Of a stretch of 64,000 bases of DNA, positions 1 through 64,000 are shown piece by piece. Both the position numbers and the translations under genes were made by a program. This stretch comes from Sulfurospirillum cavolei (lineage in GTDB: Bacteria > Campylobacterota > Campylobacteria > Campylobacterales > Sulfurospirillaceae). The notes under the pieces were generated by a model. It saw nothing but the letters and a program-made list of their open reading frames with translations, did no database searches and was not told where the DNA came from. Numbering within the stretch: position 1 is the stretch's first letter; each line of letters opens with the position of its first letter. Location: NCBI RefSeq assembly GCF_001548055.1, contig NZ_AP014724.1, positions 2,542,001 to 2,606,000 on the forward strand, given 5' to 3'.

Positions 1-1
1 G

Positions 2-550
2 TACACGCAAGCTAGAGATTGGGAAAGTTATGAAAATGGCAATGCGAAGAACATTTTAGAAAAAAATAATATGATACAAGCTTTACCAGGGAATGAATAT
101 AAAGGTAAAACGCCAGTATTATTAAAAGAACTATTAAAACCATATGGTGAATCAAACTATACAATGGCTCAAGTCAATATAAATAGCTATATTTGGGGAT
201 TCCCATTAATGCAAAATCAAAGAGAAATATACATTTCAAGGTTTCAAGAAATTGCACAAGACAAAGCAGAAAAGCTTAAATTAAAAATCAAAAAGTATAA
301 ACACAATTTTCAAATAGAGTTGATTTTAGTAGATGACACATTTAGAAACTCTATTTATGAATTGCTAATAGGTTTTATACCTAATTTAGAAAAATCTTCT
401 AAAGATGCTTATTTGGACAAAGAAAGTGAAATCCTAAAAATATTTGATGATATATTGCCAACTAAAACATATAGTGATACAACATTTAAAAATTCTTTTG
501 ATATTTTACATGTTGCAGGACAAATTGAATTTGAAAAGCATACAAAATAG
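2..550 (+). CDS. Partial protein of unknown function, AT-rich, C-terminal part only
   Basis: The reading frame is open from the left edge of the window, so the real start lies outside; an internal ATG at 71 is preceded by 23 in-frame sense codons. What remains is about 183 residues, lysine- and asparagine-rich, with no signal peptide or membrane segment that I can see and no motif I recognise. Base composition is clearly lower in G+C (around 30% by eye) than the ~43% of the genes that follow, and codon use is A/T-ending, which suggests horizontal acquisition. It converges on the next gene with only five bases between the stop codons. The function is unknown. Confidence 0.6.
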   Translation, partial: YTQARDWESYENGNAKNILEKNNMIQALPGNEYKGKTPVLLKELLKPYGESNYTMAQVNINSYIWGFPLMQNQREIYISRFQEIAQDKAEKLKLKIKKYKHNFQIELILVDDTFRNSIYELLIGFIPNLEKSSKDAYLDKESEILKIFDDILPTKTYSDTTFKNSFDILHVAGQIEFEKHTK

Positions 551-555
551 TTTTC

Positions 556-1179
556 TTACTCTTCCATCGCCATCATCAAAAACCCCGTAAAAGCGGCATT
601 GTCATCGTGGCTTATCTTTGCTCCGACATTGGCTTTCATGTTTTCCAATACACTCGTATACGCTGTGTAAAATTTATAACTCGGTTTTGGCTTATAAACT
701 AAACCTTCTATCTCAAAAAAAGCGATAATGTTTTTGGTGGTTGTAGGCTTGATGAAAAACGCTTTATCTCGGTAAAAGTAGTAAGGAATGAACGTTACAA
801 GCGGCCATTTTGCCAAACTGTAAAATGAAAGCACCTCTACTAAGGTCTCAAAGCCCTCTTTTGGGTCGCCGTAAAGCATTTCATACAGACCAATACAAAG
901 CATATCTCTTCGCTCCATGCGCATGGACTTGACCATATCGCGTACTTTTGGTTTTTCAAAGAGTGAGATGAGGGTTGACTTTGAGGCGATTTTGGCGAAG
1001 TTTTCGCAGATGAGCTCAGGCTGTGAGAAATTCTCTTTGGCAAACATCTCACGGACTTGCTCGCCTATTTTTGCGGTGTTGTGTCGTTTGATGATAGGTT
1101 GAAGTCCTATATCTTGAAACCCCTCAGGATAAAGTTCTAAAAAATAAGCTTCCGCGTTTTTGAGTTTTTCTAAGTTCAT
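556..1179 (-). CDS. Conserved hypothetical protein
   Basis: A 207-residue soluble-looking protein with no signal peptide, no clear membrane segment and no motif that I recognise. The middle part is rich in aromatic residues (a Phe/Tyr cluster near residues 128-140). Its ATG overlaps the TAA of the Sua5/YrdC-like gene by one base (TAATG), so it is probably translationally coupled and is the last gene of the carB operon. Base composition matches the neighbouring core genes, unlike the AT-rich gene downstream. It is an intact gene without an assignable role. Confidence 0.75.
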   Translation of the reverse strand: MNLEKLKNAEAYFLELYPEGFQDIGLQPIIKRHNTAKIGEQVREMFAKENFSQPELICENFAKIASKSTLISLFEKPKVRDMVKSMRMERRDMLCIGLYEMLYGDPKEGFETLVEVLSFYSLAKWPLVTFIPYYFYRDKAFFIKPTTTKNIIAFFEIEGLVYKPKPSYKFYTAYTSVLENMKANVGAKISHDDNAAFTGFLMMAMEE

Positions 1180-1619
1180 TACCGTAATTTCCTCATCTTG
1201 TGTTTACCGAGTTTGAAAATCTTTGAGGGTTTGTCTTCAAAAAAACCTTTACATGTAAACACAACGATGTCTGCTTTTTCGATGGCAAAAGCTTCATCAA
1301 AACCCTTCCCGCTGGGGTTAGACGAGGTGGAATAACTCCATGTCAGTTTTCGTAAAAACGGCAAGTGATCCGTGTCTTGGATCACACGAATTGCTAGTCC
1401 ACACGGATAGGCGAAAGTAGTTTTTTTGGCTCTTCGGATACGGTTTTTATGCTCTTTTGGAACACGGGTAAAGGTGCGAAGTGTCTGTAAGCTGTCCACG
1501 CTCATCAAAAACGGCTTACCGTTTGGGCGATTTTTGATGGTTGCTAATGCCTCGGCATTTTGGGAGAGAAACCCCGCCGTTGTCTCTGTTTGAGCTAGAT
1601 AAACACGGTCGGGGTTCAT
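1179..1619 (-). CDS. Sua5/YciO/YrdC family protein (probable threonylcarbamoyl-AMP synthase type)
   Basis: About 146 residues from the ATG at 1619, the start chosen because the family fold begins there with VYLAQTETTAGF. A start 45 bases upstream (1664) would run into the end of carB. Visible family marks are the KNRPNGKP segment, matching the conserved Lys-x-Arg, and STSSNPSG, matching the (S/T)SAN-SG ATP-binding motif. Family members make threonylcarbamoyl-AMP from threonine, bicarbonate and ATP for the t6A modification of tRNA. This copy is a short form without the C-terminal Sua5 domain, so it could be a paralogue (YciO-like) and not the main TsaC. It lies four bases after carB, in the same transcript. 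Confidence 0.75.
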   Translation of the reverse strand: MNPDRVYLAQTETTAGFLSQNAEALATIKNRPNGKPFLMSVDSLQTLRTFTRVPKEHKNRIRRAKKTTFAYPCGLAIRVIQDTDHLPFLRKLTWSYSTSSNPSGKGFDEAFAIEKADIVVFTCKGFFEDKPSKIFKLGKHKMRKLR

Positions 1620-1623
1620 GGTT

Positions 1624-4600
1624 TTAGTTGAGATAGTCTTGTAAAGCACGTGGTTCAAGCGCACTTTTGTCTTGAATGTACGCGATAGATTCCGTTGCCG
1701 CCGCTGCTGCCGCTACGGTCGTAAAATAAGGAATTTTGAAGCGAAGAACCGCTTGGCGGATCTTTTTTGCATCGTCTTTGCTCGATTTGGCATCGCTCGT
1801 GTTAATCACTAAAGCGATGTCGCCGTTTTTGAGTTTATCTTCGATGTTGGGGCGACCCTCGGAAATTTTATAGACAAATTCCGCTTCCACGCCCGCATCG
1901 CGCAAGGCTTTATGCGTTCCGCCGGTCGCGACGACTTTAAAACCGAGCTGAACAAATTTTTCGCCGATCTGTTTAGCATAGCTTTTATCGATATCGACTA
2001 AAGAGATGAACACCGCACCGCTTTTCGGTAAGATATTCGCCGAAGCAATTTGACTTTTCGCAAACGAAGCCGGAAAATTTTTGCTAATGCCCATAACCTC
2101 ACCCGTTGATTTCATCTCAGGTCCCAAGATAAGGTCTGCGCCTTGAAGTTTATTGAACGGGAAGACCGCTTCTTTGACCGCAACGTGGCTAAGCGGCTTG
2201 GGTTTTAAAAGTCCGCCGACTTCGGTTACCATGTTAAATTTGTCGTAAAATTTAAGTGCTTCGCGGAGATTGCCTTGAAACATCACGCGCGTAGCGACTT
2301 TTGCCATCGGAACGCCGGTAGCTTTACTGACAAACGGTACGGTACGACTGGCTCTGGGATTGACTTCGATCATATAAACGTCGTCTTGATAAATGGCGTA
2401 TTGAATGTTCATCAGTCCTACGACACCAAGATTTAAAGCAATTTGGCGTGTTTGCGTTTCTATTTTTGCCAAAATCGTTTCGCTGAGGCTAACGGAAGGC
2501 AGAGAACACGCACTGTCGCCGCTGTGAATACCCGCTTCTTCGATATGTTGCATGATGCCGCCGATGTAGACGTCTTTACCGTCGCTGATCGCATCCACGT
2601 CGACTTCGATCGCACGATCTAAAAACTGATCGATCAAAACGGGCGAATTGTGACTCACACTTACCGCTTCGTTCATATAGGTTCTAAGTTCGCTTTCATT
2701 GTAAACGATGCGCATCGCACGACCGCCTAAAACATAACTTGGGCGAACCAAAACGGGATAACCGATGATTTTAGCTTTTTCGATCGCCTCTTCTTCGCTG
2801 GTCGCCGTTGCGTTATTGGGCTGTTTAATATGATTTTCTTTAATAAATTGCGAAAACTTTTCTCGATCTTCCGCCATATCGATCACGCGAGCGGTCGTTC
2901 CGATGATTTTTGCACCCATAACGGTCAATTTCTTCGCCAATTTCAACGGTGTTTGTCCACCGAAATGCACGATAATTCCATCGGGTTGTTCTTTTTCGAC
3001 CACGCTTCTGACATGTTCAAAATCGATCGGTTCAAAATAGAGAATATCGCTGGTGTCGTAGTCGGTTGAAACGGTTTCGGGATTGCAGTTGTACATAATG
3101 GTTTTCACGCCCATATCGCCTAACGCATATGCCGCGTGAACGCAACAGTAGTCAAACTCGATACCCTGTCCGATACGATTCGGACCGCCGCCGATGATCA
3201 TCACTTTTTTCTGTGTATCCGTCGTCTTGGACGGTTGAGGCACTTTCATGATATTTGTCGTCGAATACAAATACGGCGTTAAGGCTTTAAATTCCGCCGC
3301 ACACGTGTCGACTTCGTTGTATTCAAAGTCGATACCGAGCTTGTTACGCGCAAAGTAAATATCGTTTTCGGTTAACTCTAAATTGTCCTCTTTGTTGATC
3401 AATTTTGCGATCATCTTGTCCGAAAAACCCATCGTTTTTGCTTTGCGTAACATCGTTTCGTTATTGAGGATAAACATGTCGATCTCTTTTTCAAAATCGA
3501 CGATCTCTTTGATTTGCCCTAGAAACCATGGATCGATTTTACTCAAACGATACACTTCTTCAACGTCATAGCCTCTTCGAAACCCTTCCGCAACGTAAAG
3601 TGCACGGTCGCAATTGGGACGTCGAATCTCGTTTTTAAGTTTTTCTTCTTCGACTTTTTGAATTTCAAAACCGCTCAAACCGGTTTCCAAAGAACATAAC
3701 GCTTTTTGAAACGACTCTTTAAACGTTCGCCCGATCGCCATGACTTCGCCCACGCTTTTCATCGACGTGGTCAACGTCGAATCGGCAAGCGGAAATTTTT
3801 CAAATGTAAAACGAGGAATTTTCGTCACGATATAATCAATGACCGGCTCAAAACTCGCCGCCGTACCCGTAATGTCGTTTTTAATCTCGTCAAGCGTAAA
3901 TCCGACGGCTAAAAGCGTGGCGACTTTGGCAATCGGATACCCCGTTGCCTTCGAAGCCAATGCCGAGCTACGGCTCACGCGCGGATTCATTTCGATGACG
4001 GTCATGCGTCCCGTTTGGGGGCAAATCGAAAACTGTACGTTACTACCGCCGGTATCAACGCCGATTTCGCGCAAAATCGCAAACGAGGCATTTCGCATAC
4101 GTTGGTACTCTTTATCGGTGAGCGTAAGAGCGGGAGCAATGGTAATGGAATCGCCCGTATGCACGCCCATCGGGTCAAAGTTTTCGATCGAACAGACGAT
4201 AATGCAGTTATCGGCACGATCGCGAATAACTTCCATCTCGTACTCTTTCCAACCCAAAAGCGACTCTTCGATTAAGATTTCGTTGATCGGACTCGCATCC
4301 AAGCCGGCACTTGCTAACTCTTTAAACTCGTCGATATTGTACGCGACACCGCTTCCGCCGCCCGCTAAGGTATACGAAGCGCGGATAATCAAAGGGAATC
4401 CAATTTTTTCCGCCGCCGCGTACGCATCTTCCATCGTATAGGCATACGCGCTAATCGGCAAATCCATACCGATTTTCATCATGGCTTCTTTAAACGCTTG
4501 TCTGTCTTCGCCTTTTTTAATCGCCGCAGGGTTTGCGCCTAAAAATTTGACGTTTTCCAGCAATCCCAGATCGTGCATACGCATGGCAACGTTCAAGGCC

Positions 4601-4881
4601 GTTTGTCCGCCCATCGTCGGTAAAATCGCGTCGATATTCTCTTTTTCGATAATACGCGCGATAACCTCTTCGGTAATCGGCTCGATATACGTACGATCGG
4701 CGAATTCCGGGTCGGTCATAATCGTTGCGGGATTTGAATTGACCAGTACGACGCGGTATCCAAGTTCTTTGAGTGTTTTTGCCGCTTGCGTTCCCGAATA
4801 GTCAAATTCACATGCCTGTCCGATAACGATAGGACCTGATCCGATTAATAGTATGGTTTTAATATCTTGGCGTTTTGGCAT
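1624..4881 (-). CDS. carB: Carbamoyl-phosphate synthase large subunit
   Basis: Full-length 1085-residue CarB, which makes carbamoyl phosphate from glutamine-derived ammonia, bicarbonate and two ATP for arginine and pyrimidine synthesis. Two homologous ATP-grasp halves are visible, each opening with a glycine-rich segment ([17 protein letters not shown] near residue 14 and [15 protein letters not shown] near 570). Both halves contain the Asn-Pro-Arg-x-Ser-Arg carboxyphosphate/carbamate site ([10 protein letters not shown] and EVNPRASRT). The C-terminal ~140 residues form the MGS-like regulatory domain. The small subunit carA is not in the window. It lies after mreC behind a strong hairpin and is followed closely by the Sua5-like gene. 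Confidence 0.98.
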
Positions 4882-4904
4882 CTCTTTCCTTTAATCTACA
4901 TGTA

Positions 4905-4943
4905 GTCTTCAACCCAACACCTTTTAGGTTCTGGGTTCAAGAC
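4905..4943 (-). terminator. Strong hairpin between mreC and carB
   Basis: Positions 4905-4916 pair with 4932-4943 (12 bp, one C/C mismatch), enclosing an inner 4-bp stem (4919-4922 with 4926-4929). It begins within the mreC stop codon. No run of U follows on the minus strand, so it may be a weak terminator, an RNA processing site or an attenuator between mreC and carB and not a classical terminator. A CTACATGTAG palindrome (4896-4905) abuts it. Confidence 0.55.
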
Positions 4944-5689
4944 TAATTTTGTAAAATTACATGCATAAATGCAGGGACATGGGCATTGGCATAAGGCTTA
5001 ACGACCACGGTTTTGGATGACTCCTCTTCAATGACCTGCGTCACGGTTCCGACTTTAATTCCCTCGAAGAAAAGACCGTCCAATCCGCTGGTGACCACTT
5101 CGTCTCCGACTTGCGGTTGCAACCATTGCGAAATATATTTCACTAAAATTTCTTTGCGGTTTCCTTGTAAAACGCCTTGCATTTTTTGATCTCCCACATA
5201 AACCGAAAAAATCGATTTTGGGTCGCTTAACAACAAACCTTGCGGATGCCCGTCATTTGATACGACGATACCCGCGGCATATCCTTGGGTTAAAAGACCG
5301 TAAATTTTACTTTGATTAAAATCTTTAAAATCAAGCCATACTTTACCGTAATCGTTAAGGTCGGTATAGCCGATCGACTGAATCAATGCAATTTTAGGAG
5401 AGTATGCCGTAACGTTGTTTTCTTTTAAAAGATCGTTCAATTTGCTCGCAAACGCGATGGATAATACGGCCGATTTTTGCAACGTCTGATTCTCGGCACG
5501 CAACCGTTTAATCTCTTCTTGTTGGGCAAAATGCTCGTTCACACGATTTTCGATACTCGTTTTTAGATCAACGTAAGCGGATAATACTTTCGTATTTAAT
5601 CCGCCGATATAATGCTTTGCTTCCGTTCCGTACCGAAACGATACGAAAACGAAAGCCGCTAAAAGTATAAGGATTTTAAATTTATTCAT
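4943..5689 (-). CDS. mreC: Rod shape-determining protein MreC
   Basis: A 248-residue protein with an N-terminal membrane anchor (about residues 5-22), a short coiled coil (about 50-75, Glu/Lys/Arg/Leu-rich) and a periplasmic beta-rich region carrying the family pattern around [16 protein letters not shown] and [17 protein letters not shown]. MreC scaffolds the peptidoglycan elongation machinery together with MreB. Its start overlaps the mreB stop by eight bases, so the two are coupled. No mreD is seen next to it. The protein is somewhat short for MreC but complete. Confidence 0.95.
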
Positions 5690-6716
5690 TCGATAGTTGT
5701 TGCAATATCTCTATCTCTTCCAAAGCTTTTCCCGTTCCTTTAGCAACGGCTAAAAGCGGTTCGTCCGCTACGAAAACGGGGAGTTTGACGATGTCGGAAA
5801 GATATTTGTCAAATCCACGAATCAACGCACCGCCGCCCGTCAATACGATACCGTTTTCCACGATATCGCCCGCCAAATCGGGAGGCATAACCTCTAAAAC
5901 GTCTTTGAGCGCATCGGCAATCTCTTTCAAAGGCTCTTTAATAGCGTCGCGTACGTCCTCGCTGGTCAACTCGATACGGCTTAAAAGTCCGCTGACTTGA
6001 TCGCGACCTTTGACCATCATCGAAAGCGGTTCATCCATCGGTACGGCCGTTCCGATAGCGATTTTAATCTCTTCTCCGGTTCGTTCGCCGATCAGAAGGT
6101 TGTATTTTTTCTTCACATAATCTACGATTGCCAAGTCGATTTTATCGCCGGCAACACGAATCGATTTGCTGATAACCAAACCGCCCAAAGAGACTACGCC
6201 GATTTCGGTCGTACCGCCGCCGATATCGACAACCAGGCTTCCTTGCGGCTCTCGTACCGGCAGTCCGGCTCCAATAGCCGCCGCCATCGGCTCTTCGATC
6301 AAGAAGACTTCGCGCGCGCCCGCACTCATCGCCGACTCACGTACCGCCTTACGCTCGACTTGCGTCAAACCGTAAGGAACACAGATAATAATGCGCGGTC
6401 GTAAAAAACTTTTTCTGCGATGGGCTTTTTCAATAAAATAGCGAATCATTTTTTCGGTCATATCAAAATCGGCAATCACGCCGTCACGCATCGGACGAAT
6501 CGCTTCGATGTCGCCGGGAGTTTTACCCACCATATTTTTAGCCTCTTTACCGACGGCCAAAATACTCTGTTTTCCCATGCGATTTCTTTGTACGGCGACA
6601 ACGGAGGGTTCGTTAATAATGATACCCTTGCCTTTGACGAGAACAAGCGTATTGGCCGTTCCGAGGTCAATACTCATATCGCTTGAAAAAAAGCCTATCA
6701 CTTTGTCTAAAATCAT
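5682..6716 (-). CDS. mreB: Rod shape-determining protein MreB (bacterial actin)
   Basis: A 344-residue actin-fold ATPase that forms membrane-associated filaments guiding lateral cell-wall synthesis. Actin-family phosphate and adenosine motifs are clear: [16 protein letters not shown] near residue 17, [16 protein letters not shown] near 165 and [15 protein letters not shown] near 295. The N-terminal [10 protein letters not shown] is a likely amphipathic membrane-binding helix. It lies 16 bases downstream of clpX and overlaps mreC, in the cell-envelope operon. Confidence 0.98.
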
Positions 6717-6732
6717 CTCTACAATCCTTTAT

Positions 6733-7968
6733 TTACGCACTTTTTTTATCTTTTTTGACATAAAGCGGTTTATCGCCTTTTAAAACGACGTCTTCGGTTA
6801 TCACGACTTCGTAACCGGCAAGTTCGGGAAGTTCGTACATAACGTCAACCATAATATCTTCCATAATACTTCGAAGTCCGCGAGCTCCCGTTTTACGTTT
6901 AATCGCAAGCTCCGCAACCGCACTCAAGGCTTCTTTCGTAAACGAGAGAAGTACGTTATCGATGGCAAAGAGCTTTTGATATTGTTTAAAAATAGCATTT
7001 TTAGGTTCCGTTAAAATTCGCACCATATCTTCTTGCGTAATAGCAGAAAGTTTTGCGGTGACATGTAAGCGACCGATCAACTCCGGAATCAAACCGTAAT
7101 GTACCAGATCGTCGGGCTCGACTAAATCAAAAAGTCCTTCGTCTTGACTTTTAGTACGTTTTTCCTGCTCAAATCCGAGTACGTTTTTGCCGATACGACG
7201 TTTAACGATCTCTTCGAGTCCGTCAAAAGCACCGCCGCAAACAAATAAAATATTGGTCGTATCGATTTGAATAAAATCTTGGTTCGGGTGTTTGCGTCCA
7301 CCCTTAGGAGGAATATTAACGACGCTTCCTTCGATAATTTTTAAAAGTGCTTGTTGTACACCCTCTCCCGATACGTCTCTGGTAATCGAACGATTTTCGC
7401 TCATACGGGCAATTTTGTCGATTTCATCGATAAACACGATACCGTGTTCGGCTTTTTTAATATCGCCGTTCGCACACTGAAGTAGCTTCGTCAAAATATT
7501 TTCGACGTCTTCGCCGACGTATCCGGCTTCGGTTAAACTCGTCGCATCCGAAATAGCGATGGGCACGTCTAAAAAGCGCGCCAACGTTTGCGCCATAAGC
7601 GTTTTACCGCTTCCGGTCGGTCCGATTAATAAAATATTGGATTTCGAGATTTCCGTATCGTCTTGAATCGTGCTCTGTTTAAAAATACGTTTATAGTGAT
7701 TGTAAACGCCCACCGAAAAAATCTTTTTCGCTTGGTCTTGACCGATGACAAAATCGTCTAAAACTTTTTTGAGCTCTTTGGGGACGAGAAGTTCTTGATT
7801 AAACGCTTCGTCATGGCTTAATGCGGCGGTCGTCTCAGGAATATCGCCGAAGAAAATTTTATACGCCGAAATGACGCAATGTTCACAAATAAAAACATCG
7901 TCGCCCGCAATCAACCTCGTATCGTTGCTCTCTTTCGTTCCGCAGAAACTGCACTCTCTATTCACCAT
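6733..7968 (-). CDS. clpX: ATP-dependent Clp protease ATP-binding subunit ClpX
   Basis: A 411-residue AAA+ unfoldase that feeds substrates to ClpP. I place the start at the ATG at 7968, since the N-terminal zinc-binding domain begins there (C6, C9, C28, C31). The open frame extends 43 codons upstream, but only through lpxA in another frame. Walker A is [12 protein letters not shown] (about residue 113), Walker B is [12 protein letters not shown], and the sensor-2 region reads [14 protein letters not shown]. The start lies inside the end of lpxA (11-base overlap), which argues for coupling. clpP is not in the window. Confidence 0.97.
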
Positions 7969-8749
7969 TATTTTTCCTCTCAAATGGAATGCCGCGTTTG
8001 GACTCCATAATAAATCGACACATTTGTACGACGTACGCGTTAGAAGCGTTTTGCAATAACAAGGTCGCCGTCTCTTGAATCGGCTGACCCGATTCAAACA
8101 ATTTTCGATACGCCGCCTTCAGCTCGTCGATATCTTGACGTTCCAAATGACGACGAAGTCCCGTAAGGTTTAAGCCGCGCAACATCGCACGATTGCCTTC
8201 CGCTAAGCAAAACGGAGGAATATCTTGTGATAAGGCCGAAGCTCCCGCAATCATCACGTAATCTCCGACTTTAACGAACTGATGAATCGGCGTCATACCG
8301 CCGATTACCGTGTGATTCCCCAATTCGACGTGCCCCGCAAGCGTCGCCGCATTGGCTAAAATACAGTGATTGCCGACATGTACGTCGTGCCCGATATGCA
8401 CGTATCCCATAAATAAATTGTAACTACCGATAACGGTTTTTCCGCCGCCGCCCGCCGTTCCGGGATTGAAAAGCGTGAACTCTCGAATTTTATTGTAATC
8501 TCCGATAATCAGCTCGACTTCTTCTCCCGCATACTTTAAATCTTGAGGAATCGACCCCAAAACCGCATGCGAAAAAATCTGGTTATGTTTACCGATCGTC
8601 GTATTACCGTAGATGTGTGCGCCTTGCGCTATTTTTGTGCCTTGCCCGATCTTCGCTTGACTTGAAACATAGCAAAATGCGCCTATTTCGACGTCTGCGC
8701 TAATCAAAGCCCCGTCCTCGATGATAGCAGTCGGATGAATGTTCGACAT
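7958..8749 (-). CDS. lpxA: UDP-N-acetylglucosamine acyltransferase
   Basis: A 263-residue enzyme that transfers a 3-hydroxyacyl chain from ACP to UDP-GlcNAc in the first step of lipid A synthesis. It opens with [11 protein letters not shown] and carries many left-handed beta-helix hexapeptide repeats. The expected catalytic histidine lies in [14 protein letters not shown], and a helical C-terminal domain follows. It begins one base after fabZ stops and overlaps clpX. FabZ and LpxA use the same 3-hydroxyacyl-ACP pool, so the pairing is functional. Confidence 0.97.
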
Positions 8750-8750
8750 G

Positions 8751-9200
8751 TTATTTATCCACGATCATTGCTTTGAGTTCCGCTTCCGCCACAAGCTTTT
8801 CGTCAACATACGCTTTGGCGTCGAGAACCCAAATATTTCCTCTATGCTTGATCACGCCGAGTTTATACACCAGCTGATCGCCTGGGCGAACCGGATTCCT
8901 AAATTTTGCATTATCGATACTCATAAAATAAACGACTTTGTTTTTCGTGTCTTCTTGTTTTTCGCTATCCATACTTTGAAACGCCAAAACGCCGCCGGCT
9001 TGCGCCATTCCCTCGATAATCATGACTCCGGGATAAATCGGGTGTTCTGGAAAATGCCCTTGAAAAATATGTTCGCCGATCGTCACGTTTTTGAACCCCT
9101 CGATGGATTCTCCCGGCGTCAATCCCGTAATACGATCAATCAGTAAAAAAGGGAATCGGTGAGGAAGTATTTTTTGAATCTCTACAACATCCATTAACAT
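8751..9200 (-). CDS. fabZ: 3-hydroxyacyl-[acyl-carrier-protein] dehydratase FabZ
   Basis: About 149 residues from the ATG at 9200. A TTG at 9221 would add seven residues, but the ATG has the better ribosome site (AAGG about eight bases upstream). FabZ dehydrates 3-hydroxyacyl-ACP in fatty-acid elongation. The hot-dog fold is marked by [13 protein letters not shown], by [12 protein letters not shown] with the catalytic His, and by the Glu in [11 protein letters not shown]. It lies between queH and lpxA. Confidence 0.96.
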
Positions 9201-9233
9201 CTTTAAAAACCTTATTAACAAAATTCAAATATT

Positions 9234-10322
9234 TTAGCTAATAAATACTAAATTTTCTCTAATGTCGGAGTAGCTTACGCTCTCGATAAAAAGCGTATAT
9301 TCCCTCTCATCAAGCGTGTCAACGATCATAATCGGACTTAAAGAGAGTACCGCGGAGGGAAACAAATGTGAACGAACTTTCATTTCACATTCAAGATCGG
9401 GAGGATTTCTTAGCATCTCTTTGACATCGCAAAAGCTTGTATTTGCCGCCTCGTTAAACCGATCGATCGTTACGAAACGTATCTCTTCTTTGGTTGCGTA
9501 CCCCACACCCGATACGCTAAAAGCCACCCGTGTTTTGGATACTTTTTTCTGACAAGTCGAGTAAAAAAGAATATAACTCGGAACGATTTCTTGCGCATCG
9601 TTTTGCAACCATGCCCGTAAAAGACGGTAATTTAAAAATTTTTCCCGCACAAGACGAAACGGCCGACGTTCTTCTTCCGCACAAATCACCGCTTCATAAA
9701 GACGTAAGCGCTCTTCGATCGAACCGGGCAAACATTGCGGACGCAAAGGAGAACATAATTCGTCGGCAAAACGTTTTTGCTGTTCGCGTTGTTTAGCAAG
9801 AGCAAACACGCACCCGCAATAGTTTTGATGATAAAGCATTGCGTCTCGCGCTAAAGCAAATTGCGCTTGCGTACCGCCGTCTTTTCGAAAATCGGGCACG
9901 ACGATTGCTAAACCGTATTTTTGTGCAATCGTTTCTAACGCTTGTTCTAACTGCTGTAAGGACTTTTTAGGACTTGTTAGTAAAGTGGTCGTAATGATTT
10001 TTTCCCCAAGTTCCAGTGCTTTTTTAGCACTCTCTTCTAACCTGTTATCAAAACAAACATTGCAACGTTTGCCTTTTTCGGGTTCATGTTCCAAGCCCCT
10101 TACTGCATTGATCCATGCCTCATAATCGTACGAACCTTCCCATAAAACGATGCCTAATTTTCGGCAACTGCGGCGAACGTCCAAAAGACGTAAACGGTAC
10201 TCGTCGTAAGGATGAATATTCGGATCGTAAAAAAAACCGATCAGCGGTTCGTTAGGATACGCTTCACGTAATTTTTGAAGAAAAAAATGGCTATCGACCG
10301 AGCAACAGATATGAACGAGCAT
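9234..10322 (-). CDS. queH: Epoxyqueuosine reductase QueH (DUF208/COG1636) with long C-terminal extension
   Basis: A 362-residue protein that should reduce epoxyqueuosine to queuosine in the tRNA wobble base. The N-terminal half has all family marks: adjacent cysteines C6-C7, FYDPNIHPYDEYRLR, a CNVCF pair near residue 90 and a YCGC pair near 168, which together should hold the [4Fe-4S] cluster and a disulfide. Residues from about 205 to 362 form an extension not needed by short QueH proteins, with no motif I know. A -10 box lies 33 bases upstream. It is the first gene of the minus-strand operon that continues to fabZ. Confidence 0.88.
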   Translation of the reverse strand: MLVHICCSVDSHFFLQKLREAYPNEPLIGFFYDPNIHPYDEYRLRLLDVRRSCRKLGIVLWEGSYDYEAWINAVRGLEHEPEKGKRCNVCFDNRLEESAKKALELGEKIITTTLLTSPKKSLQQLEQALETIAQKYGLAIVVPDFRKDGGTQAQFALARDAMLYHQNYCGCVFALAKQREQQKRFADELCSPLRPQCLPGSIEERLRLYEAVICAEEERRPFRLVREKFLNYRLLRAWLQNDAQEIVPSYILFYSTCQKKVSKTRVAFSVSGVGYATKEEIRFVTIDRFNEAANTSFCDVKEMLRNPPDLECEMKVRSHLFPSAVLSLSPIMIVDTLDEREYTLFIESVSYSDIRENLVFIS

Positions 10323-10354
10323 GCATGCTTTCTTTACGAAATAAATTTGCTAAA

Positions 10355-10360
10355 AGTATA
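10355..10360 (-). promoter_or_regulatory. Putative -10 box for queH operon
   Basis: TATACT on the minus strand in an AT-rich stretch, placed to give a leader of about 25 bases before the queH ATG. The -35 region is not recognisable, as is usual for sigma-70 promoters in Campylobacterota. Confidence 0.5.
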
Positions 10361-10502
10361 CCATCTCTTTGCTCTCATTCGTATACGCACTAGGTAGTAT
10401 TCTTCTTTATGTAATGATGTATAAAAGACCGTATCGCGCTAGCAAAAGCAATGGCAACCTCATAAAACTCATAGTTTTAAAAAGATTTTTTTGTTTTTAG
10501 TG

Positions 10503-10508
10503 TATAAT
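10503..10508 (+). promoter_or_regulatory. Putative -10 box for the DUF748 gene
   Basis: TATAAT preceded by a T-rich run (10485-10500), the typical Campylobacterota sigma-70 layout. A good ribosome site (AGGAG) stands between it and the ATG at 10536. The rest of the 213-base gap (10323-10535) holds only the divergent queH promoter. Confidence 0.6.
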
Positions 10509-10535
10509 AATTTCAATCGATAACAGGAGTGTTTT

Positions 10536-13418
10536 ATGCTCACAAAAAATATGAAAACGATTGTATTTTGGCTGATTAGCCTCCCGTTGTTTTATACACT
10601 GTGCGGTTTCGTGATCCTTCCGTGGTGGGTACGCACACAACTTCCTTCGCTCCTGCACGAAAAAGTCGGCATTCTTCTCAGCGTCGAGCATGTTCGCTTT
10701 AACCCTTTTACGTTTGAAGTCAATCTCGAGTCCTTGGCACTGCTAGACTCTAATGCTACTAAAGCTCTTAGCATCGGACATGTCTATCTCAATTACGATC
10801 CTTCGGCTCTGTTTAAAAAAGAGTTTTCGATTAAAGCGGTTCACATCGACAATCCAGACATCGATCTAAGCCTCGATCAAGAAGGTTCGCTCAAACTTCT
10901 CAAACTTTTTCCTAACACGCAAACGCAAGAGCAAGAGAACAACGCATCCGAAACGACAACCTCTCTTACCATGCCGCTCATCGTCAAACATGTGGAAATT
11001 CACAATGCGCATACGCTTTTTCAAGACCCAAGGGGTGAACATCCTTTCCAATTTGAAATCGGACCTATCTCCTATACTGCCGATAATTTGAGTTTCTATA
11101 AAGACGATTTGAGCCTTCATGCGATCAAAGCCGTTTTACAAAATGAAGAAAAACTCTCCATCGCGAGCAGCCTTATTATTGAACCGCTTATTTTTTACGG
11201 AGAACTTAACCTAACGAAGCTACCGCTTTCTACGCTTTGGGGTTACACCTTAAGCGCTCTTCCCGCAAAGCTCTCTAAAGGCGATCTAACGCTTCGCATT
11301 CCTTTCTGGATCGATTTAAGTAAAAACTCGCCTTCCGTGCTCATCGAAAAAGGCTCTTTACTGGTCGAAAATACCGAATTTACCGACGCAAATCAATCCG
11401 TAATCCAAATCCCTTCACTCAAGTTAGACGGAATCGATTTTGATCTACAGGCTTCACATGTCACTATTGCGGAAGCATCTTTGACGCAACCGAATATTCG
11501 TTTGCAACTTGAAAAAGCGTATCACGTCAATTTTGAGAGATTGTTTACGCCCGCTTCCAAGACAAACCCAACAGACAAAAACACAGCAACCTCATCCTCT
11601 TCCACTACGTCTTCGCCGTGGAGCTTTGCACTCCGTCGACTTTACGTCGATTCGGCTCGCGTACATGTCGTCGATCAAAACGTGAAATCTTCGCCTATCG
11701 ATTGCGCTCCGCTTTCTTTAATCGTCGATAATATCACCAACGATACCCATCAAACGATTGCATTCGATCTCAACGGCACGATCGATAAAGAGGCTTCTTT
11801 GAAGCTCAAAGGCACGTTTCTTCCCGCTCGTTCCTCCTTGGATATGCGCATTGTCGCCGATACGCTCTCGTTAGAAAAAACACAACCTTATCTCAAACCC
11901 TTTACGACGGCATTGATCCAAGACGGCTACGTTTCGCTCGATACGCTACTTAAGGCCTCGTTTGATCAACAAACCAAGCTCGACGTTCAAGGCGATATCA
12001 CGGTTTCAAAGTTTTCGCTTGCAGATCGCTTTAAAACACCTTTGGTTGCGTGGGAGAGCTTGAATTTAAGCGCATTATCGTATACCTTAGACCCTGAAGT
12101 AATGCGTATTCAAAAAATAATGCTTGACAAACCTTACGTAAATTTGGATATTAAAAAAGACCATAGCACGAATTTTGCCGACCTTCTTGTCCAACAAAAA
12201 GCCCCTCCTACGACGACTCACGATCAAAAATCCGTCTCCAAAGAGAGTGCTTTGACGCTTTTTTTAGGCAATATCTCTTTAAAAAGAGGAACGGCGCATT
12301 TTCAAGACGCTACATTGCCGATCCCTTTTGCAACATTTGCGGATAATCTCAACGGCTCACTCTCCACGCTCGATACGAAAAGTACAAAGCCTTCGACTCT
12401 CAAAATAGAAGGAAAAGTCGATAAATACGGCTATGCAAAAATCGACAGTACCCTATTGCCCTTCGACATCAAAAACCATGCCAATCTCAAAATAATCTTC
12501 AAAAACATCGCGATGCCTAAATTGACGCCTTATTCTGGAAAATTCGTCGGATATGCGATTAAAGAAGGAAAACTTTCGTTGGATTTGAACTATAAAATTA
12601 AAAAAGGGCTCATGGAGGGTCAAAATAAGATCAATTTAGACTCTTTGGTCTTAGGAGAAAAGATCGAAAGCGAAGATGCCCTCAATCTACCGCTAGACTT
12701 AGCGATAGCACTTTTAAAAGATTCAAAAGGACAAATTGATCTGGATCTTCCGGTCAGCGGAGATCTTAACGATCCGGAGTTTCGTTACGGAAGCGTCGTT
12801 TGGAAAGCAATCGGCAATCTCATCGGAGGCATCGTTACCTCTCCATTTAAACTTTTAGGCTCTCTTTTGGGCATTGAAGCCGAAAATCTTCAAAGTATCG
12901 ACTTCGCGGCGGGTGAAGCCGTACTGATTGCTTCGGAAGAAGAGAAAATGGCACAGTACCGACAAATTTTGGAAAAACGATCCGCCTTAAAGTTGCTTAT
13001 TACTCCTAGCTATAACGAAACACTCGATATGCAGGCTTTAAAAGAAAACAACATAACCGCACAAATCGAACAAAAGCTCTCTAAAAATAGCACGGAAGAC
13101 GCTTATGCCCGAGCCGTGCAAAAACTCTTCGTTCAAAAATACGGAGACGATGCGTACGGTACGCTAATGAAACAGTGCAAGGAAGAACAACTTGATCCTC
13201 CCGCTATTAACGATCGCCTAATCGCTAAAATTGCCGAAACGGTCGTAATCGATCCCGCAGTCCTTCACGCCCTTGCTCAAAAGCGCGCCGAGGCGATTGT
13301 CCAAAAGCTTGCAAAATCCTATAACATCGCTCCCGAAAGACTCATTAAACAAGAGGTACAAGCGGTAGACGCACAGCGAGAATCATGGATTGGGTGTGCA
13401 ATTTCCATTAGCAATTAA
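10536..13418 (+). CDS. DUF748 / AsmA-like envelope protein
   Basis: A 960-residue protein with an N-terminal membrane anchor (about residues 9-30) followed by a very long periplasmic region. The segment after the anchor (HVRFNPFTFEVNLESLAL) and the blocks around residues 480-760 match my memory of DUF748, a relative of AsmA-type bridge proteins that may move phospholipids or affect outer-membrane assembly. A Ser/Thr-rich linker lies near residues 345-360. The last ~180 residues are charged and helical, perhaps cytosolic or OmpA-like in role. It stands alone, with its own promoter, facing bcp at its 3' end. The molecular function is inferred only from family resemblance. Confidence 0.8.
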   Translation: MLTKNMKTIVFWLISLPLFYTLCGFVILPWWVRTQLPSLLHEKVGILLSVEHVRFNPFTFEVNLESLALLDSNATKALSIGHVYLNYDPSALFKKEFSIKAVHIDNPDIDLSLDQEGSLKLLKLFPNTQTQEQENNASETTTSLTMPLIVKHVEIHNAHTLFQDPRGEHPFQFEIGPISYTADNLSFYKDDLSLHAIKAVLQNEEKLSIASSLIIEPLIFYGELNLTKLPLSTLWGYTLSALPAKLSKGDLTLRIPFWIDLSKNSPSVLIEKGSLLVENTEFTDANQSVIQIPSLKLDGIDFDLQASHVTIAEASLTQPNIRLQLEKAYHVNFERLFTPASKTNPTDKNTATSSSSTTSSPWSFALRRLYVDSARVHVVDQNVKSSPIDCAPLSLIVDNITNDTHQTIAFDLNGTIDKEASLKLKGTFLPARSSLDMRIVADTLSLEKTQPYLKPFTTALIQDGYVSLDTLLKASFDQQTKLDVQGDITVSKFSLADRFKTPLVAWESLNLSALSYTLDPEVMRIQKIMLDKPYVNLDIKKDHSTNFADLLVQQKAPPTTTHDQKSVSKESALTLFLGNISLKRGTAHFQDATLPIPFATFADNLNGSLSTLDTKSTKPSTLKIEGKVDKYGYAKIDSTLLPFDIKNHANLKIIFKNIAMPKLTPYSGKFVGYAIKEGKLSLDLNYKIKKGLMEGQNKINLDSLVLGEKIESEDALNLPLDLAIALLKDSKGQIDLDLPVSGDLNDPEFRYGSVVWKAIGNLIGGIVTSPFKLLGSLLGIEAENLQSIDFAAGEAVLIASEEEKMAQYRQILEKRSALKLLITPSYNETLDMQALKENNITAQIEQKLSKNSTEDAYARAVQKLFVQKYGDDAYGTLMKQCKEEQLDPPAINDRLIAKIAETVVIDPAVLHALAQKRAEAIVQKLAKSYNIAPERLIKQEVQAVDAQRESWIGCAISISN

Positions 13419-13420
13419 GA

Positions 13421-13441
13421 AGGCGCTTTATACGAGCGCCT
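13421..13441. terminator. Bidirectional hairpin between DUF748 gene and bcp
   Basis: A perfect 7-bp inverted repeat (AGGCGCT at 13421-13427, AGCGCCT at 13435-13441) with a 7-base loop. It sits directly after the plus-strand stop and includes the last codons of bcp on the minus strand. No strong T run is present in either direction. Confidence 0.5.
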
Positions 13442-13892
13442 CCAATGCTTTTTTCACTTCACTTGCGTGATCTTTCACTTTGACGTTAGACCAAATCTGT
13501 GCGATTTTTCCCTCGGGGTCGATCAAAAACGTCGAACGCACGATCCCCATATACTCTTTGCCGCAAAACTTTTTCAGTTGCCATACGCCGTAGCGTTGTG
13601 CGATCTGGGTGGTTGAATCGGACAAAAGCGTAATGTCTAATTTTTGCTTTGCGATAAACTTTTGATGCGACGCCGTGCTATCGGGGCTAACGCCCAAAAC
13701 GACCGCTCCTAGAGTGTCAAATTGCGGCAAAGTTGCCGTAAAATCGCATGCTTCCGTTGTACATCCGGGGGTGTTATCTTTGGGATAAAAATAAAGAACA
13801 ATCCACTTCCCCGCCAAATCGCGAAGCGAAATTTCAACGTCGTCTTGGTTGGGAAGCGTTAATTCGGGGGCATTATCGCCGATCTTAAGCAT
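13428..13892 (-). CDS. bcp: Peroxiredoxin of the Bcp/PrxQ type
   Basis: A 154-residue thiol peroxidase that reduces hydrogen and lipid peroxides using thioredoxin. The motif FYPKDNTPGCTTEACDF holds the peroxidatic cysteine (C44) and, five residues later, the resolving cysteine (C49), the PrxQ arrangement. The ATG at 13892 is preferred over a TTG at 13895, because AAGGAT stands at proper spacing upstream. Thioredoxin and its reductase, the likely electron donors, are encoded at 20923-22306. A TTACATGT site lies just upstream (13902). Confidence 0.95.
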   Translation of the reverse strand: MLKIGDNAPELTLPNQDDVEISLRDLAGKWIVLYFYPKDNTPGCTTEACDFTATLPQFDTLGAVVLGVSPDSTASHQKFIAKQKLDITLLSDSTTQIAQRYGVWQLKKFCGKEYMGIVRSTFLIDPEGKIAQIWSNVKVKDHASEVKKALEALV

Positions 13893-14008
13893 CAATCATC
13901 CTTACATGTAGAATTTTTGTAGCATCTTAACATAGATTCACACGATCTTCTTTAAGATGACGGTATTGATTTTAACCCTAAAACTATCTTTAATTAAAGT
14001 TTAGCTAC

Positions 14009-14014
14009 TATAAT
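14009..14014 (+). promoter_or_regulatory. Putative -10 box for the ilvE operon
   Basis: TATAAT in an AT-rich region 37 bases upstream of the ilvE ATG. It is the only good promoter-like site before the five-gene run ilvE to the second DUF2393 gene. Confidence 0.6.
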
Positions 14015-14050
14015 TTCTCTTTACAAACGACTTCACGATAAGGCTAGACA

Positions 14051-14965
14051 ATGGATAAAGCACAATTTATTTGGATGGACGGCAAACTAGTTGCGTGGGA
14101 TGATGCAAAAGTACATATTTTAACCCATACGCTTCACTACGGTAACGGTGTTTTTGAAGGTACCCGCGCTTACATGACCAAAGAAGGTTTGGCCGTTTTC
14201 AAGCTTAAAGAACACACGAAACGCCTCTTAAACTCGGCAAAAATTACACGCATTAAGGCAAATTTTTCACAAGAAGAGTTAGAACAGGCTCACCTTGAAC
14301 TTTTAAGAGCCAACCGTTTTACCGCCAACGTTTACATTCGCCCTCTCATTTACCTCGGATACGGCGTCATGGGACTTAATCATATCCAAGCACCCGTTAA
14401 TACGGCTATTGCGGCATGGCAATGGGGAAGCTACCTCGGCGACGAAGGATTGGAAAACGGCATTCGCGTTAAAATCTCCTCGTTTACCCGAAATCCTGCC
14501 AAATCAATGATGGGAAAAGCCAAATCGGCTGCGAATTATCTCAATTCACAAATGGCCAAATACGAAGCTTTGGAAGCCGGCTACGAAGAAGCTCTTTTAC
14601 TTGACGACGAAGGATTTATCGCCGAAGGTAGCGGAGAGTGCTTTTTTATCGTTCGAAACGGTACGTTGATTACGCCTCCAAACGATACGTCTTTAGAAAG
14701 CATTACGCAAGCGACCGTACTGGATTTGGCTAAAGAAGCGGGTATCCCTATCGAGCGTAGACGTATCACTCGCGATGAAGTGTATATCGCAGACGAAGCA
14801 TTTTTTACGGGAACCGCCGCAGAAGTAACGCCGATTAAAGATGTCGATAACTATGTCATCGGCGATGGAAAACGCGGATCTATAACCCGTCAACTTCAAG
14901 AGGCTTATTTTGACGTTGTTTACGGACGCAATCCAAAATACAAGCACCTCTTAACATTTATTTAA
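14051..14965 (+). CDS. ilvE: Branched-chain amino acid aminotransferase
   Basis: A 304-residue fold-type IV PLP enzyme that performs the last step of valine, leucine and isoleucine synthesis. Family marks are the N-terminal THTLHYGNGVFEGTRAY, the PLP lysine region MGKAKSAANYLNS, and EGSGECFFIVRNGTL. Length is normal for IlvE (about 300). It leads the operon; the SPFH gene begins 17 bases after its stop. Confidence 0.96.
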   Translation: MDKAQFIWMDGKLVAWDDAKVHILTHTLHYGNGVFEGTRAYMTKEGLAVFKLKEHTKRLLNSAKITRIKANFSQEELEQAHLELLRANRFTANVYIRPLIYLGYGVMGLNHIQAPVNTAIAAWQWGSYLGDEGLENGIRVKISSFTRNPAKSMMGKAKSAANYLNSQMAKYEALEAGYEEALLLDDEGFIAEGSGECFFIVRNGTLITPPNDTSLESITQATVLDLAKEAGIPIERRRITRDEVYIADEAFFTGTAAEVTPIKDVDNYVIGDGKRGSITRQLQEAYFDVVYGRNPKYKHLLTFI

Positions 14966-14982
14966 TTAACCAAAGGAACGAT

Positions 14983-16074
14983 ATGCCAGCAGATTTGAAC
15001 GACTATTTTAAGAAAAAAAATAACGGCGGCGGTTTTGGAGGCGGAGGCGACAACGACAATCGTACGCCTTTCAACGTCGAACCTCCCGATTTTATGAAAA
15101 ACTTGGGAAAGAAAGCCGGACTGATTTACGTCGTTATTGCGATCATCGTTATTTTTATTATCGCTAAACCGTTTGTGATTATTAATTCCGGCGAAATGGG
15201 AATTAAAGCGACGACGGGTAAGTTTGAACCGATTCCGATGGAACCGGGATTTCATCTTTTTCTTCCGTTTATTCAACAAGTTTTTATCGTCGATACGAAA
15301 GTACGTATTATGAACTACTCCTCGACCGAAGATTTGGGCGAAGTGGTACAACGCGGTTCCGGCATTAAACGCAATGCCGCAATTTCCGTTTTAGATGCTA
15401 GAGGTTTACCCGTTTCGATCGAACTGACCGTACAATACAAGCTCGAGCCTTCAACCGCACCGCAAACGATCGCAACATGGGGTATGTCATGGGAAGATAA
15501 AATCATCAATCCCGTCGTTCGCGATGTGACGCGAAGCGTTGTCGGTAAATTTAACGCCGAAGAACTTCCGCAAAAGCGCAATGAAATTGCCGTCAATATC
15601 GAAGAAGGTATTCGCAAAGCGATCGATGCCCAACCGGGTCAACCCGTCGAGCTTTTAACGGTTCAACTCCGTGAAATCGTACTTCCGGCTAAAATTAAAG
15701 AGCAAATTGAACGCGTACAAGTTGCACGCCAAGAAGTCGAACGTACAAAATACGAAGTCGAGCGCGCAAATCAAGAAGCCCTAAAACGCGCCGCCGAAGC
15801 GGAAGGTCAAGCCAAAGCCAGAGAGATTAACGCACAAGGTCAAGCCAATGCAATTAAGATCGAAGCGGATGCCGATGCTTATGCCAATAAAAAAATTAGC
15901 GAAAGCATCTCCGCTCCTTTGTTAAACCTCCGCCAAATCGAAGTTCAAGGCAAATTTAACGAAGCACTCAAAGAAAACAAAGATGCGAAAATCTTCTTAA
16001 CGCCGGGCGGCTCGGTTCCCAACATTTGGGTCGATACGAAAGATAGCCAAAAAGCTGTTAGCGTCGCCAAATGA
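14983..16074 (+). CDS. SPFH/prohibitin-family membrane protein
   Basis: A 363-residue protein with a glycine/asparagine-rich N-terminus (about residues 13-26), one membrane segment (about 46-65) and an SPFH/band 7 domain. A long Ala/Glu/Lys/Arg-rich coiled coil follows (about 230-310, with repeats such as [20 protein letters not shown]). Such proteins form membrane rings or scaffolds, and HflK/HflC relatives control FtsH. Only one copy is present and no partner lies beside it, so it is closer to a stand-alone prohibitin than an HflKC pair. Its stop overlaps the hisIE start by four bases. Confidence 0.9.
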
Positions 16075-16754
16075 GTACCGAACTTTTAAAAACAATCGAC
16101 TGGGGGAAATTTCCCCTTCTTCCGGTAATCGCTCAAGCGTATGATACGCAAGAAGTTCTGATGTTCGCATACATGAACGAGGAAGCGTTGAAACTGACGT
16201 TGGAGACGGGAATTGCGCACTACTTTTCGCGTAGTCGCCAAACGTTATGGAAAAAAGGTGAGACGAGCGGACATTTACAGTATGTCAAAGAAGCTTATTT
16301 AGATTGCGATAACGATACTTTGCTCATCAAAGTCAAACAAGAAGGCGTCGCATGCCATACGGGACGTATGTCGTGCTTTTTTAATCGCGTCGATATCGAC
16401 GAGGCACCTAAAGAGCCTCAGACCGCTATCGAAGCATATTCGATCGCCGATACACTCTATCACATTGTTCAAGAACGAAAACATGCCGATCCGAAAAGTT
16501 CTTACGTCGCTTCACTGCTTCAAAAAGGCGATAATAGCATGTTAAAAAAAGTCGTTGAAGAAGCGGGCGAATTTTGTTTTGCATGTAAAGACGGTGAGCA
16601 AGAAGCTATCATTTACGAAGCGGCGGATTTGATGTTCCATACGATTGTAGCACTCGGAGCAAAAAATATTCACCCCGATCGTATTAAACAAGAGCTTAAG
16701 CGTCGATTCGGCTTAAGCGGCATCGAGGAGAAAAACAGTCGCAATGCTCATTGA
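16071..16754 (+). CDS. hisI: Bifunctional phosphoribosyl-AMP cyclohydrolase / phosphoribosyl-ATP pyrophosphatase
   Basis: A 227-residue fusion (HisIE) for steps two and three of histidine synthesis. The HisI domain (about 1-118) shows [25 protein letters not shown] and the metal-binding DCDND and [13 protein letters not shown]. The HisE domain (about 125-225) shows KVVEEAGEF and EAADLMFH. The start ATGA overlaps the SPFH gene, and the end overlaps the next gene by 11 bases. No other his gene is present in the window. Confidence 0.96.
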
Positions 16755-17280
16755 CGCGCTTAAAATTTCACTCTTAACCTATTTTAGAAATTTAGGTTTG
16801 TATGATTATCTAGCGTTTGCATGGCTTATCGTGACGTTTTTAACGCTGATTGCGTTTGCGATTTTGATCGCTAAACGCTCTTCAGCACTCTCCGTACTTA
16901 TTATTATTCTCTCTTTGATCTTCTTTGCCGTCTCACCTTTTTTGATTCATTACAAACTCAATGCACTTTTACGCCAAAACGTTACGGAAATTACCATGGT
17001 TAAAAAGCTCGTATTTTCCGATACCCTCATTGTCGAAGCCACCCTTCAAAACCTCTCCCAAAAGCCCTTCAAACGCTGTTTGATTCAAACAAGTGCAATC
17101 AAGCAAACTTCCGCAGAAGGAATTAAAGCTTGGATGACTCGATTAAAGCCTATCGCAAATCAGTCGATACTAGTCCAAGAGAGTCTTTCCCCGAATGAGT
17201 TGACGAATATTCGCATTCTCTTTGATGATTTTACCTATCAAGGAGATGTCAACGCTACTTTAAAGGCGGAATGTTATTAA
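16744..17280 (+). CDS. DUF2393-type membrane protein (first of two)
   Basis: A 178-residue protein with two adjacent membrane segments (about residues 23-43 and 48-68), followed by a ~110-residue soluble domain that should face the periplasm. It resembles the DUF2393 proteins of Campylobacter and relatives, whose function is unknown. It is followed nine bases later by a second protein of the same layout, so the pair looks like an old tandem duplication and may act together. The start overlaps hisIE. Confidence 0.75.
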
Positions 17281-17289
17281 GGAGACCCA

Positions 17290-17832
17290 ATGACTTATTT
17301 TACGATTTTACATTGGATTGCCGTTTCTATTATTGCCGTACTGTTTATCCTTTTTTTGGTTTTAACATTCCAAAACCGTGACGAGAAATCTTCTTTAGCG
17401 GCACCTATTTTAACCAACATCTTGGCAATGTCGATTCTCACTTTTTTCAGTATTTATGTTTTAGACAAATACACAAAATTGGCACAACTTGATAACGTAA
17501 TTCAGAAAAAAATGCTCGTGAACGAATCGTTTGCTATCAGCGGTCAAATTCGCAATATCGGGAATTTTCAGATTGCACAATGCACTTTAGAAGTCAAAGT
17601 TTCCAATAACGCTATCGAAAAGACGGGAACCGACAGTGCTATTTTTGTACCCAAATCGGCGTTAGATAGTTTATTTAAGCGCAAAGATGAAGATATCGGC
17701 GTCGAGACGACCAAAGAATTCGTCATTGCCGAAGATCTTCGTCCCGGAGAATTACGTAACTTTACGGTCTTTATGCGCTATCCGCCCTCTTTTAGCAAGC
17801 CTTATACGCGTTATGAACTTTTCTGCCATTAA
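17290..17832 (+). CDS. DUF2393-type membrane protein (second of two)
   Basis: A 180-residue protein with the same plan as its neighbour: two membrane segments (about 8-28 and 38-58), then a soluble domain whose LRPGELRNFTVFMRYPP parallels the [15 protein letters not shown] of the first copy. This supports common descent. A good AGGAG ribosome site precedes the ATG. The stop codon shares bases with the stop of the convergent radical SAM gene (TTAA at 17829-17832). Confidence 0.75.
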   Translation: MTYFTILHWIAVSIIAVLFILFLVLTFQNRDEKSSLAAPILTNILAMSILTFFSIYVLDKYTKLAQLDNVIQKKMLVNESFAISGQIRNIGNFQIAQCTLEVKVSNNAIEKTGTDSAIFVPKSALDSLFKRKDEDIGVETTKEFVIAEDLRPGELRNFTVFMRYPPSFSKPYTRYELFCH

Positions 17833-18791
17833 TATAACCAACCCTGATGGGCAAATGCTTGGCGAATAGCATACATTTGCCGATGTTTATCGTAACACCA
17901 ATCGGGTGCCAACAACGACGTATCGCCTATGCCGGCACTCACGCGCTGAATCATAACATGTGAAGGAAGAAGTGCTATCGCTTTAACGAGCGTATCAATA
18001 TAGACCTCTTCCGTAATCGGCGTAAACGTCCCTTTATTTAAATCATGCGCAAGAGCCGTTTTTTTGACGACATAAAGCGGATGAAACTTGAACGATTGTA
18101 CATCAAGGCTGAGTGCAAATTTGACGCTTTCAAGCATCATTTCCTGCGTCTCTTGCGGTAATCCGAAAATCATATGGGTGCAGACGTTCAATCCATACCG
18201 ACGCGTCATCTTAATACTTGAAGCAATATTGGCACTATCATGCCCGCGATTGATACGTTGCAACGTTGTATCAAAAGACGATTGCACGCCGTACTCCACC
18301 CAAATTTCATGTGTTTGCGCCAGCTCAGCCAAATAGTCTAAAATGTCCGGAGAAATGCTATCGGTACGTGTACCGATACTCAAACCGATAACGTCTTCAA
18401 AACCGAGAGCCTTCGTATACAATGCCTTTAACGTCTCTAAAGGAGCATACGTATTGGTAAACGATTGAAAATAGACGATAAATTTTTTTGCTCCAAACTT
18501 TTTACGTAAGCTATTTTGGGTTTTTTTAAATTGTGCCTCAAGCTGTAAAAGCTGAAAGTCTAAATAAGGGTTATGGGAAGTATTCGGTTGCAAAAAAAAA
18601 CGCTTCGGTTGTTCTTTGCTATGCCCCAAGTTGGGGCTAAAGGACTCGTTTTCGCAAAAAATGCATCCGCCTTTAGCCACACTCCCGTCAATATTCGGAC
18701 ATGTAAATCCAAAAATCGAGATCGGAACTTTATAAACGTTGACATTAAATTTTTCTCTAAAATACCGCCCCGCGGTTAAAATAGCGCGCAT
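17829..18791 (-). CDS. Radical SAM protein of the TIGR01212/YhcC family
   Basis: A 320-residue radical SAM enzyme. The N-terminal cluster motif is CPNIDGSVAKGGCIFC, with the longer spacing before the last Cys-x-x-Cys seen in this family and not the canonical CxxxCxxC. Family blocks GLSIGTRTDS, VEYGVQSSFD and HMIFGLPQETQEMM are present. The substrate is not established. The ATG overlaps the purF stop (TAATG), so it is translationally coupled to purF. Confidence 0.88.
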   Translation of the reverse strand: MRAILTAGRYFREKFNVNVYKVPISIFGFTCPNIDGSVAKGGCIFCENESFSPNLGHSKEQPKRFFLQPNTSHNPYLDFQLLQLEAQFKKTQNSLRKKFGAKKFIVYFQSFTNTYAPLETLKALYTKALGFEDVIGLSIGTRTDSISPDILDYLAELAQTHEIWVEYGVQSSFDTTLQRINRGHDSANIASSIKMTRRYGLNVCTHMIFGLPQETQEMMLESVKFALSLDVQSFKFHPLYVVKKTALAHDLNKGTFTPITEEVYIDTLVKAIALLPSHVMIQRVSAGIGDTSLLAPDWCYDKHRQMYAIRQAFAHQGWLY

Positions 18792-20128
18792 TATTTAATA
18801 AAATAGTTTCCATCAAAACTCACGAGCGAATAGTTCATATCGTTTCCGATGCTCTCTTTAAGGGCTTCAATACTTAAAAAAGCTAACGAATCGGCTCCGA
18901 TATACTCGCGTACTTCTTCCACGTTTTTGTTGGCACTGATCAGCTCTTTGTAGCTTGGAGTATCAATACCGTAAAGACAAGGATGCTCGATCGTAGGAGA
19001 AGCGATACGCATGTGAACTTCCGCCGCACCGGCACGTTTGAGCATTTTTACAATCTGTCGCGACGTTGTTCCTCGAACGATACTGTCGTCAATTACGACG
19101 ATTTTTTTACCTTCTAGAATTTTATGAATCGGAGAGAGTTTAAGTTTAACTTTTAAATCGCGTACCGCTTGCGTAGGCTCGATAAACGTTCTACCGACAT
19201 AGTGGTTACGCACAATCGCCATTTCAAAAGGTATACCGCTTTGTTGAGCGTAGCCTAATGCCGCACTCACGCCGCTGTCTGGAACGGGAATCACGAAATC
19301 CGCTTTTACGGGTGATAGATCCGCCAATTTCATTCCCATTCGTTTACGCGCCGCATAAACGTTTTTGCCTTCGATCACGCTATCGGGACGAGCGAAATAG
19401 ATAAATTCGAAAGCACAAATATGCGGGTCGGGTTCAAAAAGTTGAATGCTTTCAAACGCTTCTTGTCCGTGTCTAAAAATAACCATTTCCCCCGGTCTGA
19501 CGTCTCGAATAAATTCGGCATCAACCAAATCTAGCGCACATGTTTCACTGGCAACGATGTAGCCGCCCTCTTTGAGCTTTCCGATCGAAAGCGGTCTAAC
19601 CCCGTAACGATCACGGATTGCAAACATCTTGGAACGACTTTGAATCAAAAGACAATACGCACCCTTAATGACGTTTAACGCTTCGACAATACGGTCTTTA
19701 AGTTTATCCTGTTGAGAACGTGCAATCAAATGAATGATATTTTCGGTATCCATCGAAGATTGAAAAATAGCACCTTGTTCAATGAGGCGACTGCGCACTT
19801 CATGCTTATTGATCAAATTTCCGTTATGCACGATCGAAATATCGCCGAGTTTATAACTTGCAGCAACCGGTTGCGCATCTTTAACCGAATCGCTTCCTGC
19901 GGTTGAATAACGGTTATGACCGATTGCCATATCGCCGTCTAGAAAAGTGAGTTTTGTTTCGTTAAAAACTTCGGTAACAAGTCCGTTATCTTTAATCGTA
20001 CGGATTCTTTTTCCGTCACTTGAACTGATTCCTGTTGCCTCTTGACCTCTATGTTGCATCGCAAATAACGCATAATACGCTATTTTGGAAGCATGTTTTA
20101 CATCAAATACACCGACAATTGCACACAT
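18791..20128 (-). CDS. purF: Amidophosphoribosyltransferase
   Basis: A 445-residue enzyme for the first committed step of purine synthesis (PRPP plus glutamine to phosphoribosylamine). It is an N-terminal nucleophile glutaminase with Cys2 exposed after Met1 (MCAIVGVFD), so no propeptide is needed. NRYSTAG and HNGNL belong to the glutaminase domain, and the PRPP-binding motif KKIVVIDDSIVRGTTS is near residue 335. It follows dapB by 14 bases. Confidence 0.97.
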   Translation of the reverse strand: MCAIVGVFDVKHASKIAYYALFAMQHRGQEATGISSSDGKRIRTIKDNGLVTEVFNETKLTFLDGDMAIGHNRYSTAGSDSVKDAQPVAASYKLGDISIVHNGNLINKHEVRSRLIEQGAIFQSSMDTENIIHLIARSQQDKLKDRIVEALNVIKGAYCLLIQSRSKMFAIRDRYGVRPLSIGKLKEGGYIVASETCALDLVDAEFIRDVRPGEMVIFRHGQEAFESIQLFEPDPHICAFEFIYFARPDSVIEGKNVYAARKRMGMKLADLSPVKADFVIPVPDSGVSAALGYAQQSGIPFEMAIVRNHYVGRTFIEPTQAVRDLKVKLKLSPIHKILEGKKIVVIDDSIVRGTTSRQIVKMLKRAGAAEVHMRIASPTIEHPCLYGIDTPSYKELISANKNVEEVREYIGADSLAFLSIEALKESIGNDMNYSLVSFDGNYFIK

Positions 20129-20142
20129 ACGCTTCTACCTTT

Positions 20143-20910
20143 TTAAAGACCCAAACAATCGCTAATCGTATAGAGACCGTTTGGTTGATGGACGATCCAT
20201 TTCGCCGCTTTAATCGCGCCTTTTGCAAAGGTATCGCGACTGGTCGCCGTATGGTTCATCTCTATAAATTCCCCGTCATTATAAAAACCGACGGTATGGC
20301 GACCGACGATATCGCCTCCGCGTAATGCCATAATTGCAATTTCATTTTTACTACGTTCACCGATCAATCCGTTACGCCCGCTAACGCGCACGTCGTCCAA
20401 AACCAATCCTCGAGCGCGTGCGGCATGTTCACCGAGCGTCAAAGCCGTTCCGCTTGGAGCGTCTTTTTTATGGCGATGATGCTGTTCTACGATTTCGATA
20501 TCAAAATCGCTTAGGCTTTTGGATGCGAGTTCGACCAAACGATTTAAAACCGCAACGCCTAGAGACATATTGGTCGAATATAAAATCGGCATATGATTAG
20601 CCGCTTCTTTTAAAAGATTATGCTGATGTTCGTTTAATCCGGTCGTACCGATGACAAGAGGAGTAGGAGATTTGAGTGCATTTTCCAATAAAGTTTCCGT
20701 CCCTGTCGCAATCGTAAAATCGATCACGACATCGCTTCGCTCTAACAAAATACTCACGTCGTTTGTCGTGGAAATTTCCGAAGGTACGGAAAAACTAAAC
20801 GCCTCAATAGCATGTAAAATATAAGGACGGGCTTGAGCGTCTTTCATAAGATTTTCAATTAATAATCTTCCGACTCTACCGGTTGAGCCGTGAATTCCGA
20901 CATTGATCAT
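20143..20910 (-). CDS. dapB: 4-hydroxy-tetrahydrodipicolinate reductase
   Basis: A 255-residue enzyme that reduces the dihydrodipicolinate precursor in lysine and diaminopimelate synthesis. The N-terminal dinucleotide motif is GIHGSTGRVGR. The catalytic segment EIVEQHHRHKKDAPSGTAL contains the His pair and the Lys, with the PSGTA substrate loop. It begins 12 bases after trxB and precedes purF. Confidence 0.96.
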   Translation of the reverse strand: MINVGIHGSTGRVGRLLIENLMKDAQARPYILHAIEAFSFSVPSEISTTNDVSILLERSDVVIDFTIATGTETLLENALKSPTPLVIGTTGLNEHQHNLLKEAANHMPILYSTNMSLGVAVLNRLVELASKSLSDFDIEIVEQHHRHKKDAPSGTALTLGEHAARARGLVLDDVRVSGRNGLIGERSKNEIAIMALRGGDIVGRHTVGFYNDGEFIEMNHTATSRDTFAKGAIKAAKWIVHQPNGLYTISDCLGL

Positions 20911-20922
20911 ACGTCTGATTCC

Positions 20923-21861
20923 TTATGCATGGTGATTAACGTATTCAAGGGCTTGAATACCCGCGGTTGCTCCGTCTCCGGCGGCACAGACGACTTGTTT
21001 TGAGGCTTTTGTCCTCAAATCTCCGGCGGCGAACAGACCCGCAACGGAAGTTTTCATTGAAAGATCGACGATCACGTTTCCGTTTTCATCCATATCGCAA
21101 AGAAACGTACCGTCTTGCTGTTTTAAGATACCGTTATTAACGTTCATACCGACAAAAACAAACACTCCCGGAACGGCAATATCACGCTCTTTTCCCTCTT
21201 TATCGACAACAATAATGCCGTTAAGTCCCATTTTATCGCCGTACGCTTTTTTAACCGAAACGTTTAATACCAGTTCTATCTTCGGGTTGTTTTTCACACG
21301 TTCGACGGTGCTCGGGCTGGCTCTAAAACTATCGCGTCGATGCACCAAATAGACTTTTGAGCAAATATGCGAAAGGTATAAAGCTTCTTCCAAAGCCGTA
21401 TCACCGCCGCCTAAAGCGACAACTTCCTTATTTTTGTAAAAGAAACCGTCACATGTAGCACATGTACTAATGCCTTTACCGAAAAACTCGGCCTCACCTT
21501 CAAATTCGGCACGTTTAGGCGTGCTTCCGGTACAAACGACGACGCTTTTGGCTTCTTCGCTTTTACCGCCTGCAAGGCTGAGGGTAAATGTCCCGTCACT
21601 GTTTTTTGAAATGCGCGTAACTTCATCCATTACATGTTTAAGCCCAAAGCGCATGCACTGTTCGGACCACGGTGCCATGAAGTCTAAGCCGCTAAGGACT
21701 TGCGCCGAACCGGGATAATTTTCTATTTCGCTACTGCTCGTAATTTGGCCTCCGGGCATTCCTTTTTCAAACATAACCACGTTTTTAAGTCCGCCTCGCG
21801 TCGCGTACAATCCGGCACTAAGTCCTGCGGGACCTCCGCCGACAATCGCTAAATCTAACAT
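20923..21861 (-). CDS. trxB: Thioredoxin reductase
   Basis: A 312-residue FAD/NADPH disulfide reductase. It has the FAD motif [15 protein letters not shown] at the start, the redox-active CATC (about residues 134-137, [13 protein letters not shown]), the NADPH motif [15 protein letters not shown] and the C-terminal FAD segment [13 protein letters not shown]. It reduces the thioredoxin encoded 127 bases upstream in the same direction; two hairpins lie in that gap. Confidence 0.97.
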
Positions 21862-21897
21862 GCTGATTTCCTTATTCGTTTTCGGACTGTTTTGCGA

Positions 21898-21916
21898 ATG
21901 ACCGGCAAAAGGTCAT
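21898..21916 (-). other. Short perfect hairpin in the trxA-trxB gap
   Basis: ATGACC (21898-21903) and GGTCAT (21911-21916) flank a 7-base loop. It lies nearer to trxB, within the 127-base intergenic region, and has no T run. Confidence 0.45.
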
Positions 21917-21938
21917 CTACCATTTAGTCTCAAGAAGT

Positions 21939-21978
21939 CGAGGATACAAAAGAGTGCTGTCTCTCCTTGGTATCCTCG
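21939..21978 (-). terminator. Hairpin after trxA
   Basis: A perfect 9-bp inverted repeat (21939-21947 with 21970-21978) with a 22-base apical part that can itself pair in places (AGAG with CTCT). It begins ten bases after the trxA stop codon. No U tract follows, so it may be an mRNA-stabilising or processing structure that gives more trxA than trxB message. Confidence 0.5.
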
Positions 21979-21988
21979 GTTTTAATAA

Positions 21989-22306
21989 TTAAAGAAGAGA
22001 GTTGATTTTATCCGCTAATACTTGTTTAGACGACGCACCGATCATTTGATCAACCAATTCCCCGTTTTTAAAGAATAAAATCGTCGGAATCGAACGAATA
22101 CCGTACTTAATCGCAACGTCTTGTTCTTCATCGGTATTAACTTTACAAATTTTAGCTTTTCCGTCGAAATCGCCGGCAAGCTCATCGATAACGGGAGCAA
22201 TCATACGACAAGGTCCGCACCAAGGTGCCCAGAAATCAACTAGTGCGACGCCTTCGGCAACGGTGCTATCAAAATTTGAAGCGTTTAATTCTAGATATTT
22301 ACCCAT
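21989..22306 (-). CDS. trxA: Thioredoxin
   Basis: A 105-residue thioredoxin with the classical active site WCGPC (C30, C33) and the cis-proline segment GIRSIPTILFF. It donates electrons to Bcp-type peroxiredoxins and other disulfide enzymes. It has its own -10 box and is separated from trxB by a hairpin, so its level is probably set apart from that of trxB. Confidence 0.98.
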   Translation of the reverse strand: MGKYLELNASNFDSTVAEGVALVDFWAPWCGPCRMIAPVIDELAGDFDGKAKICKVNTDEEQDVAIKYGIRSIPTILFFKNGELVDQMIGASSKQVLADKINSLL

Positions 22307-22341
22307 TTTTTTCCCCTAAAACGTTATTTTATAGATATTCA

Positions 22342-22347
22342 ATTATA
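22342..22347 (-). promoter_or_regulatory. Putative -10 box for trxA
   Basis: TATAAT on the minus strand, 36 bases from the trxA ATG, in an 85-base AT-rich gap after yraN that otherwise holds nothing recognisable. Confidence 0.6.
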
Positions 22348-22391
22348 CTCACTCTAACTTTAAAATTACCATAGCGAGTAAAGTTATTTTT

Positions 22392-22718
22392 TTAGTAACT
22401 AATATTTTTTATTATTTCTATAGTTCCCGGCGTGACGAGAATTGCATCAATTTCATAATCGTGAGAAGAGGGATGTCGCATAAAATAGTACTGAACGGTT
22501 TTGATGATTTTTTGCATTTTGGAAGGTGTAATGCGCGGAAGCGGATCGTAATGATGCGAAAATTTTACTTCACAAAAATGTAGAATGTCGCCTTTAAGCG
22601 CAACGATATCAAGTTCGCCGAACTTAGAATGAAAATTACGCTCTAAAATACGATAACCTAACGATTGAAGGTATAAAGAGGCTTTTTCTTCGGCCTCTTT
22701 TCCCTGTTCAAGCCCCAT
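22392..22718 (-). CDS. YraN/UPF0102 family nuclease-fold protein
   Basis: A 108-residue protein with the PD-(D/E)xK nuclease pattern: GLEQGKEAEEKASLYLQ at the N-terminus, then KFGELDIVA and HFCEVKF, which supply the Asp, Glu and Lys residues. It is predicted to be related to Holliday junction resolvases, with no firm role known. It starts directly after hom (one base between ends), as part of the rlmB-to-yraN run. Confidence 0.9.
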   Translation of the reverse strand: MGLEQGKEAEEKASLYLQSLGYRILERNFHSKFGELDIVALKGDILHFCEVKFSHHYDPLPRITPSKMQKIIKTVQYYFMRHPSSHDYEIDAILVTPGTIEIIKNISY

Positions 22719-23990
22719 TTACGACTCGATACGAATCATCGTCGGTTTGCGTTCGACAAACTCTAAATCGCTAATTTCGCATAAAGCTTTTTGAATATCT
22801 TTTTCTTTACATGTATGCGTTGAAAAAAGTAAAACGGCACATTCACTCTTCTTTGAATCTTGCTTTTGAATAAAGCTACTGATAGAAATAGAGTGTTTGC
22901 CTAACACTTCCGAAATTTTCGAAAGAACACCGATTTTATCGATAACGCTCACACGGATATAGTACTGCGTGGCAATATCGTCTTTACACATTAAGGTCAA
23001 GCCACTTTTTTCCAAAGAGCTGATGAACCCTAACATCGGCGAATTTTGCGCATGACGGGCAATATCGATCAAGTCGGATACGACCGCACTTGCCGTTGCA
23101 CTTCCGCCGGCTCCCGGACCGTAATACATTGTCTCGCCGACACGATCGCCGATAACGCTAATACCGTTCATAACGCCGTCGACCTTAGCAATCATCTGTT
23201 GCATCGGAACCAGTGCCGGATGAACGCGAAGTTCGACTTGATCACCGCTTTTTTTAGCAATCGTCAAAAGTTTGATGTTGTAACCGAACTCTTTGGCAAA
23301 ATAGATATCTTCACTGTTAATCTGCTCGATGCCTTCGATTAGAATTTCTTCGGGCTTAACGTCGATACCGTAAGCGATGCTCGCCAAGATCAACAATTTA
23401 TGCGCCGCATCGAATCCGCCGACGTCAAAACTCGGATCGGCTTCGGCATAACCTAACGCTTGTGCTTCTTTTAAGACGTCCGCAAATTCGGCTTTTTCAT
23501 TCATCATTTTCGTCAAAATAAAGTTACATGTACCGTTCATAATGCCTTTAATTGCTTCAATATGATTGGCACTTAACCCTTCTCTTAACGCTTTAATAAT
23601 CGGAATTCCACCTGCGACACTCGCTTCGTATCCGATCGGCGTTTCTCCCGCCAAATCTTTCAGTTCGTAACGATGATACGCCAACAACGCTTTATTGGCG
23701 GTCACAACCGCTTTTTTATGTTTAAGGGCTTTTGTCACGATTGCATACGCCTCTTCTACACCGCCCATCAACTCGACGACGACATCGATTTCCGGATTTT
23801 CCAAAACAGCGTCTACCGAATCGCTTAAAGGGAGGTCAACCTCCCTTGGTTTGTTTAAATCTCTCACGACACCGAGTATCGGAACGATTTTTTTACCGGT
23901 ACGCGCAGTAATAATATCCTCGTTTTCACGTAGGATTTTTACCACATGGCTACCGACGGTTCCGACACCGATGATTCCGACTTTGATCAT
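22719..23990 (-). CDS. hom: Homoserine dehydrogenase
   Basis: A 423-residue enzyme reducing aspartate semialdehyde to homoserine for threonine and methionine synthesis. It has an N-terminal NAD(P) motif IGVGTVGSHV, the catalytic region ASVAGGIPIIKALREGL, GTCNFILTKM, and a C-terminal ACT domain (about 350-423) likely to sense threonine. The ATG overlaps the stop of the upstream aminotransferase gene by four bases. Confidence 0.97.
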   Translation of the reverse strand: MIKVGIIGVGTVGSHVVKILRENEDIITARTGKKIVPILGVVRDLNKPREVDLPLSDSVDAVLENPEIDVVVELMGGVEEAYAIVTKALKHKKAVVTANKALLAYHRYELKDLAGETPIGYEASVAGGIPIIKALREGLSANHIEAIKGIMNGTCNFILTKMMNEKAEFADVLKEAQALGYAEADPSFDVGGFDAAHKLLILASIAYGIDVKPEEILIEGIEQINSEDIYFAKEFGYNIKLLTIAKKSGDQVELRVHPALVPMQQMIAKVDGVMNGISVIGDRVGETMYYGPGAGGSATASAVVSDLIDIARHAQNSPMLGFISSLEKSGLTLMCKDDIATQYYIRVSVIDKIGVLSKISEVLGKHSISISSFIQKQDSKKSECAVLLFSTHTCKEKDIQKALCEISDLEFVERKPTMIRIES

Positions 23991-25207
23991 ACGTTTGTAC
24001 CTTCTAGACTTTTCAAATATTTCTTGACATTGCGCGCGGCTTGGCGAATGCGGTTTTCGTTTTCAATCAACGCAATTCGCACGTATCCGTCTCCAGCTTC
24101 TCCAAAACCAATACCGGGGCTCACGGCAATTTTGGCTTCTTGGAGCAGTTGTTTTGCAAATTCCATACTTCCCAAATGTTCAGCAACTTTAGGAATTTTA
24201 GCCCATACGAACATGGTCGATTTGGGTTTTTCCATCGGCCAACCCGCATGGTTGAAACTCTCAACCAAAACATCGCGTCTTTTTTTATACGTTGCGCGAA
24301 TCTCGTCGACACACTCTTGCGGACCGTCCAATGCAACGGTTGAAGCAACTTGAATCGGCGTAAACATACCGTAGTCGAACCATGACTTAATTTTTTGAAG
24401 CGCACCGACCAATTTCTTATTACCGACGACAAACCCGACGCGCCAACCCGCCATATTGTAACTTTTGGAAAGCGTATAACACTCTACCGCCACGTCTTTA
24501 GCGCCTTCGACTTGAAAAATAGAAGGTGTTTCGTATCCGTCGAAAGAGAGATCGGCATACGCAATATCGCTAATAATATAAAAGCGCTCCTCTTTTGCAT
24601 AGGCAACCAATGCCTCGTAAAACGCTTTGTCCGTCGTTACGCACGTCGGATTGTGCGGAAAATTGACGACGACAAATTTTGGTTTGGGGGCTGATTCTTT
24701 AAACACTTTTTTGAGTTTGGTAAAAAATTGTTCTTTATCCAGTTCATAATGCTCGTTATAATCCAAGGCAAATTTATGTACGTTTCCGCCCGCAATCATA
24801 AACGCATACGCATGAATCGGATAGGCCGGATCGGGGACAACGGCAACGTCACCCGGATTCATAATTGCTTGAGCCAAGTGTACAAAACCCTCTTTACTGC
24901 CCAGCGTTGCGACCGCTTCGGTATTAGGATCAAGCGTAACACCGTATTTTCGAGCATACCAATTACAGATAGCTAGACGAAGTTTATAAATACCTTTGCT
25001 CACGGAGTAACCGTGAGTTCCGTCTTTTTGTGCCGATTCGACTAATTTGTCGATAATATGTTGCGGCGTTCTTCCGTCTGGATTTCCCATCGAAAAATCG
25101 ATAATATCTTCGCCGGTTCTACGTGCGGCTAATTTTAACTCATTAATTTCTGCAAAAACATAACCCGGTAATCTCTCAATCGTATTAAATCGAATTTCGT
25201 CAAACAT
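23987..25207 (-). CDS. Fold-type I aminotransferase (AlaC/DapL-like)
   Basis: A 406-residue PLP aminotransferase with PDPAYPIHAY, NFPHNPT, SDIAYADLSF, the PLP lysine in TLSKSYNMAGWRVG, and a C-terminal arginine region (GYVRIALIEN). By sequence style it resembles the AlaC (glutamate-pyruvate) and LL-diaminopimelate aminotransferase group. The exact substrate cannot be told from sequence alone. Its stop overlaps the hom start, which suggests an amino-acid biosynthetic role. Confidence 0.88.
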   Translation of the reverse strand: MFDEIRFNTIERLPGYVFAEINELKLAARRTGEDIIDFSMGNPDGRTPQHIIDKLVESAQKDGTHGYSVSKGIYKLRLAICNWYARKYGVTLDPNTEAVATLGSKEGFVHLAQAIMNPGDVAVVPDPAYPIHAYAFMIAGGNVHKFALDYNEHYELDKEQFFTKLKKVFKESAPKPKFVVVNFPHNPTCVTTDKAFYEALVAYAKEERFYIISDIAYADLSFDGYETPSIFQVEGAKDVAVECYTLSKSYNMAGWRVGFVVGNKKLVGALQKIKSWFDYGMFTPIQVASTVALDGPQECVDEIRATYKKRRDVLVESFNHAGWPMEKPKSTMFVWAKIPKVAEHLGSMEFAKQLLQEAKIAVSPGIGFGEAGDGYVRIALIENENRIRQAARNVKKYLKSLEGTNV

Positions 25208-25217
25208 TGTTTATCCT

Positions 25218-26033
25218 TTACTCTTTGACATTCAATGACAACCCGTGCTTAATGTTTTCCAGCAAAAAAGCATCGCTTATTTTCAAATAAGCGGCACCGT
25301 TTGGAACTTTAAGCTTGAGTACACGCGTCGACTCTTCTGATTTGATATCGCTTAAAAGGTGTAAGTGCTCATCAAAAAAGGCAACATCCGGAAACCATTT
25401 GTCTCCCGATTGAACCGTCAAACTGATCTCTTTAAGATTATGTACGTCGATCCAATAAGGTTTTAAAGGCTTTCCTAAACTTGTCGTACCGACCTCGACT
25501 TTGCGTGCCGAAAGATACGCATTGCTAGAGTCGATATCGTAAAACCAATAGTGTTCATCGTTTTTCACGATATTCATTATAGTACATCCCCTAGCCCCAA
25601 GGGCGCGGGCAAATGCTTCGGGGTCGACGACATGTTCGGTTTGAAGGTAAATTTCCCATACAAATCCGGCACTATCGCGTAAAGCATTATTGGTTAAGAA
25701 ATAGTTATATCCCATCGTCTCGAGCGATTCGTTAATAATTTTCAAAAAAATCAGCGGATCGCTTTGCGTACGAAACGCCAGACGAAGTTGTATCGGTCTA
25801 TCGTACAGCAATTGCACTAAGCCGTTTTTCTTCAAAACGGAAATGACCTTAACACTGTCCACTTCGCCGTTAGGTAAAGTAAAAGCGGCAGGTTGCGCAA
25901 ATAAGACTTGGATCAAATTGATCTGTTTGTCGTATTGCGTTGCGCCGACAAAACTTTTAACTTTTTCTTGAACGCTCTGTGCGCCGAATAACGAAAGACT
26001 CGCTATTAGGATCAAAAATAATTTTTTTACCAA
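25218..26033 (-). CDS. Secreted or membrane-anchored protein of unknown function
   Basis: A 271-residue protein with a typical signal peptide (MVKKLFLILIASLSLFGAQS) and no further membrane segment, so probably periplasmic. It has no motif that I recognise. Its start overlaps the end of the RodZ-like gene by seven bases. A gene pair in this position, between rlmB and the aminotransferase, is what I recall from Campylobacter jejuni, also without known function. A role in envelope or cell shape is only a guess from its partner. Confidence 0.75.
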   Translation of the reverse strand: MVKKLFLILIASLSLFGAQSVQEKVKSFVGATQYDKQINLIQVLFAQPAAFTLPNGEVDSVKVISVLKKNGLVQLLYDRPIQLRLAFRTQSDPLIFLKIINESLETMGYNYFLTNNALRDSAGFVWEIYLQTEHVVDPEAFARALGARGCTIMNIVKNDEHYWFYDIDSSNAYLSARKVEVGTTSLGKPLKPYWIDVHNLKEISLTVQSGDKWFPDVAFFDEHLHLLSDIKSEESTRVLKLKVPNGAAYLKISDAFLLENIKHGLSLNVKE

Positions 26034-26962
26034 TTTTTACCTCGATTCAACTCGATAAACTTTTCTTCGGAAATTTTTTGTATTTTGCCGTTTTCCACCA
26101 AGAAACGGGTACTGCCCTGTTCAACAAAATCCTCGGTGCTTCCGTCGTAAGAGAGCTTGAAAAAACCGTTACCCGTTTTAATCAGTTGGCGTTTGGTTAA
26201 GTCGATCGTGATATTTTGATCGCCCGTAGTCTCTTTGCGGCTCATATCGTCCAAGGAGACTTTACCGATCCAAATACGCTTTGTCGGTACGATGATGGCT
26301 CGGTTTTGAGGAATATTCGAAACCAACGAAACATTTGTATCGACGGGAGAAAGCGGAAGCGGTAACGAAACGTTACTTTCATTTCGTTCACCGCTTGTAT
26401 TTGCCTCTGATGCACGCGTCAAATTTTCGTCGATTCGAACGACAACCGCACGAACGGTGGCATTGGAGCTATTGGTTTCCACACTTCGTTCTTCGACTTT
26501 GACACCCAAAGAACTTGCCGCTTCCTGAACGACGGGAGCGTTTTGAAACGCAGACGTTTGATTGGTTTCGCCTTTAACTTGATCTAACATGTTCCCTAAA
26601 TCAAAATCGATTTTAAAAATAGAAAAGATACCGAACATTCCGGCAATAAACGCAATGAATAAAAAAAGAATCGCCGCTTTTTTAGAACTTCGATCGCTCT
26701 TGGCACGAACAAAAATTTTTTCCTTTTGCTCGTCTTCTTCCGATTTATGTTCTGCCCAATAGTCGTAGAAACCCTCTAACCAATCGCTCAAATCCAGTTT
26801 GTACTCGCGAGAAAGAATTTTGACGAATCCTAAAGTATTGATCTTATTGAGCTTCTCGTATTGATTGTTGATCATATACTCTAACTGAGCGACTTCGATA
26901 TGTGTTCGCTTACAAACTTCTTGCAATCCGATTTTTTCCAATACCCTGATATCTTTATCCAT
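26027..26962 (-). CDS. RodZ-like membrane protein with N-terminal helix-turn-helix
   Basis: A 311-residue protein with a cytoplasmic helix-turn-helix region (about residues 1-75; LQEVCKRTHIEVAQLEYMIN), a basic stretch and a single membrane helix (about 94-114). A Ser/Thr/Asn/Val-rich periplasmic linker (about 130-215) and a small C-terminal domain (about 220-311) follow. This order is that of RodZ, the MreB-binding morphology protein. The HTH of RodZ binds MreB and not DNA. mreB lies 20 kb away in this window. The call is by architecture, not by clear sequence identity. Confidence 0.65.
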   Translation of the reverse strand: MDKDIRVLEKIGLQEVCKRTHIEVAQLEYMINNQYEKLNKINTLGFVKILSREYKLDLSDWLEGFYDYWAEHKSEEDEQKEKIFVRAKSDRSSKKAAILFLFIAFIAGMFGIFSIFKIDFDLGNMLDQVKGETNQTSAFQNAPVVQEAASSLGVKVEERSVETNSSNATVRAVVVRIDENLTRASEANTSGERNESNVSLPLPLSPVDTNVSLVSNIPQNRAIIVPTKRIWIGKVSLDDMSRKETTGDQNITIDLTKRQLIKTGNGFFKLSYDGSTEDFVEQGSTRFLVENGKIQKISEEKFIELNRGKNW

Positions 26963-27638
26963 TGGCTATCCTATCACACAGTACCGCAGCTGCCGCACTT
27001 ACGTTTAAAGAGTCAAATGCTCTTGCCATTTTGATTGAAATAATCTTATCTAACCGCTCTTTGATTTTAGGAGAAAGTCCTTTCCCTTCACTTCCCATCA
27101 CTAACGCTTTTTTGGAAGGGAAGCTAACGTCTTTTACGTCTTCACCGCCCATATCGGCTCCGTAAAGCGTAAAACCCATCTGTTTCAATTCATTAAGCAT
27201 ATCACGCGTCGAAGGACACAGTGCAATCGGCAGTTCAAACGCCGCGGCACTGCTCGTACGCAAGATAGCTTCAAGGTTGCAACTTTTGACACCGCTTAAG
27301 ATCAATCCGTCCGCACCGAATGCGTAGGCACTTCGTACGATTGCTCCGATATTTCCGACATCGGTTACTTCATCAAGCACTACCAAAAACGAGCCGTGCT
27401 TAATCTCGTTAAAAGGCGTTAGGTTCATTGCTTCGATTTCGGCAATAAACCCTTGATGATTTCCTCCGTGACATAAAGCTTGCGCTTTACGCTCATCGAT
27501 ACTACAAATTTTTGATGTCGCTTTGGCAATGCGTGAAAAAAGTTTCGGATCGCATTTTTTGGACAAAAAAACCGTTTGGAGCTTTGAAGGATAGTGCTCT
27601 AACAGATGTAAAAATAGTTGTTTACCGTAAATAATCAT
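26955..27638 (-). CDS. rlmB: TrmH-family 23S rRNA 2'-O-methyltransferase (RlmB-like)
   Basis: A 227-residue SPOUT methyltransferase. It has an N-terminal substrate-binding part (about 1-70), then the knotted domain with the motifs VLDEVTDVGNIGAIVRSA, LVMGSEGKGLS and LNVSAAAAVLCDRI. RlmB methylates G2251 of 23S rRNA; other TrmH-type targets are possible. It overlaps the RodZ-like gene by eight bases. Confidence 0.9.
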   Translation of the reverse strand: MIIYGKQLFLHLLEHYPSKLQTVFLSKKCDPKLFSRIAKATSKICSIDERKAQALCHGGNHQGFIAEIEAMNLTPFNEIKHGSFLVVLDEVTDVGNIGAIVRSAYAFGADGLILSGVKSCNLEAILRTSSAAAFELPIALCPSTRDMLNELKQMGFTLYGADMGGEDVKDVSFPSKKALVMGSEGKGLSPKIKERLDKIISIKMARAFDSLNVSAAAAVLCDRIANG

Positions 27639-27691
27639 GACAATTATTGTATCTAAAATGGCTTAAAATAATACGAGTTTGGCACAAAAAG

Positions 27692-27706
27692 TAGCGTCGA
27701 TCGCTA
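27692..27706 (-). terminator. Probable weak terminator after rsmI
   Basis: On the minus strand a TAGCG/CGCTA stem (5 bp, 5-base loop) is followed by C and five T. It lies 23 bases after the rsmI stop and upstream of rlmB. The remaining ~50 bases before rlmB are AT-rich and may contain its promoter. Confidence 0.5.
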
Positions 27707-27728
27707 AGGCTTATAGCAAAAAAGTTAC

Positions 27729-28541
27729 TTACTTTTGAAGCGCGTTATACCACTCTTTGACGCTTTTTCCTGTGAGCTTCGAGAGAAGTTTCGCTTTTTG
27801 TTTCGGAGGTAAATCGAGGCTTAGAATATCTTCTTTGGTAATTGCTTCTGCATTCTCTTGTTTTTCGGGAGTCACGATCACAACCCATTCGCCTTTTAAA
27901 TTAGCGTTTTTAAAGGCACTTTGTACCTCTAAAGCCGTTCCTAAAAAGCGTTTTTCATGCAATTTTGTCGCTTCTTTAATCGCAAAAATACTACGCTCTG
28001 GCGCAAAATGGGCTAACTCGTCCATTAGCTTTTCAATACGATGCGGCGATTCGTACACGATAACGGCGTAAGGAAGATTTAAAACTTCCGTCAATTCGTT
28101 ATAGCGGTCATTTCCTTTATGCGCTAAAAATCCGTAGAAAATGAAACGGTGCGTCCCCAACCCGCTTGCAACATACGCCAAAAGTGCGGCATTGGCTCCG
28201 GGTAAAATTTCATACGCAATGGCGCGTTCTTGACAGTAACGTATCAAAATGCTTCCGGGATCGCTAATACCGGGCATCCCGGCATCGCTTAAATAGCCGA
28301 CGTTTTCTTGAAAAACAGCCGAATCGATTTCGTTCAAAACGCTTTGTTCGTTGTGTGAATGCATCGAAATAAAACGTTCGACGTGAAACGTAACGCGGTG
28401 TTTGTCGCTTAAAAGTGTGAGGAGTTTTTTCGTAATGCGGGTGTCTTCGCAGAAGAGCGTTTTGCATTCGGCAAGAAGCTTGAGGCTTCTTACCGAAATA
28501 TCATCTAAGTTTCCTATGGGAGTAGGAATAAAATAGACCAA
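27729..28541 (-). CDS. rsmI: 16S rRNA (cytidine(1402)-2'-O)-methyltransferase
   Basis: A 270-residue tetrapyrrole-methylase-fold enzyme that 2'-O-methylates C1402 of 16S rRNA. It carries the family signature FIPTPIGNLDDISVRSL at the N-terminus, FCEDTRITKKLL, and YLSDAGMPGISDPG, the SAM-binding loop. It is located 15 bases after rpmE. Confidence 0.96.
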   Translation of the reverse strand: MVYFIPTPIGNLDDISVRSLKLLAECKTLFCEDTRITKKLLTLLSDKHRVTFHVERFISMHSHNEQSVLNEIDSAVFQENVGYLSDAGMPGISDPGSILIRYCQERAIAYEILPGANAALLAYVASGLGTHRFIFYGFLAHKGNDRYNELTEVLNLPYAVIVYESPHRIEKLMDELAHFAPERSIFAIKEATKLHEKRFLGTALEVQSAFKNANLKGEWVVIVTPEKQENAEAITKEDILSLDLPPKQKAKLLSKLTGKSVKEWYNALQK

Positions 28542-28556
28542 TGTTTTATTCGAGAA

Positions 28557-28757
28557 TTATTTTAAGTTATATTTTTTCTTAAATTTCTCAACGCGACCTG
28601 CGGCATCCACGATTTTCTCACTGCCCGTAAAGAAAGGGTGGCATGCGCTACAAATGTCGATTTTGATCTCGGATTTATTCGAGAGCGTCTCAAAGCTGTT
28701 ACCGCATGCGCAAGTAACGACACACTGTACGTATTCGGGATGAATATCTTTTTTCAT
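28557..28757 (-). CDS. rpmE: Ribosomal protein L31 (zinc-binding type)
   Basis: 66 residues from the ATG at 28757, chosen because AAGGAA stands at good spacing and because L31 begins MKKDIHPEY; a longer frame would add nine residues. Cysteines at 12, 16, 18 and in DICSACHPF make this the zinc-containing (C+) form. It has a strong promoter and a structured leader of about 65 bases upstream. Confidence 0.97.
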
Positions 28758-28801
28758 AACGTTTTTCCTTAAATTGTTTATCATAAAAATAAAATCTGTT
28801 A

Positions 28802-28834
28802 TTTGGCATGTTTTGCCAAAGGGTGCAAATTATA
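28802..28834 (-). promoter_or_regulatory. rpmE promoter with leader hairpin
   Basis: On the minus strand TGCTATAAT (-10 at 28829-28834, extended by TGC) should start transcription near 28822. Directly downstream a 7-bp perfect stem (TTTGGCA/TGCCAAA, 28802-28808 with 28814-28820) forms at the very 5' end of the predicted mRNA, about 45 bases before the rpmE start. Confidence 0.6.
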
Positions 28835-28858
28835 GCACAAAAGATTGATTATTTCAAG

Positions 28859-29527
28859 TCATGCCAAGATTTTCGAGACGGCCGCCGTGACCGCTGTTTC
28901 GCTTCTTAATATACTCGAGCACGAAAGACCCAAAATACGGTGCGCGTCAAACATCGCTCGCTCTTTGTCGCTAAAACCTCCCTCAGGCCCCACGACGAGC
29001 GTTTGAACGTCATCTTGAGCCGTGAGTTTACGTTCGCTAAAATCGATGATCGTCGCTTTGGGATACGCGCTTAGAAACGCCTTTAAGGTCGGAAGCATTT
29101 CAAATTGCATCAAGCGGCTTCGTCCGCATTGTTGCGAAGAATTGATCACGATGCGCTCCATACGTTCACGATCGAGTTTAAACTGTTTTTGCGAAAATTC
29201 GGCGTAAAAAAAAGTCATTTTCTCGACACCCAATTCATTGAGCATCGGTAACGTTTTTTCGACGATTTTCGGATCGACGATACTCCAACCGACATGTAAA
29301 GATCGTGCAGAAAAAACGGGAGCGTACGTTGGGTGCGTTAAGCGCAAGAGAGCCTCTTTTTTTCCGATGCTCTCGATGACGTATTCGTATAAAATATCGT
29401 CTAAAGCATTGCGCCAAAAAAGCGTCGTACCGATCCCGATACGCCTAACTTTAAAGAGATGTTCGTAAGCTTTGACGTCTACATGTAACGTTTCCTCACC
29501 GGCATGAGAATGATACACAAACTGCAT
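28859..29527 (-). CDS. rsmE: 16S rRNA (uracil(1498)-N3)-methyltransferase
   Basis: A 222-residue SPOUT methyltransferase. The N-terminal PUA-like part (HLFKVRRIGIGT) is followed by the knot with VVGPEGGFSDKERAMF and the C-terminal ILRSETAVTAAVSKILA, the usual RsmE ending. It methylates U1498 near the decoding site. It begins one base after the small membrane-protein gene upstream. Confidence 0.95.
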   Translation of the reverse strand: MQFVYHSHAGEETLHVDVKAYEHLFKVRRIGIGTTLFWRNALDDILYEYVIESIGKKEALLRLTHPTYAPVFSARSLHVGWSIVDPKIVEKTLPMLNELGVEKMTFFYAEFSQKQFKLDRERMERIVINSSQQCGRSRLMQFEMLPTLKAFLSAYPKATIIDFSERKLTAQDDVQTLVVGPEGGFSDKERAMFDAHRILGLSCSSILRSETAVTAAVSKILA

Positions 29528-29528
29528 T

Positions 29529-29939
29529 TTATCGCACCGTGTAAAACAGAAGCGACGTGATAACGATTAAAAGGGCGTCGATAAGGTATTTACGAATCGT
29601 GAGCGTTTTGTAACGGTTCAGATCCATTTGCGCGATGCGCACCTTTTTATAACTTTTATGGTTTCGAATGCCAAACGCAACGATATAAACCCAAACGCCG
29701 ATCATTACCCACACTAAAGGCGAAAACGTAAACTGGCGTACTGCCATCACGATCAAGCCCGTAAAAAAAATTGCTGCCAATACGATGTAATATTGCGGTG
29801 CCAACAGTTCGAGTCGTTTGGACAACGAAACGAACGAGCGATCACTTTTAAGCAAATAAAGATTCCCTCCGATTAAACCGACTAAAAGAACGATAAATAA
29901 AAGGTGTAAGTCGGAAGAGAGTGCGATAAGTTCTTCCAT
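29529..29939 (-). CDS. Four-helix membrane protein of unknown function
   Basis: 136 residues from the ATG at 29939, which has AAGGAA at proper spacing; the frame extends 21 codons upstream without a ribosome site. Four hydrophobic helices are visible (about residues 12-30, 47-66, 70-90 and 115-134), with a basic loop before the last. I recognise no family. It is transcribed with rsmE. Its function is unknown. Confidence 0.75.
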   Translation of the reverse strand: MEELIALSSDLHLLFIVLLVGLIGGNLYLLKSDRSFVSLSKRLELLAPQYYIVLAAIFFTGLIVMAVRQFTFSPLVWVMIGVWVYIVAFGIRNHKSYKKVRIAQMDLNRYKTLTIRKYLIDALLIVITSLLFYTVR

Positions 29940-29987
29940 GATGAAAATTCCTTCACAAAAAATAGTCTCAAATTTTACCCGTTTTAG

Positions 29988-29993
29988 TATAAT
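29988..29993 (+). promoter_or_regulatory. Putative -10 box for the moeA-like gene
   Basis: TATAAT preceded by a T-rich run, 28 bases before the ATG at 30021. Confidence 0.6.
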
Positions 29994-30020
29994 ATCCCGC
30001 ATAAATCATAAGGTTTTTCC

Positions 30021-31136
30021 ATGCCCGTTTTATACCAAGAAGCACTCAAAACGATTCAAACCGCCGTTGCGCCTTTACGAAAAACGCAAACGCTCTCTTT
30101 ATTGAAGGCGATGCATCGCATTTCGGCGACAAACGTACACGCCCACTTTGCTCTACCGAAATACCCTATGAGCCTCAAAGAAGGATACGGATTTATTCTC
30201 AAAGAACCGACGGACGATGCGTTATGCATTCCTTGGAGCCAAACCGTCAGACTTTCGACGGGCGATTTCGTTCCGGCGGGCATTAACGCCGTGGTTGCCG
30301 AAGAAGACGCACATATCGATTACGAAACGAACCGTATGGTTTTAAACGCCAAACCTTCGCTCTACCAAAATATTAAACACCAAGGCGAAGATATTGCCAA
30401 AGGCGAAGTTCTGCTTCAACGTTTTGAACGGATTAGTGCCTATAAAATTACCGCCTTATCGTCGCAAGGCATTCATCGCATTAAAGTTTTGAAAAAACCC
30501 GTTATCGGTATTATTAGCATCGGTGAAGCTCTTGCCAACGGGCATGTCGCTAACTCAAACGCTATGAGCCTTGCCGGACGGATTATCGAGCTTGGCGGAA
30601 CGATCGAAGCGATGGTCGTCTGTCGGGAAAATACCGAAACTATTTTGGAACACTTACACCGTTTAAGCTCCGTGTGCGATTGCATCGTCACCACCGGCGC
30701 GTTAAGCCATAAAGACGCTATGCGCGCGTTGATCCATCAAAACCTCTTTAAGACGCTGTTTGATCGCGTCAAACTAACGCCTTCTCAGCCGAGCGCGCTT
30801 TCGCTTTTGAATGCAACGCCGATTTTGCATCTTCCGGGTTTGCCTCTTTCGTGCATGCTCGGCTTTGAAATGCTAGGCGTTCCGCTCTTGCGCCACTTGC
30901 AACATTACACCTGTATGCTTCCCGATATGATTACGTGTATTAACCAAAAACGTTTGACATGTAAGGCTTCCAGCATGAATGCCGTTCCCGGATTTAGCGA
31001 CGGTAGGCATTTTCTTCATGCGCCTTATTACGAAGCGGGACGTTTAAATATTTTGAGCGCGTGTAACGGTTATACGTTGATCGAAAACAAAGAGGTGATT
31101 GAAGAGGGAGAAGAAATCGCTTTTTTCTATTTTTAA
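30021..31136 (+). CDS. moeA: Divergent MoeA-like (molybdopterin molybdotransferase family) protein
   Basis: 371 residues, shorter than typical MoeA (about 400). The overall order of MoeA blocks is recognisable: STGDFVPAGINAVVAEEDA, QGEDIAKGEVLL, IISIGEAL, and HLPGLPLSCMLGFEML where GLPGNPVSA is expected. Several key positions differ from Escherichia coli MoeA. SAMDGYA reads SLKEGYG, GDEL reads GEAL, GGVSVG(E/D) reads GALSHKD, and the KPGKP loop with two conserved lysines reads TPSQP. The fold is therefore kept, but the metal-insertion site appears altered. It may be a second MoeA paralogue with a changed role, or with a separate canonical copy elsewhere. It converges on moaA, separated by a repeat region. 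Confidence 0.75.
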   Translation: MPVLYQEALKTIQTAVAPLRKTQTLSLLKAMHRISATNVHAHFALPKYPMSLKEGYGFILKEPTDDALCIPWSQTVRLSTGDFVPAGINAVVAEEDAHIDYETNRMVLNAKPSLYQNIKHQGEDIAKGEVLLQRFERISAYKITALSSQGIHRIKVLKKPVIGIISIGEALANGHVANSNAMSLAGRIIELGGTIEAMVVCRENTETILEHLHRLSSVCDCIVTTGALSHKDAMRALIHQNLFKTLFDRVKLTPSQPSALSLLNATPILHLPGLPLSCMLGFEMLGVPLLRHLQHYTCMLPDMITCINQKRLTCKASSMNAVPGFSDGRHFLHAPYYEAGRLNILSACNGYTLIENKEVIEEGEEIAFFYF

Positions 31137-31151
31137 TACGAGGCTCGGGCA

Positions 31152-31208
31152 AAGCCCAAACCTCTACGCTGCGCTGTGCACTAAAGCTTGCCTCGTGCGA
31201 GGCAGAAT
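31152..31208. repeat. 57-bp direct repeat, copy 1
   Basis: Identical base for base to 31248-31304. It contains a perfect internal hairpin GCCTCG-TG-CGAGGC near its right end. It begins 16 bases after the moeA-like stop codon, between convergent genes, so it does not interrupt a gene. Confidence 0.9.
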
Positions 31209-31247
31209 ATGTGTTCACGCTTTTAGACATTTCGGCGTTTCGCGACC

Positions 31248-31304
31248 AAGCCCAAACCTCTACGCTGCGCTGTGCACTAAAGCTTGCCTCGTGCGAGGCA
31301 GAAT
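31248..31304. repeat. 57-bp direct repeat, copy 2
   Basis: A perfect copy of 31152-31208, with 39 bases of unrelated sequence between the copies. The pair looks like part of a small interspersed or tandem intergenic repeat. The plus-strand reading frame that spans both is an artefact of the repeat. No integrase or cas gene is nearby. Confidence 0.9.
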
Positions 31305-31322
31305 GATTACCTTACGCTTCGT

Positions 31323-31350
31323 GACATGTAAGCTTTTATCCTTACATGTC
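31323..31350 (-). terminator. Hairpin after moaA built from two ACATGTAAG half sites
   Basis: A perfect 10-bp stem (31323-31332 with 31341-31350, GACATGTAAG) with an 8-base loop, nine bases after the moaA stop on the minus strand. It can serve both converging genes. No strong T run is present. Confidence 0.6.
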
Positions 31351-31359
31351 AAAGCCTTA

Positions 31360-32328
31360 TCATCCTCCGGTTTCGTAAAAAGCGCGATTGGAAGTCTCGT
31401 TTTGATCGTCTTCGCTCCATTTATTTTTTTCGGGTTTATTGCGTAAAACCTCTTTTAAAATCTCCGTAGCTTTTTCGATATTTCCGTGTTGTACGGCTTC
31501 TTTAATGCTCATCGCTTCGTCAAAGTAAAGACACGGTATCAACATCCCCTCCGCCGTCAGCCTAATGCGATTGCAATCTTCGCAAAAATCGTGTTTATGC
31601 GGATCGATAATCCCAAACACGTACCCGTCTTCCAACTCAAAAAGATGTGCCGGACTCGGACCGGAACGACCGATCGCTTTAAACGGATATTTTTGGGCAA
31701 TAATCTCTTGAACTTCTTGCGCGCTTAAGCCTTGAAGCTTCTCTTTAGCATGCGTGTTTTCCATATATTCGATATAACGAACGCTCATACCGCGTTCTTT
31801 GCAGAACTCTAAAATATCGACGACTTCGCTATCGTTCACGCCTCGAATCGGAACCATATTGATTTTGACGGTAAGCCCGACTTTCAAAGCCTCTTCGATA
31901 CCCGCTTTGACTTTGCCCAGAACATCTTTTTGCGCCATTTTTGCCGCCACGTCGGCTTTAAGGCTGTCTAACGAAACGTTAACGCGCTGAAGTCCCGCAT
32001 TTTTGAGTTTTAACGCCACGTCCTTGAGTAAAAATCCATTGGTCGTTAACGCCAGATCAAGACCGCTTTTATGGTGGTTAATCATCGCGATAAAACGATC
32101 AAGATCGGCTCGCAAAAGCGGCTCACCTCCCGTGATACGAATCTTGGTAATCCCCTCGTCTATCGCCGTTTTAATAAATAAAAAAAGGTCTTCAAAACAC
32201 AATAAATTCTCTTTAGGCACCCAAGAAAAGGGCTTTTCCGGCATACAATACAAACACCGAAAATTACACCGTTCCGTCACCGAAACACGCAAATACGTTA
32301 CTTCCCTTCCAAATCCGTCAATCAGCAT
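31360..32328 (-). CDS. moaA: GTP 3',8-cyclase (molybdenum cofactor biosynthesis)
   Basis: A 322-residue radical SAM enzyme that makes 3',8-cyclo-GTP, the first step to molybdopterin. The N-terminal cluster is C21, C25 and C28 (CNFRCLYC), the SAM motif is TGGEPLLR, and the C-terminal cluster lies in [16 protein letters not shown] with a third Cys in LIPCLY. The protein ends in Gly-Gly, the activating tail of MoaA. A -10 box lies just upstream. It converges on the moeA-like gene, an obvious pathway partner. Confidence 0.96.
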
Positions 32329-32359
32329 CTTTTCCCCATTTGTTTAAATCCGAAGAGGT

Positions 32360-32365
32360 ATTATA
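32360..32365 (-). promoter_or_regulatory. Putative extended -10 box for moaA
   Basis: TATAAT on the minus strand, preceded by TG at the extended -10 position and placed 32 bases before the moaA ATG. It lies back to back with the PAS-gene promoter. Confidence 0.6.
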
Positions 32366-32407
32366 CATAAAATGTCACTTTGAAGCTATTTATAAAATGT
32401 TTTCGCC

Positions 32408-32413
32408 TACAAT
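32408..32413 (+). promoter_or_regulatory. Putative -10 box for the PAS-chemoreceptor pair
   Basis: TACAAT about 37 bases upstream of the ATG, with AAGGAG as ribosome site. No clear sigma-28 or sigma-54 motif is visible. Confidence 0.4.
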
Positions 32414-32449
32414 ACTAAAGTCTACCCTAATTTTTAAGGAGCAAGCACG

Positions 32450-32962
32450 ATGCAAAAAATTGTTCTGACATCCAAAGAGCACGATGTTAAACTCGATGCC
32501 TTTTTAGTCTCCAAAACCGATACGAAGGGACATATTACCTATTGTAATCAACCCTTTTTGCAGATCGTCGGCGCGCAAGAGTCCGACCTCTTGGGTCAAC
32601 CCCATCGCATTATTCGCCACCCCGATATGCCCAAAATTATCTTTAAATATTTGTGGGAAAAGATTGCGCGTCAAGAAGAAATCTTTGCCTATATCAAAAA
32701 CCTGAGCTTTGACGGAGGCTATTATTGGGTTTATGCCAACGTTACGGCATCGACCGATTCCAATCGGCACATCGTCGGATACTATTCGATTCGACGCAAA
32801 GCCAATCCCAAAGCTTTGGAGATCATCAAACCCTTATACGAAAAGCTGCTTTCATTGGAAAAAACGGGAGGCATCGATGCTTCTTCGGAATATTTAACGC
32901 ACTATTTACACGAAAAAGGAGTCGATTATGACGAATTTTCAAACGCTCTTCAACGCTTATAA
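32450..32962 (+). CDS. PAS-domain protein (Aer/CetB-like energy-taxis sensor)
   Basis: A 170-residue soluble protein that is almost entirely one PAS domain (about residues 14-122). It carries [37 protein letters not shown] and the segment [12 protein letters not shown], the pattern of FAD-binding Aer/CetB PAS domains that sense redox state. The C-terminal ~50 residues are helical and may contact a receptor. It overlaps the chemoreceptor gene by 35 bases. In Campylobacter CetB (PAS) and CetA (receptor) act together in energy taxis; this pair has the same division of labour, as an inference. Confidence 0.85.
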
Positions 32963-34382
32963 ATTTCCCTTGGCGGGATTGTTCGTCGTCTTGCTGGCAC
33001 TTAACGTTTTATATCCGACCCCAAGCGTCGTCGACTCGTCTCTTTTGATTACGGGGCTGGTTGCGGGATCGTTTTGGGGCAGTCAAAAAACGATGCAGTG
33101 CGATAGCGCGTTGTACGAAAAAACCTTACATGTCATTCGCGAAGCCGCACAAGGGAACTTGGAACCGCGCGTGATTGAAGCGGATCCTAACAAACCGATG
33201 GGGAAAATCGCCTTAGAAATCAACGACCTTTTAGATCAAATCGAAGCGTTGATGCGGGAAACCAAAACGTCTATCGAAATGGCGGGTGCCGGAAAAACGT
33301 ATCGCAATATCTTTAACGAAGGTTTTCGCGGTCTGTTTTCGGTGAACGCGCGTTATATTGCTTCGGGTGTTCAAGGTATTTTAGAAGGACAAAAAGGTAA
33401 AGCTAAAGGCATGCTCTCTTCGGCTTTTGCCGATTTGGGCAACGGAAACAACGGTGTCGTGAGCATTCAAAAAGACTTGATGTCAAGTATCGAAGAGATG
33501 AATACAATCACGCAAATTTCCGATGAGACGGCACATAAATCGGACGAGAGTCTTCAAACCGTCACCGAATTGACGCAAGGCATTCAAGAGTTATTGGAAC
33601 TTTTAAACAGCTCGAACGAAGCTATTACCTCACTTAGCGCACGCACCTCCGAAATCTCCTCCGTCGTCAACCTCATCAAAGATATTGCCGATCAAACCAA
33701 CCTTCTAGCACTCAATGCCGCCATCGAAGCGGCGCGTGCGGGAGAACACGGCAGAGGTTTTGCGGTCGTTGCCGATGAAGTACGCAAACTTGCCGAACGT
33801 ACGCAAAAAGCGACGCAAGAGATTGCCATGACGATTCAAACGCTTCAACAAGAGACCAACGGCATCTATGCCAATTCCGAGCGTATCAGCGTGATAGCCG
33901 ATACCAGCGGTCAAAACGTCGTTCATTTCGAAGAAGCGTTAAAAGCGTTCAATCACGATGCCAACCGCACGGCGGATACGTCTTACCGCTTGGAAAATAA
34001 AATTTTTACTATTTTGGCGAAAATCGACCACATCGTCTACAAAACCAACGCCTATTCCGCGGTGCTCAACGAAAAAACGGACACGCATTTCGTCGATCAC
34101 GAAAATTGTCGCTTAGGCAAATGGTACCTCAACCCTTTTACCAAAGAGCGCTTTAGCGTTACAAAATCGTATGCGGCACTCGAAGCACCGCACAAGACCG
34201 TTCATAGTTGCGTTTTGAACAATCTGGAAACGTTGCGCGAAACGGGTAACCGTCTTCAAAATATCGGAATATTTATCGATAATTTCAAACAGATGGAAGA
34301 GGCGAGCATGACCTTGTTTAAAACCCTCGATGCAATGATTGAAGAGTGTACGACGCAATGTCGCCATTCCCGCTCTTCGTAA
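32928..34382 (+). CDS. Methyl-accepting chemotaxis protein with C-terminal CZB zinc domain
   Basis: 484 residues. Two membrane helices (about 14-30 and 38-55) are separated by only a few residues, so there is no periplasmic sensor domain. A HAMP-like linker follows, and the highly conserved signalling tip ([20 protein letters not shown]) lies near residue 253. The last ~110 residues hold a CZB-like zinc-binding domain, with [13 protein letters not shown] followed by spaced histidines. It probably takes its input from the overlapping upstream PAS protein and perhaps also from zinc or redox through CZB. The terminal CTTQC pair of cysteines is notable. Confidence 0.88.
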
Positions 34383-34393
34383 AAAAATGAAGC

Positions 34394-34434
34394 TTACATG
34401 TAGGATTTTACGATCGTCAAAATCTTACATGTAA
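34394..34434. terminator. Long bidirectional hairpin after the chemoreceptor gene
   Basis: Positions 34394-34409 pair with 34419-34434 over 16 bp (one G-T pair) with a 9-base loop. Both outer arms are made of the TTACATGTA motif. It lies between the convergent chemoreceptor and the next minus-strand gene and so should stop both transcripts, though without a long T run. Confidence 0.65.
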
Positions 34435-34457
34435 CGCGTTAAATCTCCTCGAACGTT

Positions 34458-34964
34458 CTACTTGAGGTTGGCCAGTTTGAGCACCAAATCTACTTCGCCC
34501 ACGCCGATACGCAAATCTTTTGCGATTTCCGCTTCGCTTTTACCTTTGGCAAATAAAGATAAAATCATCTTTTCATTCGAACTAGAAGGTACGACCGAAG
34601 CAAAACTCATCTCTTTGGTTCGGCTTTCGATGCGGTCGATACGCGCACTTTGTTCGTCTCTGAAATGCTGCATAATTTTTTCGACGTCTTTGAGCGAAGC
34701 GACGACCGGAAGTAGGCTGTGTTGCACTTCTTGTTTTGCCTGATCGAGAATCCTCTTTTCCAACGCCTTCGGGTCGGTTTGTTCTTGCGCCTTCATCTCC
34801 GTGAGCGTTTTATTGAGTACATGGTTTTGGTAGTTGAGCTCTTCAATGCTTTTTTCGTAAATCAAAAGTTTTTTATTGACTTCAACGTCTCGAATGTAAA
34901 CCATCAAAAAAATAATGACGATCAACGCCGCCAATGCGATAAACGCCAATGTCTCAATACTCAT
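34458..34964 (-). CDS. Membrane-anchored coiled-coil protein with C-terminal helix-turn-helix-like segment
   Basis: 168 residues from the ATG at 34964, preferred over a TTG six bases upstream because AAAGGA is then at normal spacing. It has one N-terminal membrane helix (about 5-23), a charged coiled coil (about 30-110) and a C-terminal segment (about 133-168, LFAKGKSEAEIAKDLRIG) that reads like a helix-turn-helix. Positive charges after the helix predict a cytoplasmic body. I recognise no family. Its start overlaps the end of the next gene upstream. Confidence 0.7.
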   Translation of the reverse strand: MSIETLAFIALAALIVIIFLMVYIRDVEVNKKLLIYEKSIEELNYQNHVLNKTLTEMKAQEQTDPKALEKRILDQAKQEVQHSLLPVVASLKDVEKIMQHFRDEQSARIDRIESRTKEMSFASVVPSSSNEKMILSLFAKGKSEAEIAKDLRIGVGEVDLVLKLANLK

Positions 34965-35493
34965 CGTCAAATCCTTTCATCTCTCGAATCATCGCTCTCT
35001 CGCATGAAGCCACGTAGGTGTCCCATTCCCGCTCGTCTTCGTGATGCATCGTCGTAATTTTGGCAAGCGTAGGCGACAACGCTTGAAAAAAAAGCGGCGT
35101 GACGCGTTTGGGAAAGCTCGGAAGCATAAATCGTCCGTAGTACGAGCGTTCCGTTTGCAATACGGGAACGTCGCATTCAAAATAACCGTCGTAACCTACG
35201 GCATGAATCGTTGCTTCACCGCGCAAAGGAAGATGCAAAGGCTGCTCTTTTTGTTCCACCATACGCGTTAACATGTCAACCTTTCGATGCAACTCGATGA
35301 TCAACGCCAATAAAACGGGATCGCTTTCTTGCACCTCTTTGCGCGTTTTCGAAGACTTGAGCCATGCGCCCAAAGCATCGTCGTTCAAAACGGAGAGCTC
35401 TTCGTATTCGTGCGTAAAACGTTGTTCTTCTTTATAGACGCCTTCTTCAAAAAAGAGCGTTAAGCACGCGTTGACCAAGCGAATCGAATCCAT
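34954..35493 (-). CDS. Protein of unknown function
   Basis: A 179-residue soluble acidic protein without signal peptide or membrane helix. It may contain two parts: a helical N-terminal ~85 residues ending in IIELHRKVDMLTRMV, and a C-terminal part (about 92-179) with beta-like pattern and the segment HHEDEREWDTYVASCERAMIRE. The latter vaguely recalls the end of flagellar-brake/PilZ-type proteins, but the RxxxR PilZ motif is not evident. It is coupled to the membrane coiled-coil protein by an 11-base overlap, and it follows the mqnP stop by one base. Function unknown. Confidence 0.7.
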   Translation of the reverse strand: MDSIRLVNACLTLFFEEGVYKEEQRFTHEYEELSVLNDDALGAWLKSSKTRKEVQESDPVLLALIIELHRKVDMLTRMVEQKEQPLHLPLRGEATIHAVGYDGYFECDVPVLQTERSYYGRFMLPSFPKRVTPLFFQALSPTLAKITTMHHEDEREWDTYVASCERAMIREMKGFDDEY

Positions 35494-35494
35494 G

Positions 35495-36364
35495 CTAAAA
35501 CCTATCGATCAAAATACAGACAAAAAAGAGAATGCCTAAATAGCCGTTAAGCGTAAAAAAAGCACGGTCAATTTTCGTAAAATCGCGCACAACGATGCGG
35601 TGTTCGAAAAAAAGCACTACCGCAGAAAGTGCAACGCCGACGTAAGCAAAAAAGCCCAACGACGCGCTTAACGCAAATAAAAACCAAAAGAGAATCGTTT
35701 GGGCATGAAAAAGCCGCGAAATAAAAAACGTCGCGTCTTTACCGAAACGCGAGGGAATCGAGAAAAGCCCGTTAGCCTTGTCGTATTCCATATCTTGCAG
35801 CGAGTACAAAAGATCAAATCCCGCGACCCAATACATCACGCCGATTGAGAGTAAAATCGCCCAAAGCGGCGTCGCTTCTTGTACGGCGATCACGCCCGCA
35901 ATCGGAGCAAGCCCCAAAGACATTCCTAAGACCAAGTGGGCATACGGCGAAAAGCGTTTAAACAACGAATAACCGCCCAAGACGATCAAAATCGGTATGC
36001 TCAGTGCAAACGCGAGATCGTTAATAAGATAAGCGACTAAAATAAAAACGCCTGCATTGATTGCGATAAACAGTAGAAGATTGGAGCTTCCGATGCGCCC
36101 GTCTACGCTCGGGCGACCGGCGGTTCTTGGATTGTATTGATCGATATCGCGATCGGCGTATCGATTAAACGCCATGGCAAAATTACGCGCGCTCACGGCG
36201 GCGGCTAGACCTAAAATCAATAATTTAAACCCAAACCAAACCGTATCGTTTTGTGCTTTAGAGGCAACGATCATGGCCGTGAAAATAAACGGAAGGGCGA
36301 AGATAGAGTGTTTAAAGACGATCAAATCGCCGATGTCTTTCAGTTTTTGCCAAAACGATTGCAC
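35495..36364 (-). CDS. mqnP: UbiA-family prenyltransferase (probable menaquinone enzyme MqnP)
   Basis: A 289-residue integral membrane prenyltransferase with the two Asp-rich motifs of the family, NRYADRDIDQ (about residue 67) and YSLQDMEYDKANGL (about 190), and about eight membrane helices. It is usually annotated as 4-hydroxybenzoate polyprenyltransferase. Campylobacterota make menaquinone by the futalosine route, so MqnP is the likelier role. It would supply the quinone reduced by the complex I encoded further on. Confidence 0.85.
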   Translation of the reverse strand: MQSFWQKLKDIGDLIVFKHSIFALPFIFTAMIVASKAQNDTVWFGFKLLILGLAAAVSARNFAMAFNRYADRDIDQYNPRTAGRPSVDGRIGSSNLLLFIAINAGVFILVAYLINDLAFALSIPILIVLGGYSLFKRFSPYAHLVLGMSLGLAPIAGVIAVQEATPLWAILLSIGVMYWVAGFDLLYSLQDMEYDKANGLFSIPSRFGKDATFFISRLFHAQTILFWFLFALSASLGFFAYVGVALSAVVLFFEHRIVVRDFTKIDRAFFTLNGYLGILFFVCILIDRF

Positions 36365-36421
36365 GCGAAACCTTTTTAGAGTAAGATAGCTCGATTTTAC
36401 AACAAAACCCTTTAAAAGTGT

Positions 36422-36427
36422 TATAAT
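36422..36427 (+). promoter_or_regulatory. Putative -10 box for miaA
   Basis: TATAAT 36 bases upstream of the miaA GTG start, in the divergent mqnP-miaA gap. Confidence 0.55.
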
Positions 36428-36463
36428 TGCCCATTACCAACCCCTCATACGAAAGAGATATTC

Positions 36464-37381
36464 GTGAAAACCGTCGCTATTTTAGGTCCAACCGCATCCG
36501 GTAAAACCGCCCTTGCCATTGCACTTGCCAAACGCCATAACGCCTTAATCCTCTCTTTGGATTCCTTAAGCATCTATCGTTACATCGATATTGCTTCGGC
36601 AAAGCCTAGCATTCCGGAAAGAGAAGGCATGACGCATTTGGGAATCGACGTTTTGTTTCCGGACGAGCATTTTGACGTGACGATGTTCTTCGGGCTCTAC
36701 GCAGAAGCCAAAGCGCGTGCCGAAGAGGAAGGAAAAAATCTGATTATCGTCGGAGGAACGAGCTTTTACCTCAAAGCCATGATGGAAGGACTCAGCCTTA
36801 GACCCGAAATTTCAAATTCCGCCCAAGACGAAATTCGACGCTTGATGTGCGATATACCGTTGGCGTACGATCTCATACGACGCACGGATCCTTCGTATGC
36901 TTCCAAAATCGCGTCTAGCGATCGCTATCGAATCGAAAAATGGTTGGAAATTTTTATCGCAACGGCAGAGATACCCTCCGTGTATCTGGAACGCTCTAAA
37001 CAAGCACCTTTGATCAGCGAACTTGCCCTTTTTGAAATCGACGTCCCAAGAGAAGTTCTCGCACAGAAAATTACGTTACGCACGCACACCATGATCAAAC
37101 TCGGGTTGGTCGATGAAGTTTTCGGTTTGGAAAAACGTTACGGCAGAGCCCCTCAATGCATGAAAGCCATCGGCATTAAAGAGGTTTTGGACTATTTTGA
37201 CGGAAGCTTGAAATACAACGAACTTGTCGAGCGCATCAGTTTCAATACGATTCATTTAGCCAAGCGCCAACGCACCTTCAACGCTTCCCAATTTCCCTTA
37301 CATGTCAAAGGCGATATTGAACATCTTTTCGATACGATTACACGATATTTTACTTCCGAAACAAGGTCTATTGTCGTATGA
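36464..37381 (+). CDS. miaA: tRNA dimethylallyltransferase
   Basis: A 305-residue enzyme that adds a dimethylallyl group to A37 of tRNAs reading U-starting codons. It has a P-loop GPTASGKTALA near residue 8, then SLDSLSIYRYIDIASAKPS, IIVGGTSFYLKAMMEGL, and the C-terminal KRQRTFN. It begins with GTG after a moderate ribosome site, and its end overlaps the aldehyde dehydrogenase start by four bases. Confidence 0.96.
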   Translation: MKTVAILGPTASGKTALAIALAKRHNALILSLDSLSIYRYIDIASAKPSIPEREGMTHLGIDVLFPDEHFDVTMFFGLYAEAKARAEEEGKNLIIVGGTSFYLKAMMEGLSLRPEISNSAQDEIRRLMCDIPLAYDLIRRTDPSYASKIASSDRYRIEKWLEIFIATAEIPSVYLERSKQAPLISELALFEIDVPREVLAQKITLRTHTMIKLGLVDEVFGLEKRYGRAPQCMKAIGIKEVLDYFDGSLKYNELVERISFNTIHLAKRQRTFNASQFPLHVKGDIEHLFDTITRYFTSETRSIVV

Positions 37382-38796
37382 AAGTTATCGATCACAATTA
37401 CATCAACGGCGTATTTACGCCTATTCGTTCTCATGAAAGCCTTATCCTTAAAAATCCGACGACCGAAGAAGCCATCGCGCAAATTTACCTGAGTACGCCC
37501 CAAGCGATGGACGAAGCGATTACCTGTGCCGCACAAACGTTTGAAACGTTTTCAAAGACGTCGATCGAAGAGAGGATGCAGATGCTTGAGCGCCTTCACG
37601 ACGCATTGAGCGAACGCGAGAGTGAGCTGATCGATCTGGCGGTTTTGGAATTCGGGGCAACGATTACGACGACGAGGCGACGAACGAAAAATGCGATTCG
37701 CCTTTTTTTGGATATTAAAGACGAGCTTCAAACCTACGATTTTATCAAGCAAGATGCTTTTTCCATTACTCTCAAAGAAGGCATCGGCGTTATCGGCGTC
37801 ATTATCCCGTGGAATGCCAATCTTGCCCATCTTTGCGGCAATATCGCTCCGGCCATCGCCATGGGGTGTACGTTGGTCATTAAACCGAGCGAATTGAACG
37901 CCCTCGAAACGCAAGCCTTTTTGGAATGCGTTCACAAAGCCGGTATCCCTAAAGGCGTTATCAACGTCGTACAAGGAACCGGAGAAAGCGTCGGTGAAGC
38001 CTTAACCTCCCATCCGCTGATCAATGCCGTCTCGTTTATCGGAAGCACGAAAACGGGAAAGCGTATTTTTGAAAAGTGCGCCAAGAGCGTTAAACGCATG
38101 ACCTTAGAGCTCGGCGGAAAATCCCCGACGGTTCTTTTAGAAGACGCCTCTTTTGAAAAAGCCATTCCGCACGTTTTAAGCAGTGCTTTTAGCAATAGCG
38201 GACAAGCTTGCCATGCCGGAAGCCGTCTTTTGATTCCTAAAGCCAGACTTGCCGAAACGGAACGTTTACTTCTTGAAGCCGTTGCACGCCTTCGTATCGG
38301 CGATCCTAAAGAAGAAACAACTCATATCGGACCGATGATCACGCAAACGCAGTTTAATACCGTTCAATCGTATATTCAAAGCGGTATCGACGCGAAAGCA
38401 AGACTTTTGTGCGGCGGACTCGGAAGGGCGGAAGGCTTAACGCGCGGCTATTTCGTCAAACCGACGATTTTTATTTGCGAAGACGAAGATCTCAAAATCG
38501 TTCAAGAAGAGATTTTCGGTCCGGTGTTGTGCGTGCTTACGTATGAAAACGAAGACGAAGCCAAACGTATGGCGAACCATACGATTTTCGGCCTCTCGGC
38601 ATACGTTTTTTCCGACGACGAGCAAAGAGCTTTAGCGTTTGCCAAACAGATACGAAGCGGAAGAGTCTTAATCAATACGGCAACGTCCAACGCCAAAACA
38701 CCGCCTTTTGGAGGCATGAAACAATCAGGTCTTGGGCGTATGGGAGGAAGATACTCGATGGACGCTTTTAGCGAGATAAAATCAATCCTTTTTTAA
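37378..38796 (+). CDS. NAD(P)-dependent aldehyde dehydrogenase family protein
   Basis: A 472-residue aldehyde dehydrogenase. It has the NAD-binding region IIPWNANLAHLCGNIAPA, FIGSTKTGKRIF, the general-base glutamate in LELGGKSPTVLLEDA, the nucleophilic cysteine in NSGQACHAGSRLLIP, and PPFGGMKQSGLGRMGG at the C-terminus. Overall it is closest to broad-specificity ALDHs; the substrate is unknown. It is coupled to miaA by an ATGA overlap. Its stop shares bases (TTAA, 38793-38796) with the stop of convergent pflA. Confidence 0.92.
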   Translation: MKVIDHNYINGVFTPIRSHESLILKNPTTEEAIAQIYLSTPQAMDEAITCAAQTFETFSKTSIEERMQMLERLHDALSERESELIDLAVLEFGATITTTRRRTKNAIRLFLDIKDELQTYDFIKQDAFSITLKEGIGVIGVIIPWNANLAHLCGNIAPAIAMGCTLVIKPSELNALETQAFLECVHKAGIPKGVINVVQGTGESVGEALTSHPLINAVSFIGSTKTGKRIFEKCAKSVKRMTLELGGKSPTVLLEDASFEKAIPHVLSSAFSNSGQACHAGSRLLIPKARLAETERLLLEAVARLRIGDPKEETTHIGPMITQTQFNTVQSYIQSGIDAKARLLCGGLGRAEGLTRGYFVKPTIFICEDEDLKIVQEEIFGPVLCVLTYENEDEAKRMANHTIFGLSAYVFSDDEQRALAFAKQIRSGRVLINTATSNAKTPPFGGMKQSGLGRMGGRYSMDAFSEIKSILF

Positions 38797-41186
38797 GGCA
38801 ACAAATCGAGATTTTGTTGGCAAATGCTTTTCCACGAGCTTTGGTCGTTCACCGCGACGCATTGCGTGAAATAGGCTTTTGCTTTTTCGGTATTCTTCAA
38901 TTTCATACTAAGTTCCCCCGCGTGGTACAAGAGGCGTATTTTATCTTTAGGTGCTACGTGGACGTTTAACAACGGCTCAACAATACTCAATGCCTCTTCA
39001 TTGCGCTCTAAACGTTTAAGGGCATCAATATATAAAAGCTCCACGCTCGGCGTATATGCGGTCGTTTTAAACTGCGCTTGCATCTGCATAATAATCTTGG
39101 CGTATTGGCTCAAAAGCAGATCGTTTTTAGCGTCGCTTGCCATTTTAACGATTTCATAATACAGATCGATCGTACCGGCTTCATTAGGGTATAAAATGCG
39201 AATACCTTCCGCCAACGAAGAAGCTCCTTCTAAGTCTTTCAACCCCGTATAAGCAAAAAAGAGATCGCGAAGCGTCGCCAAGTCGATCTTTTGTCGAAGC
39301 GAAAACGTTAAGGTTTTCAAATCTTCTTTAAACGCGATCGCCTCTTTAAAACGTCCCGTTTTCACCAACGCCTGTACCTCTTTTTGCGTCCATTCGTAAC
39401 GTTTTTGAAGCGACGCGTCTTTCAAATGCGCACCGGATATTTCTCTAGCACGATCAAAGCGCGATTGACGCATAAAACACTCAAAAAGTTTATCGTCGTG
39501 CGCGCCGTCGCCCAATTGCAGTTTGTAGGTTTCGATTAAGTCGATTGTCGTTGGACATTCGCTCTTTTCCAACGCTTGCAACGCAAGGGATTTTGCCGCT
39601 TCATAAACGAGTTCTTCGCCTTTAAGATCAAAACGATCGGGGACTTTCGTCAATGCGTCTTGCATTCCCAAAACGTCTTGATACCGTTTTTGCTTCATCA
39701 AAAGATTGGCTTTTTCCAAAAGGGCTTTTTGACCGATTTCGTTATTGTACTTTTCGATCAATTTGTCGTAATAATTTTCCAATTTCGTTTCGTTGTTTTC
39801 CGGACGTTTAAAGAAGAGTTCGTCCAAAGCTTCGTTCACGTCTTGAAGGTATTCGCCGTTTGTTTTATAGTCGCTTAGGTACTCTTGATAGCGTCCGTAT
39901 GCCGCTTCCGTTTCGTTGGCTTTGGCATGCCAATCGCCGCTTTCTTTCAGGAGCAATTCGCGATTTTCCTCTTTTTTGGACATATTCGCCAATAAAAGAT
40001 CGGTAATCGACGCCGCAAGATCGTACAATTTATGCTCGTACAACCGCTTTGCCAACTTATAGCTTGCCGACGTATCTTTAAGTAAATACGCGGCATTAAC
40101 GTTCAAGACTTTGAGTAAATACTCTTTCGCCTCTTTTAGCTTACCCGCATCCATTTGATAATCGCTCAGTCGAATCGCGGCTTCGGAAGCGACGTCAATG
40201 TCTTGCGCACCGTACAGAACGTCTAAGTAAAGCTTCATCGCTTTTTCTTTCTCTTTTTTGGCAAAGAGATGGTCGGCATAGAGTAAAATGGCTTTTTTTG
40301 TAAAAATGTTATCGGGATGTTCGCTGACTAAAATATCCAAAAAGTAATTGGCATCCGATTTGGAACCGCTTTTCAGATACGCTTTGGTCATCAGCATCAA
40401 GACTTCGGGTAAATTTTCATCACTCGTAAACTCTTTACTCCAACGTTTGGCGATTTCGGCAATCGTCGTATCGTTAAAGCTAAGTTCCGCCGAATCTTCA
40501 CTCCGTGCGCTTAAGATTTTATCCATAGAGCGCATTTGAAACAACTCGAGTTCACTACGGAAAATCGAATTGGGAAAAGCGTTCAATACGCGCGTTACGT
40601 CTTTGACGACACTTTCATAATCGCCTTTTTCGTAGGCTTGTTTTATATCCAAATAAAGAGTGATGTCTTTACTTTGCGCATACGAAATCGGTTTTCCGTT
40701 CAGATCTAACGCCCCGACGTAAGGCATCTCTTGTTTGGAATAAACAACGGGAAAATCAATAGCGTCAAGCGGTTTTTTTTGCGTGTATAACGGCTTTTCT
40801 TGAAAAAGAATCGTCCAATGCGCGTAACGTTTAAGTTTAGGCTTGCCTAACACCTCTTTCGTTTCGAACAAGCTCTCTTCGACCGCAATTAATTTAGAAT
40901 CGACTTTGGGCTCGATAGCGATATAAAAAGCACCCTCTTTCTCATAAAAATCGAGTTCGGCAAACTTCATCTTTTTCGGCTCGATCGGTTTATCGATCGC
41001 TCTTTCGATTTTGCATAAGTAGCGTTTGTGCTCTAAAGCGTCGGGAATCGTCTCACATGTAAACGGCGACGCGTCGATAAGGTGTAAAATAGCATAATTG
41101 ATTTTATTCTCTTTGCCGCTATTCAATACGATCTCTAAAGCAAAAAGTTGTGCCGATAAAACCCAAAGAAGAAAAATGTATTTCAT
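38793..41186 (-). CDS. pflA: Paralysed flagellum protein PflA (flagellar motor scaffold)
   Basis: A 797-residue periplasmic protein with a signal peptide (about residues 1-17), a beta-rich N-terminal part (about 20-165) and a long helical solenoid of TPR-like repeats (about 180-795). Length, layout and place directly after nuoN agree with C. jejuni PflA, which builds the periplasmic disk that holds the stator units of the high-torque motor. This is supported by synteny and architecture, not by alignment. A hairpin separates it from nuoN, and a -10 box overlaps the gap, so it can be expressed apart from complex I. Confidence 0.82.
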   Translation of the reverse strand: MKYIFLLWVLSAQLFALEIVLNSGKENKINYAILHLIDASPFTCETIPDALEHKRYLCKIERAIDKPIEPKKMKFAELDFYEKEGAFYIAIEPKVDSKLIAVEESLFETKEVLGKPKLKRYAHWTILFQEKPLYTQKKPLDAIDFPVVYSKQEMPYVGALDLNGKPISYAQSKDITLYLDIKQAYEKGDYESVVKDVTRVLNAFPNSIFRSELELFQMRSMDKILSARSEDSAELSFNDTTIAEIAKRWSKEFTSDENLPEVLMLMTKAYLKSGSKSDANYFLDILVSEHPDNIFTKKAILLYADHLFAKKEKEKAMKLYLDVLYGAQDIDVASEAAIRLSDYQMDAGKLKEAKEYLLKVLNVNAAYLLKDTSASYKLAKRLYEHKLYDLAASITDLLLANMSKKEENRELLLKESGDWHAKANETEAAYGRYQEYLSDYKTNGEYLQDVNEALDELFFKRPENNETKLENYYDKLIEKYNNEIGQKALLEKANLLMKQKRYQDVLGMQDALTKVPDRFDLKGEELVYEAAKSLALQALEKSECPTTIDLIETYKLQLGDGAHDDKLFECFMRQSRFDRAREISGAHLKDASLQKRYEWTQKEVQALVKTGRFKEAIAFKEDLKTLTFSLRQKIDLATLRDLFFAYTGLKDLEGASSLAEGIRILYPNEAGTIDLYYEIVKMASDAKNDLLLSQYAKIIMQMQAQFKTTAYTPSVELLYIDALKRLERNEEALSIVEPLLNVHVAPKDKIRLLYHAGELSMKLKNTEKAKAYFTQCVAVNDQSSWKSICQQNLDLLP

Positions 41187-41192
41187 GCCTAC

Positions 41193-41198
41193 ATTATA
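41193..41198 (-). promoter_or_regulatory. Putative -10 box very close to pflA start
   Basis: TATAAT on the minus strand, preceded by GC and a T-rich stretch, ends only six bases before the pflA ATG. Transcription would begin at or next to the start codon. No ribosome site is seen at normal spacing. Confidence 0.45.
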
Positions 41199-41203
41199 GC
41201 AAA

Positions 41204-41226
41204 ATAAGGGGATTTTCTCCCCTTAT
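41204..41226 (-). terminator. Terminator of the nuo operon
   Basis: A 9-bp stem (ATAAGGGGA with TCCCCTTAT) with a 5-base loop begins directly after the nuoN stop. It is followed on the minus strand by a short T run (TTTT before GC). It is the only clear terminator in the complex I region. Confidence 0.75.
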
Positions 41227-42714
41227 CTAAAAGCCGCTGGAAGCGACGTAGTGCGTAATAACTTGTAAAAGCGGTTCCACAAAAGCAATCGAAAATATCG
41301 TCACGATAGCGGCAAAACCTACGATGACTTTGAGCGATGTCGAAGCGTTGGTTGCGTAGAGTCTTGCATCGATCGTGACCGGTTCGTGCAAGAACATGTA
41401 AACGACCAATTTCATATAATAATAAACGGCAACGGCACTGTTAAGTGCGATCACGACGGCGAGCCAAATATAGTCGCTGTTAATTGCGGCACTGATCAAA
41501 TACAGTTTTCCCCAGAAAACCGAAAACGGCGGCATTCCCGCAAGCGCAAACATAAAAATACCCATAATCGTCGCCGTCATCGGCATAATTTTCACTAAAC
41601 CCGAAAACTTCGTATAAGGATGTTGATAACGCTCGTCCCATAGATTTTCGCGGTGTCGCACGATCCACAACATCGTAAACGCACCCAAGTTGGTAAAGAG
41701 GAAAAATATCCAATAAACAAACAACGCCGTATTGGCTTGGGTCGTTCCGATTAAAATCGCCGCCATCATAGAACCCGCATGCGAAATCGAACTAAACGCC
41801 AACATACGTTTAACGTCTTCTTGCACCAATGCCGTGATATTGGCTAAAGTCATCGTCAGCACCACCGCAGCGTACAATACGTATTCCAACCATACCACGC
41901 CCGAAGCGACGAGCATTTCAAACAAACGCATCGCGACAACGAAACCCGCAATCTTCGGAACGATTGACATGTAACCGGCAAGCGGTGCGGAACTTCCTTC
42001 GTAAACGTCGGGCGTCCATGTATGGGAAGGGACTAACGAGAGTTTAAATCCAAGAGCCGCCACCATAAAAATCGTAGCCGCTAAAACGCCGACTAACGGC
42101 TCAAAGTGACGTTCTTGTAAAACCTGTTCGATCTGATGGATTTCAACGCTGCCGGTCAACGCATAGAAAATCAATGCGGACATGCCGTAAAAACCCGCCG
42201 CCAAGGCACCCATCGTAAAATACTTAATTGCCGCCTCAAACGCTTTGGCGCGATTGTGAAGAGCGATCAGCGTATACAGTGCAAGGCTTGACGTTTCCAA
42301 ACCGATAAAAATTAAAATCAAGTTATCGCTGGTCACCATGCATTGAAAGCCGACGATCATAAACATAAAAAGGGCGTAAAATTCCGCCATCTTAAATTCT
42401 CTAAAATGACGATGGCTCATGGAAAGCGGTAAAAAAAGTGCGGAAGCGACCAAAATAATGACTTGTGCGATCAGCGAAATACCGTCGATCAACAGAACGT
42501 CGAAGAAGCCGCGCACGTCGCCTTTGTATCCGATAACCGCCCCAAAATCCAAGACAATGAACAAAATCGTAATCATCGTTAGAAAGCTACGATTCAGCCC
42601 TTTAACCGCCAAGTCGACGCAAATAAGCGCTAACGCGCCGATCGTCAAAATCGCCATCGGCAAAAGTGCTTGTAAATTTAGCCCTGCGATATCGATTGAA
42701 ATAGGCTCTAACAT
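41227..42714 (-). CDS. nuoN: NADH-quinone oxidoreductase-type complex I, subunit NuoN
   Basis: A 495-residue antiporter-like membrane subunit with about 14 helices. Conserved charged helices are seen around LETSSLALYTLIALHNRAKAFEAAIKYFTMGALAAG and LVQEDVKRMLAFSSISHAG. It forms one of three proton channels of the membrane arm. Its start abuts the nuoM stop (shared base). It is the last gene of the operon. Confidence 0.95.
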   Translation of the reverse strand: MLEPISIDIAGLNLQALLPMAILTIGALALICVDLAVKGLNRSFLTMITILFIVLDFGAVIGYKGDVRGFFDVLLIDGISLIAQVIILVASALFLPLSMSHRHFREFKMAEFYALFMFMIVGFQCMVTSDNLILIFIGLETSSLALYTLIALHNRAKAFEAAIKYFTMGALAAGFYGMSALIFYALTGSVEIHQIEQVLQERHFEPLVGVLAATIFMVAALGFKLSLVPSHTWTPDVYEGSSAPLAGYMSIVPKIAGFVVAMRLFEMLVASGVVWLEYVLYAAVVLTMTLANITALVQEDVKRMLAFSSISHAGSMMAAILIGTTQANTALFVYWIFFLFTNLGAFTMLWIVRHRENLWDERYQHPYTKFSGLVKIMPMTATIMGIFMFALAGMPPFSVFWGKLYLISAAINSDYIWLAVVIALNSAVAVYYYMKLVVYMFLHEPVTIDARLYATNASTSLKVIVGFAAIVTIFSIAFVEPLLQVITHYVASSGF

Positions 42715-44240
42715 TAGTGATTCCCTCCTATCGTATTCGCTTTCATTAAGAGCTCTTTCGTCTTATCTTGAAGGGCTTTTTGATCCATTAAAACCAACAT
42801 TTTTTCGACGCTCGCATCGATGGTCGTTAAAATCGGTTTAGGGTAAATGCCCAAAATAGCGACCAAAGCGACTAAAGGAATCAGTGCGCTTAGCTCTTTG
42901 GCATTTAAATCTTTGAGGGTTTTGTTTTCGACATGTACGACTTCACCGAAGAAGGACTTTTTATAAAGCACTAACATGTAAACCGCTCCTAAGATAATGC
43001 CCGTTCCCGCCAAAAGCGTCATCACCCAATTGATACGGTAAAAACCCGCCAAAGAGAGAAACTCTCCGACAAAACCTACGGTCAATGGAAGTCCCACCGA
43101 AGCCATCAGCATAATGCCGTAAATCGTCGCAAAATTGGGCATTACCGAAGCCAAACCGCCGAAGTCTTTCATCATCTTCGTATGACGTCTATCGTAAATG
43201 ACGCCCACTAACATAAACAATGCACCGCTCACGATACCGTGACTGAGCATTAAAAAGATCGAACCGGTAATTCCCTCGCCGTTCATCGCAAACGTTCCTA
43301 AAATCACGATACCCATATGCGAAATCGAACTGTACGCGATGACTTGTTTCATATCTTCTTGCGCATAAGCGATCATCGCCGCATAGATCACCATAATAAT
43401 ACAAATGATCGCAACCGGAATCAGAAAATAGACCGATGCGTCCGGAAAGAGCGGCAGTGAAAAACGCACGAAACCGTAACTTCCCATTTTTAAAAGCACC
43501 GCCGCCAAGATGACCGAACCGATGGTCGGAGCTTGACCGTGGGCATAAGGCAACCACGTATGAAACGGGAACATCGGTACTTTAATCGCAAAGCCTACGA
43601 AGAAAGCTCCGAAAAGCCATAATTGTGCATCAAACGGTACTTGTAAAGCGTACCAATCGGGCAATGCAAAACTCCAAATACCCGTTGCATCGTGGTACAA
43701 ATACCCCATATACAAAATACCCACCAACATTAAAACCGAGCCGGAAAAAGTGTAAAGGAAAAATTTGATCGCCGCATACATACGATTGGCACTGCCCCAC
43801 GCACCGATGATGTAGAGCATCGGAATTAAGGAGAGTTCCCAAAACGCATAAAACCATACGACGTCTAAAATAACGAAAACGCCGACCATCGTCATCTCTA
43901 AGAATAAAACGGTAATGACGAGATTTTTAATCTCTTTTTCAATGCTCAATCCGATTAATGCAATCATCGTGATAAACGTCGATAATATAATCAAAAAGAG
44001 CGAAATACCGTCAACGCCCAGATAATAATTCATACCGTAACTGGGGACGAAAGGAAAAAACTCGACGAACTGATAGCCCGGATTACTCGTATCAAAAACC
44101 ATCCATAAGATTAAAGACAAAACAAACTCGATAGCACTCACGCAGATACCGTACGCACGAATACTCTCTTTTACAACCAAAAAGCCTAAAAGTCCGGCCA
44201 TCGCCGGGAAAAATACCAAAAGGGATAAAATATGCTCCAT
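42714..44240 (-). CDS. nuoM: Complex I subunit NuoM
   Basis: A 508-residue antiporter-like subunit. It carries the conserved Glu in WELSLIPMLYIIG, LPYAHGQAPTIGSVILAAVLLKMG and AQEDMKQVIAYSSISHMG, which hold the Lys, His and Glu residues of the proton path. About 14 membrane helices are predicted. It is spaced ten bases after nuoL. Confidence 0.97.
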   Translation of the reverse strand: MEHILSLLVFFPAMAGLLGFLVVKESIRAYGICVSAIEFVLSLILWMVFDTSNPGYQFVEFFPFVPSYGMNYYLGVDGISLFLIILSTFITMIALIGLSIEKEIKNLVITVLFLEMTMVGVFVILDVVWFYAFWELSLIPMLYIIGAWGSANRMYAAIKFFLYTFSGSVLMLVGILYMGYLYHDATGIWSFALPDWYALQVPFDAQLWLFGAFFVGFAIKVPMFPFHTWLPYAHGQAPTIGSVILAAVLLKMGSYGFVRFSLPLFPDASVYFLIPVAIICIIMVIYAAMIAYAQEDMKQVIAYSSISHMGIVILGTFAMNGEGITGSIFLMLSHGIVSGALFMLVGVIYDRRHTKMMKDFGGLASVMPNFATIYGIMLMASVGLPLTVGFVGEFLSLAGFYRINWVMTLLAGTGIILGAVYMLVLYKKSFFGEVVHVENKTLKDLNAKELSALIPLVALVAILGIYPKPILTTIDASVEKMLVLMDQKALQDKTKELLMKANTIGGNH

Positions 44241-44250
44241 TACCTCACTC

Positions 44251-46107
44251 CTACATCATCGCGCTATAGACGATTGCAAACGCAAGGAGAACCAGCATCC
44301 CTACGATCATCCATCGTAACATATCGGAAAGATTTCCGCTTTGAATCTTTCTCGCCTCTTGACCGCTTGCATAAATGCATTTAGCGATGATATCTACCGT
44401 AAAATCCACCACTTTCATATCGATTTTTTGCCATACGAATTTGGAGAGCACCGTAAACGGTCGCATAATATAGCATTCGTATAACTTGGGAATATAGTAT
44501 TGATTGCTTAACAATCGATAGCACGCTTTGTCTTCCAACGATTTGGAGAAACCGCCCCGTTTGTATTTGTACACGGCAAAGCCGATACCGCTTAGCGCGA
44601 TTCCCAGCGTTGCGGCAATTAAAAGATACTCGGTTGCGTGCGGAATATGAATATGGTATTCGCTGACCAAGCGGGTAACGAACGCTTCAAACATCGGTTC
44701 AAAAAAGCCCGCAATAATTGCCAATAAACCTAAGGGTAAAAGGGCGTAAATGACGAAAGGTTGCGCATCGTGAGGATGAATGCCGTATTTGACATGTTCT
44801 TTTTCGCCGAAGAAAACCAACATCACTAAACGAAAACTGTAAAACGCCGTTAAGCCCGCACCGATGAACAAAGCGAGCCATAAACCGTACGCCCCTTCGT
44901 TAAACGCGACTTCCAAAATTTTATCTTTGGAGAAAAATCCCGCAAACGGATAAATACCCGCCAAGGCAACCGAAGCGACACTCATCAAAATTGCGGTGGC
45001 TTTCATGGAACCGTAAAGCCCTCCCATCTTTTTGATGTTTAGCTCATCGTGCATCGCATGCATAACGTTACCGGCACCCAAGAAAAGCAACGATTTAAAA
45101 AAGGCATGCGTCATCAAGTGAAACAGTGCAATCCAGTAAGCGCCCAAACCTGCCGCAACGAACATGTACCCAAGTTGCGAAAGCGTCGAATAGGCGATAA
45201 TGCGTTTTAAGTCGTTATTGACCAATGCCATCGAAGCCGCAAAAACGGCGACGAAAGCACCTAAAGAAGCGATCGCAAATCCTACATGCGGGATTAAACT
45301 GTACAACTCGCCGGCACGAATCACCAAATAAACGCCCGCGGTAACCATCGTTGCCGCATGAATCAACGCCGAAACGGGTGTCGGACCTTCCATCGCATCC
45401 GCAAGCCACGTATGGAGCGGAAACTGTGCCGATTTACCCATCGCACCGATAAATAAGAAAATACCGATCGTGACGACGATACTAACGGGAAGTTCCGGTG
45501 CGGCGGCAAAAACGTCGTCGTATTGAAACGATCCGACATTCCAGTAAATCAAGAAAAGACCCATCAACATTCCAAGATCCGCGATTCTGTTCATAATAAA
45601 CGCTTCGTTTGCCGCCCAAGATGCGGAGTGTTTATGATACCAAAATCCGATCAACAACCATGAACAAAGTCCCACGCCTTCCCATCCGATAAAAAGTCCG
45701 ACGAAGTTGTCGCTCATGACCAAAATCATCATCGAGAACACAAACGCGGAAAGGTACGAGAAAAAGCGGTTAAAGCTTTTATCGTGATCCATATAACCGA
45801 TGGAGTAAATATGCACAATCGTCGAAACCAGCGTGACGGTTACCATCATAATGACCGAAACCTCATCGACGACGAAACCGAAAGGTATTTCCAAATTGCC
45901 CGCGGTAATCCAATCCATCATCGTGACATGTAAAGGTCCGTAAGTATTGACGTCGACGAGCAACACAAACGAGCAAATCATCGAAACGGCAATCAGCAGC
46001 GATGCGACGATTCCCGTAAAAAGCATTTTCGGACGTGCCGCAAACACGGCGACGAACAGGGAACTGACAAGCGGCGAGAAGAGTGCCGTATAAAGATAGT
46101 TTTCCAT
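44251..46107 (-). CDS. nuoL: Complex I subunit NuoL
   Basis: A 618-residue distal antiporter-like subunit. It contains WEGVGLCSWLLIGFWY, LPDAMEGPTPVSALIHAA in the variant LADAMEGPTPVSALIHAATM, and DLKRIIAYSTLSQLGYM. The C-terminus includes the region expected to form the long amphipathic lateral helix and a final membrane segment. It lies three bases after nuoK. Confidence 0.97.
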   Translation of the reverse strand: MENYLYTALFSPLVSSLFVAVFAARPKMLFTGIVASLLIAVSMICSFVLLVDVNTYGPLHVTMMDWITAGNLEIPFGFVVDEVSVIMMVTVTLVSTIVHIYSIGYMDHDKSFNRFFSYLSAFVFSMMILVMSDNFVGLFIGWEGVGLCSWLLIGFWYHKHSASWAANEAFIMNRIADLGMLMGLFLIYWNVGSFQYDDVFAAAPELPVSIVVTIGIFLFIGAMGKSAQFPLHTWLADAMEGPTPVSALIHAATMVTAGVYLVIRAGELYSLIPHVGFAIASLGAFVAVFAASMALVNNDLKRIIAYSTLSQLGYMFVAAGLGAYWIALFHLMTHAFFKSLLFLGAGNVMHAMHDELNIKKMGGLYGSMKATAILMSVASVALAGIYPFAGFFSKDKILEVAFNEGAYGLWLALFIGAGLTAFYSFRLVMLVFFGEKEHVKYGIHPHDAQPFVIYALLPLGLLAIIAGFFEPMFEAFVTRLVSEYHIHIPHATEYLLIAATLGIALSGIGFAVYKYKRGGFSKSLEDKACYRLLSNQYYIPKLYECYIMRPFTVLSKFVWQKIDMKVVDFTVDIIAKCIYASGQEARKIQSGNLSDMLRWMIVGMLVLLAFAIVYSAMM

Positions 46108-46110
46108 GCC

Positions 46111-46413
46111 TTATCCCTTCATCATTTGTAAACTGTTTAGATCGACCGAACCGTTGCGTTTATACCACAAAATTAAAAGTCCAAGGCCGACGGCGACTTC
46201 GCTTGCCGCTACGGCGATAATAAAGAAGGCAAACATTTGACCGCTCAAATCGCCGTAAAATTTAGACACGGCGACAAAACCGATATTGACGGCATTGAGC
46301 AAAATTTCCGTTGAAAAGAAGAGCATCAAAAGGTTGGTTCGACGCATCACGCCGACAAGCCCGATCGAGAATAAAATACCCGTCAAAACAAGGTAATGCG
46401 TTAATCCTATCAT
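46111..46413 (-). CDS. nuoK: Complex I subunit NuoK
   Basis: A 100-residue, three-helix membrane subunit. The buried glutamates of helices two and three are in FFSTEILLNAVNIGF and VAASEVAVGLGLLI. It overlaps nuoJ by four bases (ATGA). Confidence 0.96.
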   Translation of the reverse strand: MIGLTHYLVLTGILFSIGLVGVMRRTNLLMLFFSTEILLNAVNIGFVAVSKFYGDLSGQMFAFFIIAVAASEVAVGLGLLILWYKRNGSVDLNSLQMMKG

Positions 46414-46964
46414 CGACTCTCCTTTACGTTTCCGATCTCTTCGTCTTCAATGTTTAAATGTTCGTCCATCTTTTTACTCGCCAAAACGATGCCGGCAATC
46501 ATCGCCACTAAGAGCATAATCGCCGCCAGTTCGAACGGAATGAGGTATTTTGTAAACAAAACCAATCCGATCATTTGTACGTTACCGACATGCTCTACGA
46601 TCGGAAAGTTTGCCTGCACGCTTGAAGAAACAAGCGGTGCGGACAAAATGACGACCATTAAAATCGCACTTAACACAAAAAGCGTGTAGGCGATTTTTTT
46701 GGAACGCATTTTTTCGCTCACGTCTCTCGTGGTATCGAAAAACATCATACCAAACGCATACAACGCCATAATCGCACCCGAATAAACGACGATCTGCACG
46801 ACACCTAAAAATTCGGCATCCAAGAGGAAAAAGAATCCCGAAATAAAAATCATACCGCCCGCTAACGCGCTCATGGCGTAAAGCGCATTTTTACTCATCA
46901 CCACAATCGTAAACATTGCGATCGTCAGTGCGGCAAAAAGATAAAAAGCTATCACTTCATACAT
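46410..46964 (-). CDS. nuoJ: Complex I subunit NuoJ
   Basis: A 184-residue membrane subunit with five helices. It has the conserved NALYAMSALAGGMIFISGFF and LGVVQIVVYSGAIMALYAFG, the flexible helix 3 region that couples quinone reduction to proton movement. It starts seven bases after nuoI and overlaps nuoK. Confidence 0.95.
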   Translation of the reverse strand: MYEVIAFYLFAALTIAMFTIVVMSKNALYAMSALAGGMIFISGFFFLLDAEFLGVVQIVVYSGAIMALYAFGMMFFDTTRDVSEKMRSKKIAYTLFVLSAILMVVILSAPLVSSSVQANFPIVEHVGNVQMIGLVLFTKYLIPFELAAIMLLVAMIAGIVLASKKMDEHLNIEDEEIGNVKESR

Positions 46965-46971
46965 GCTAACC

Positions 46972-47589
46972 TCAATACGCTAATGGTGTTTGTTTAACGT
47001 TTTCGTCGGCATTGGCACTTAACGCGCCGAAGCCTTGAAACTCTTTTTGTTGTTTGGCTTTGAACGTATCCAAAGGCGTTAACATATCTTCTTTCAATCC
47101 AAAATGCGCACGTTGCTCACCGGCATTTTCATACTCCGCTCCGTGAACGATTGCAAGTTCGGGACAAACCTCGGCACAATAACCGCAAAAAATACAACGT
47201 CCAAAATTGATACTGTATTCGCTCACGACTTTACGGCTTTTCTCGTCTACGTGCGTGTCCATACGAATACAATTGGAGATACAAATCTTTTCGCACAATC
47301 CACACCCGATACAACGCTCGCTCCCGCTTTCAAACAAACGTAACAAACGATGAATCGCACGGTATCTCGGGCTCATCTCGATCTTTTCCAAAGGATACTG
47401 CAAGGTGTGAATATCAAAACGGATCATCTCTCGTAAAACGATCCAAAGACCGACGAAAAGCTCGCCTTTGAGCGTTCGCTTAACAAAACGTTTGAACGCT
47501 TGCCAGCCGTCGGTAGGCGTCGCTTCGGTTTTTAAAAAAATATACGCGGAACCGACATCCCTGCGTTTGAAATCTTTAAGCTCCATCAT
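46972..47589 (-). CDS. nuoI: Complex I subunit NuoI (two [4Fe-4S] clusters)
   Basis: A 205-residue peripheral-arm subunit with two ferredoxin motifs, CIGCGLCEKICISNC and CIFCGYCAEVCPE, for clusters N6a and N6b that pass electrons towards NuoB. Two adjacent ATG codons are possible (47589 and 47586). The AGGAGG ribosome site is better spaced for the second. It follows nuoH by six bases. The C-terminal ~30 residues beyond the usual core are lineage-specific. Confidence 0.96.
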   Translation of the reverse strand: MMELKDFKRRDVGSAYIFLKTEATPTDGWQAFKRFVKRTLKGELFVGLWIVLREMIRFDIHTLQYPLEKIEMSPRYRAIHRLLRLFESGSERCIGCGLCEKICISNCIRMDTHVDEKSRKVVSEYSINFGRCIFCGYCAEVCPELAIVHGAEYENAGEQRAHFGLKEDMLTPLDTFKAKQQKEFQGFGALSANADENVKQTPLAY

Positions 47590-47595
47590 CGCCTC

Positions 47596-48588
47596 CTAAA
47601 GTAGCGCAAAGCCGGTAATGACAATATTGACGACCGATAAAGGCATCAACACTTTCCAGCATACCCACATCAATTGATCGGGACGTACATGCGGCCATGC
47701 GGCTCTAACCCACAAGAACAGAAAAATCCAAAACGAGACCTTAAGAAGCATCATAAGACCGCCGGGGATAAACCAAAACGCATTGTATCCGCCCATAAAA
47801 ATGATGCTGACTAACACCGAAATCGTAATCATATTGGCATATTCGCCGATAAAAAAGAGCCCCCAACGCATACCCGAATACTCCGTCGCATATCCGGCGA
47901 CGATTTCGGCTTCAAACTCGACCGTATCGAAAGGTGCGCGGTTAGTCTCCATAAAACCCGCAATTGCAAATAGCACAAACGCCAACGGTTGCTTCCAAAT
48001 CAACCAATCGCCGATACCGCCCGTTTGCGCATCGTTAATATCGATCAAGGAGAGCGAACCTATCATCATAATCGGAGCTAAAACGGAGAGTCCGCTGACC
48101 ACTTCAAACGACAACATCTGCACCACGGCACGTGCCGCACCCAAAAGAGACCATTTATTGGCACTGCTCATGCCCGCAAGCAACGGCCCGTAAATACCGA
48201 CCGACGCTACGCCCATAACGTAAAGCAACGCAACGTTGATGTCGGAGATAATCGGATGAATCGTGTATCCAAAAAGCGTAAATTCCGGAAAATAAGGAAC
48301 CGCCGCCATTGCGACGAATGCCGTCGTTGCGGCAATAACCGGAGCGATCATAAAAATCGGCTTGATGGCATTTTGAGGAATAATATCTTCTTTCGTAAAC
48401 AGTTTAATTCCGTCCGCCGCCAATTGCAATAATCCGTAAGGTCCGACGTGCATCGGGCCTAAACGACGCTGCATAAAGGCCAAGACTTTACGTTCGATAA
48501 ACGTCGCAAACCCCGCCAATGCCGCGATAACGGCAACGACGATAACGGCTTTTACGACGGTTTCAATGATAACGGCCGTATCAAACAT
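47596..48588 (-). CDS. nuoH: Complex I subunit NuoH
   Basis: A 330-residue membrane subunit at the quinone site with about eight helices. It carries FIERKVLAFMQRRLGPMHVGPYGLLQ, VSGLSVLAPIMM, the acidic loop ETNRAPFDTVEFEAEIVAGY and WVRAAWPHVRPDQLM. Its start overlaps the nuoG stop by eight bases. Confidence 0.97.
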   Translation of the reverse strand: MFDTAVIIETVVKAVIVVAVIAALAGFATFIERKVLAFMQRRLGPMHVGPYGLLQLAADGIKLFTKEDIIPQNAIKPIFMIAPVIAATTAFVAMAAVPYFPEFTLFGYTIHPIISDINVALLYVMGVASVGIYGPLLAGMSSANKWSLLGAARAVVQMLSFEVVSGLSVLAPIMMIGSLSLIDINDAQTGGIGDWLIWKQPLAFVLFAIAGFMETNRAPFDTVEFEAEIVAGYATEYSGMRWGLFFIGEYANMITISVLVSIIFMGGYNAFWFIPGGLMMLLKVSFWIFLFLWVRAAWPHVRPDQLMWVCWKVLMPLSVVNIVITGFALL

Positions 48589-51058
48589 GACTGACTCCTT
48601 TGATCGTTACGTCGGCAAATCGATACCCCGTTTTGAAAAACGGCGTCGTATCGATTTTCGTATCAAAACTCGGCAAATAAGGGATCATTCCGCCGAGTGT
48701 TTTATCTTCTTTCACGGCGATTACCAAACGATCGCCTTCTTTATTTTCCAGAACGACCGTATCGTTATTTTTTAAATCTTTTGCTTCTAAAAACGCCGCC
48801 GAAGCATACAATGCTCCCGCTTCGTTAAGTTGGTGCGCTCGGTTCGTAAAAGCACTAAATTGGTGTACGGGATTGGCGTTATACACAAAATCGCTTCCCT
48901 GACATATAAGGTTTTCGATCGGCTCGACCTCATCGTGACATGTAAGATCGTGCGTCGTTAAAAGATACCCTCTTTGTTCCGTTCCGTCGTTTTCGAAACG
49001 ATTGGGTAAAGCATCGAATTTTTCGGCTTTGAAGCCTTTCTCGCTCGGTAAAAGAGGCGTATAATCGATCGTCCATTCCGCCTCCAGCCCCAACGCGTTG
49101 GCTACGTCGTTCAGACAATATCCGTTAAACGCCAACGCGGCATTGGTCGGAACGACGCGCTTGTTCATCGACGTAAACGTACCTTCTTGCTGATTTAACG
49201 CGGGCATCGCCAAATCGCCTTTTCCCAAAGCACTCAACGTGACGTCGCCTTGAACGTTGTAGCCGAGCGTAAAGTTACCCTTTACGTCTTCAAGCTCACA
49301 TGTCAAGGCAACGCCTAACGTGTTGGTGCGTGAAGGAACGATTAAAACCTCAAACGGCGTCAATCGCTCGATCAGTCCGAGCAGTGCGGCAATATTGTTT
49401 GCACGCGGATGCGTGTACAAGTCGGCTCCCGCAATCAAACTGAAACGATCTTTCTTATCCGACAACTTTGTTATCGCCTCAAGAAGATCGTCTTGCGCTC
49501 CGATCATAGCGACCAAAGCGTTGGTATCGACTTCGATCTCTTTTTCGATCGTTTTCGTCACGCTTTTGACAACCTCTTTTTCTTCGCCGCTCTCTTCGTC
49601 TTTGAGTATCTCTTTGATCTCTTCTTTGACGCTCTCTTGAACTTTCTTCTTTTCTACCGTGTGAAAGGAATCCAAATAGGTCTTCAAGCCCTGCGGCATA
49701 CGCTCTTTATCGCCGAAAAGATCGAGTAACAGATAGGCGATTGCTTCTTCGGTGCCGATCTTGTGCGTAATACTCAGAAGGTTTTTTGAATAGCCCGCAA
49801 CGATAGGGTCGAAAATCGGATGAAAATAAAGCCCCGCTCCTTTGTTCATCACGAGTGCATTGTTCATCGCATAACCGGCATTGGGACTGTCGGTTTTGAT
49901 CGCACCGCCGAAACTAACAACGAAATTGCTTGCTTTAACGCTCTCTAAATCTCCGCCGTAGAGGCTTTTCCCCGAAGTGCTAGCATACGCTTTTAAAAAA
50001 TCTTGATAGGCTTTAGCGTCTTTGTTGACGAGTTGGTATCCGTACTTTTCTTTGAGTTTTTGTAAAATCAACGCTTCTTCGTTGGTAATGTAACTGTCAA
50101 AGGCAATCGTATCGACTTTTGTTTTGAGCAACTCGACGACCTTGCAAAATGCCGCTTCGTCTTTACCTTCCGCTTCGTTTTGAAAATCAAACCCGTAACG
50201 TGCCGCAGCATGAAGCGGTGCATAATTGTGTTCGCTGCTCACGCGGTAAATTTTCGGTTTTGCATCGTGAATGCCGGTATGTTTGACGTCGTAATATAAA
50301 AGCGAACAATCCGAACTGTGCGGATTTGCCGCAGGGATTTTTTTCAGCTCCCACGCATTGGAAGTGTATTGAAAATCCGTTCCGACCAAAGCACCCACCG
50401 GACAGACCGCCGTACATTCGCCGCACTGCGTACAGTCCAAGCTCTCTGCACCGCTGGCAACGCCGATAATGGATTTTTGCAGTTTGTTCCACATCGCGTA
50501 TGCGTCTTTTTCGGTTTTATCTTTCCATGCCTTATCGAGTTCCGCTCCGCCTCTTGGCGTCGTTTTCAAAGCCGATTCGCCGATCATGTCTTTACAGACG
50601 GTCACACAGCGTTCACATACGATGCATAACGAAGCATCGTAATGAATTTTACCCCAGTTTTTAGTCGGTCGATGCGTATCGGCGATACAATGGCGTTGGC
50701 TATCGACGCCCATATGCAAAGTATAATTTTGCAATTCACACTCACCGCTTTGATCGCATACGCCGCACTCTAGAGGATGGTTAATATCGTAAATCTCCAT
50801 GATCGCGCGACGCTCTTTTTCGATCTCTTCGCTAGAGGTCATAATTTGCATACCCTCTTTGGCTCGGGCGTTACAGCTATAGGCTCTTTTGCCGTCGATA
50901 TCGACCAAGCATAAACGACATGCAAGCGTAGGGGAACATCCCGTCACATAGCATAAAGCGGGAATAAAAATCCCGTTTCGGCGCGCGACACCTAAAACAT
51001 ACTCTCCCTCTTGGGCTTTGCACTCTTTCCCGTCAATCGTAATGACTACTTCGCTCAT
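48581..51058 (-). CDS. nuoG: Complex I subunit NuoG
   Basis: An 825-residue iron-sulfur subunit. The N-terminal domain has the [2Fe-2S] ligands C36, C47, C50 and C62, and the His-Cys3 [4Fe-4S] site H94, C98, C101 and C107. Two further [4Fe-4S] motifs, C145-C148-C151-C155 and C209-C212-C215-C219, follow. Residues from about 245 on form the molybdopterin-oxidoreductase-like domain without the extra N7 cysteines. A very charged Lys/Glu-rich insertion lies at about 466-510. In most bacteria the first cluster receives electrons from NuoE/NuoF, but here those subunits are absent, so the donor must differ. The gene begins eight bases after the NuoG-like gene. Confidence 0.95.
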   Translation of the reverse strand: MSEVVITIDGKECKAQEGEYVLGVARRNGIFIPALCYVTGCSPTLACRLCLVDIDGKRAYSCNARAKEGMQIMTSSEEIEKERRAIMEIYDINHPLECGVCDQSGECELQNYTLHMGVDSQRHCIADTHRPTKNWGKIHYDASLCIVCERCVTVCKDMIGESALKTTPRGGAELDKAWKDKTEKDAYAMWNKLQKSIIGVASGAESLDCTQCGECTAVCPVGALVGTDFQYTSNAWELKKIPAANPHSSDCSLLYYDVKHTGIHDAKPKIYRVSSEHNYAPLHAAARYGFDFQNEAEGKDEAAFCKVVELLKTKVDTIAFDSYITNEEALILQKLKEKYGYQLVNKDAKAYQDFLKAYASTSGKSLYGGDLESVKASNFVVSFGGAIKTDSPNAGYAMNNALVMNKGAGLYFHPIFDPIVAGYSKNLLSITHKIGTEEAIAYLLLDLFGDKERMPQGLKTYLDSFHTVEKKKVQESVKEEIKEILKDEESGEEKEVVKSVTKTIEKEIEVDTNALVAMIGAQDDLLEAITKLSDKKDRFSLIAGADLYTHPRANNIAALLGLIERLTPFEVLIVPSRTNTLGVALTCELEDVKGNFTLGYNVQGDVTLSALGKGDLAMPALNQQEGTFTSMNKRVVPTNAALAFNGYCLNDVANALGLEAEWTIDYTPLLPSEKGFKAEKFDALPNRFENDGTEQRGYLLTTHDLTCHDEVEPIENLICQGSDFVYNANPVHQFSAFTNRAHQLNEAGALYASAAFLEAKDLKNNDTVVLENKEGDRLVIAVKEDKTLGGMIPYLPSFDTKIDTTPFFKTGYRFADVTIKGVSHV

Positions 51059-51065
51059 GGCACTC

Positions 51066-51902
51066 TCACTTCACTATTTTTGTTACATGGTAAGGATAAG
51101 CGTTGTTCGCTTTGACTAAAGGCAATAAAGCGATGACGCCTTTTAGACGCTCGTCGCGTACGAAAACGCGAGGATACGTTTCGCGCTCGAAAACGACGTG
51201 AATCGCATCGTCGTGTTGAACTTTAGCGGCCACTTGAAATTGAGAAGAGCCGATTAAAAAACGCTCTTCTTCCGTATCGAGGCACGGACATTCATACACG
51301 ACGACGCCGTCAAAGCTGGCAATATCTTCCACCTCTTCGACCATCGTCTCTTCCGCAGCGATCCAATCGTGTTGCGTTGTACCCGAAATTTGAAGCTTTA
51401 TCGGCGTATGGCGAGCGATTAATCCCGCAAAACGTGCGATCTGCTCGGCTCTTGGATGGTAAAAAAGGTCTTCTCCCAAAATCAAAACGCCCTTTGTGAC
51501 ACCGGCGCATAACGTTTCGATCTCTTCGATCTCTTCTTCTCCGATATTACTCTCGGCACTGACATAACCGTCGTCCAAGGTTGAAAAGTAGGTTCGATAG
51601 GCTTCAGAAAGGCTATTCTCGGCTAAAAAGCTTTTGGCAAGCAAGGCCAAAACACCCTCTTCCGAACCGACTTCGTAACGGCTAAAAAATGTGCTTTTCG
51701 GGCTTAAAATCGGATCTTCCATCGTAAAAAGATAGATCAATTTTGCACCCGAGTCGACGCACGAAACAATCTCTTGGGCTAAAGCAAGATTATGACGCGA
51801 AGGCAAAGAGCCGATCAGTAAAATAACGTCACAATCTTTACATGTCGTTGTAAAACGGGATAAATCGCTTTGACCTAAAGCGCTTAAAAATGCTCTATTC
51901 AC
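51066..51902 (-). CDS. Protein at the nuoF position, resembling the C-terminal half of NuoG (Cj1574c-like)
   Basis: About 278 residues from the GTG at 51902, whose codon overlaps the end of the upstream gene (GTGAATAG) and has AAGG at suitable spacing. The frame also allows an ATG at 51950. There is no flavin- or NADH-binding motif and no iron-sulfur Cys pattern, so it is not NuoF. Three stretches resemble the neighbouring NuoG: GEDLFYHPRAEQIARFAGLI against GADLYTHPRANNIAALLGLI; RYEVGSEEGVLALL against THKIGTEEAIAYLL, with DPI upstream of each; and a C-terminal LKGVIALLP against LGGMIPYLP. It probably occupies a structural place in the peripheral arm, perhaps at a docking site for another electron donor. 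Confidence 0.8.
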   Translation of the reverse strand: MNRAFLSALGQSDLSRFTTTCKDCDVILLIGSLPSRHNLALAQEIVSCVDSGAKLIYLFTMEDPILSPKSTFFSRYEVGSEEGVLALLAKSFLAENSLSEAYRTYFSTLDDGYVSAESNIGEEEIEEIETLCAGVTKGVLILGEDLFYHPRAEQIARFAGLIARHTPIKLQISGTTQHDWIAAEETMVEEVEDIASFDGVVVYECPCLDTEEERFLIGSSQFQVAAKVQHDDAIHVVFERETYPRVFVRDERLKGVIALLPLVKANNAYPYHVTKIVK

Positions 51903-52137
51903 CGTTTGCGACCTTGACTTTTTTGACCACGATCGTCCAATCGGTCTCATTAAATTTCAACGAATTTAAAAGCGTCCAACCCGCTTCCTTAATCACGTCG
52001 GCACTCTTTTGTACCGCAGAAAAATCGCCGATTTCAAACATGAAGATAGACACTTCGCCTTCACTCGTTTCATCGATAATTTCGAGCATTCGCCCGTAAA
52101 AATCATCTCCTAAATGACGTAAATCGTAACGTTGCAT
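51895..52137 (-). CDS. Small protein at the nuoE position (Cj1575c-like)
   Basis: An 80-residue protein without the four cysteines of the NuoE [2Fe-2S] cluster. It has no membrane segment and reads as a small alpha/beta domain. In C. jejuni small proteins of unknown function stand at this place, where nuoE is expected; this call rests on position and size. Its stop overlaps the start of the NuoG-like gene, and it begins eight bases after nuoD. It probably acts as an accessory or docking subunit of complex I. Confidence 0.8.
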   Translation of the reverse strand: MQRYDLRHLGDDFYGRMLEIIDETSEGEVSIFMFEIGDFSAVQKSADVIKEAGWTLLNSLKFNETDWTIVVKKVKVANGE

Positions 52138-52145
52138 CCTCTCTC

Positions 52146-53372
52146 CTATCTGTCGATTTCGCCGAAGACGATATTGGCGTTACCGATAATCGCCACCACG
52201 TCTGCTAAATACTCTCCTACAAGCATCTCTTGCAAGAGGGCCGTATGAAAAAAGCTCGGCGCGCGAAGTTTTAAACGGTACGGATACGGATCGCCTTGTG
52301 AATTGATATAAAAACCGAGTTCCCCTTTGGGCGATTCGGTCGGTACGTATACTTCTCCTACCGGCGGTCTCATACCTTGCGTTACTAAAACGAAATGTTG
52401 CATTAGCGAATAATTTTGCGTCATAATCTGCTCTTTGGGAGCCGAAACATACTGCGGCGCATGCGCGATAATTTCCGGTGCAGTTTCGTCGTACATCGGC
52501 ATCAATTGTTTTAAGATACGAATACTTTGACGCATCTCTTCCATATGCAGTTTATACCTTCCGTAGCTATCGCATGTCGTACTGACGGGTACGTCGAACT
52601 CCACTTCGTCGTACAACTCGTAAGGCTCTTCTTTTCGAATATCCCACGCAATGCCGCTTCCGCGAAGCATCGGACCGGAACAACCCCAACTTTGCGCTTG
52701 TTCGGGCGTTACGATACCGACACCCTCCAAACGCATTTTCCAAATACGGTTTTGATCCAGCAAACCTTCGTAATCTTCGATGTCGTACGGTAAACGGTTA
52801 ACGTAGGCGTTGAGTTTTTCGAGCCAACCCTTAGGCAAATCAAGCGGTACGCCGCCGATACGAACGGAAGAATGCGTTAAACGTGCTCCGCAATAGTCCT
52901 CAATCAAATCAAGCGCATACTCTCTTTCTCTAAACGCATACAAGAAAATCGTCATCGCTCCGACGTCTAGGGCATGCGTCGCAAGCCAAAACAGATGCGA
53001 GGTAATGCGGTTGAGCTCTAACAACAACATACGAATGACTTTTGCACGTCTTGGCACTTCCAAACCGATCAGCGTTTCGACCGCCAACGCAAAGCCGTAG
53101 TTATTAGACGTCGCCGCGATGTAATCCATACGGTCCGTCGTCGGTAAAAATTCGTTGTAAATCATATTTTCCGCCATTTTCTCCATACCGCGGTGCAAAT
53201 AGCCGATGTCGGGAGTGGCTTTGGAGACTTTCTCGCCGTCCAATTCTAAAATCAACCGCAACTGTCCGTGCGCGCTGGGGTGTTGCGGACCAAAGTTGAC
53301 GATCATATGATTGTCTTCGCGTTCAAACGCGATGTTTTCGAAAAAGGGCTTTAAACGATTAACTTTTTGCAT
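52146..53372 (-). CDS. nuoD: Complex I subunit NuoD (49-kDa)
   Basis: A 408-residue peripheral subunit at the quinone pocket. It has [20 protein letters not shown] near residue 26 (the quinone-site His in GPQHPSAHG), [32 protein letters not shown] and the C-terminal [14 protein letters not shown]. It is three bases downstream of nuoC and not fused to it. Confidence 0.97.
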
Positions 53373-53374
53373 AT

Positions 53375-54172
53375 TTAGGGCCTCTCTTTCACAATTTTAC
53401 TCTCGCTTTTCTTGAGCGACTTCACGATCGTTACGCCGCCTTCTTCTTGGTAATCATGGAAGGTTTTTTCACGGCTCGGTTCGGCACCGAAAGGCACTTC
53501 ATGTCCCAAACGCGCAAAGCGATACGTATCGTTTTCGTCCACACGGGCACTATCGCGCTCTTCAGGACCGATAATATCGCGATACTCTTTACCGAAAATC
53601 TTATCGATTTCATACCAGCGCGCCGCTTCGTCGCCGTGTAAAGGATAGGTTTTTAAGAGCGGATACCCGAACCAATCGTCCGGCATTAAAAGACGTTTCA
53701 TGTACGGGTGTCCGCTGATGACGATACCGAACATATCGTACATCTCGCGTTCCGCCCAATCGGCACTTTTATACACGCCGTAAACACTTTGAAGCACCTC
53801 TTTTTCGTGAATGAAACATTTGACGCGAAGGCGTTTACGTTTGGAGGTTGAAAGCAGTTGATAAAAAAGTTCGAATTCGTTACTTTTTGCCAACCAATCA
53901 ATCGCACTGTGTTCGCTCAGAATATTGTAGGCACACTCGTCTTTCAACGTCTGTAAGAGCGCGACATTGTCCCTCGCATCGATATAAACGACCAATTGTC
54001 CGCGTTGAATATACGCCTCTTTAATTTCGAATTTCGATTGGAGCACTGCAAGGTCTTGTGCAAAAACTGCGTCGCCCTCTACCGCTTCTTTGGGTATTTG
54101 CGGTGCTACGAAATAGCGATCCGAATAGTAAGGTTTTTTTTGTACGTTTTGTTTATCGCTGTACGGTCTCAT
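53375..54172 (-). CDS. nuoC: Complex I subunit NuoC (30-kDa)
   Basis: 265 residues from the ATG at 54172, which overlaps the nuoB stop (TAATG). A longer open frame to 54364 lies inside nuoB and has an unlikely Arg/Tyr-rich N-terminus. Family blocks are [38 protein letters not shown] long N-terminal ~70-residue part precedes the usual core, and a C-terminal charged tail follows. Confidence 0.95.
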
Positions 54173-54681
54173 TACACTAACCTTTTGGGAGCTAATTTGC
54201 GTGATGCTTTTTCGGAGCGAATTTTCTTTTGTAACAACATCAACGCATATTGAAGGGTTTCGGGGCGTGGAGCACATCCGGGTAAATAAATATCGACCGG
54301 AACGATACGATCGGCACCTTGAACGGTAGCGTACGTATTGAACATACCGCCGGTATTGGCGCAACTGCCCATACTAATAACCCATTTGGGATCGGGCATT
54401 TGATCGTACAAACGGCGCATAAACGGCGCGTGTTTTTTGGTCAGTGTTCCGGCAATAATCAAAACGTCCGACTGTCTCGGACTCGCTCTAAAAATCGTTC
54501 CGAAACGATCGAAGTCGTAACGGCTTGCACCCGTCGCCATCATTTCGATCGCACAACAGGCAAGTCCGTACGTAAGCGGCCAAAGCGAGTTACTACGACC
54601 CCATTGCACCAGTTTGTCAACCGTCGTTAAGGCAACGGGAAGACCTGCTTCTTGAAGGTAATTTATTTTATGCTGTGCCAT
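54172..54681 (-). CDS. nuoB: Complex I subunit NuoB
   Basis: A 169-residue subunit that carries cluster N2, the last in the chain before quinone. The ligands are the tandem cysteines C42-C43 in [10 protein letters not shown], the Cys in [10 protein letters not shown] (about 107) and the Cys in [10 protein letters not shown] (about 137). Its start overlaps the nuoA end by 19 bases. Confidence 0.97.
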
Positions 54682-55052
54682 TCAAGCGCTCCTTTTTTCC
54701 ATGCATAGACAAATCCGATCGTTAAAATAACGACGAAAAGAATCATTTCGATAAATCCGAACATTCCTAAAACCTTAAAGTCGACCGCCCACGGAAACAT
54801 AAAAATAATTTCCACGTCAAACAAAATAAAAAGCACGGCAAAAAGGTAAAAATGCGCCGAGATTTTATTGGGTTGTTTGGTGACCTCAGGGCCGCATTCG
54901 TAAATCGTCAGTTTCAATTTTTCCGTATCGAGACGTGCCATATTGCGACTGACGCGACGCGCTAAAACCGTAATGCCGTAAAAGACGACCGCACCGAAAA
55001 CAAAGAGGAAAAACGCTCCGAAATAGGGATGCGCAAAATCCATATGGGTCAT
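54663..55052 (-). CDS. nuoA: Complex I subunit NuoA
   Basis: A 129-residue membrane subunit with three helices. The loop after helix one has YECGPEV and [23 protein letters not shown], typical of NuoA. The ATG at 55052 has AAGGA at good spacing. It is the first gene of the 14-gene operon. The 81-base gap upstream has a TTACATGTAA palindrome but no obvious -10 box, so transcription may start further upstream. Confidence 0.96.
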
Positions 55053-55117
55053 ACCAAATCCTTCGATAATTTTTCAAAACAACGCTGTTGCCAAACTTAC
55101 ATGTAAGCTTCGCAATA

Positions 55118-55132
55118 GCACGTTTGACGTGC
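55118..55132 (-). terminator. Small hairpin between the AAA ATPase and nuoA
   Basis: A GCACG/CGTGC stem (5 bp, 5-base loop) right after the ATPase stop, followed 11 bases later by the palindrome CTTACATGTAAG (55096-55107). It has no T run; it is weak or a processing site. Confidence 0.35.
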
Positions 55133-55133
55133 C

Positions 55134-56867
55134 TTAACTCATAAAACCGACCGACTTCGTGTCGCCGAAAGCTCCTTTGGTTTCACGATCGATCGAGAGT
55201 TTAAAATCTTCATAAGTAAAAAGCGGCTCTTTTTTGATCGCAACGCGCAAAGCCGTATTTTTGAGCACCACGCGAATTTGTCCGCCCGTCAGTGAAAAAG
55301 TCGCCAATTTCTCGACATCAAAGCCCTCTTCGTAAGGGGCATTGTCCGGCAAAAGTTTTTTCCATAACAAAACGCGTTGAGCAAAATCGGGTTTTTCAAA
55401 CGCGATCTTGTAATCAAAACGCCTTGAAAACGCGGGGTCGATCGTTTCCAAAAGATTGGTCGTTGCAATAAGTAGTCCGTCGAAACGCTCAATCTGCTCT
55501 AGAAAAATATTTTGCATTTGATTGTGCATTTTATCGGCACTCGCCCCGCTATCGGTAGAACGCGCGCTTAAAAACTGATCGGCTTCGTTGAGAAGCAACA
55601 AAGGTTCGCTTTTCGTTTTTTTACACAACTCTTTATAGGTGTCAAAAATATTGCGTACGTTTTTTTCACTTTCTCCGACGTATTTGGAAAGAATTTTTGA
55701 ACAATCAAAACTCAAAACTCTCTTTTTCATCGATTTTGCCAAAGAAAGTGCCGTCATGGTTTTACCCGTACCCGGCGGGCCGTATAAAATGACTTTGGCA
55801 TCGATACCGCTACGTCGCTCTTTGATGCCCCACTCTCGCAACAGTTTTACGACGCTTTTATCGATTTGCTTGAGTAAATTATCGAGCACTTCCTTGGTTT
55901 TAGGATGCAAAATCACGTCGTCTAAATTGGTTTTAGGATCGATCAATTCAAAAAGCTCTTGCTCGCCGATGAGCATATCCAGTTTAATTTTCTTGCTTTT
56001 CTTTTCTTTATTAGGGTGCATAATTTTTTGCAAAATTTCTTCGGAAATGAAAAAACTTCGCGTTACGCCGCCGAAAGTACTCAGCATCTCGTCGTAATCG
56101 ATGATCATATTTTCGATAAGTTTGGAACCCTCTTCCAGTAACGAGCGATTTTTGATCTTTTCGTAATCGTCCATACTAATCAAGCTAATCAGCGTATTCA
56201 TATCGCGCAAACTCTCAAATTCGCCCGCATACTCCTCTTTTAAAAGTGCTAAAAAAATTAACTGTTCTTTGGGGTTTAACTCGTTCTCTTTGAAAATCGA
56301 CTCGACGATAATGTCGTTTTGCGTTACTTTTAAGCGCTCGCTGATACGGCTTTCCAAAAGTTCCAATTTATTTTTGAGTCGCCCGAGACTCGGAGAACTC
56401 TCCGTCGCACCGTGTTTGGTTTGCGTAAACTTTTGATACAGTTCGATTCGGTAAAATTGATCTTTCAAATATTCAAGATGATCGGCATAAGGCGTAACGT
56501 CAGGTAACACTACCTCGAGCGTTCCCTCTTCCAACAACTTTAAAAAAGCGGAACTTAACGTAACGCTACTGTTTAGAAGCTCTAAATTCGAAACGTCGAC
56601 GATCTTTGAGTTTAAAAAACTATTTTGAACGATCCATCCTTGTTCGATTAATTCCTTGACCACGGAAAGATGGTGTAAATGTGCATAGTTTTTATCGCCG
56701 AACAGTTTAATCAAAATATCCGAAACAACGATGTCTACGTTACCTATAACGTACTCTTTCGTCATCATTTTTAAGAAATTTAATTCGTCGGGAGAACATT
56801 TTAAATGTTCATAAATCTGACACGCTTGTACCTCTTTGTTTTCAAGAAAATCAACCAAATACTGCAA
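55134..56867 (-). CDS. AAA-family ATPase
   Basis: 577 residues. The N-terminal ~330 residues are helical with no motif that I know. The C-terminal AAA module has Walker A GPPGTGKTMTALSLA (about 360), a Walker B written LLLLNEADQF (Asn-Glu in place of Asp-Glu), sensor-1 LLIATTNLLETIDPAF and an arginine finger in FSRRFDYKI. It resembles bacterial ATPases of the ClpX/FtsH-like 'NEAD' group, of unsettled role. The start codon is TTG with AAGGG seven bases upstream. It lies just upstream of nuoA in the same direction; a link to complex I assembly is only a thought from position. Confidence 0.85.
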   Translation of the reverse strand: MQYLVDFLENKEVQACQIYEHLKCSPDELNFLKMMTKEYVIGNVDIVVSDILIKLFGDKNYAHLHHLSVVKELIEQGWIVQNSFLNSKIVDVSNLELLNSSVTLSSAFLKLLEEGTLEVVLPDVTPYADHLEYLKDQFYRIELYQKFTQTKHGATESSPSLGRLKNKLELLESRISERLKVTQNDIIVESIFKENELNPKEQLIFLALLKEEYAGEFESLRDMNTLISLISMDDYEKIKNRSLLEEGSKLIENMIIDYDEMLSTFGGVTRSFFISEEILQKIMHPNKEKKSKKIKLDMLIGEQELFELIDPKTNLDDVILHPKTKEVLDNLLKQIDKSVVKLLREWGIKERRSGIDAKVILYGPPGTGKTMTALSLAKSMKKRVLSFDCSKILSKYVGESEKNVRNIFDTYKELCKKTKSEPLLLLNEADQFLSARSTDSGASADKMHNQMQNIFLEQIERFDGLLIATTNLLETIDPAFSRRFDYKIAFEKPDFAQRVLLWKKLLPDNAPYEEGFDVEKLATFSLTGGQIRVVLKNTALRVAIKKEPLFTYEDFKLSIDRETKGAFGDTKSVGFMS

Positions 56868-56963
56868 TGAATACCCTTTTGAGCCTATGGAAAAAGTGTC
56901 GTACTTTTATATAAGGTTTATATAATGACAAGATGATAATAAAATAACCCTTTGACGAGAAAG

Positions 56964-58535
56964 TTAATTTGGGTGTTTACGTATGAATCCGCCGGCTTCG
57001 ATTTTCTCTTTTAACACACGTTTTAGGACTTTTCCCGTCGCATTTTTAGGAAGCTCTTCTACGAAATAGATCTGTTTTGGGAGTTTAAAATTTGCCAAAT
57101 GCGTTTTCAAATAAGCACGTAATTCATTCTCTTTTAAGCTTATACCGTCTTTAGGCTGAATAAAAGCAATGACCTCTTCGTCTTTGGTTTCATCTTTCAG
57201 TCCGATAACCGCGACGGCATCCACGCCTTCAAATTTGTAAATTAATTCTTCGATTTCTCTTGGATAAATATTGATTCCTTTGGAGATAATCAAATCTTTT
57301 TTACGATCGACGATGTAAATAAATCCGTCATCGTCCTTTTTACCCAAATCACCCGTTAAAAGCCATCCGTTCATAATCGTTTCGTCGGTGGCGTCGGGAT
57401 GATTCAAGTAGCCTTGCATAACGCAATCGCCTTTGACCATAATCTCGCCGACCGTGCCGTTTTTCACTTCTAAGCGCTCTTCGTTGACGATTTTTACATC
57501 ATAACTCGGAAGCGGCAAACCGACTGAAAGCGGCTTTTGACGATCCAAACGATTGACACACACCGCAGGCGAGCACTCGCTGAGTCCGTAACCCTCCAAA
57601 AGTTTTGCTTTTTTAAATTTAGCGTTAAACTCGTTGAGCGACTGTTCGCTTAACGGGGCACTTCCCGAGATAAAAATACGTACTTTATTAAACCACATAA
57701 AATACCACGGAATTTTTGCCTTTAAAAGCGCGTTGTAAAGGGTAGGTACGCCTAAGAAAATGGTCACTTGTTTGAGCAAGGTTTGTTTTAAAACTTTAGC
57801 AAACGGAAAAACGGAGCGGACGATCACGATCGAAGAACATGTATACATCGGCAAAAGAACCATGATGGAAAGCGTAAATGAGTGAAACATCGGTAAAAAG
57901 ACGATAAAACGATCTTTATCGGTAATCTGAAACGACTCCGCTCCGCCGATCGCGTTGGAGAAAATATTGCGGTACGAGAGTTGTGCACCTTTGGGTTTTC
58001 CCGTTGTGCCCGAAGTATAGACGATACACGCGATATTGTCCAAAACGGGTCGCTTGGAAAAACGCTCCAATGCTTCCAAAGAGCTATCGATTTCCGCAAA
58101 GCTGTAATTACGCTCGTCCAAACCGTCGTTTTTATCGGTCCAAACGATTTTCTGGATCTTCGTCGTATCCAAAAGGGTTTGCGTCTCTTTGGCATACGCC
58201 GAAGAACACACCAGCATTTTCGCACCGCAATCGTTTAAGATGTACTCGAACTCTTCTTTTTTCAAAAATGTGTTGAGCGGAACGGCGATCGCACCGATTT
58301 TGGTAATCGCAAAGAGTGCGATGAGAAAATCCTCAGAGTTGCCGACGATCATGGCAACTCTGTCTTGGTGCTGAATACCGCTAAATTCTAAAAAGCGCGA
58401 AAACGTATCGATGCTTTGTTTGAGCTTCAGGTACGAAATTTTGTGATCTTCGATAAAAATAGCCGTTTTTTTAGGCGCATTTTTTGCATTCGCTTCGATA
58501 ATCTCGTAAAAATTTTGATACGTATACTGTAACAT
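56964..58535 (-). CDS. AMP-forming acyl-CoA synthetase (long-chain fatty acid type)
   Basis: A 523-residue adenylate-forming enzyme. It has YTSGTTGKPKGAQLSY (about 172), EGYGLSECSPAVCVN, TGDLGKKDDDGFIYIVDRKKD and the catalytic lysine in KNATGKVLKR near the C-terminus. It should activate a carboxylic acid, most likely a fatty acid, to its CoA ester. The FadL-like porin gene ends two bases upstream of its start, which supports a fatty-acid or hydrophobic substrate. Confidence 0.92.
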   Translation of the reverse strand: MLQYTYQNFYEIIEANAKNAPKKTAIFIEDHKISYLKLKQSIDTFSRFLEFSGIQHQDRVAMIVGNSEDFLIALFAITKIGAIAVPLNTFLKKEEFEYILNDCGAKMLVCSSAYAKETQTLLDTTKIQKIVWTDKNDGLDERNYSFAEIDSSLEALERFSKRPVLDNIACIVYTSGTTGKPKGAQLSYRNIFSNAIGGAESFQITDKDRFIVFLPMFHSFTLSIMVLLPMYTCSSIVIVRSVFPFAKVLKQTLLKQVTIFLGVPTLYNALLKAKIPWYFMWFNKVRIFISGSAPLSEQSLNEFNAKFKKAKLLEGYGLSECSPAVCVNRLDRQKPLSVGLPLPSYDVKIVNEERLEVKNGTVGEIMVKGDCVMQGYLNHPDATDETIMNGWLLTGDLGKKDDDGFIYIVDRKKDLIISKGINIYPREIEELIYKFEGVDAVAVIGLKDETKDEEVIAFIQPKDGISLKENELRAYLKTHLANFKLPKQIYFVEELPKNATGKVLKRVLKEKIEAGGFIRKHPN

Positions 58536-58537
58536 CG

Positions 58538-59779
58538 CTAAAACTTATACTTAAACGATGCCGTTAAAAGATGTGCGGAAGAATCGGTAAACGTTCCGTT
58601 GACCGTACCGTTTGAAACCGTTCTTTCTTCTTTATCGTCATACAAATAGGCCAAACCGACACTTGTTTTTTCATTGACTTTGTATTCAAAACCGATCGAA
58701 TAGAGCTTGGCATCGGAATCTGGAAGTTCAAATCCTAAAGTCGAATCGGGCGTCGGGCTTTTATCGATCGCAAAACCGAGCATCATTTTAAGATTATCGG
58801 TGCATTGATGCGTCACGCCGATACGATACGCATTGGCGTCTTTCCAATTTTTAGGCTTTGCCGTACCGAAAACCGCGTTGGTAATACTATCGCCGTAATC
58901 AAAATCCAACTCTTTATAGCTTGACCAATACGTTCGCTCAAAGACAAACTCGACCGTCGTTTTTTCATACGTATACGCCGTTGCCAACGCAAGCGATGCG
59001 GGAAGCGGAATTTCGACCGAAGCATTCGTACTAAAAGGAATGCGTGTCGCCATATCCGCAAGGGAATGCGTTAAAAGGTATCGGCTAATGTAACCGCTTG
59101 CATCGCCTTTAACCGTTAAGTCGACTTTAGAGCGATACGTTGCGGCAAAAGTGAGATCTTGAATCGGTTTATAACTCAATGCTAAATTGTAACCGAAGTC
59201 AATCGAATCTCCCGTTAATTCTTGCGAATATACGGGATTTTGGATTGCTGCAACCTTACCGTCGGTGTAAACACCCCTTAATCCAAAACCGAGTGCAAAC
59301 TGATCGTTCACTTTATAGCTTGCCGTCGGATTAATTTCGATGACTTTGAGCGTAAACTCTTCGGCACTGCGCATCTGGTAAGCTTCATTCCAACGTTTCG
59401 ACAACCCTGCCGGTGCCGTGATGGAAAGACCGTAACGCCAATTACCGACGCTTGGGGAGACATAATGCAAGTTAGGCATTAAAAAATTTTCTTCTTTCGA
59501 ATCGCCGTCCGCATTGCCGCTTGGCGTCGTTGATGCGGCATCATAGTTGACTTGCGGCAAATTAATATAGGTTAATGCAACTTCGCTGTAAGCACCTTGT
59601 GCCATAAACGCCATATTAGCGGGGTTATAATAACTCGCATCCGCACCGTTTGCGCTAGCAACGTATGCCGCGCTCAAAGAGACGGAATTGAGTGATTGCT
59701 CGGGAATGCGGTATCCGGAAGCAAGAAGGCTCGCCGCACAAAGGCTTAGAGTCGTAGCGATTCGTAAAGAGTGTATCAT
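58538..59779 (-). CDS. FadL/OmpP1-family outer-membrane channel
   Basis: 413 residues with a signal peptide (about 1-20, cut after LLASG), followed by the N-terminal hatch [19 protein letters not shown] and [15 protein letters not shown], the classic FadL pattern. About 14 beta-strands follow, and the protein ends in a terminal Phe (ASFKYKF) as usual for outer-membrane proteins. It should import long-chain fatty acids or other hydrophobic compounds. It overlaps the endonuclease gene (ATGA) and precedes the acyl-CoA synthetase. Confidence 0.93.
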
Positions 59780-60639
59780 GCATGTTCCTTAAGAGGTGAT
59801 TTCATTAGACGATAAAGCATAGCAATTTCGTTTTCCCAAAGCGATTCGTCAATGGTTTCAAGTACCAAAGGTATATCATCCATCCGCGGATCGTTCATGA
59901 TAAACGCAAAGGGATCGAGTCCCAATTTACCCTTACCGAGACTCTCATGGCGATCGACGCGCGTCCCAAGATCGGGCTTGGAATCGTTGAGATGCATTCC
60001 TTTGAGGTACTTAAATCCGACGATTGTATCAAATTTTTCCATCGTTTCGCTATAGCACTCCTCGGTTCGGATATCGTAACCCGACGTAAAAAGATGACAT
60101 GTATCGATGCAAACCCCGACACGCTCTTTGTCGATCGAATGTTCCATCAAATAGCCCAAGTGTTCCATTTTGTAACCTAGATTGCTACCTTGACCCGCCG
60201 TATTTTCTACAACCAGCGTGACGGACTCGCTTTGGCGCAATACGTTGTTCATCGCGGCACTGATGTATTCCAAACAGGCTTCTTCACTGATTTGTTTTAA
60301 ATGGCTACCGGGATGAAAATTGAGCTTGTCAAGACCCAAAGCTTCGCATCGCTTGACTTCGTCCAAAAACGCCTGCAACGATTTTTCACGCGCTTCACGT
60401 TCGGGATGACCGAGATTGATTAAATAGCTATCGTGAGGCAAGACGTATTTGGGTAAAATCTCCGCCTTGTCCAATTCGTTTTTAAACCGCAAAATCTCTT
60501 CTTTTGATAAGGCTTTACCTTCCCATTGGCGTTGATTTTTCGTAAAAAGGGCAAAGGCTTTCGCATGGATCGCTTTAGCGTTAATCGGTGCGTTAAAAAC
60601 CCCGCCGCTGGCACTGACATGTGCACCGACGTATTTCAT
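59776..60639 (-). CDS. nfo: Endonuclease IV (AP endonuclease)
   Basis: 287 residues from the ATG at 60639, where [13 protein letters not shown] begins and AAAGGA stands upstream; the frame extends 42 codons further without support. It is a TIM-barrel enzyme that cuts DNA at abasic sites, with three zinc ions. The metal-ligand segments are [39 protein letters not shown] and LETIDES. It lies ten bases after the lipoprotein gene. Confidence 0.96.
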
Positions 60640-60649
60640 TGAAATTCCT

Positions 60650-61132
60650 TTAAGGTAGTGGTTTGAGGCGAAACAAAACGCCGTTTTTCGTATCTTTAAA
60701 CAGTACGGAATCGTGATCGACCGCATAAAAAATATCCGCCGAATCGAGTTTAAGGGATTGTTCAAAGCCCGAAGCGGTTTTTTTCAATTTTTCACCGTGG
60801 TAAATCGGTTCTTTATTGAGCAGTTCTTGCATCAATTCTGCGTAATGTTCTTGCATAAAAAACTGTCGGTTGAATGCCACTTTATCGAGGCATTTTCCCT
60901 CTAAACAGATATACTCTCCCATCATTTCCAGATGAAACAACACGTTACCTGCCGCAAAAATTTGAACGCTCGTATAATGAGGACCTTTGTTCACAAAGCC
61001 CGTATCGGAAAGTGCAATCGAAGGGTTTTTGACGGTGATCACGTACGCTTGGGAACTCTCAATCTCTTTTTTCACGGCACAACCGCTTAGGATCAACGCC
61101 GTCGCAACAATGATTGTCCACAGCCGTTTCAT
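60650..61132 (-). CDS. Lipoprotein of unknown function
   Basis: About 160 residues from the ATG at 61132, which overlaps the stop of the Fur-family gene (ATGA). A lipobox LSGC puts the lipidated cysteine at position 18. The mature part has two further cysteines close together ([11 protein letters not shown]), perhaps a disulfide. No other motif is known to me. Being directly behind a Fur-family regulator, it may be under metal control. Confidence 0.8.
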
Positions 61133-61500
61133 TGATGACACTCCTTGCACAAACCTTTCAAAACGATACTTTTCACTTCCCCTTCAACCTTGCCCAAATC
61201 AACCTCCATACATGTAATTTGATGACAGTGCTCGCAAATAAAATGTGCGTGTGTCGTACCGGAGAGCTCAAAATACCATTTACGATCGTCCGATTCAAAC
61301 TTATGCACGATGCCCGCTTCTTCAAACAAAGCGATATTGCGATAAAACGTCGCTTTATCCATCGAAGCGTTCATTTTATCTTTGATTTGTTCGTAGCTAA
61401 GCGGATGCGACGCCCTCTTCAGCACTTCCAAAATCAAAGAGCGCGCGGTCGTCAATTTGATATTGTGCTCTTTACAAAGCGTTTGTATCTGCTCATTCAT
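61129..61500 (-). CDS. Fur-family metalloregulator, possibly Zur
   Basis: 123 residues from the ATG at 61500; a TTG two codons upstream is the alternative. It has a winged helix with LTTARSLILEVLKRA and the recognition part MDKATFYRNIALFEEAGIVHKF. Then come a dimer domain with THAHFICEHCHQITCMEVD and a C-terminal CKECHQ, whose two Cys-x-x-Cys pairs form the structural zinc site. It is divergent from znuACB, so zinc sensing is the likeliest role, but Fur-type repressors for iron or peroxide cannot be excluded from sequence. Confidence 0.85.
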   Translation of the reverse strand: MNEQIQTLCKEHNIKLTTARSLILEVLKRASHPLSYEQIKDKMNASMDKATFYRNIALFEEAGIVHKFESDDRKWYFELSGTTHAHFICEHCHQITCMEVDLGKVEGEVKSIVLKGLCKECHQ

Positions 61501-61540
61501 CTTCAACTCGCTTACATGTAAAAATTATCTTGAATGGTAT

Positions 61541-61555
61541 CTAATTTTTAATTAG
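61541..61555. promoter_or_regulatory. AT-rich dyad between fur-family gene and znuA (candidate operator)
   Basis: CTAATT-TTT-AATTAG is a perfect 6-bp dyad with a 3-base centre, of the size and AT content of Fur/Zur operators. It overlaps TAGAAT (61553-61558), a -10-like box for znuA. On the other strand it lies upstream of an AAGATAAT box that could drive the regulator gene. One site could therefore control both divergent units. Confidence 0.5.
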
Positions 61556-61561
61556 AATTTT

Positions 61562-61681
61562 TGGAGTGCTTCTTTGGAAGACAATCTTAGCAGAAGAGCT
61601 CCAACACCGTTTAGCGCAGAGCGTTAAGTCACGACTAAGTTGCAAAAGACTAAGATTCCACAAATTTATGCAACTTAGTCG
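61562..61681 (+). promoter_or_regulatory. Structured 5' leader of znuA
   Basis: Two inverted repeats stand in the predicted leader. The first is imperfect (61562-61573 with 61592-61603, 10 of 12 paired). The second is a perfect 13-bp repeat (61632-61644 with 61669-61681) ending four bases before the AAGG ribosome site of znuA. GACTAAG occurs twice (61633-61639 and 61648-61654), and both copies are complementary to the right arm, so alternative pairings are possible. No known riboswitch class is recognised. Confidence 0.5.
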
Positions 61682-61694
61682 CAAAGGATCTCTT

Positions 61695-62579
61695 ATGAAA
61701 CGTTTTCTATTTCTATTCGTCCTCTTCTTAGGTTCGCTTTTATGCGCCAAACCGACCGTTACGGTCAGCATTGTCCCTCAAAAGTACTTTGTCGAACAAA
61801 TCGCCAAAGATTTTTTAAACGTGAACGTGATGGTCACTCCGGGCTCAAGCCCTCATACTTACGAGCCGAAACCTTCTCAAATGAAAGAGTTGGCACAATC
61901 GGACGCTTATTTTAGTATCGGCGACGGTTTTGAAAAAGCATGGCTTCCGAAGTTCAAAAGTAGCAATCCGAAGTTGATGATGGTCGATACGGTTAAAGGT
62001 ATCGAAAAAATTCCGATGGCGGAACATCACCACGAAGACGAAGGCAAAGAACATAAAGGTCATGCGCATCACGACCATGATCACGAGCAGGGCGAACTCG
62101 ATCCGCACGTTTGGCTTGATCCGATTTTGGTCAAAACCCAAGCACACACTATCTATGAAGCTTTGGTAACGCTTTATCCCGAACAAAAAGCACTCTTTGC
62201 TCAAAACTATGAAGCCTTCATGACATCGCTCGATGCGTTAGACGTTTCCATTCAACAGACCCTTGCCGATGTTAAAAATCGCAAATTTATCGTTTTCCAT
62301 CCTTCTTTCGGTTATTTTGCCAAACATTACGGCTTAGAGCAAATCCCCGTTGAAGTCAGCGGTAAAGAACCAAAACCGGCAGAACTTGCTAAAATTATCG
62401 ACGAAGCAAAAGAAGAAGGTGCCAAAGTCGTTTTCGTCTCTCCTCAATTTTCTAAAAAAAGTGCCGAAACGATTGCGAAACAGATCAACGGAAAAACTTT
62501 AACCATCGATCCTTTGGCGTACGAATGGAAAGAGAATATGCTCAGCGTTGCCAAAATCTTTCAATCAGAACTAAAATGA
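61695..62579 (+). CDS. znuA: Zinc ABC transporter substrate-binding protein
   Basis: 294 residues from the ATG at 61695 (signal peptide MKRFLFLFVLFLGSLLCA, AAAGGA upstream); the frame extends 43 codons upstream through the leader only by chance. It is a cluster A-I metal-binding protein with metal ligands in SSPHTYEP, DPHVWLDP and FHPSFGYFAKHYG. A His/Asp/Glu-rich loop (about residues 113-137; HHHEDEGKEHKGHAHHDHDH) is typical of zinc and not manganese binding. It captures zinc in the periplasm for ZnuBC. Confidence 0.95.
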   Translation: MKRFLFLFVLFLGSLLCAKPTVTVSIVPQKYFVEQIAKDFLNVNVMVTPGSSPHTYEPKPSQMKELAQSDAYFSIGDGFEKAWLPKFKSSNPKLMMVDTVKGIEKIPMAEHHHEDEGKEHKGHAHHDHDHEQGELDPHVWLDPILVKTQAHTIYEALVTLYPEQKALFAQNYEAFMTSLDALDVSIQQTLADVKNRKFIVFHPSFGYFAKHYGLEQIPVEVSGKEPKPAELAKIIDEAKEEGAKVVFVSPQFSKKSAETIAKQINGKTLTIDPLAYEWKENMLSVAKIFQSELK

Positions 62580-62590
62580 TATAATGCTTT

Positions 62591-63352
62591 ATGCATTACG
62601 ACATCGAAATCAACAATCTTAGCTTTAATTATGAGGGTACGGACGTATTGGAGGGAATCAACCTCCGATACGCCAAAGAAGAGTTCTTGGCAATCATCGG
62701 TCCTAACGGCGGCGGAAAAAGCACGCTTTTAAAATTGATGATCGGCCTTTTAGAACCTTCGTGCGGCGAAGTGCTTCTCTTTGGACAAAAACCCTTACAT
62801 GTAAGTTCTCAAATAGCCTATGTTCCGCAAGATACGATGGCAAACAAGGATTTCCCGATCAGCGTTTTAGACGTTGTTTTAATGGGCAGGCTCTCTCCTA
62901 AGAGTACCGGAAGGTATTCTAAAGAAGACAAACAAATCGCACGAAGCATGTTGGCACATGTCGGTATGAGCGATTTTGAAACCCATAAAATCCATGCGCT
63001 TTCCGGAGGTCAACGCCAGCGTGTTTTTATTGCACGTGCCCTTGCATGCGAAGCCAAAATCATCTTTTTAGACGAACCGACGGCGAGCATCGATACGGCA
63101 GGGCAAATCGCCGTTTTTGAGCTGCTTAAAGAACTCAACCGCACCATCGGCATCGTCTTGATTAGCCATGACGTCAACGTCGCGTTAAATTATGCAACCA
63201 AAGTAGCACATGTCAACAAAACGCTCTACATGCACGACGTTCCCAGCGCACACGATTTTAAACTTTTCCAAAACCAAAAAGCCCACGTATGCGACATCGA
63301 ACTGATTAGCGCGACACGATGCAACCACCTTCATCCAAAGCAAAACCTATGA
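62591..63352 (+). CDS. znuC: Zinc ABC transporter ATP-binding protein
   Basis: A 253-residue ABC ATPase. Walker A is GPNGGGKSTLL, the signature LSGGQRQRVFIARAL, Walker B IIFLDEPTASID and the switch histidine is in LISHDVN. It starts 12 bases after znuA and overlaps znuB by four bases (ATGA). A full TTACATGTAA palindrome lies inside the gene (62795-62804). Confidence 0.96.
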   Translation: MHYDIEINNLSFNYEGTDVLEGINLRYAKEEFLAIIGPNGGGKSTLLKLMIGLLEPSCGEVLLFGQKPLHVSSQIAYVPQDTMANKDFPISVLDVVLMGRLSPKSTGRYSKEDKQIARSMLAHVGMSDFETHKIHALSGGQRQRVFIARALACEAKIIFLDEPTASIDTAGQIAVFELLKELNRTIGIVLISHDVNVALNYATKVAHVNKTLYMHDVPSAHDFKLFQNQKAHVCDIELISATRCNHLHPKQNL

Positions 63353-64000
63353 GCGACATCCTTCACTTCGAATTTATGCAATACGCGCTTTACGCTTCAC
63401 TGATCGTAAGTTTTATCTGCGGCATTATCGGAACGTTGATCGTCATTAACCGTATGGTGTTTATTGCAGGAGGTATCGCGCACGGCTCTTACGGCGGAAT
63501 CGGATTGGCACTCTTTTTAGGCATATCGCCGCTTTTAGGCGCTTCGTTGTTTGCGCTGGGTTTAGGCGGCATTATGGCATACCTTACGCATCGAAACAAT
63601 ACGAGACTCGACTCTCTCATCGGCGTTTTATGGGCGTTCGGTATGGCATTCGGCATTATTATGACCGATTTGACGCCGGGGTACAACGTCGATTTAATGA
63701 GTTATCTTTTCGGGGCGATTTTATCGGTCTCTTTAGAAGATCTTTACGGTATGGGATCCATTCTAGCACTTGTTTTGGTGTTTGTTCTCGTTTTTTACCG
63801 CCAGTTGATCGCGATGAGTTTTGACGCCAAATTTGCAAAACTTCGCGGCGTCAATACCGAACTGCTTTATACTTTGCTGATCTTAATCGTCGCGCTTGGC
63901 GTCGTGATGAGTATTCGTGCGGTCGGACTGATCTTGGTCATTGCCCTCTTAACGATTCCGCCTTATATCGCCGAAAAATTTACCGCTTCGATTGCGGGGA
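63349..64000 (+). CDS. znuB: Zinc ABC transporter permease, 3' end outside the window
   Basis: The reading frame begins with the ATG overlapping the znuC stop and stays open to the right edge, giving 217 residues with about seven membrane helices. GGIAHGSYGGIGLALFLG and RAVGLILVIALLTIPPYIAEK are typical of the ZnuB/TroC permease family. It should form the channel for zinc delivered by ZnuA. Confidence 0.94.
   Translation, partial: MSDILHFEFMQYALYASLIVSFICGIIGTLIVINRMVFIAGGIAHGSYGGIGLALFLGISPLLGASLFALGLGGIMAYLTHRNNTRLDSLIGVLWAFGMAFGIIMTDLTPGYNVDLMSYLFGAILSVSLEDLYGMGSILALVLVFVLVFYRQLIAMSFDAKFAKLRGVNTELLYTLLILIVALGVVMSIRAVGLILVIALLTIPPYIAEKFTASIAG

Follow-up and report, generated by a model that had tools for sequence, protein, structure and literature searches.

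The complex I operon of Sulfurospirillum cavolei carries, just upstream of nuoG, a gene (here X) whose product is very likely the shrunken survivor of a full-length second NuoG (here G2). Within complex I it most likely serves in docking or assembly, and it probably has an additional function that is independent of the complex. X is a relative of NuoG but not itself a NuoG, as the defining Fe-S ligands are missing, and the reduction that led from G2 to X took place more than once in the order.

Results

X occupies the Cj1574c-type slot of complex I. In the window, by which we mean the whole stretch of 64,000 nucleotides that was analysed and that belongs to a complete genome of 2.70 Mb, the complex I operon lies on the minus strand and reads nuoA-B-C-D, E-like, X, G1, nuoH onward, G1 being the main NuoG of the complex (Table 1). 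With the E-like (PF16514) gene before it and nuoG after it, X occupies the Cj1574c-type slot of the epsilon complex I.

Table 1. Genes and segments of the complex I operon and its flank (positions in the window)
Feature	Position	Strand	Remark
nuoH, I, J, K, L	44251..48588	-	Downstream of G1; operon reading
G1, main NuoG of the complex, 825 aa	48581..51058	-	[2Fe-2S]/[4Fe-4S] ligands present
X, 278-aa truncated second NuoG (Cj1574c-type subunit)	51066..51902	-	GTG start; 8-base overlap with upstream gene
Internal deletion junction in X	51357..51365	-	X ~180/182 corresponds to G2 504 and 628
X residues 76-127, conserved core YEvGSEE...LDxGYxSAESNxGEEE	51522..51677	-	Common to X and G2, not G1
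E-like subunit, 80 aa	51895..52137	-	PF16514, E value 7e-38; homologue of HP1264 (PDB 2lxr)
nuoD, nuoC, nuoB, nuoA	52146..55052	-	Upstream of E-like gene; operon reading
AAA ATPase	55134..56867	-	5' flank of nuo operon in many relatives; marks site of lone X in one Arcobacteraceae genus

Two starts can be read for X. The GTG start gives the 278-residue form of Table 1, and an ATG at 51950 gives a longer form of 294 residues. We preferred the GTG because of the overlap with the upstream gene and because the relatives start near the same place. The original prediction, whose residue numbers refer to the longer ATG form, had listed motifs common to X and the adjacent NuoG, and all of them were found: DPI at 79-81 (417-419 in G1), RYEVGSEE at 91-98 (THKIGTEE, 431-438), GEDLFYHPRA at 159-168 (GADLYTHPRA, 544-553), GLIARHTP at 176-183 (GLIERLTP, 561-568), and LKGVIALLP at 269-277 (LGGMIPYLP, 788-796). 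Pfam gave no match for X, and hence no NuoF, NuoE, or flavoprotein domain.

X is homologous to NuoG and is closest to a second NuoG. BLASTP aligned X with G1 at an E value of 3e-8 over 182 columns, and a search of the whole genome with X returned NuoG as the sole second match. The NCBIfam NuoG model PRK08493 matched X at an E value of 2.4e-20 with 72 bits, which is below its cut-off of 591. In profile-profile comparisons, X matched G1 with a local E value of 1.4e-29, so that the proposed kinship with the C-terminal half of NuoG was borne out, and matched G2 with 6.9e-63; the controls (seven unrelated profiles, shuffled and reversed profiles) gave 0.08 or worse. X was closer to G2 than to G1 also when the profiles were restricted to distant families. 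The alignment covers G2 residues 344-504 and 628-741, and X has neither the Fe-S half nor a central stretch of about 120 residues. The cysteines and the histidine that bind the [2Fe-2S] and [4Fe-4S] clusters are present in G1 and G2 and absent from X, which has no conserved cysteine at all. Within the core of X, E77, D110, G112, E117, and E122 are invariant in the family alignment. X thus resembles the NuoG/Nqo3/75-kDa subunit in its molybdopterin-oxidoreductase-like C-terminal half and in being encoded in the same operon, and its full-length paralogue G2 is a NuoG complete with Fe-S ligands, but X differs from this subunit in missing the whole Fe-S half and a central segment of the C-terminal half.

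Many relatives carry a full-length second NuoG in place of X. We surveyed 150 genomes of the order and found that, in many families, the best matches of X are not short proteins but NuoG proteins of about 750 residues, which we call G2. The operons exist in two states, A-B-C-D-(E-like)-FN-G2-G1-H... versus A-B-C-D-(E-like)-X-G1-H.... FN (about 670 residues) combines the C-terminal 4Fe-4S domain of NuoF with a GltD/NfnB-like flavoprotein, and G2 is a full second NuoG that includes the Fe-S domains and is colinear with G1 from end to end, even in the central segment that X has lost. Among the operons surveyed, none combined FN with a true X, and FN was absent from X-type operons; the one apparent FN-plus-X operon (L111) proved to be a split G2. 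Half-reduced forms of G2, 472 to 511 residues long and not accompanied by FN, were found in Sulfurimonas (495 and 511 residues) and in another family (472 residues).

In the PDB, FN and G2 matched the two parts of StnC/NfnA-type chains. FN and G2 together have the same blocks as StnC of the Stn transhydrogenase and as NfnA/NsoC, namely, a GltD/NfnB-like flavoprotein and a NuoG-like part, but they are encoded by two genes, the NuoF 4Fe-4S domain is added to FN, and the genes lie inside a complex I operon. By this analogy, FN and the second NuoG look like a split StnC NADPH-input arm, of which X would retain only a part of the FdhF-like end. FN-G2 loci (e.g., L032:3064-7302) lie inside the complex I operon of many free-living Campylobacterota, and we found no description of this arrangement in the literature searched.

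The survey also yielded two observations on the NuoG proteins and operons themselves. Nearly all G2 proteins retain cysteines 223, 226, 230, and 254 (G2 numbering), which probably bind the N7 4Fe-4S cluster, but only 59% of the G1 rows do so, and most of the four equivalents are missing from the G1 of the window. In a Nitratifractor-like assembly (G118), two pieces of epsilon-type nuo operons with strongly differing X proteins lie on different contigs (L039 and L040); either the genome has two such operons or the assembly is mixed.

The reduction of G2 to X occurred repeatedly. In a tree with G1 as the outgroup, G1 formed one clade and X fell inside G2. In a more careful tree, the X proteins of three Sulfuricurvum-like genomes were nested in the G2 of Sulfuricurvum (99/94, 100/98), and the two half-reduced forms of Sulfurimonas were nested in the G2 of Sulfurimonas. 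A single clade of all X proteins was rejected (p-AU 1.7e-5); when the Sulfuricurvum X proteins were set aside, a single origin of X was not rejected (p-AU 0.21). The rejection of one X clade, together with the nesting in Sulfuricurvum, indicates that full reduction occurred at least twice. In some families X sits on long branches, which makes its exact position in the tree uncertain; the longest branch belongs to a Helicobacter-like genus (L083, L085) with an unusually long, divergent X of 339 residues.

These data bear on two other accounts of the origin of X. The original prediction derived X from the adjacent NuoG by duplication of its C-terminal domain, the duplicate then capping the peripheral arm in a NuoG/NuoG-like pseudo-dimer. 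The two proteins are indeed homologous and adjacent, and the derivation from the molybdopterin-like half of a NuoG stands, since X is homologous to that half and is predicted to have the same fold. However, X is much closer to G2, sits in the slot of G2, and is nested in G2, and half-reduced forms of G2 exist. Profiles, operons, and trees all point to X as the remnant of the full-length paralogue G2, and G1 is very unlikely to have been the source. Even less credible is the reverse course of events, in which an X-like protein would have acquired Fe-S domains by fusion and so become G2. It would agree with the occurrence of X in distant families too, but not with the colinearity of G2 and G1 throughout, central segment included, nor with the nesting of truncated forms in full-length clades.

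X is predicted to have the fold of molybdopterin oxidoreductases. An AlphaFold model of X, built with 29 sequences, had a pLDDT of 93.2 and a pTM of 0.91 and displayed a compact molybdopterin-oxidoreductase fold. With Foldseek and VIA-align, all 278 residues of the model matched Mo/W formate dehydrogenases (Z 24, rmsd of 3.0 over 272 residues). Nqo3 of the Thermus complex I was matched as well and ranked below the molybdoenzymes; the fold is thus of the type of the NuoG C-terminal half, as had been anticipated, although molybdoenzymes came first. When PDB sequences were searched with the X profile, no meaningful match came up (best E value, 0.72), and structure comparison is therefore the only link from X to solved folds. 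The model of G2 (mean pLDDT of 78, the Fe-S half being less sure) matched formate dehydrogenases and NuoG chains. Compared to the Mo/W-bisPGD formate dehydrogenases FdhH and FDH1, X would share the same fold over 278 residues but is much smaller, has no central segment, and bears no sign of catalysis. The missing central segment suggests that binding of a Mo cofactor by X is unlikely.

X is kept in genomes that lack this complex I. In 23 genomes belonging to five groups, X was present and this complex I was absent. None of the 23 harbored the E-like gene, no G1-type NuoG was found in them, and their NuoD proteins, if any, were of the canonical or hydrogenase type; two Helicobacter-like genomes gave no NuoD match whatever. 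The family names used for these lineages (Arcobacteraceae, Campylobacteraceae, Helicobacter-like, and probably Nautiliaceae) were deduced from their gene content, their neighbours, and relatives that carry names. One Arcobacteraceae genus has the order AAA-X-mqnA, versus AAA-nuoA...N-mqnA in relatives. The order X-pflA is seen in a genus of the Helicobacter-like type and in a further family, versus nuoN close to pflA in relatives (pflA being, by our reading, a PflA-like DUF7494/TPR protein gene). As the flanks match those of the relatives, these two settings lie exactly at the former site of the nuo operon. In a Campylobacteraceae-type genus, X lies far from any nuo gene. The X copies of three of the groups branch with their own families and were therefore inherited. 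We looked to the neighbours of lone X copies (hemN, mqnA, pflA, and hydrogenase genes) for hints to function, but mqnA and pflA are simply the genes that used to flank the nuo operon. One lone-X genome carries a canonical complex I (L207:227-11718) with a fused NuoCD of 544 residues and a short NuoG of 478 residues; one type of complex I thus appears to have replaced the other.

The dN/dS ratio was 0.07 to 0.39 in 9 of 11 pairs of these orphan X genes, indicating mostly purifying selection. It reached 0.56 to 0.68 in two pairs from the AT-rich Arcobacteraceae genus, where constraint is either weak or poorly estimated. E77, D110, G112, E117, E122, F222, G255, and Y269 were fixed in all 23 orphans, and K227 was present in 96%. 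Since X persists by itself, with its invariant residues unchanged and in most pairs under purifying selection, it probably has a role independent of complex I.

Alternatively, X could be a subunit of complex I only, and the copies found elsewhere could be vanishing leftovers or serve another complex I or a group 4 hydrogenase. In several orphan genomes there is indeed a different complex I or there are hydrogenases of a NuoD-like kind, and the loose constraint in the one Arcobacteraceae genus would fit. We nevertheless consider this unlikely, given that all 23 sampled genomes, from five groups, have kept X, with low dN/dS in most pairs and the same fixed residues, and that NuoD matches are lacking altogether in two of the Helicobacter-like genomes.

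Discussion

We propose that X is what remains of G2. The ancestral operon of the Campylobacterota would most likely have been A-B-C-D-(E-like)-FN-G2-G1-H..., with FN and G2 forming a split StnC-type NADPH-input arm that may have passed electrons from NAD(P)H via FAD and the Fe-S clusters into complex I. The StnC subunit of Stn accepts electrons from NADPH, and assembly requires its FdhF-like end, which is inactive (PMC10482914). Several lineages would then have lost FN along with the Fe-S half of G2, and subsequently a central segment, leaving a protein of 205 to 300 residues with a molybdopterin fold. As X has neither a conserved cysteine nor Fe-S ligands, no electrons can pass through Fe-S clusters in X. 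In the complex I studied here, X would most likely sit at the tip, beside the presumably FMN-binding E-like subunit (FMN binding has been reported for HP1264 [PMC6269979]), and serve in docking or assembly, probably holding the tip together where the FN-G2 arm once stood. Reduced flavodoxin or ferredoxin would then feed G1, and a donor of this type has been reported for the C. jejuni complex I (PMC4178425; PMC6682613).

The literature searched describes the NuoE/NuoF slot as filled by replacement genes, and the Cj1574c/HP1265-type subunit is one of the nuoXY pair (e.g., PMC6682613). We place X with this subunit by its operon position and by a family alignment that includes X proteins from Campylobacteraceae and Helicobacter-like genomes, rather than by the Cj1574c sequence. 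In PMC4178425, flavodoxin oxidation is said to be mediated by the Cj1574c-type subunit, a proposal credited there to Weerakoon and Olson. X could accordingly be a docking subunit for flavodoxin (or ferredoxin) that passes electrons into complex I, and the slot did formerly hold an electron-input module. We regard this as possible but rather doubtful: X has no conserved cysteine, Fe-S ligand, or match to a flavoprotein domain, and it persists without the complex. Docking without electron transfer is compatible with our preferred explanation too.

In the literature searched, we found no second NuoG, no such origin of X, and no retention of X without the complex, in line with the expectation that the NuoG origin of X had not been described; an earlier notice is possible, since subscription papers lay mostly outside the search. 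According to a TraDIS study, which mentions Cj1574c only next to it, Cj1575c is essential in both C. jejuni and C. coli. Weerakoon and Olson reportedly found in 2008 that Cj1574c could not be disrupted, and was hence essential, while nuo genes could be. A role of X outside complex I would fit this reported difference.

On balance, we favour the view that the function of X is needed by Campylobacterota generally and independently of complex I, probably through a candidate site near E77, D110, G112, E117, E122, F222, and K227. X would first have been a domain of the second NuoG and would have outlived the input module and, in some lineages, the whole complex.

The proteins in the NuoE and NuoF places of the complex I of Campylobacter, Helicobacter, and Sulfurospirillum have so far been of unknown origin. 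X now gains a clear ancestry with intermediates that are still living, and the module that formerly filled its slot is revealed. Its retention in the absence of the complex offers a testable reason for the puzzle that the reported disruption experiments with Cj1574c would pose.

Follow-up and report, generated by a model that had tools for sequence, protein, structure and literature searches.

The region in front of znuA carries a conspicuous inverted repeat that ends just before the ribosome-binding site, and it raises the question of whether the two arms pair with each other in a leader RNA or are sites in the DNA at which a protein acts. The window, that is, the whole 64-kb stretch of DNA analysed, belongs to a genome of 2.70 Mb whose named near relatives are Sulfurospirillum. 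The intergenic region in question (approximately 61501–61694) lies between a divergent Fur-family gene on the minus strand and znuA on the plus strand. The genes at the locus were as follows.

61129..61500, minus strand: Fur-family regulator gene, 123 aa (Pfam FUR 59.7 bits, cut-off 23.1), divergent from znuA; its product is the proposed Zur
61695..62579, plus strand: znuA, zinc ABC transporter substrate-binding protein (Pfam ZnuA 248 bits)
62591..63352, plus strand: znuC-like ATPase gene, placed in the same operon as znuA by position
63319..64000, plus strand: znuB-like permease gene (Pfam ABC-3 199.8 bits), continuing past the end of the window

Between the regulator gene and znuA, the following elements were found or predicted.

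61532..61541, minus strand: block GAATGGTATC, kept in several relatives (upstream sequences and sister alignment)
61541..61555, no strand assigned: AT-rich dyad CTAATTTTTAATTAG, the same in the sister species; no dyad seen in other relatives
61561..61604, plus strand: imperfect hairpin HP1, 16 pairs, with arms of 13 nt (61561–61573/61592–61604) that are 85% complementary
61610..61628, plus strand: small hairpin HP2, 8 pairs
61630..61644, no strand assigned: putative operator box 1, CACGACTAAGTTGCA, with 2 mismatches to TGCRACTWAGTYGCA, both at the left end
61651..61656, plus strand: predicted znuA −10 box TAAGAT, between boxes 1 and 2
61662..61664, plus strand: predicted transcription start region, placed from the −10 box
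61669..61683, no strand assigned: putative operator box 2, TGCAACTTAGTCGCA, with 0 mismatches and a symmetry of 6/7
61684..61688, plus strand: predicted ribosome-binding site AAGGA, directly after box 2 and outside the stem

An earlier, sequence-only reading of this region had described an AT-rich dyad overlapping a −10-like box, an imperfect 12-bp inverted repeat, a perfect 13-bp inverted repeat before the ribosome site, and a heptamer, GACTAAG, occurring twice and able to pair with a single right arm. All four elements are present; HP2 had been overlooked, and so had the near-palindrome that makes up each arm of the perfect repeat. The −10-like TAGAAT (61553–61558) overlaps the AT-rich dyad and lies in a promoter-like stretch (61530–61558, 9/12 matches). 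The imperfect repeat corresponds to the arms of HP1. The perfect repeat (61632–61644/61669–61681) was the only perfect 13-bp repeat with a loop of 3–30 nt in the 64-kb window, in comparison with an average of 0.075 in simulated windows. Both copies of GACTAAG (61633–61639 and 61648–61654) can pair with the same CTTAGTC (61674–61680). Scans detected no intrinsic terminator, no tRNA-like or tmRNA gene in the window, and no second copy of the leader in the genome.

Both arms of the perfect repeat are inverted copies of a 15-bp 7-1-7 dyad, TGCRACT-W-AGTYGCA. Since two opposite-orientation copies of one near-palindrome show mutual complementarity no matter what acts on them, a striking leader hairpin can be the by-product of two inverted protein sites. 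According to passages in two papers, dimers of the Fur family bind 7-1-7 repeats, with one box at some promoters and a double box at others (PMC5007448, PMC6103462). We consider it very probable, judging from the sequence comparisons described below, that each arm is a DNA operator for a Zur-type Fur-family repressor, most probably the one encoded by the divergent gene 61129–61500.

The position of the boxes relative to the promoter was conserved. Two boxes were present in 25 distinct znuA promoters, 19 from the genus or family and 6 from elsewhere. Their centre-to-centre spacing was 39–40 bp in 19/19 of the genus and family promoters and 29, 44, 50 or 51 bp in the other six. A TANNAT motif began exactly 6 nt after box 1 in 19/19 sequences (TAAGAT in 16, TATGAT in 2 and TACTAT in 1). 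The constant positions of this motif are those that matter most in a −10 box, and it is the other two that vary. The −35 match of the znuA promoter was weak, and the second GACTAAG overlaps the −10 box. With the −10 box between the arms, the predicted mRNA would hold box 2 alone and could form no arm hairpin.

In the mechanism we propose, box 1 would cover the −35/spacer side of the znuA promoter and box 2 the transcription start up to the ribosome site, with the −10 box sitting between both operators. Each box would hold one zinc-loaded repressor dimer, so that RNA polymerase is blocked; at low zinc, the dimers would leave and znuABC would be made. We infer zinc as the signal of the proposed repressor from the type of its target genes.

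In the window's own genome, box 2 was the sole site within 1 mismatch (control pattern: also 1), and 121 sites were counted at 3 mismatches against 232 for the control, i.e., there was no enrichment. The site count thus proves nothing in this genome, and the case rests on position and on the relatives. An own-genome regulon at 2–3 mismatches was considered and rejected, as the five 2-mismatch sites among the first 100 places listed all lay within coding frames or at their margins and had no link to zinc. Within the genus, the exact box was found at znuA in 18 of 24 genomes, and sites within 1 mismatch numbered 41 in the forward pattern versus 22 in the control, summed over the genome table. 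Across the order, 72 of 298 genomes contained the exact box, and the reversed control occurred in 0/298.

Orthologs of the regulator were identified in 93 of the 298 genomes with a threshold of at least 68 bits, paralogs among the best hits reaching at most 56 bits (a clean gap). The exact box was present in 63/93 genomes with an ortholog and in 9/205 without (Fisher 1.7e-31, a p-value that overstates independence, the genomes being related). The link was also seen after stratification by family (CMH 55.7) and inside families, with 5/5 versus 0/23 in family f17 and 7/17 versus 0/12 in family f11. Thirty of the 93 ortholog genomes had no exact box; when four of these (G112, G206, G046 and G093) were checked at 1 mismatch, three had a box at znuA and one had none. 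The ortholog was also present in G015, G017 and G023, whose boxes are located elsewhere in the genome. In two of them (L147 in G023, L161 in G015), boxes precede an ABC transporter/ZnuA-type operon that lies a long way from the regulator gene, and the operon at L147 also has DUF1007/NicO-like genes.

Nine genomes had the box and no ortholog. Six of them, all from family f16, have the box beside another Fur-like gene, and the encoded proteins were Pfam-confirmed as Fur-like in the five tested. At these loci (L194, L253, L254, L255, L256 and L257), the exact box is directly beside a strongly diverged Fur-like gene, which suggests that in this family the regulator changed and the operator was kept. 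Of the other three exceptions, one box was near a contig end, one preceded a small protein and one was at the margin of coding frames.

The genes behind the box were inspected in five genomes, selected in part because they contain many sites (28 of 29 exact sites, at 20 loci). The exact sites inspected either coincided with gene starts or lay a short way upstream of them. The genes found there were znuA and the regulator, a second ZnuA-type gene, an ABC ATPase gene, TonB receptors, GTP cyclohydrolase II, phosphoribosyl-AMP cyclohydrolase (PRA-CH), a dihydroorotase-like amidohydrolase, a DksA-type zinc-finger gene, an oligopeptide-type binding protein and a porin. Known Zur regulons include TonB receptors, pyrC2, hisI2, ribA and dksA, as listed in part of one paper (PMC6103462), and the predicted gene set behind the box is close to theirs.

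Of the genus loci with 1-mismatch sites, 15 were inspected, and eight of these were zinc loci with either znuA-type genes or a DUF1007 gene and a NicO gene; Pfam was run on one of the latter (L151). The other seven (L149, L153, L154, L155, L156, L158 and L160) contained no zinc gene and fit chance. The pair of DUF1007 and NicO genes resembles, we assume, ZevAB. A role of ZevAB in zinc is described in a section of one study (PMC8000910). In the window's own genome, a degenerate box, AGCGACTGAGTTGCG, was observed 53 bp upstream of a DUF1007-like (zevA-like) gene (L251:2927-2941; G000:C1:391326-391340), and a relative (L148) has a better box 55 bp upstream of its DUF1007-like (zevA-like) gene.

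From the repeats, the sequence-only reading had drawn mutually exclusive structures that would hide or free the ribosome site, and had suggested covariation in relatives as a check. In such a zinc-sensing leader RNA, the stem 61632–61681 would compete with the GACTAAG pairing. The strong fold of 61628–61690 (z = −4.56; 0/200 shuffles as good) is consistent with it, as is the pairing in relatives, in which 92.7% of cells were paired for the arms and 89.7% for the second-heptamer helix. However, in a covariation alignment of 19 sequences (18 distinct rows), neither helix covaried above chance: for the pairing of the arms, 260/500 shuffles reached the score, and for the alternative GACTAAG helix 472/500 did. 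The arms formed on average 12.44 pairs with their own partner and 12.43 with a partner from another genome. Ten of the 13 arm pairs were invariant, whereas pair 10-58 was broken in 12/18 distinct rows and pair 14-54 in 5/18; a double change at pair 10-58 occurred in three rows, and shuffles gave as many. Besides the −10 box between the arms, the predicted mRNA from 61663 was unstructured (z = +1.47), the ribosome site AAGGA lies outside the stem, no Rfam family reached its gathering score, and single boxes stand in front of other zinc genes. We regard a leader RNA of this kind as extremely improbable, and the exclusive structures were rejected on covariation, promoter position and the single boxes at other zinc genes. 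The dual control of zinc uptake put forward in the same reading survives in its repressor part, with the putative operators in the hairpin arms rather than in the AT-rich dyad, and fails in its leader-RNA part. The operators might also be combined with a second layer of control confined to this lineage, in which transcription would begin at an upstream promoter and HP1, HP2 and the hairpin of the arms, all present on the longer RNA, would affect translation. The promoter-like 9/12 match, the fold of the HP1 and HP2 region (61559–61629, z = −2.88) and HP2, with 8/8 pairs retained in the sister species, speak for this possibility. Against it, HP1 retains 9/16 pairs in the sister and lies within the least conserved block, the HP1/HP2 block is missing or unrelated in other relatives, and the −10-like TAGAAT (61553–61558) reads TAGAGT in the sister; we judge this combination highly improbable.

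A different doubt concerns the identity of the repressor. The protein encoded at 61129–61500 fell below the cut-offs of the NCBIfam models for Zur (NF008646, 37 bits versus 167) and PerR (44.6 bits versus 180) and reached no NCBIfam cut-off; its closest solved (PDB) relatives were PerR and Fur, also below cut-offs. An assignment as Zur by curated protein model was rejected on the NF008646 score, and the protein is therefore named Zur-type by role and kept out of that model family. The genome has four Fur-family genes, and the boxes could be operators of another of their products or serve another metal (manganese, iron), a reading to which the PerR and Fur matches of the neighbouring protein and the different Fur-like protein adjoining the box in family f16 lend some weight. 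It is nevertheless unlikely, given that the ortholog goes together with the box between families as well as inside them, that it adjoins znuA and the boxes in several families, and that the targets are of zinc type.

The stretch that contains HP1 and HP2 is an insertion of approximately 70 bp (61559–61629) between the two divergent promoters, which among the genomes seen occurs only here and in the sister species (G002), whose ZnuA is 97% identical to that of the window. The HP1 and HP2 block was identical at 31/57 positions between the two, compared with 56/59 and 73/74 in the flanks. HP2 kept its pairs there with two one-sided changes. In other relatives, its place is taken by a shorter or an unrelated sequence, and neither hairpin was seen there. 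Given its poor pair retention and its place in the least conserved block, HP1 is most likely lineage-specific drift and would stand outside the proposed mechanism. The insertion also separates the likely promoter of the regulator gene from box 1, and it might weaken the control of that gene. The conserved block GAATGGTATC at 61532..61541 may, as a weak indication, be a promoter element of the regulator gene.

Known zinc repressors offer several points of comparison for the proposed operators. Those of Zur and Fur in Bacillus subtilis are likewise 7-1-7 inverted repeats, but the sequence here, TGCAACT-W-AGTTGCA, differs, and the two boxes here are well separated and flank the −10 box, whereas the double box there is overlapping. 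In Escherichia coli, a Fur-family zinc repressor also acts at the znu promoter, and Zur binds at znuABC as a dimer of dimers according to part of one paper (PMC6103462). Its box is different, the two boxes here are 39 bp apart, and the regulator here scores only 37 bits with the NCBIfam Zur model, against a cut-off of 167. The Pseudomonas Zur regulon (znuABC, TonB receptors, pyrC2, hisI2, dksA), as given in a table of that paper (PMC6103462), contains target classes that recur in the Arcobacter-type genomes, a comparison of target classes alone that implies no kinship of regulator or operator; in contrast, the window's genome has a close box at znuA only and the degenerate one at the zevA-like gene. 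Hence the kind of system is already known, and what is new is the operator sequence and the order-wide regulon proposed here. In the papers searched (outside RegPrecise), neither this operator nor a Zur regulon of Campylobacterales was found described, and the epsilonproteobacteria were left out of a large comparison of proteobacterial regulons, as stated in the part of it that we cite (PMC5343134).

Extending the operator reading beyond this locus, we tentatively propose, as a possibility rather than an expectation, that the Campylobacterales have an order-wide zinc regulon on an operator of their own, TGCAACTWAGTTGCA, together with a branch of the Fur family that the named Zur models do not cover. 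In family f16, a diverged Fur-like protein would have taken over the operator. The two znuA operators bracketing the −10 box would form a two-lock layout, which could give a steep zinc response. The operator reading itself supplies this order with an operator that can be tested and with a candidate for its zinc regulator, where the papers searched name none.

Some further observations extend beyond the genus. In two Arcobacter-type genomes (L227 and L232), box pairs were seen between seryl-tRNA synthetase-type and TonB-receptor genes. Among 98 znuA upstream regions scanned, 35 (25 distinct) contained a box within 1 mismatch and 63 did not; the latter came mostly from other phyla, and at least five (L021, L023, L024, L027 and L063) were from the same order. 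Four deltaproteobacterial-type loci (L054, L055, L062 and L065) contained TGCAATTTTGTTGCA, 2 mismatches from the box, at 91–272 bp upstream of znuA. In these four loci, 0–1/200 shuffles were as good, and TGCAATTTTGTTGCA is perhaps a related operator.
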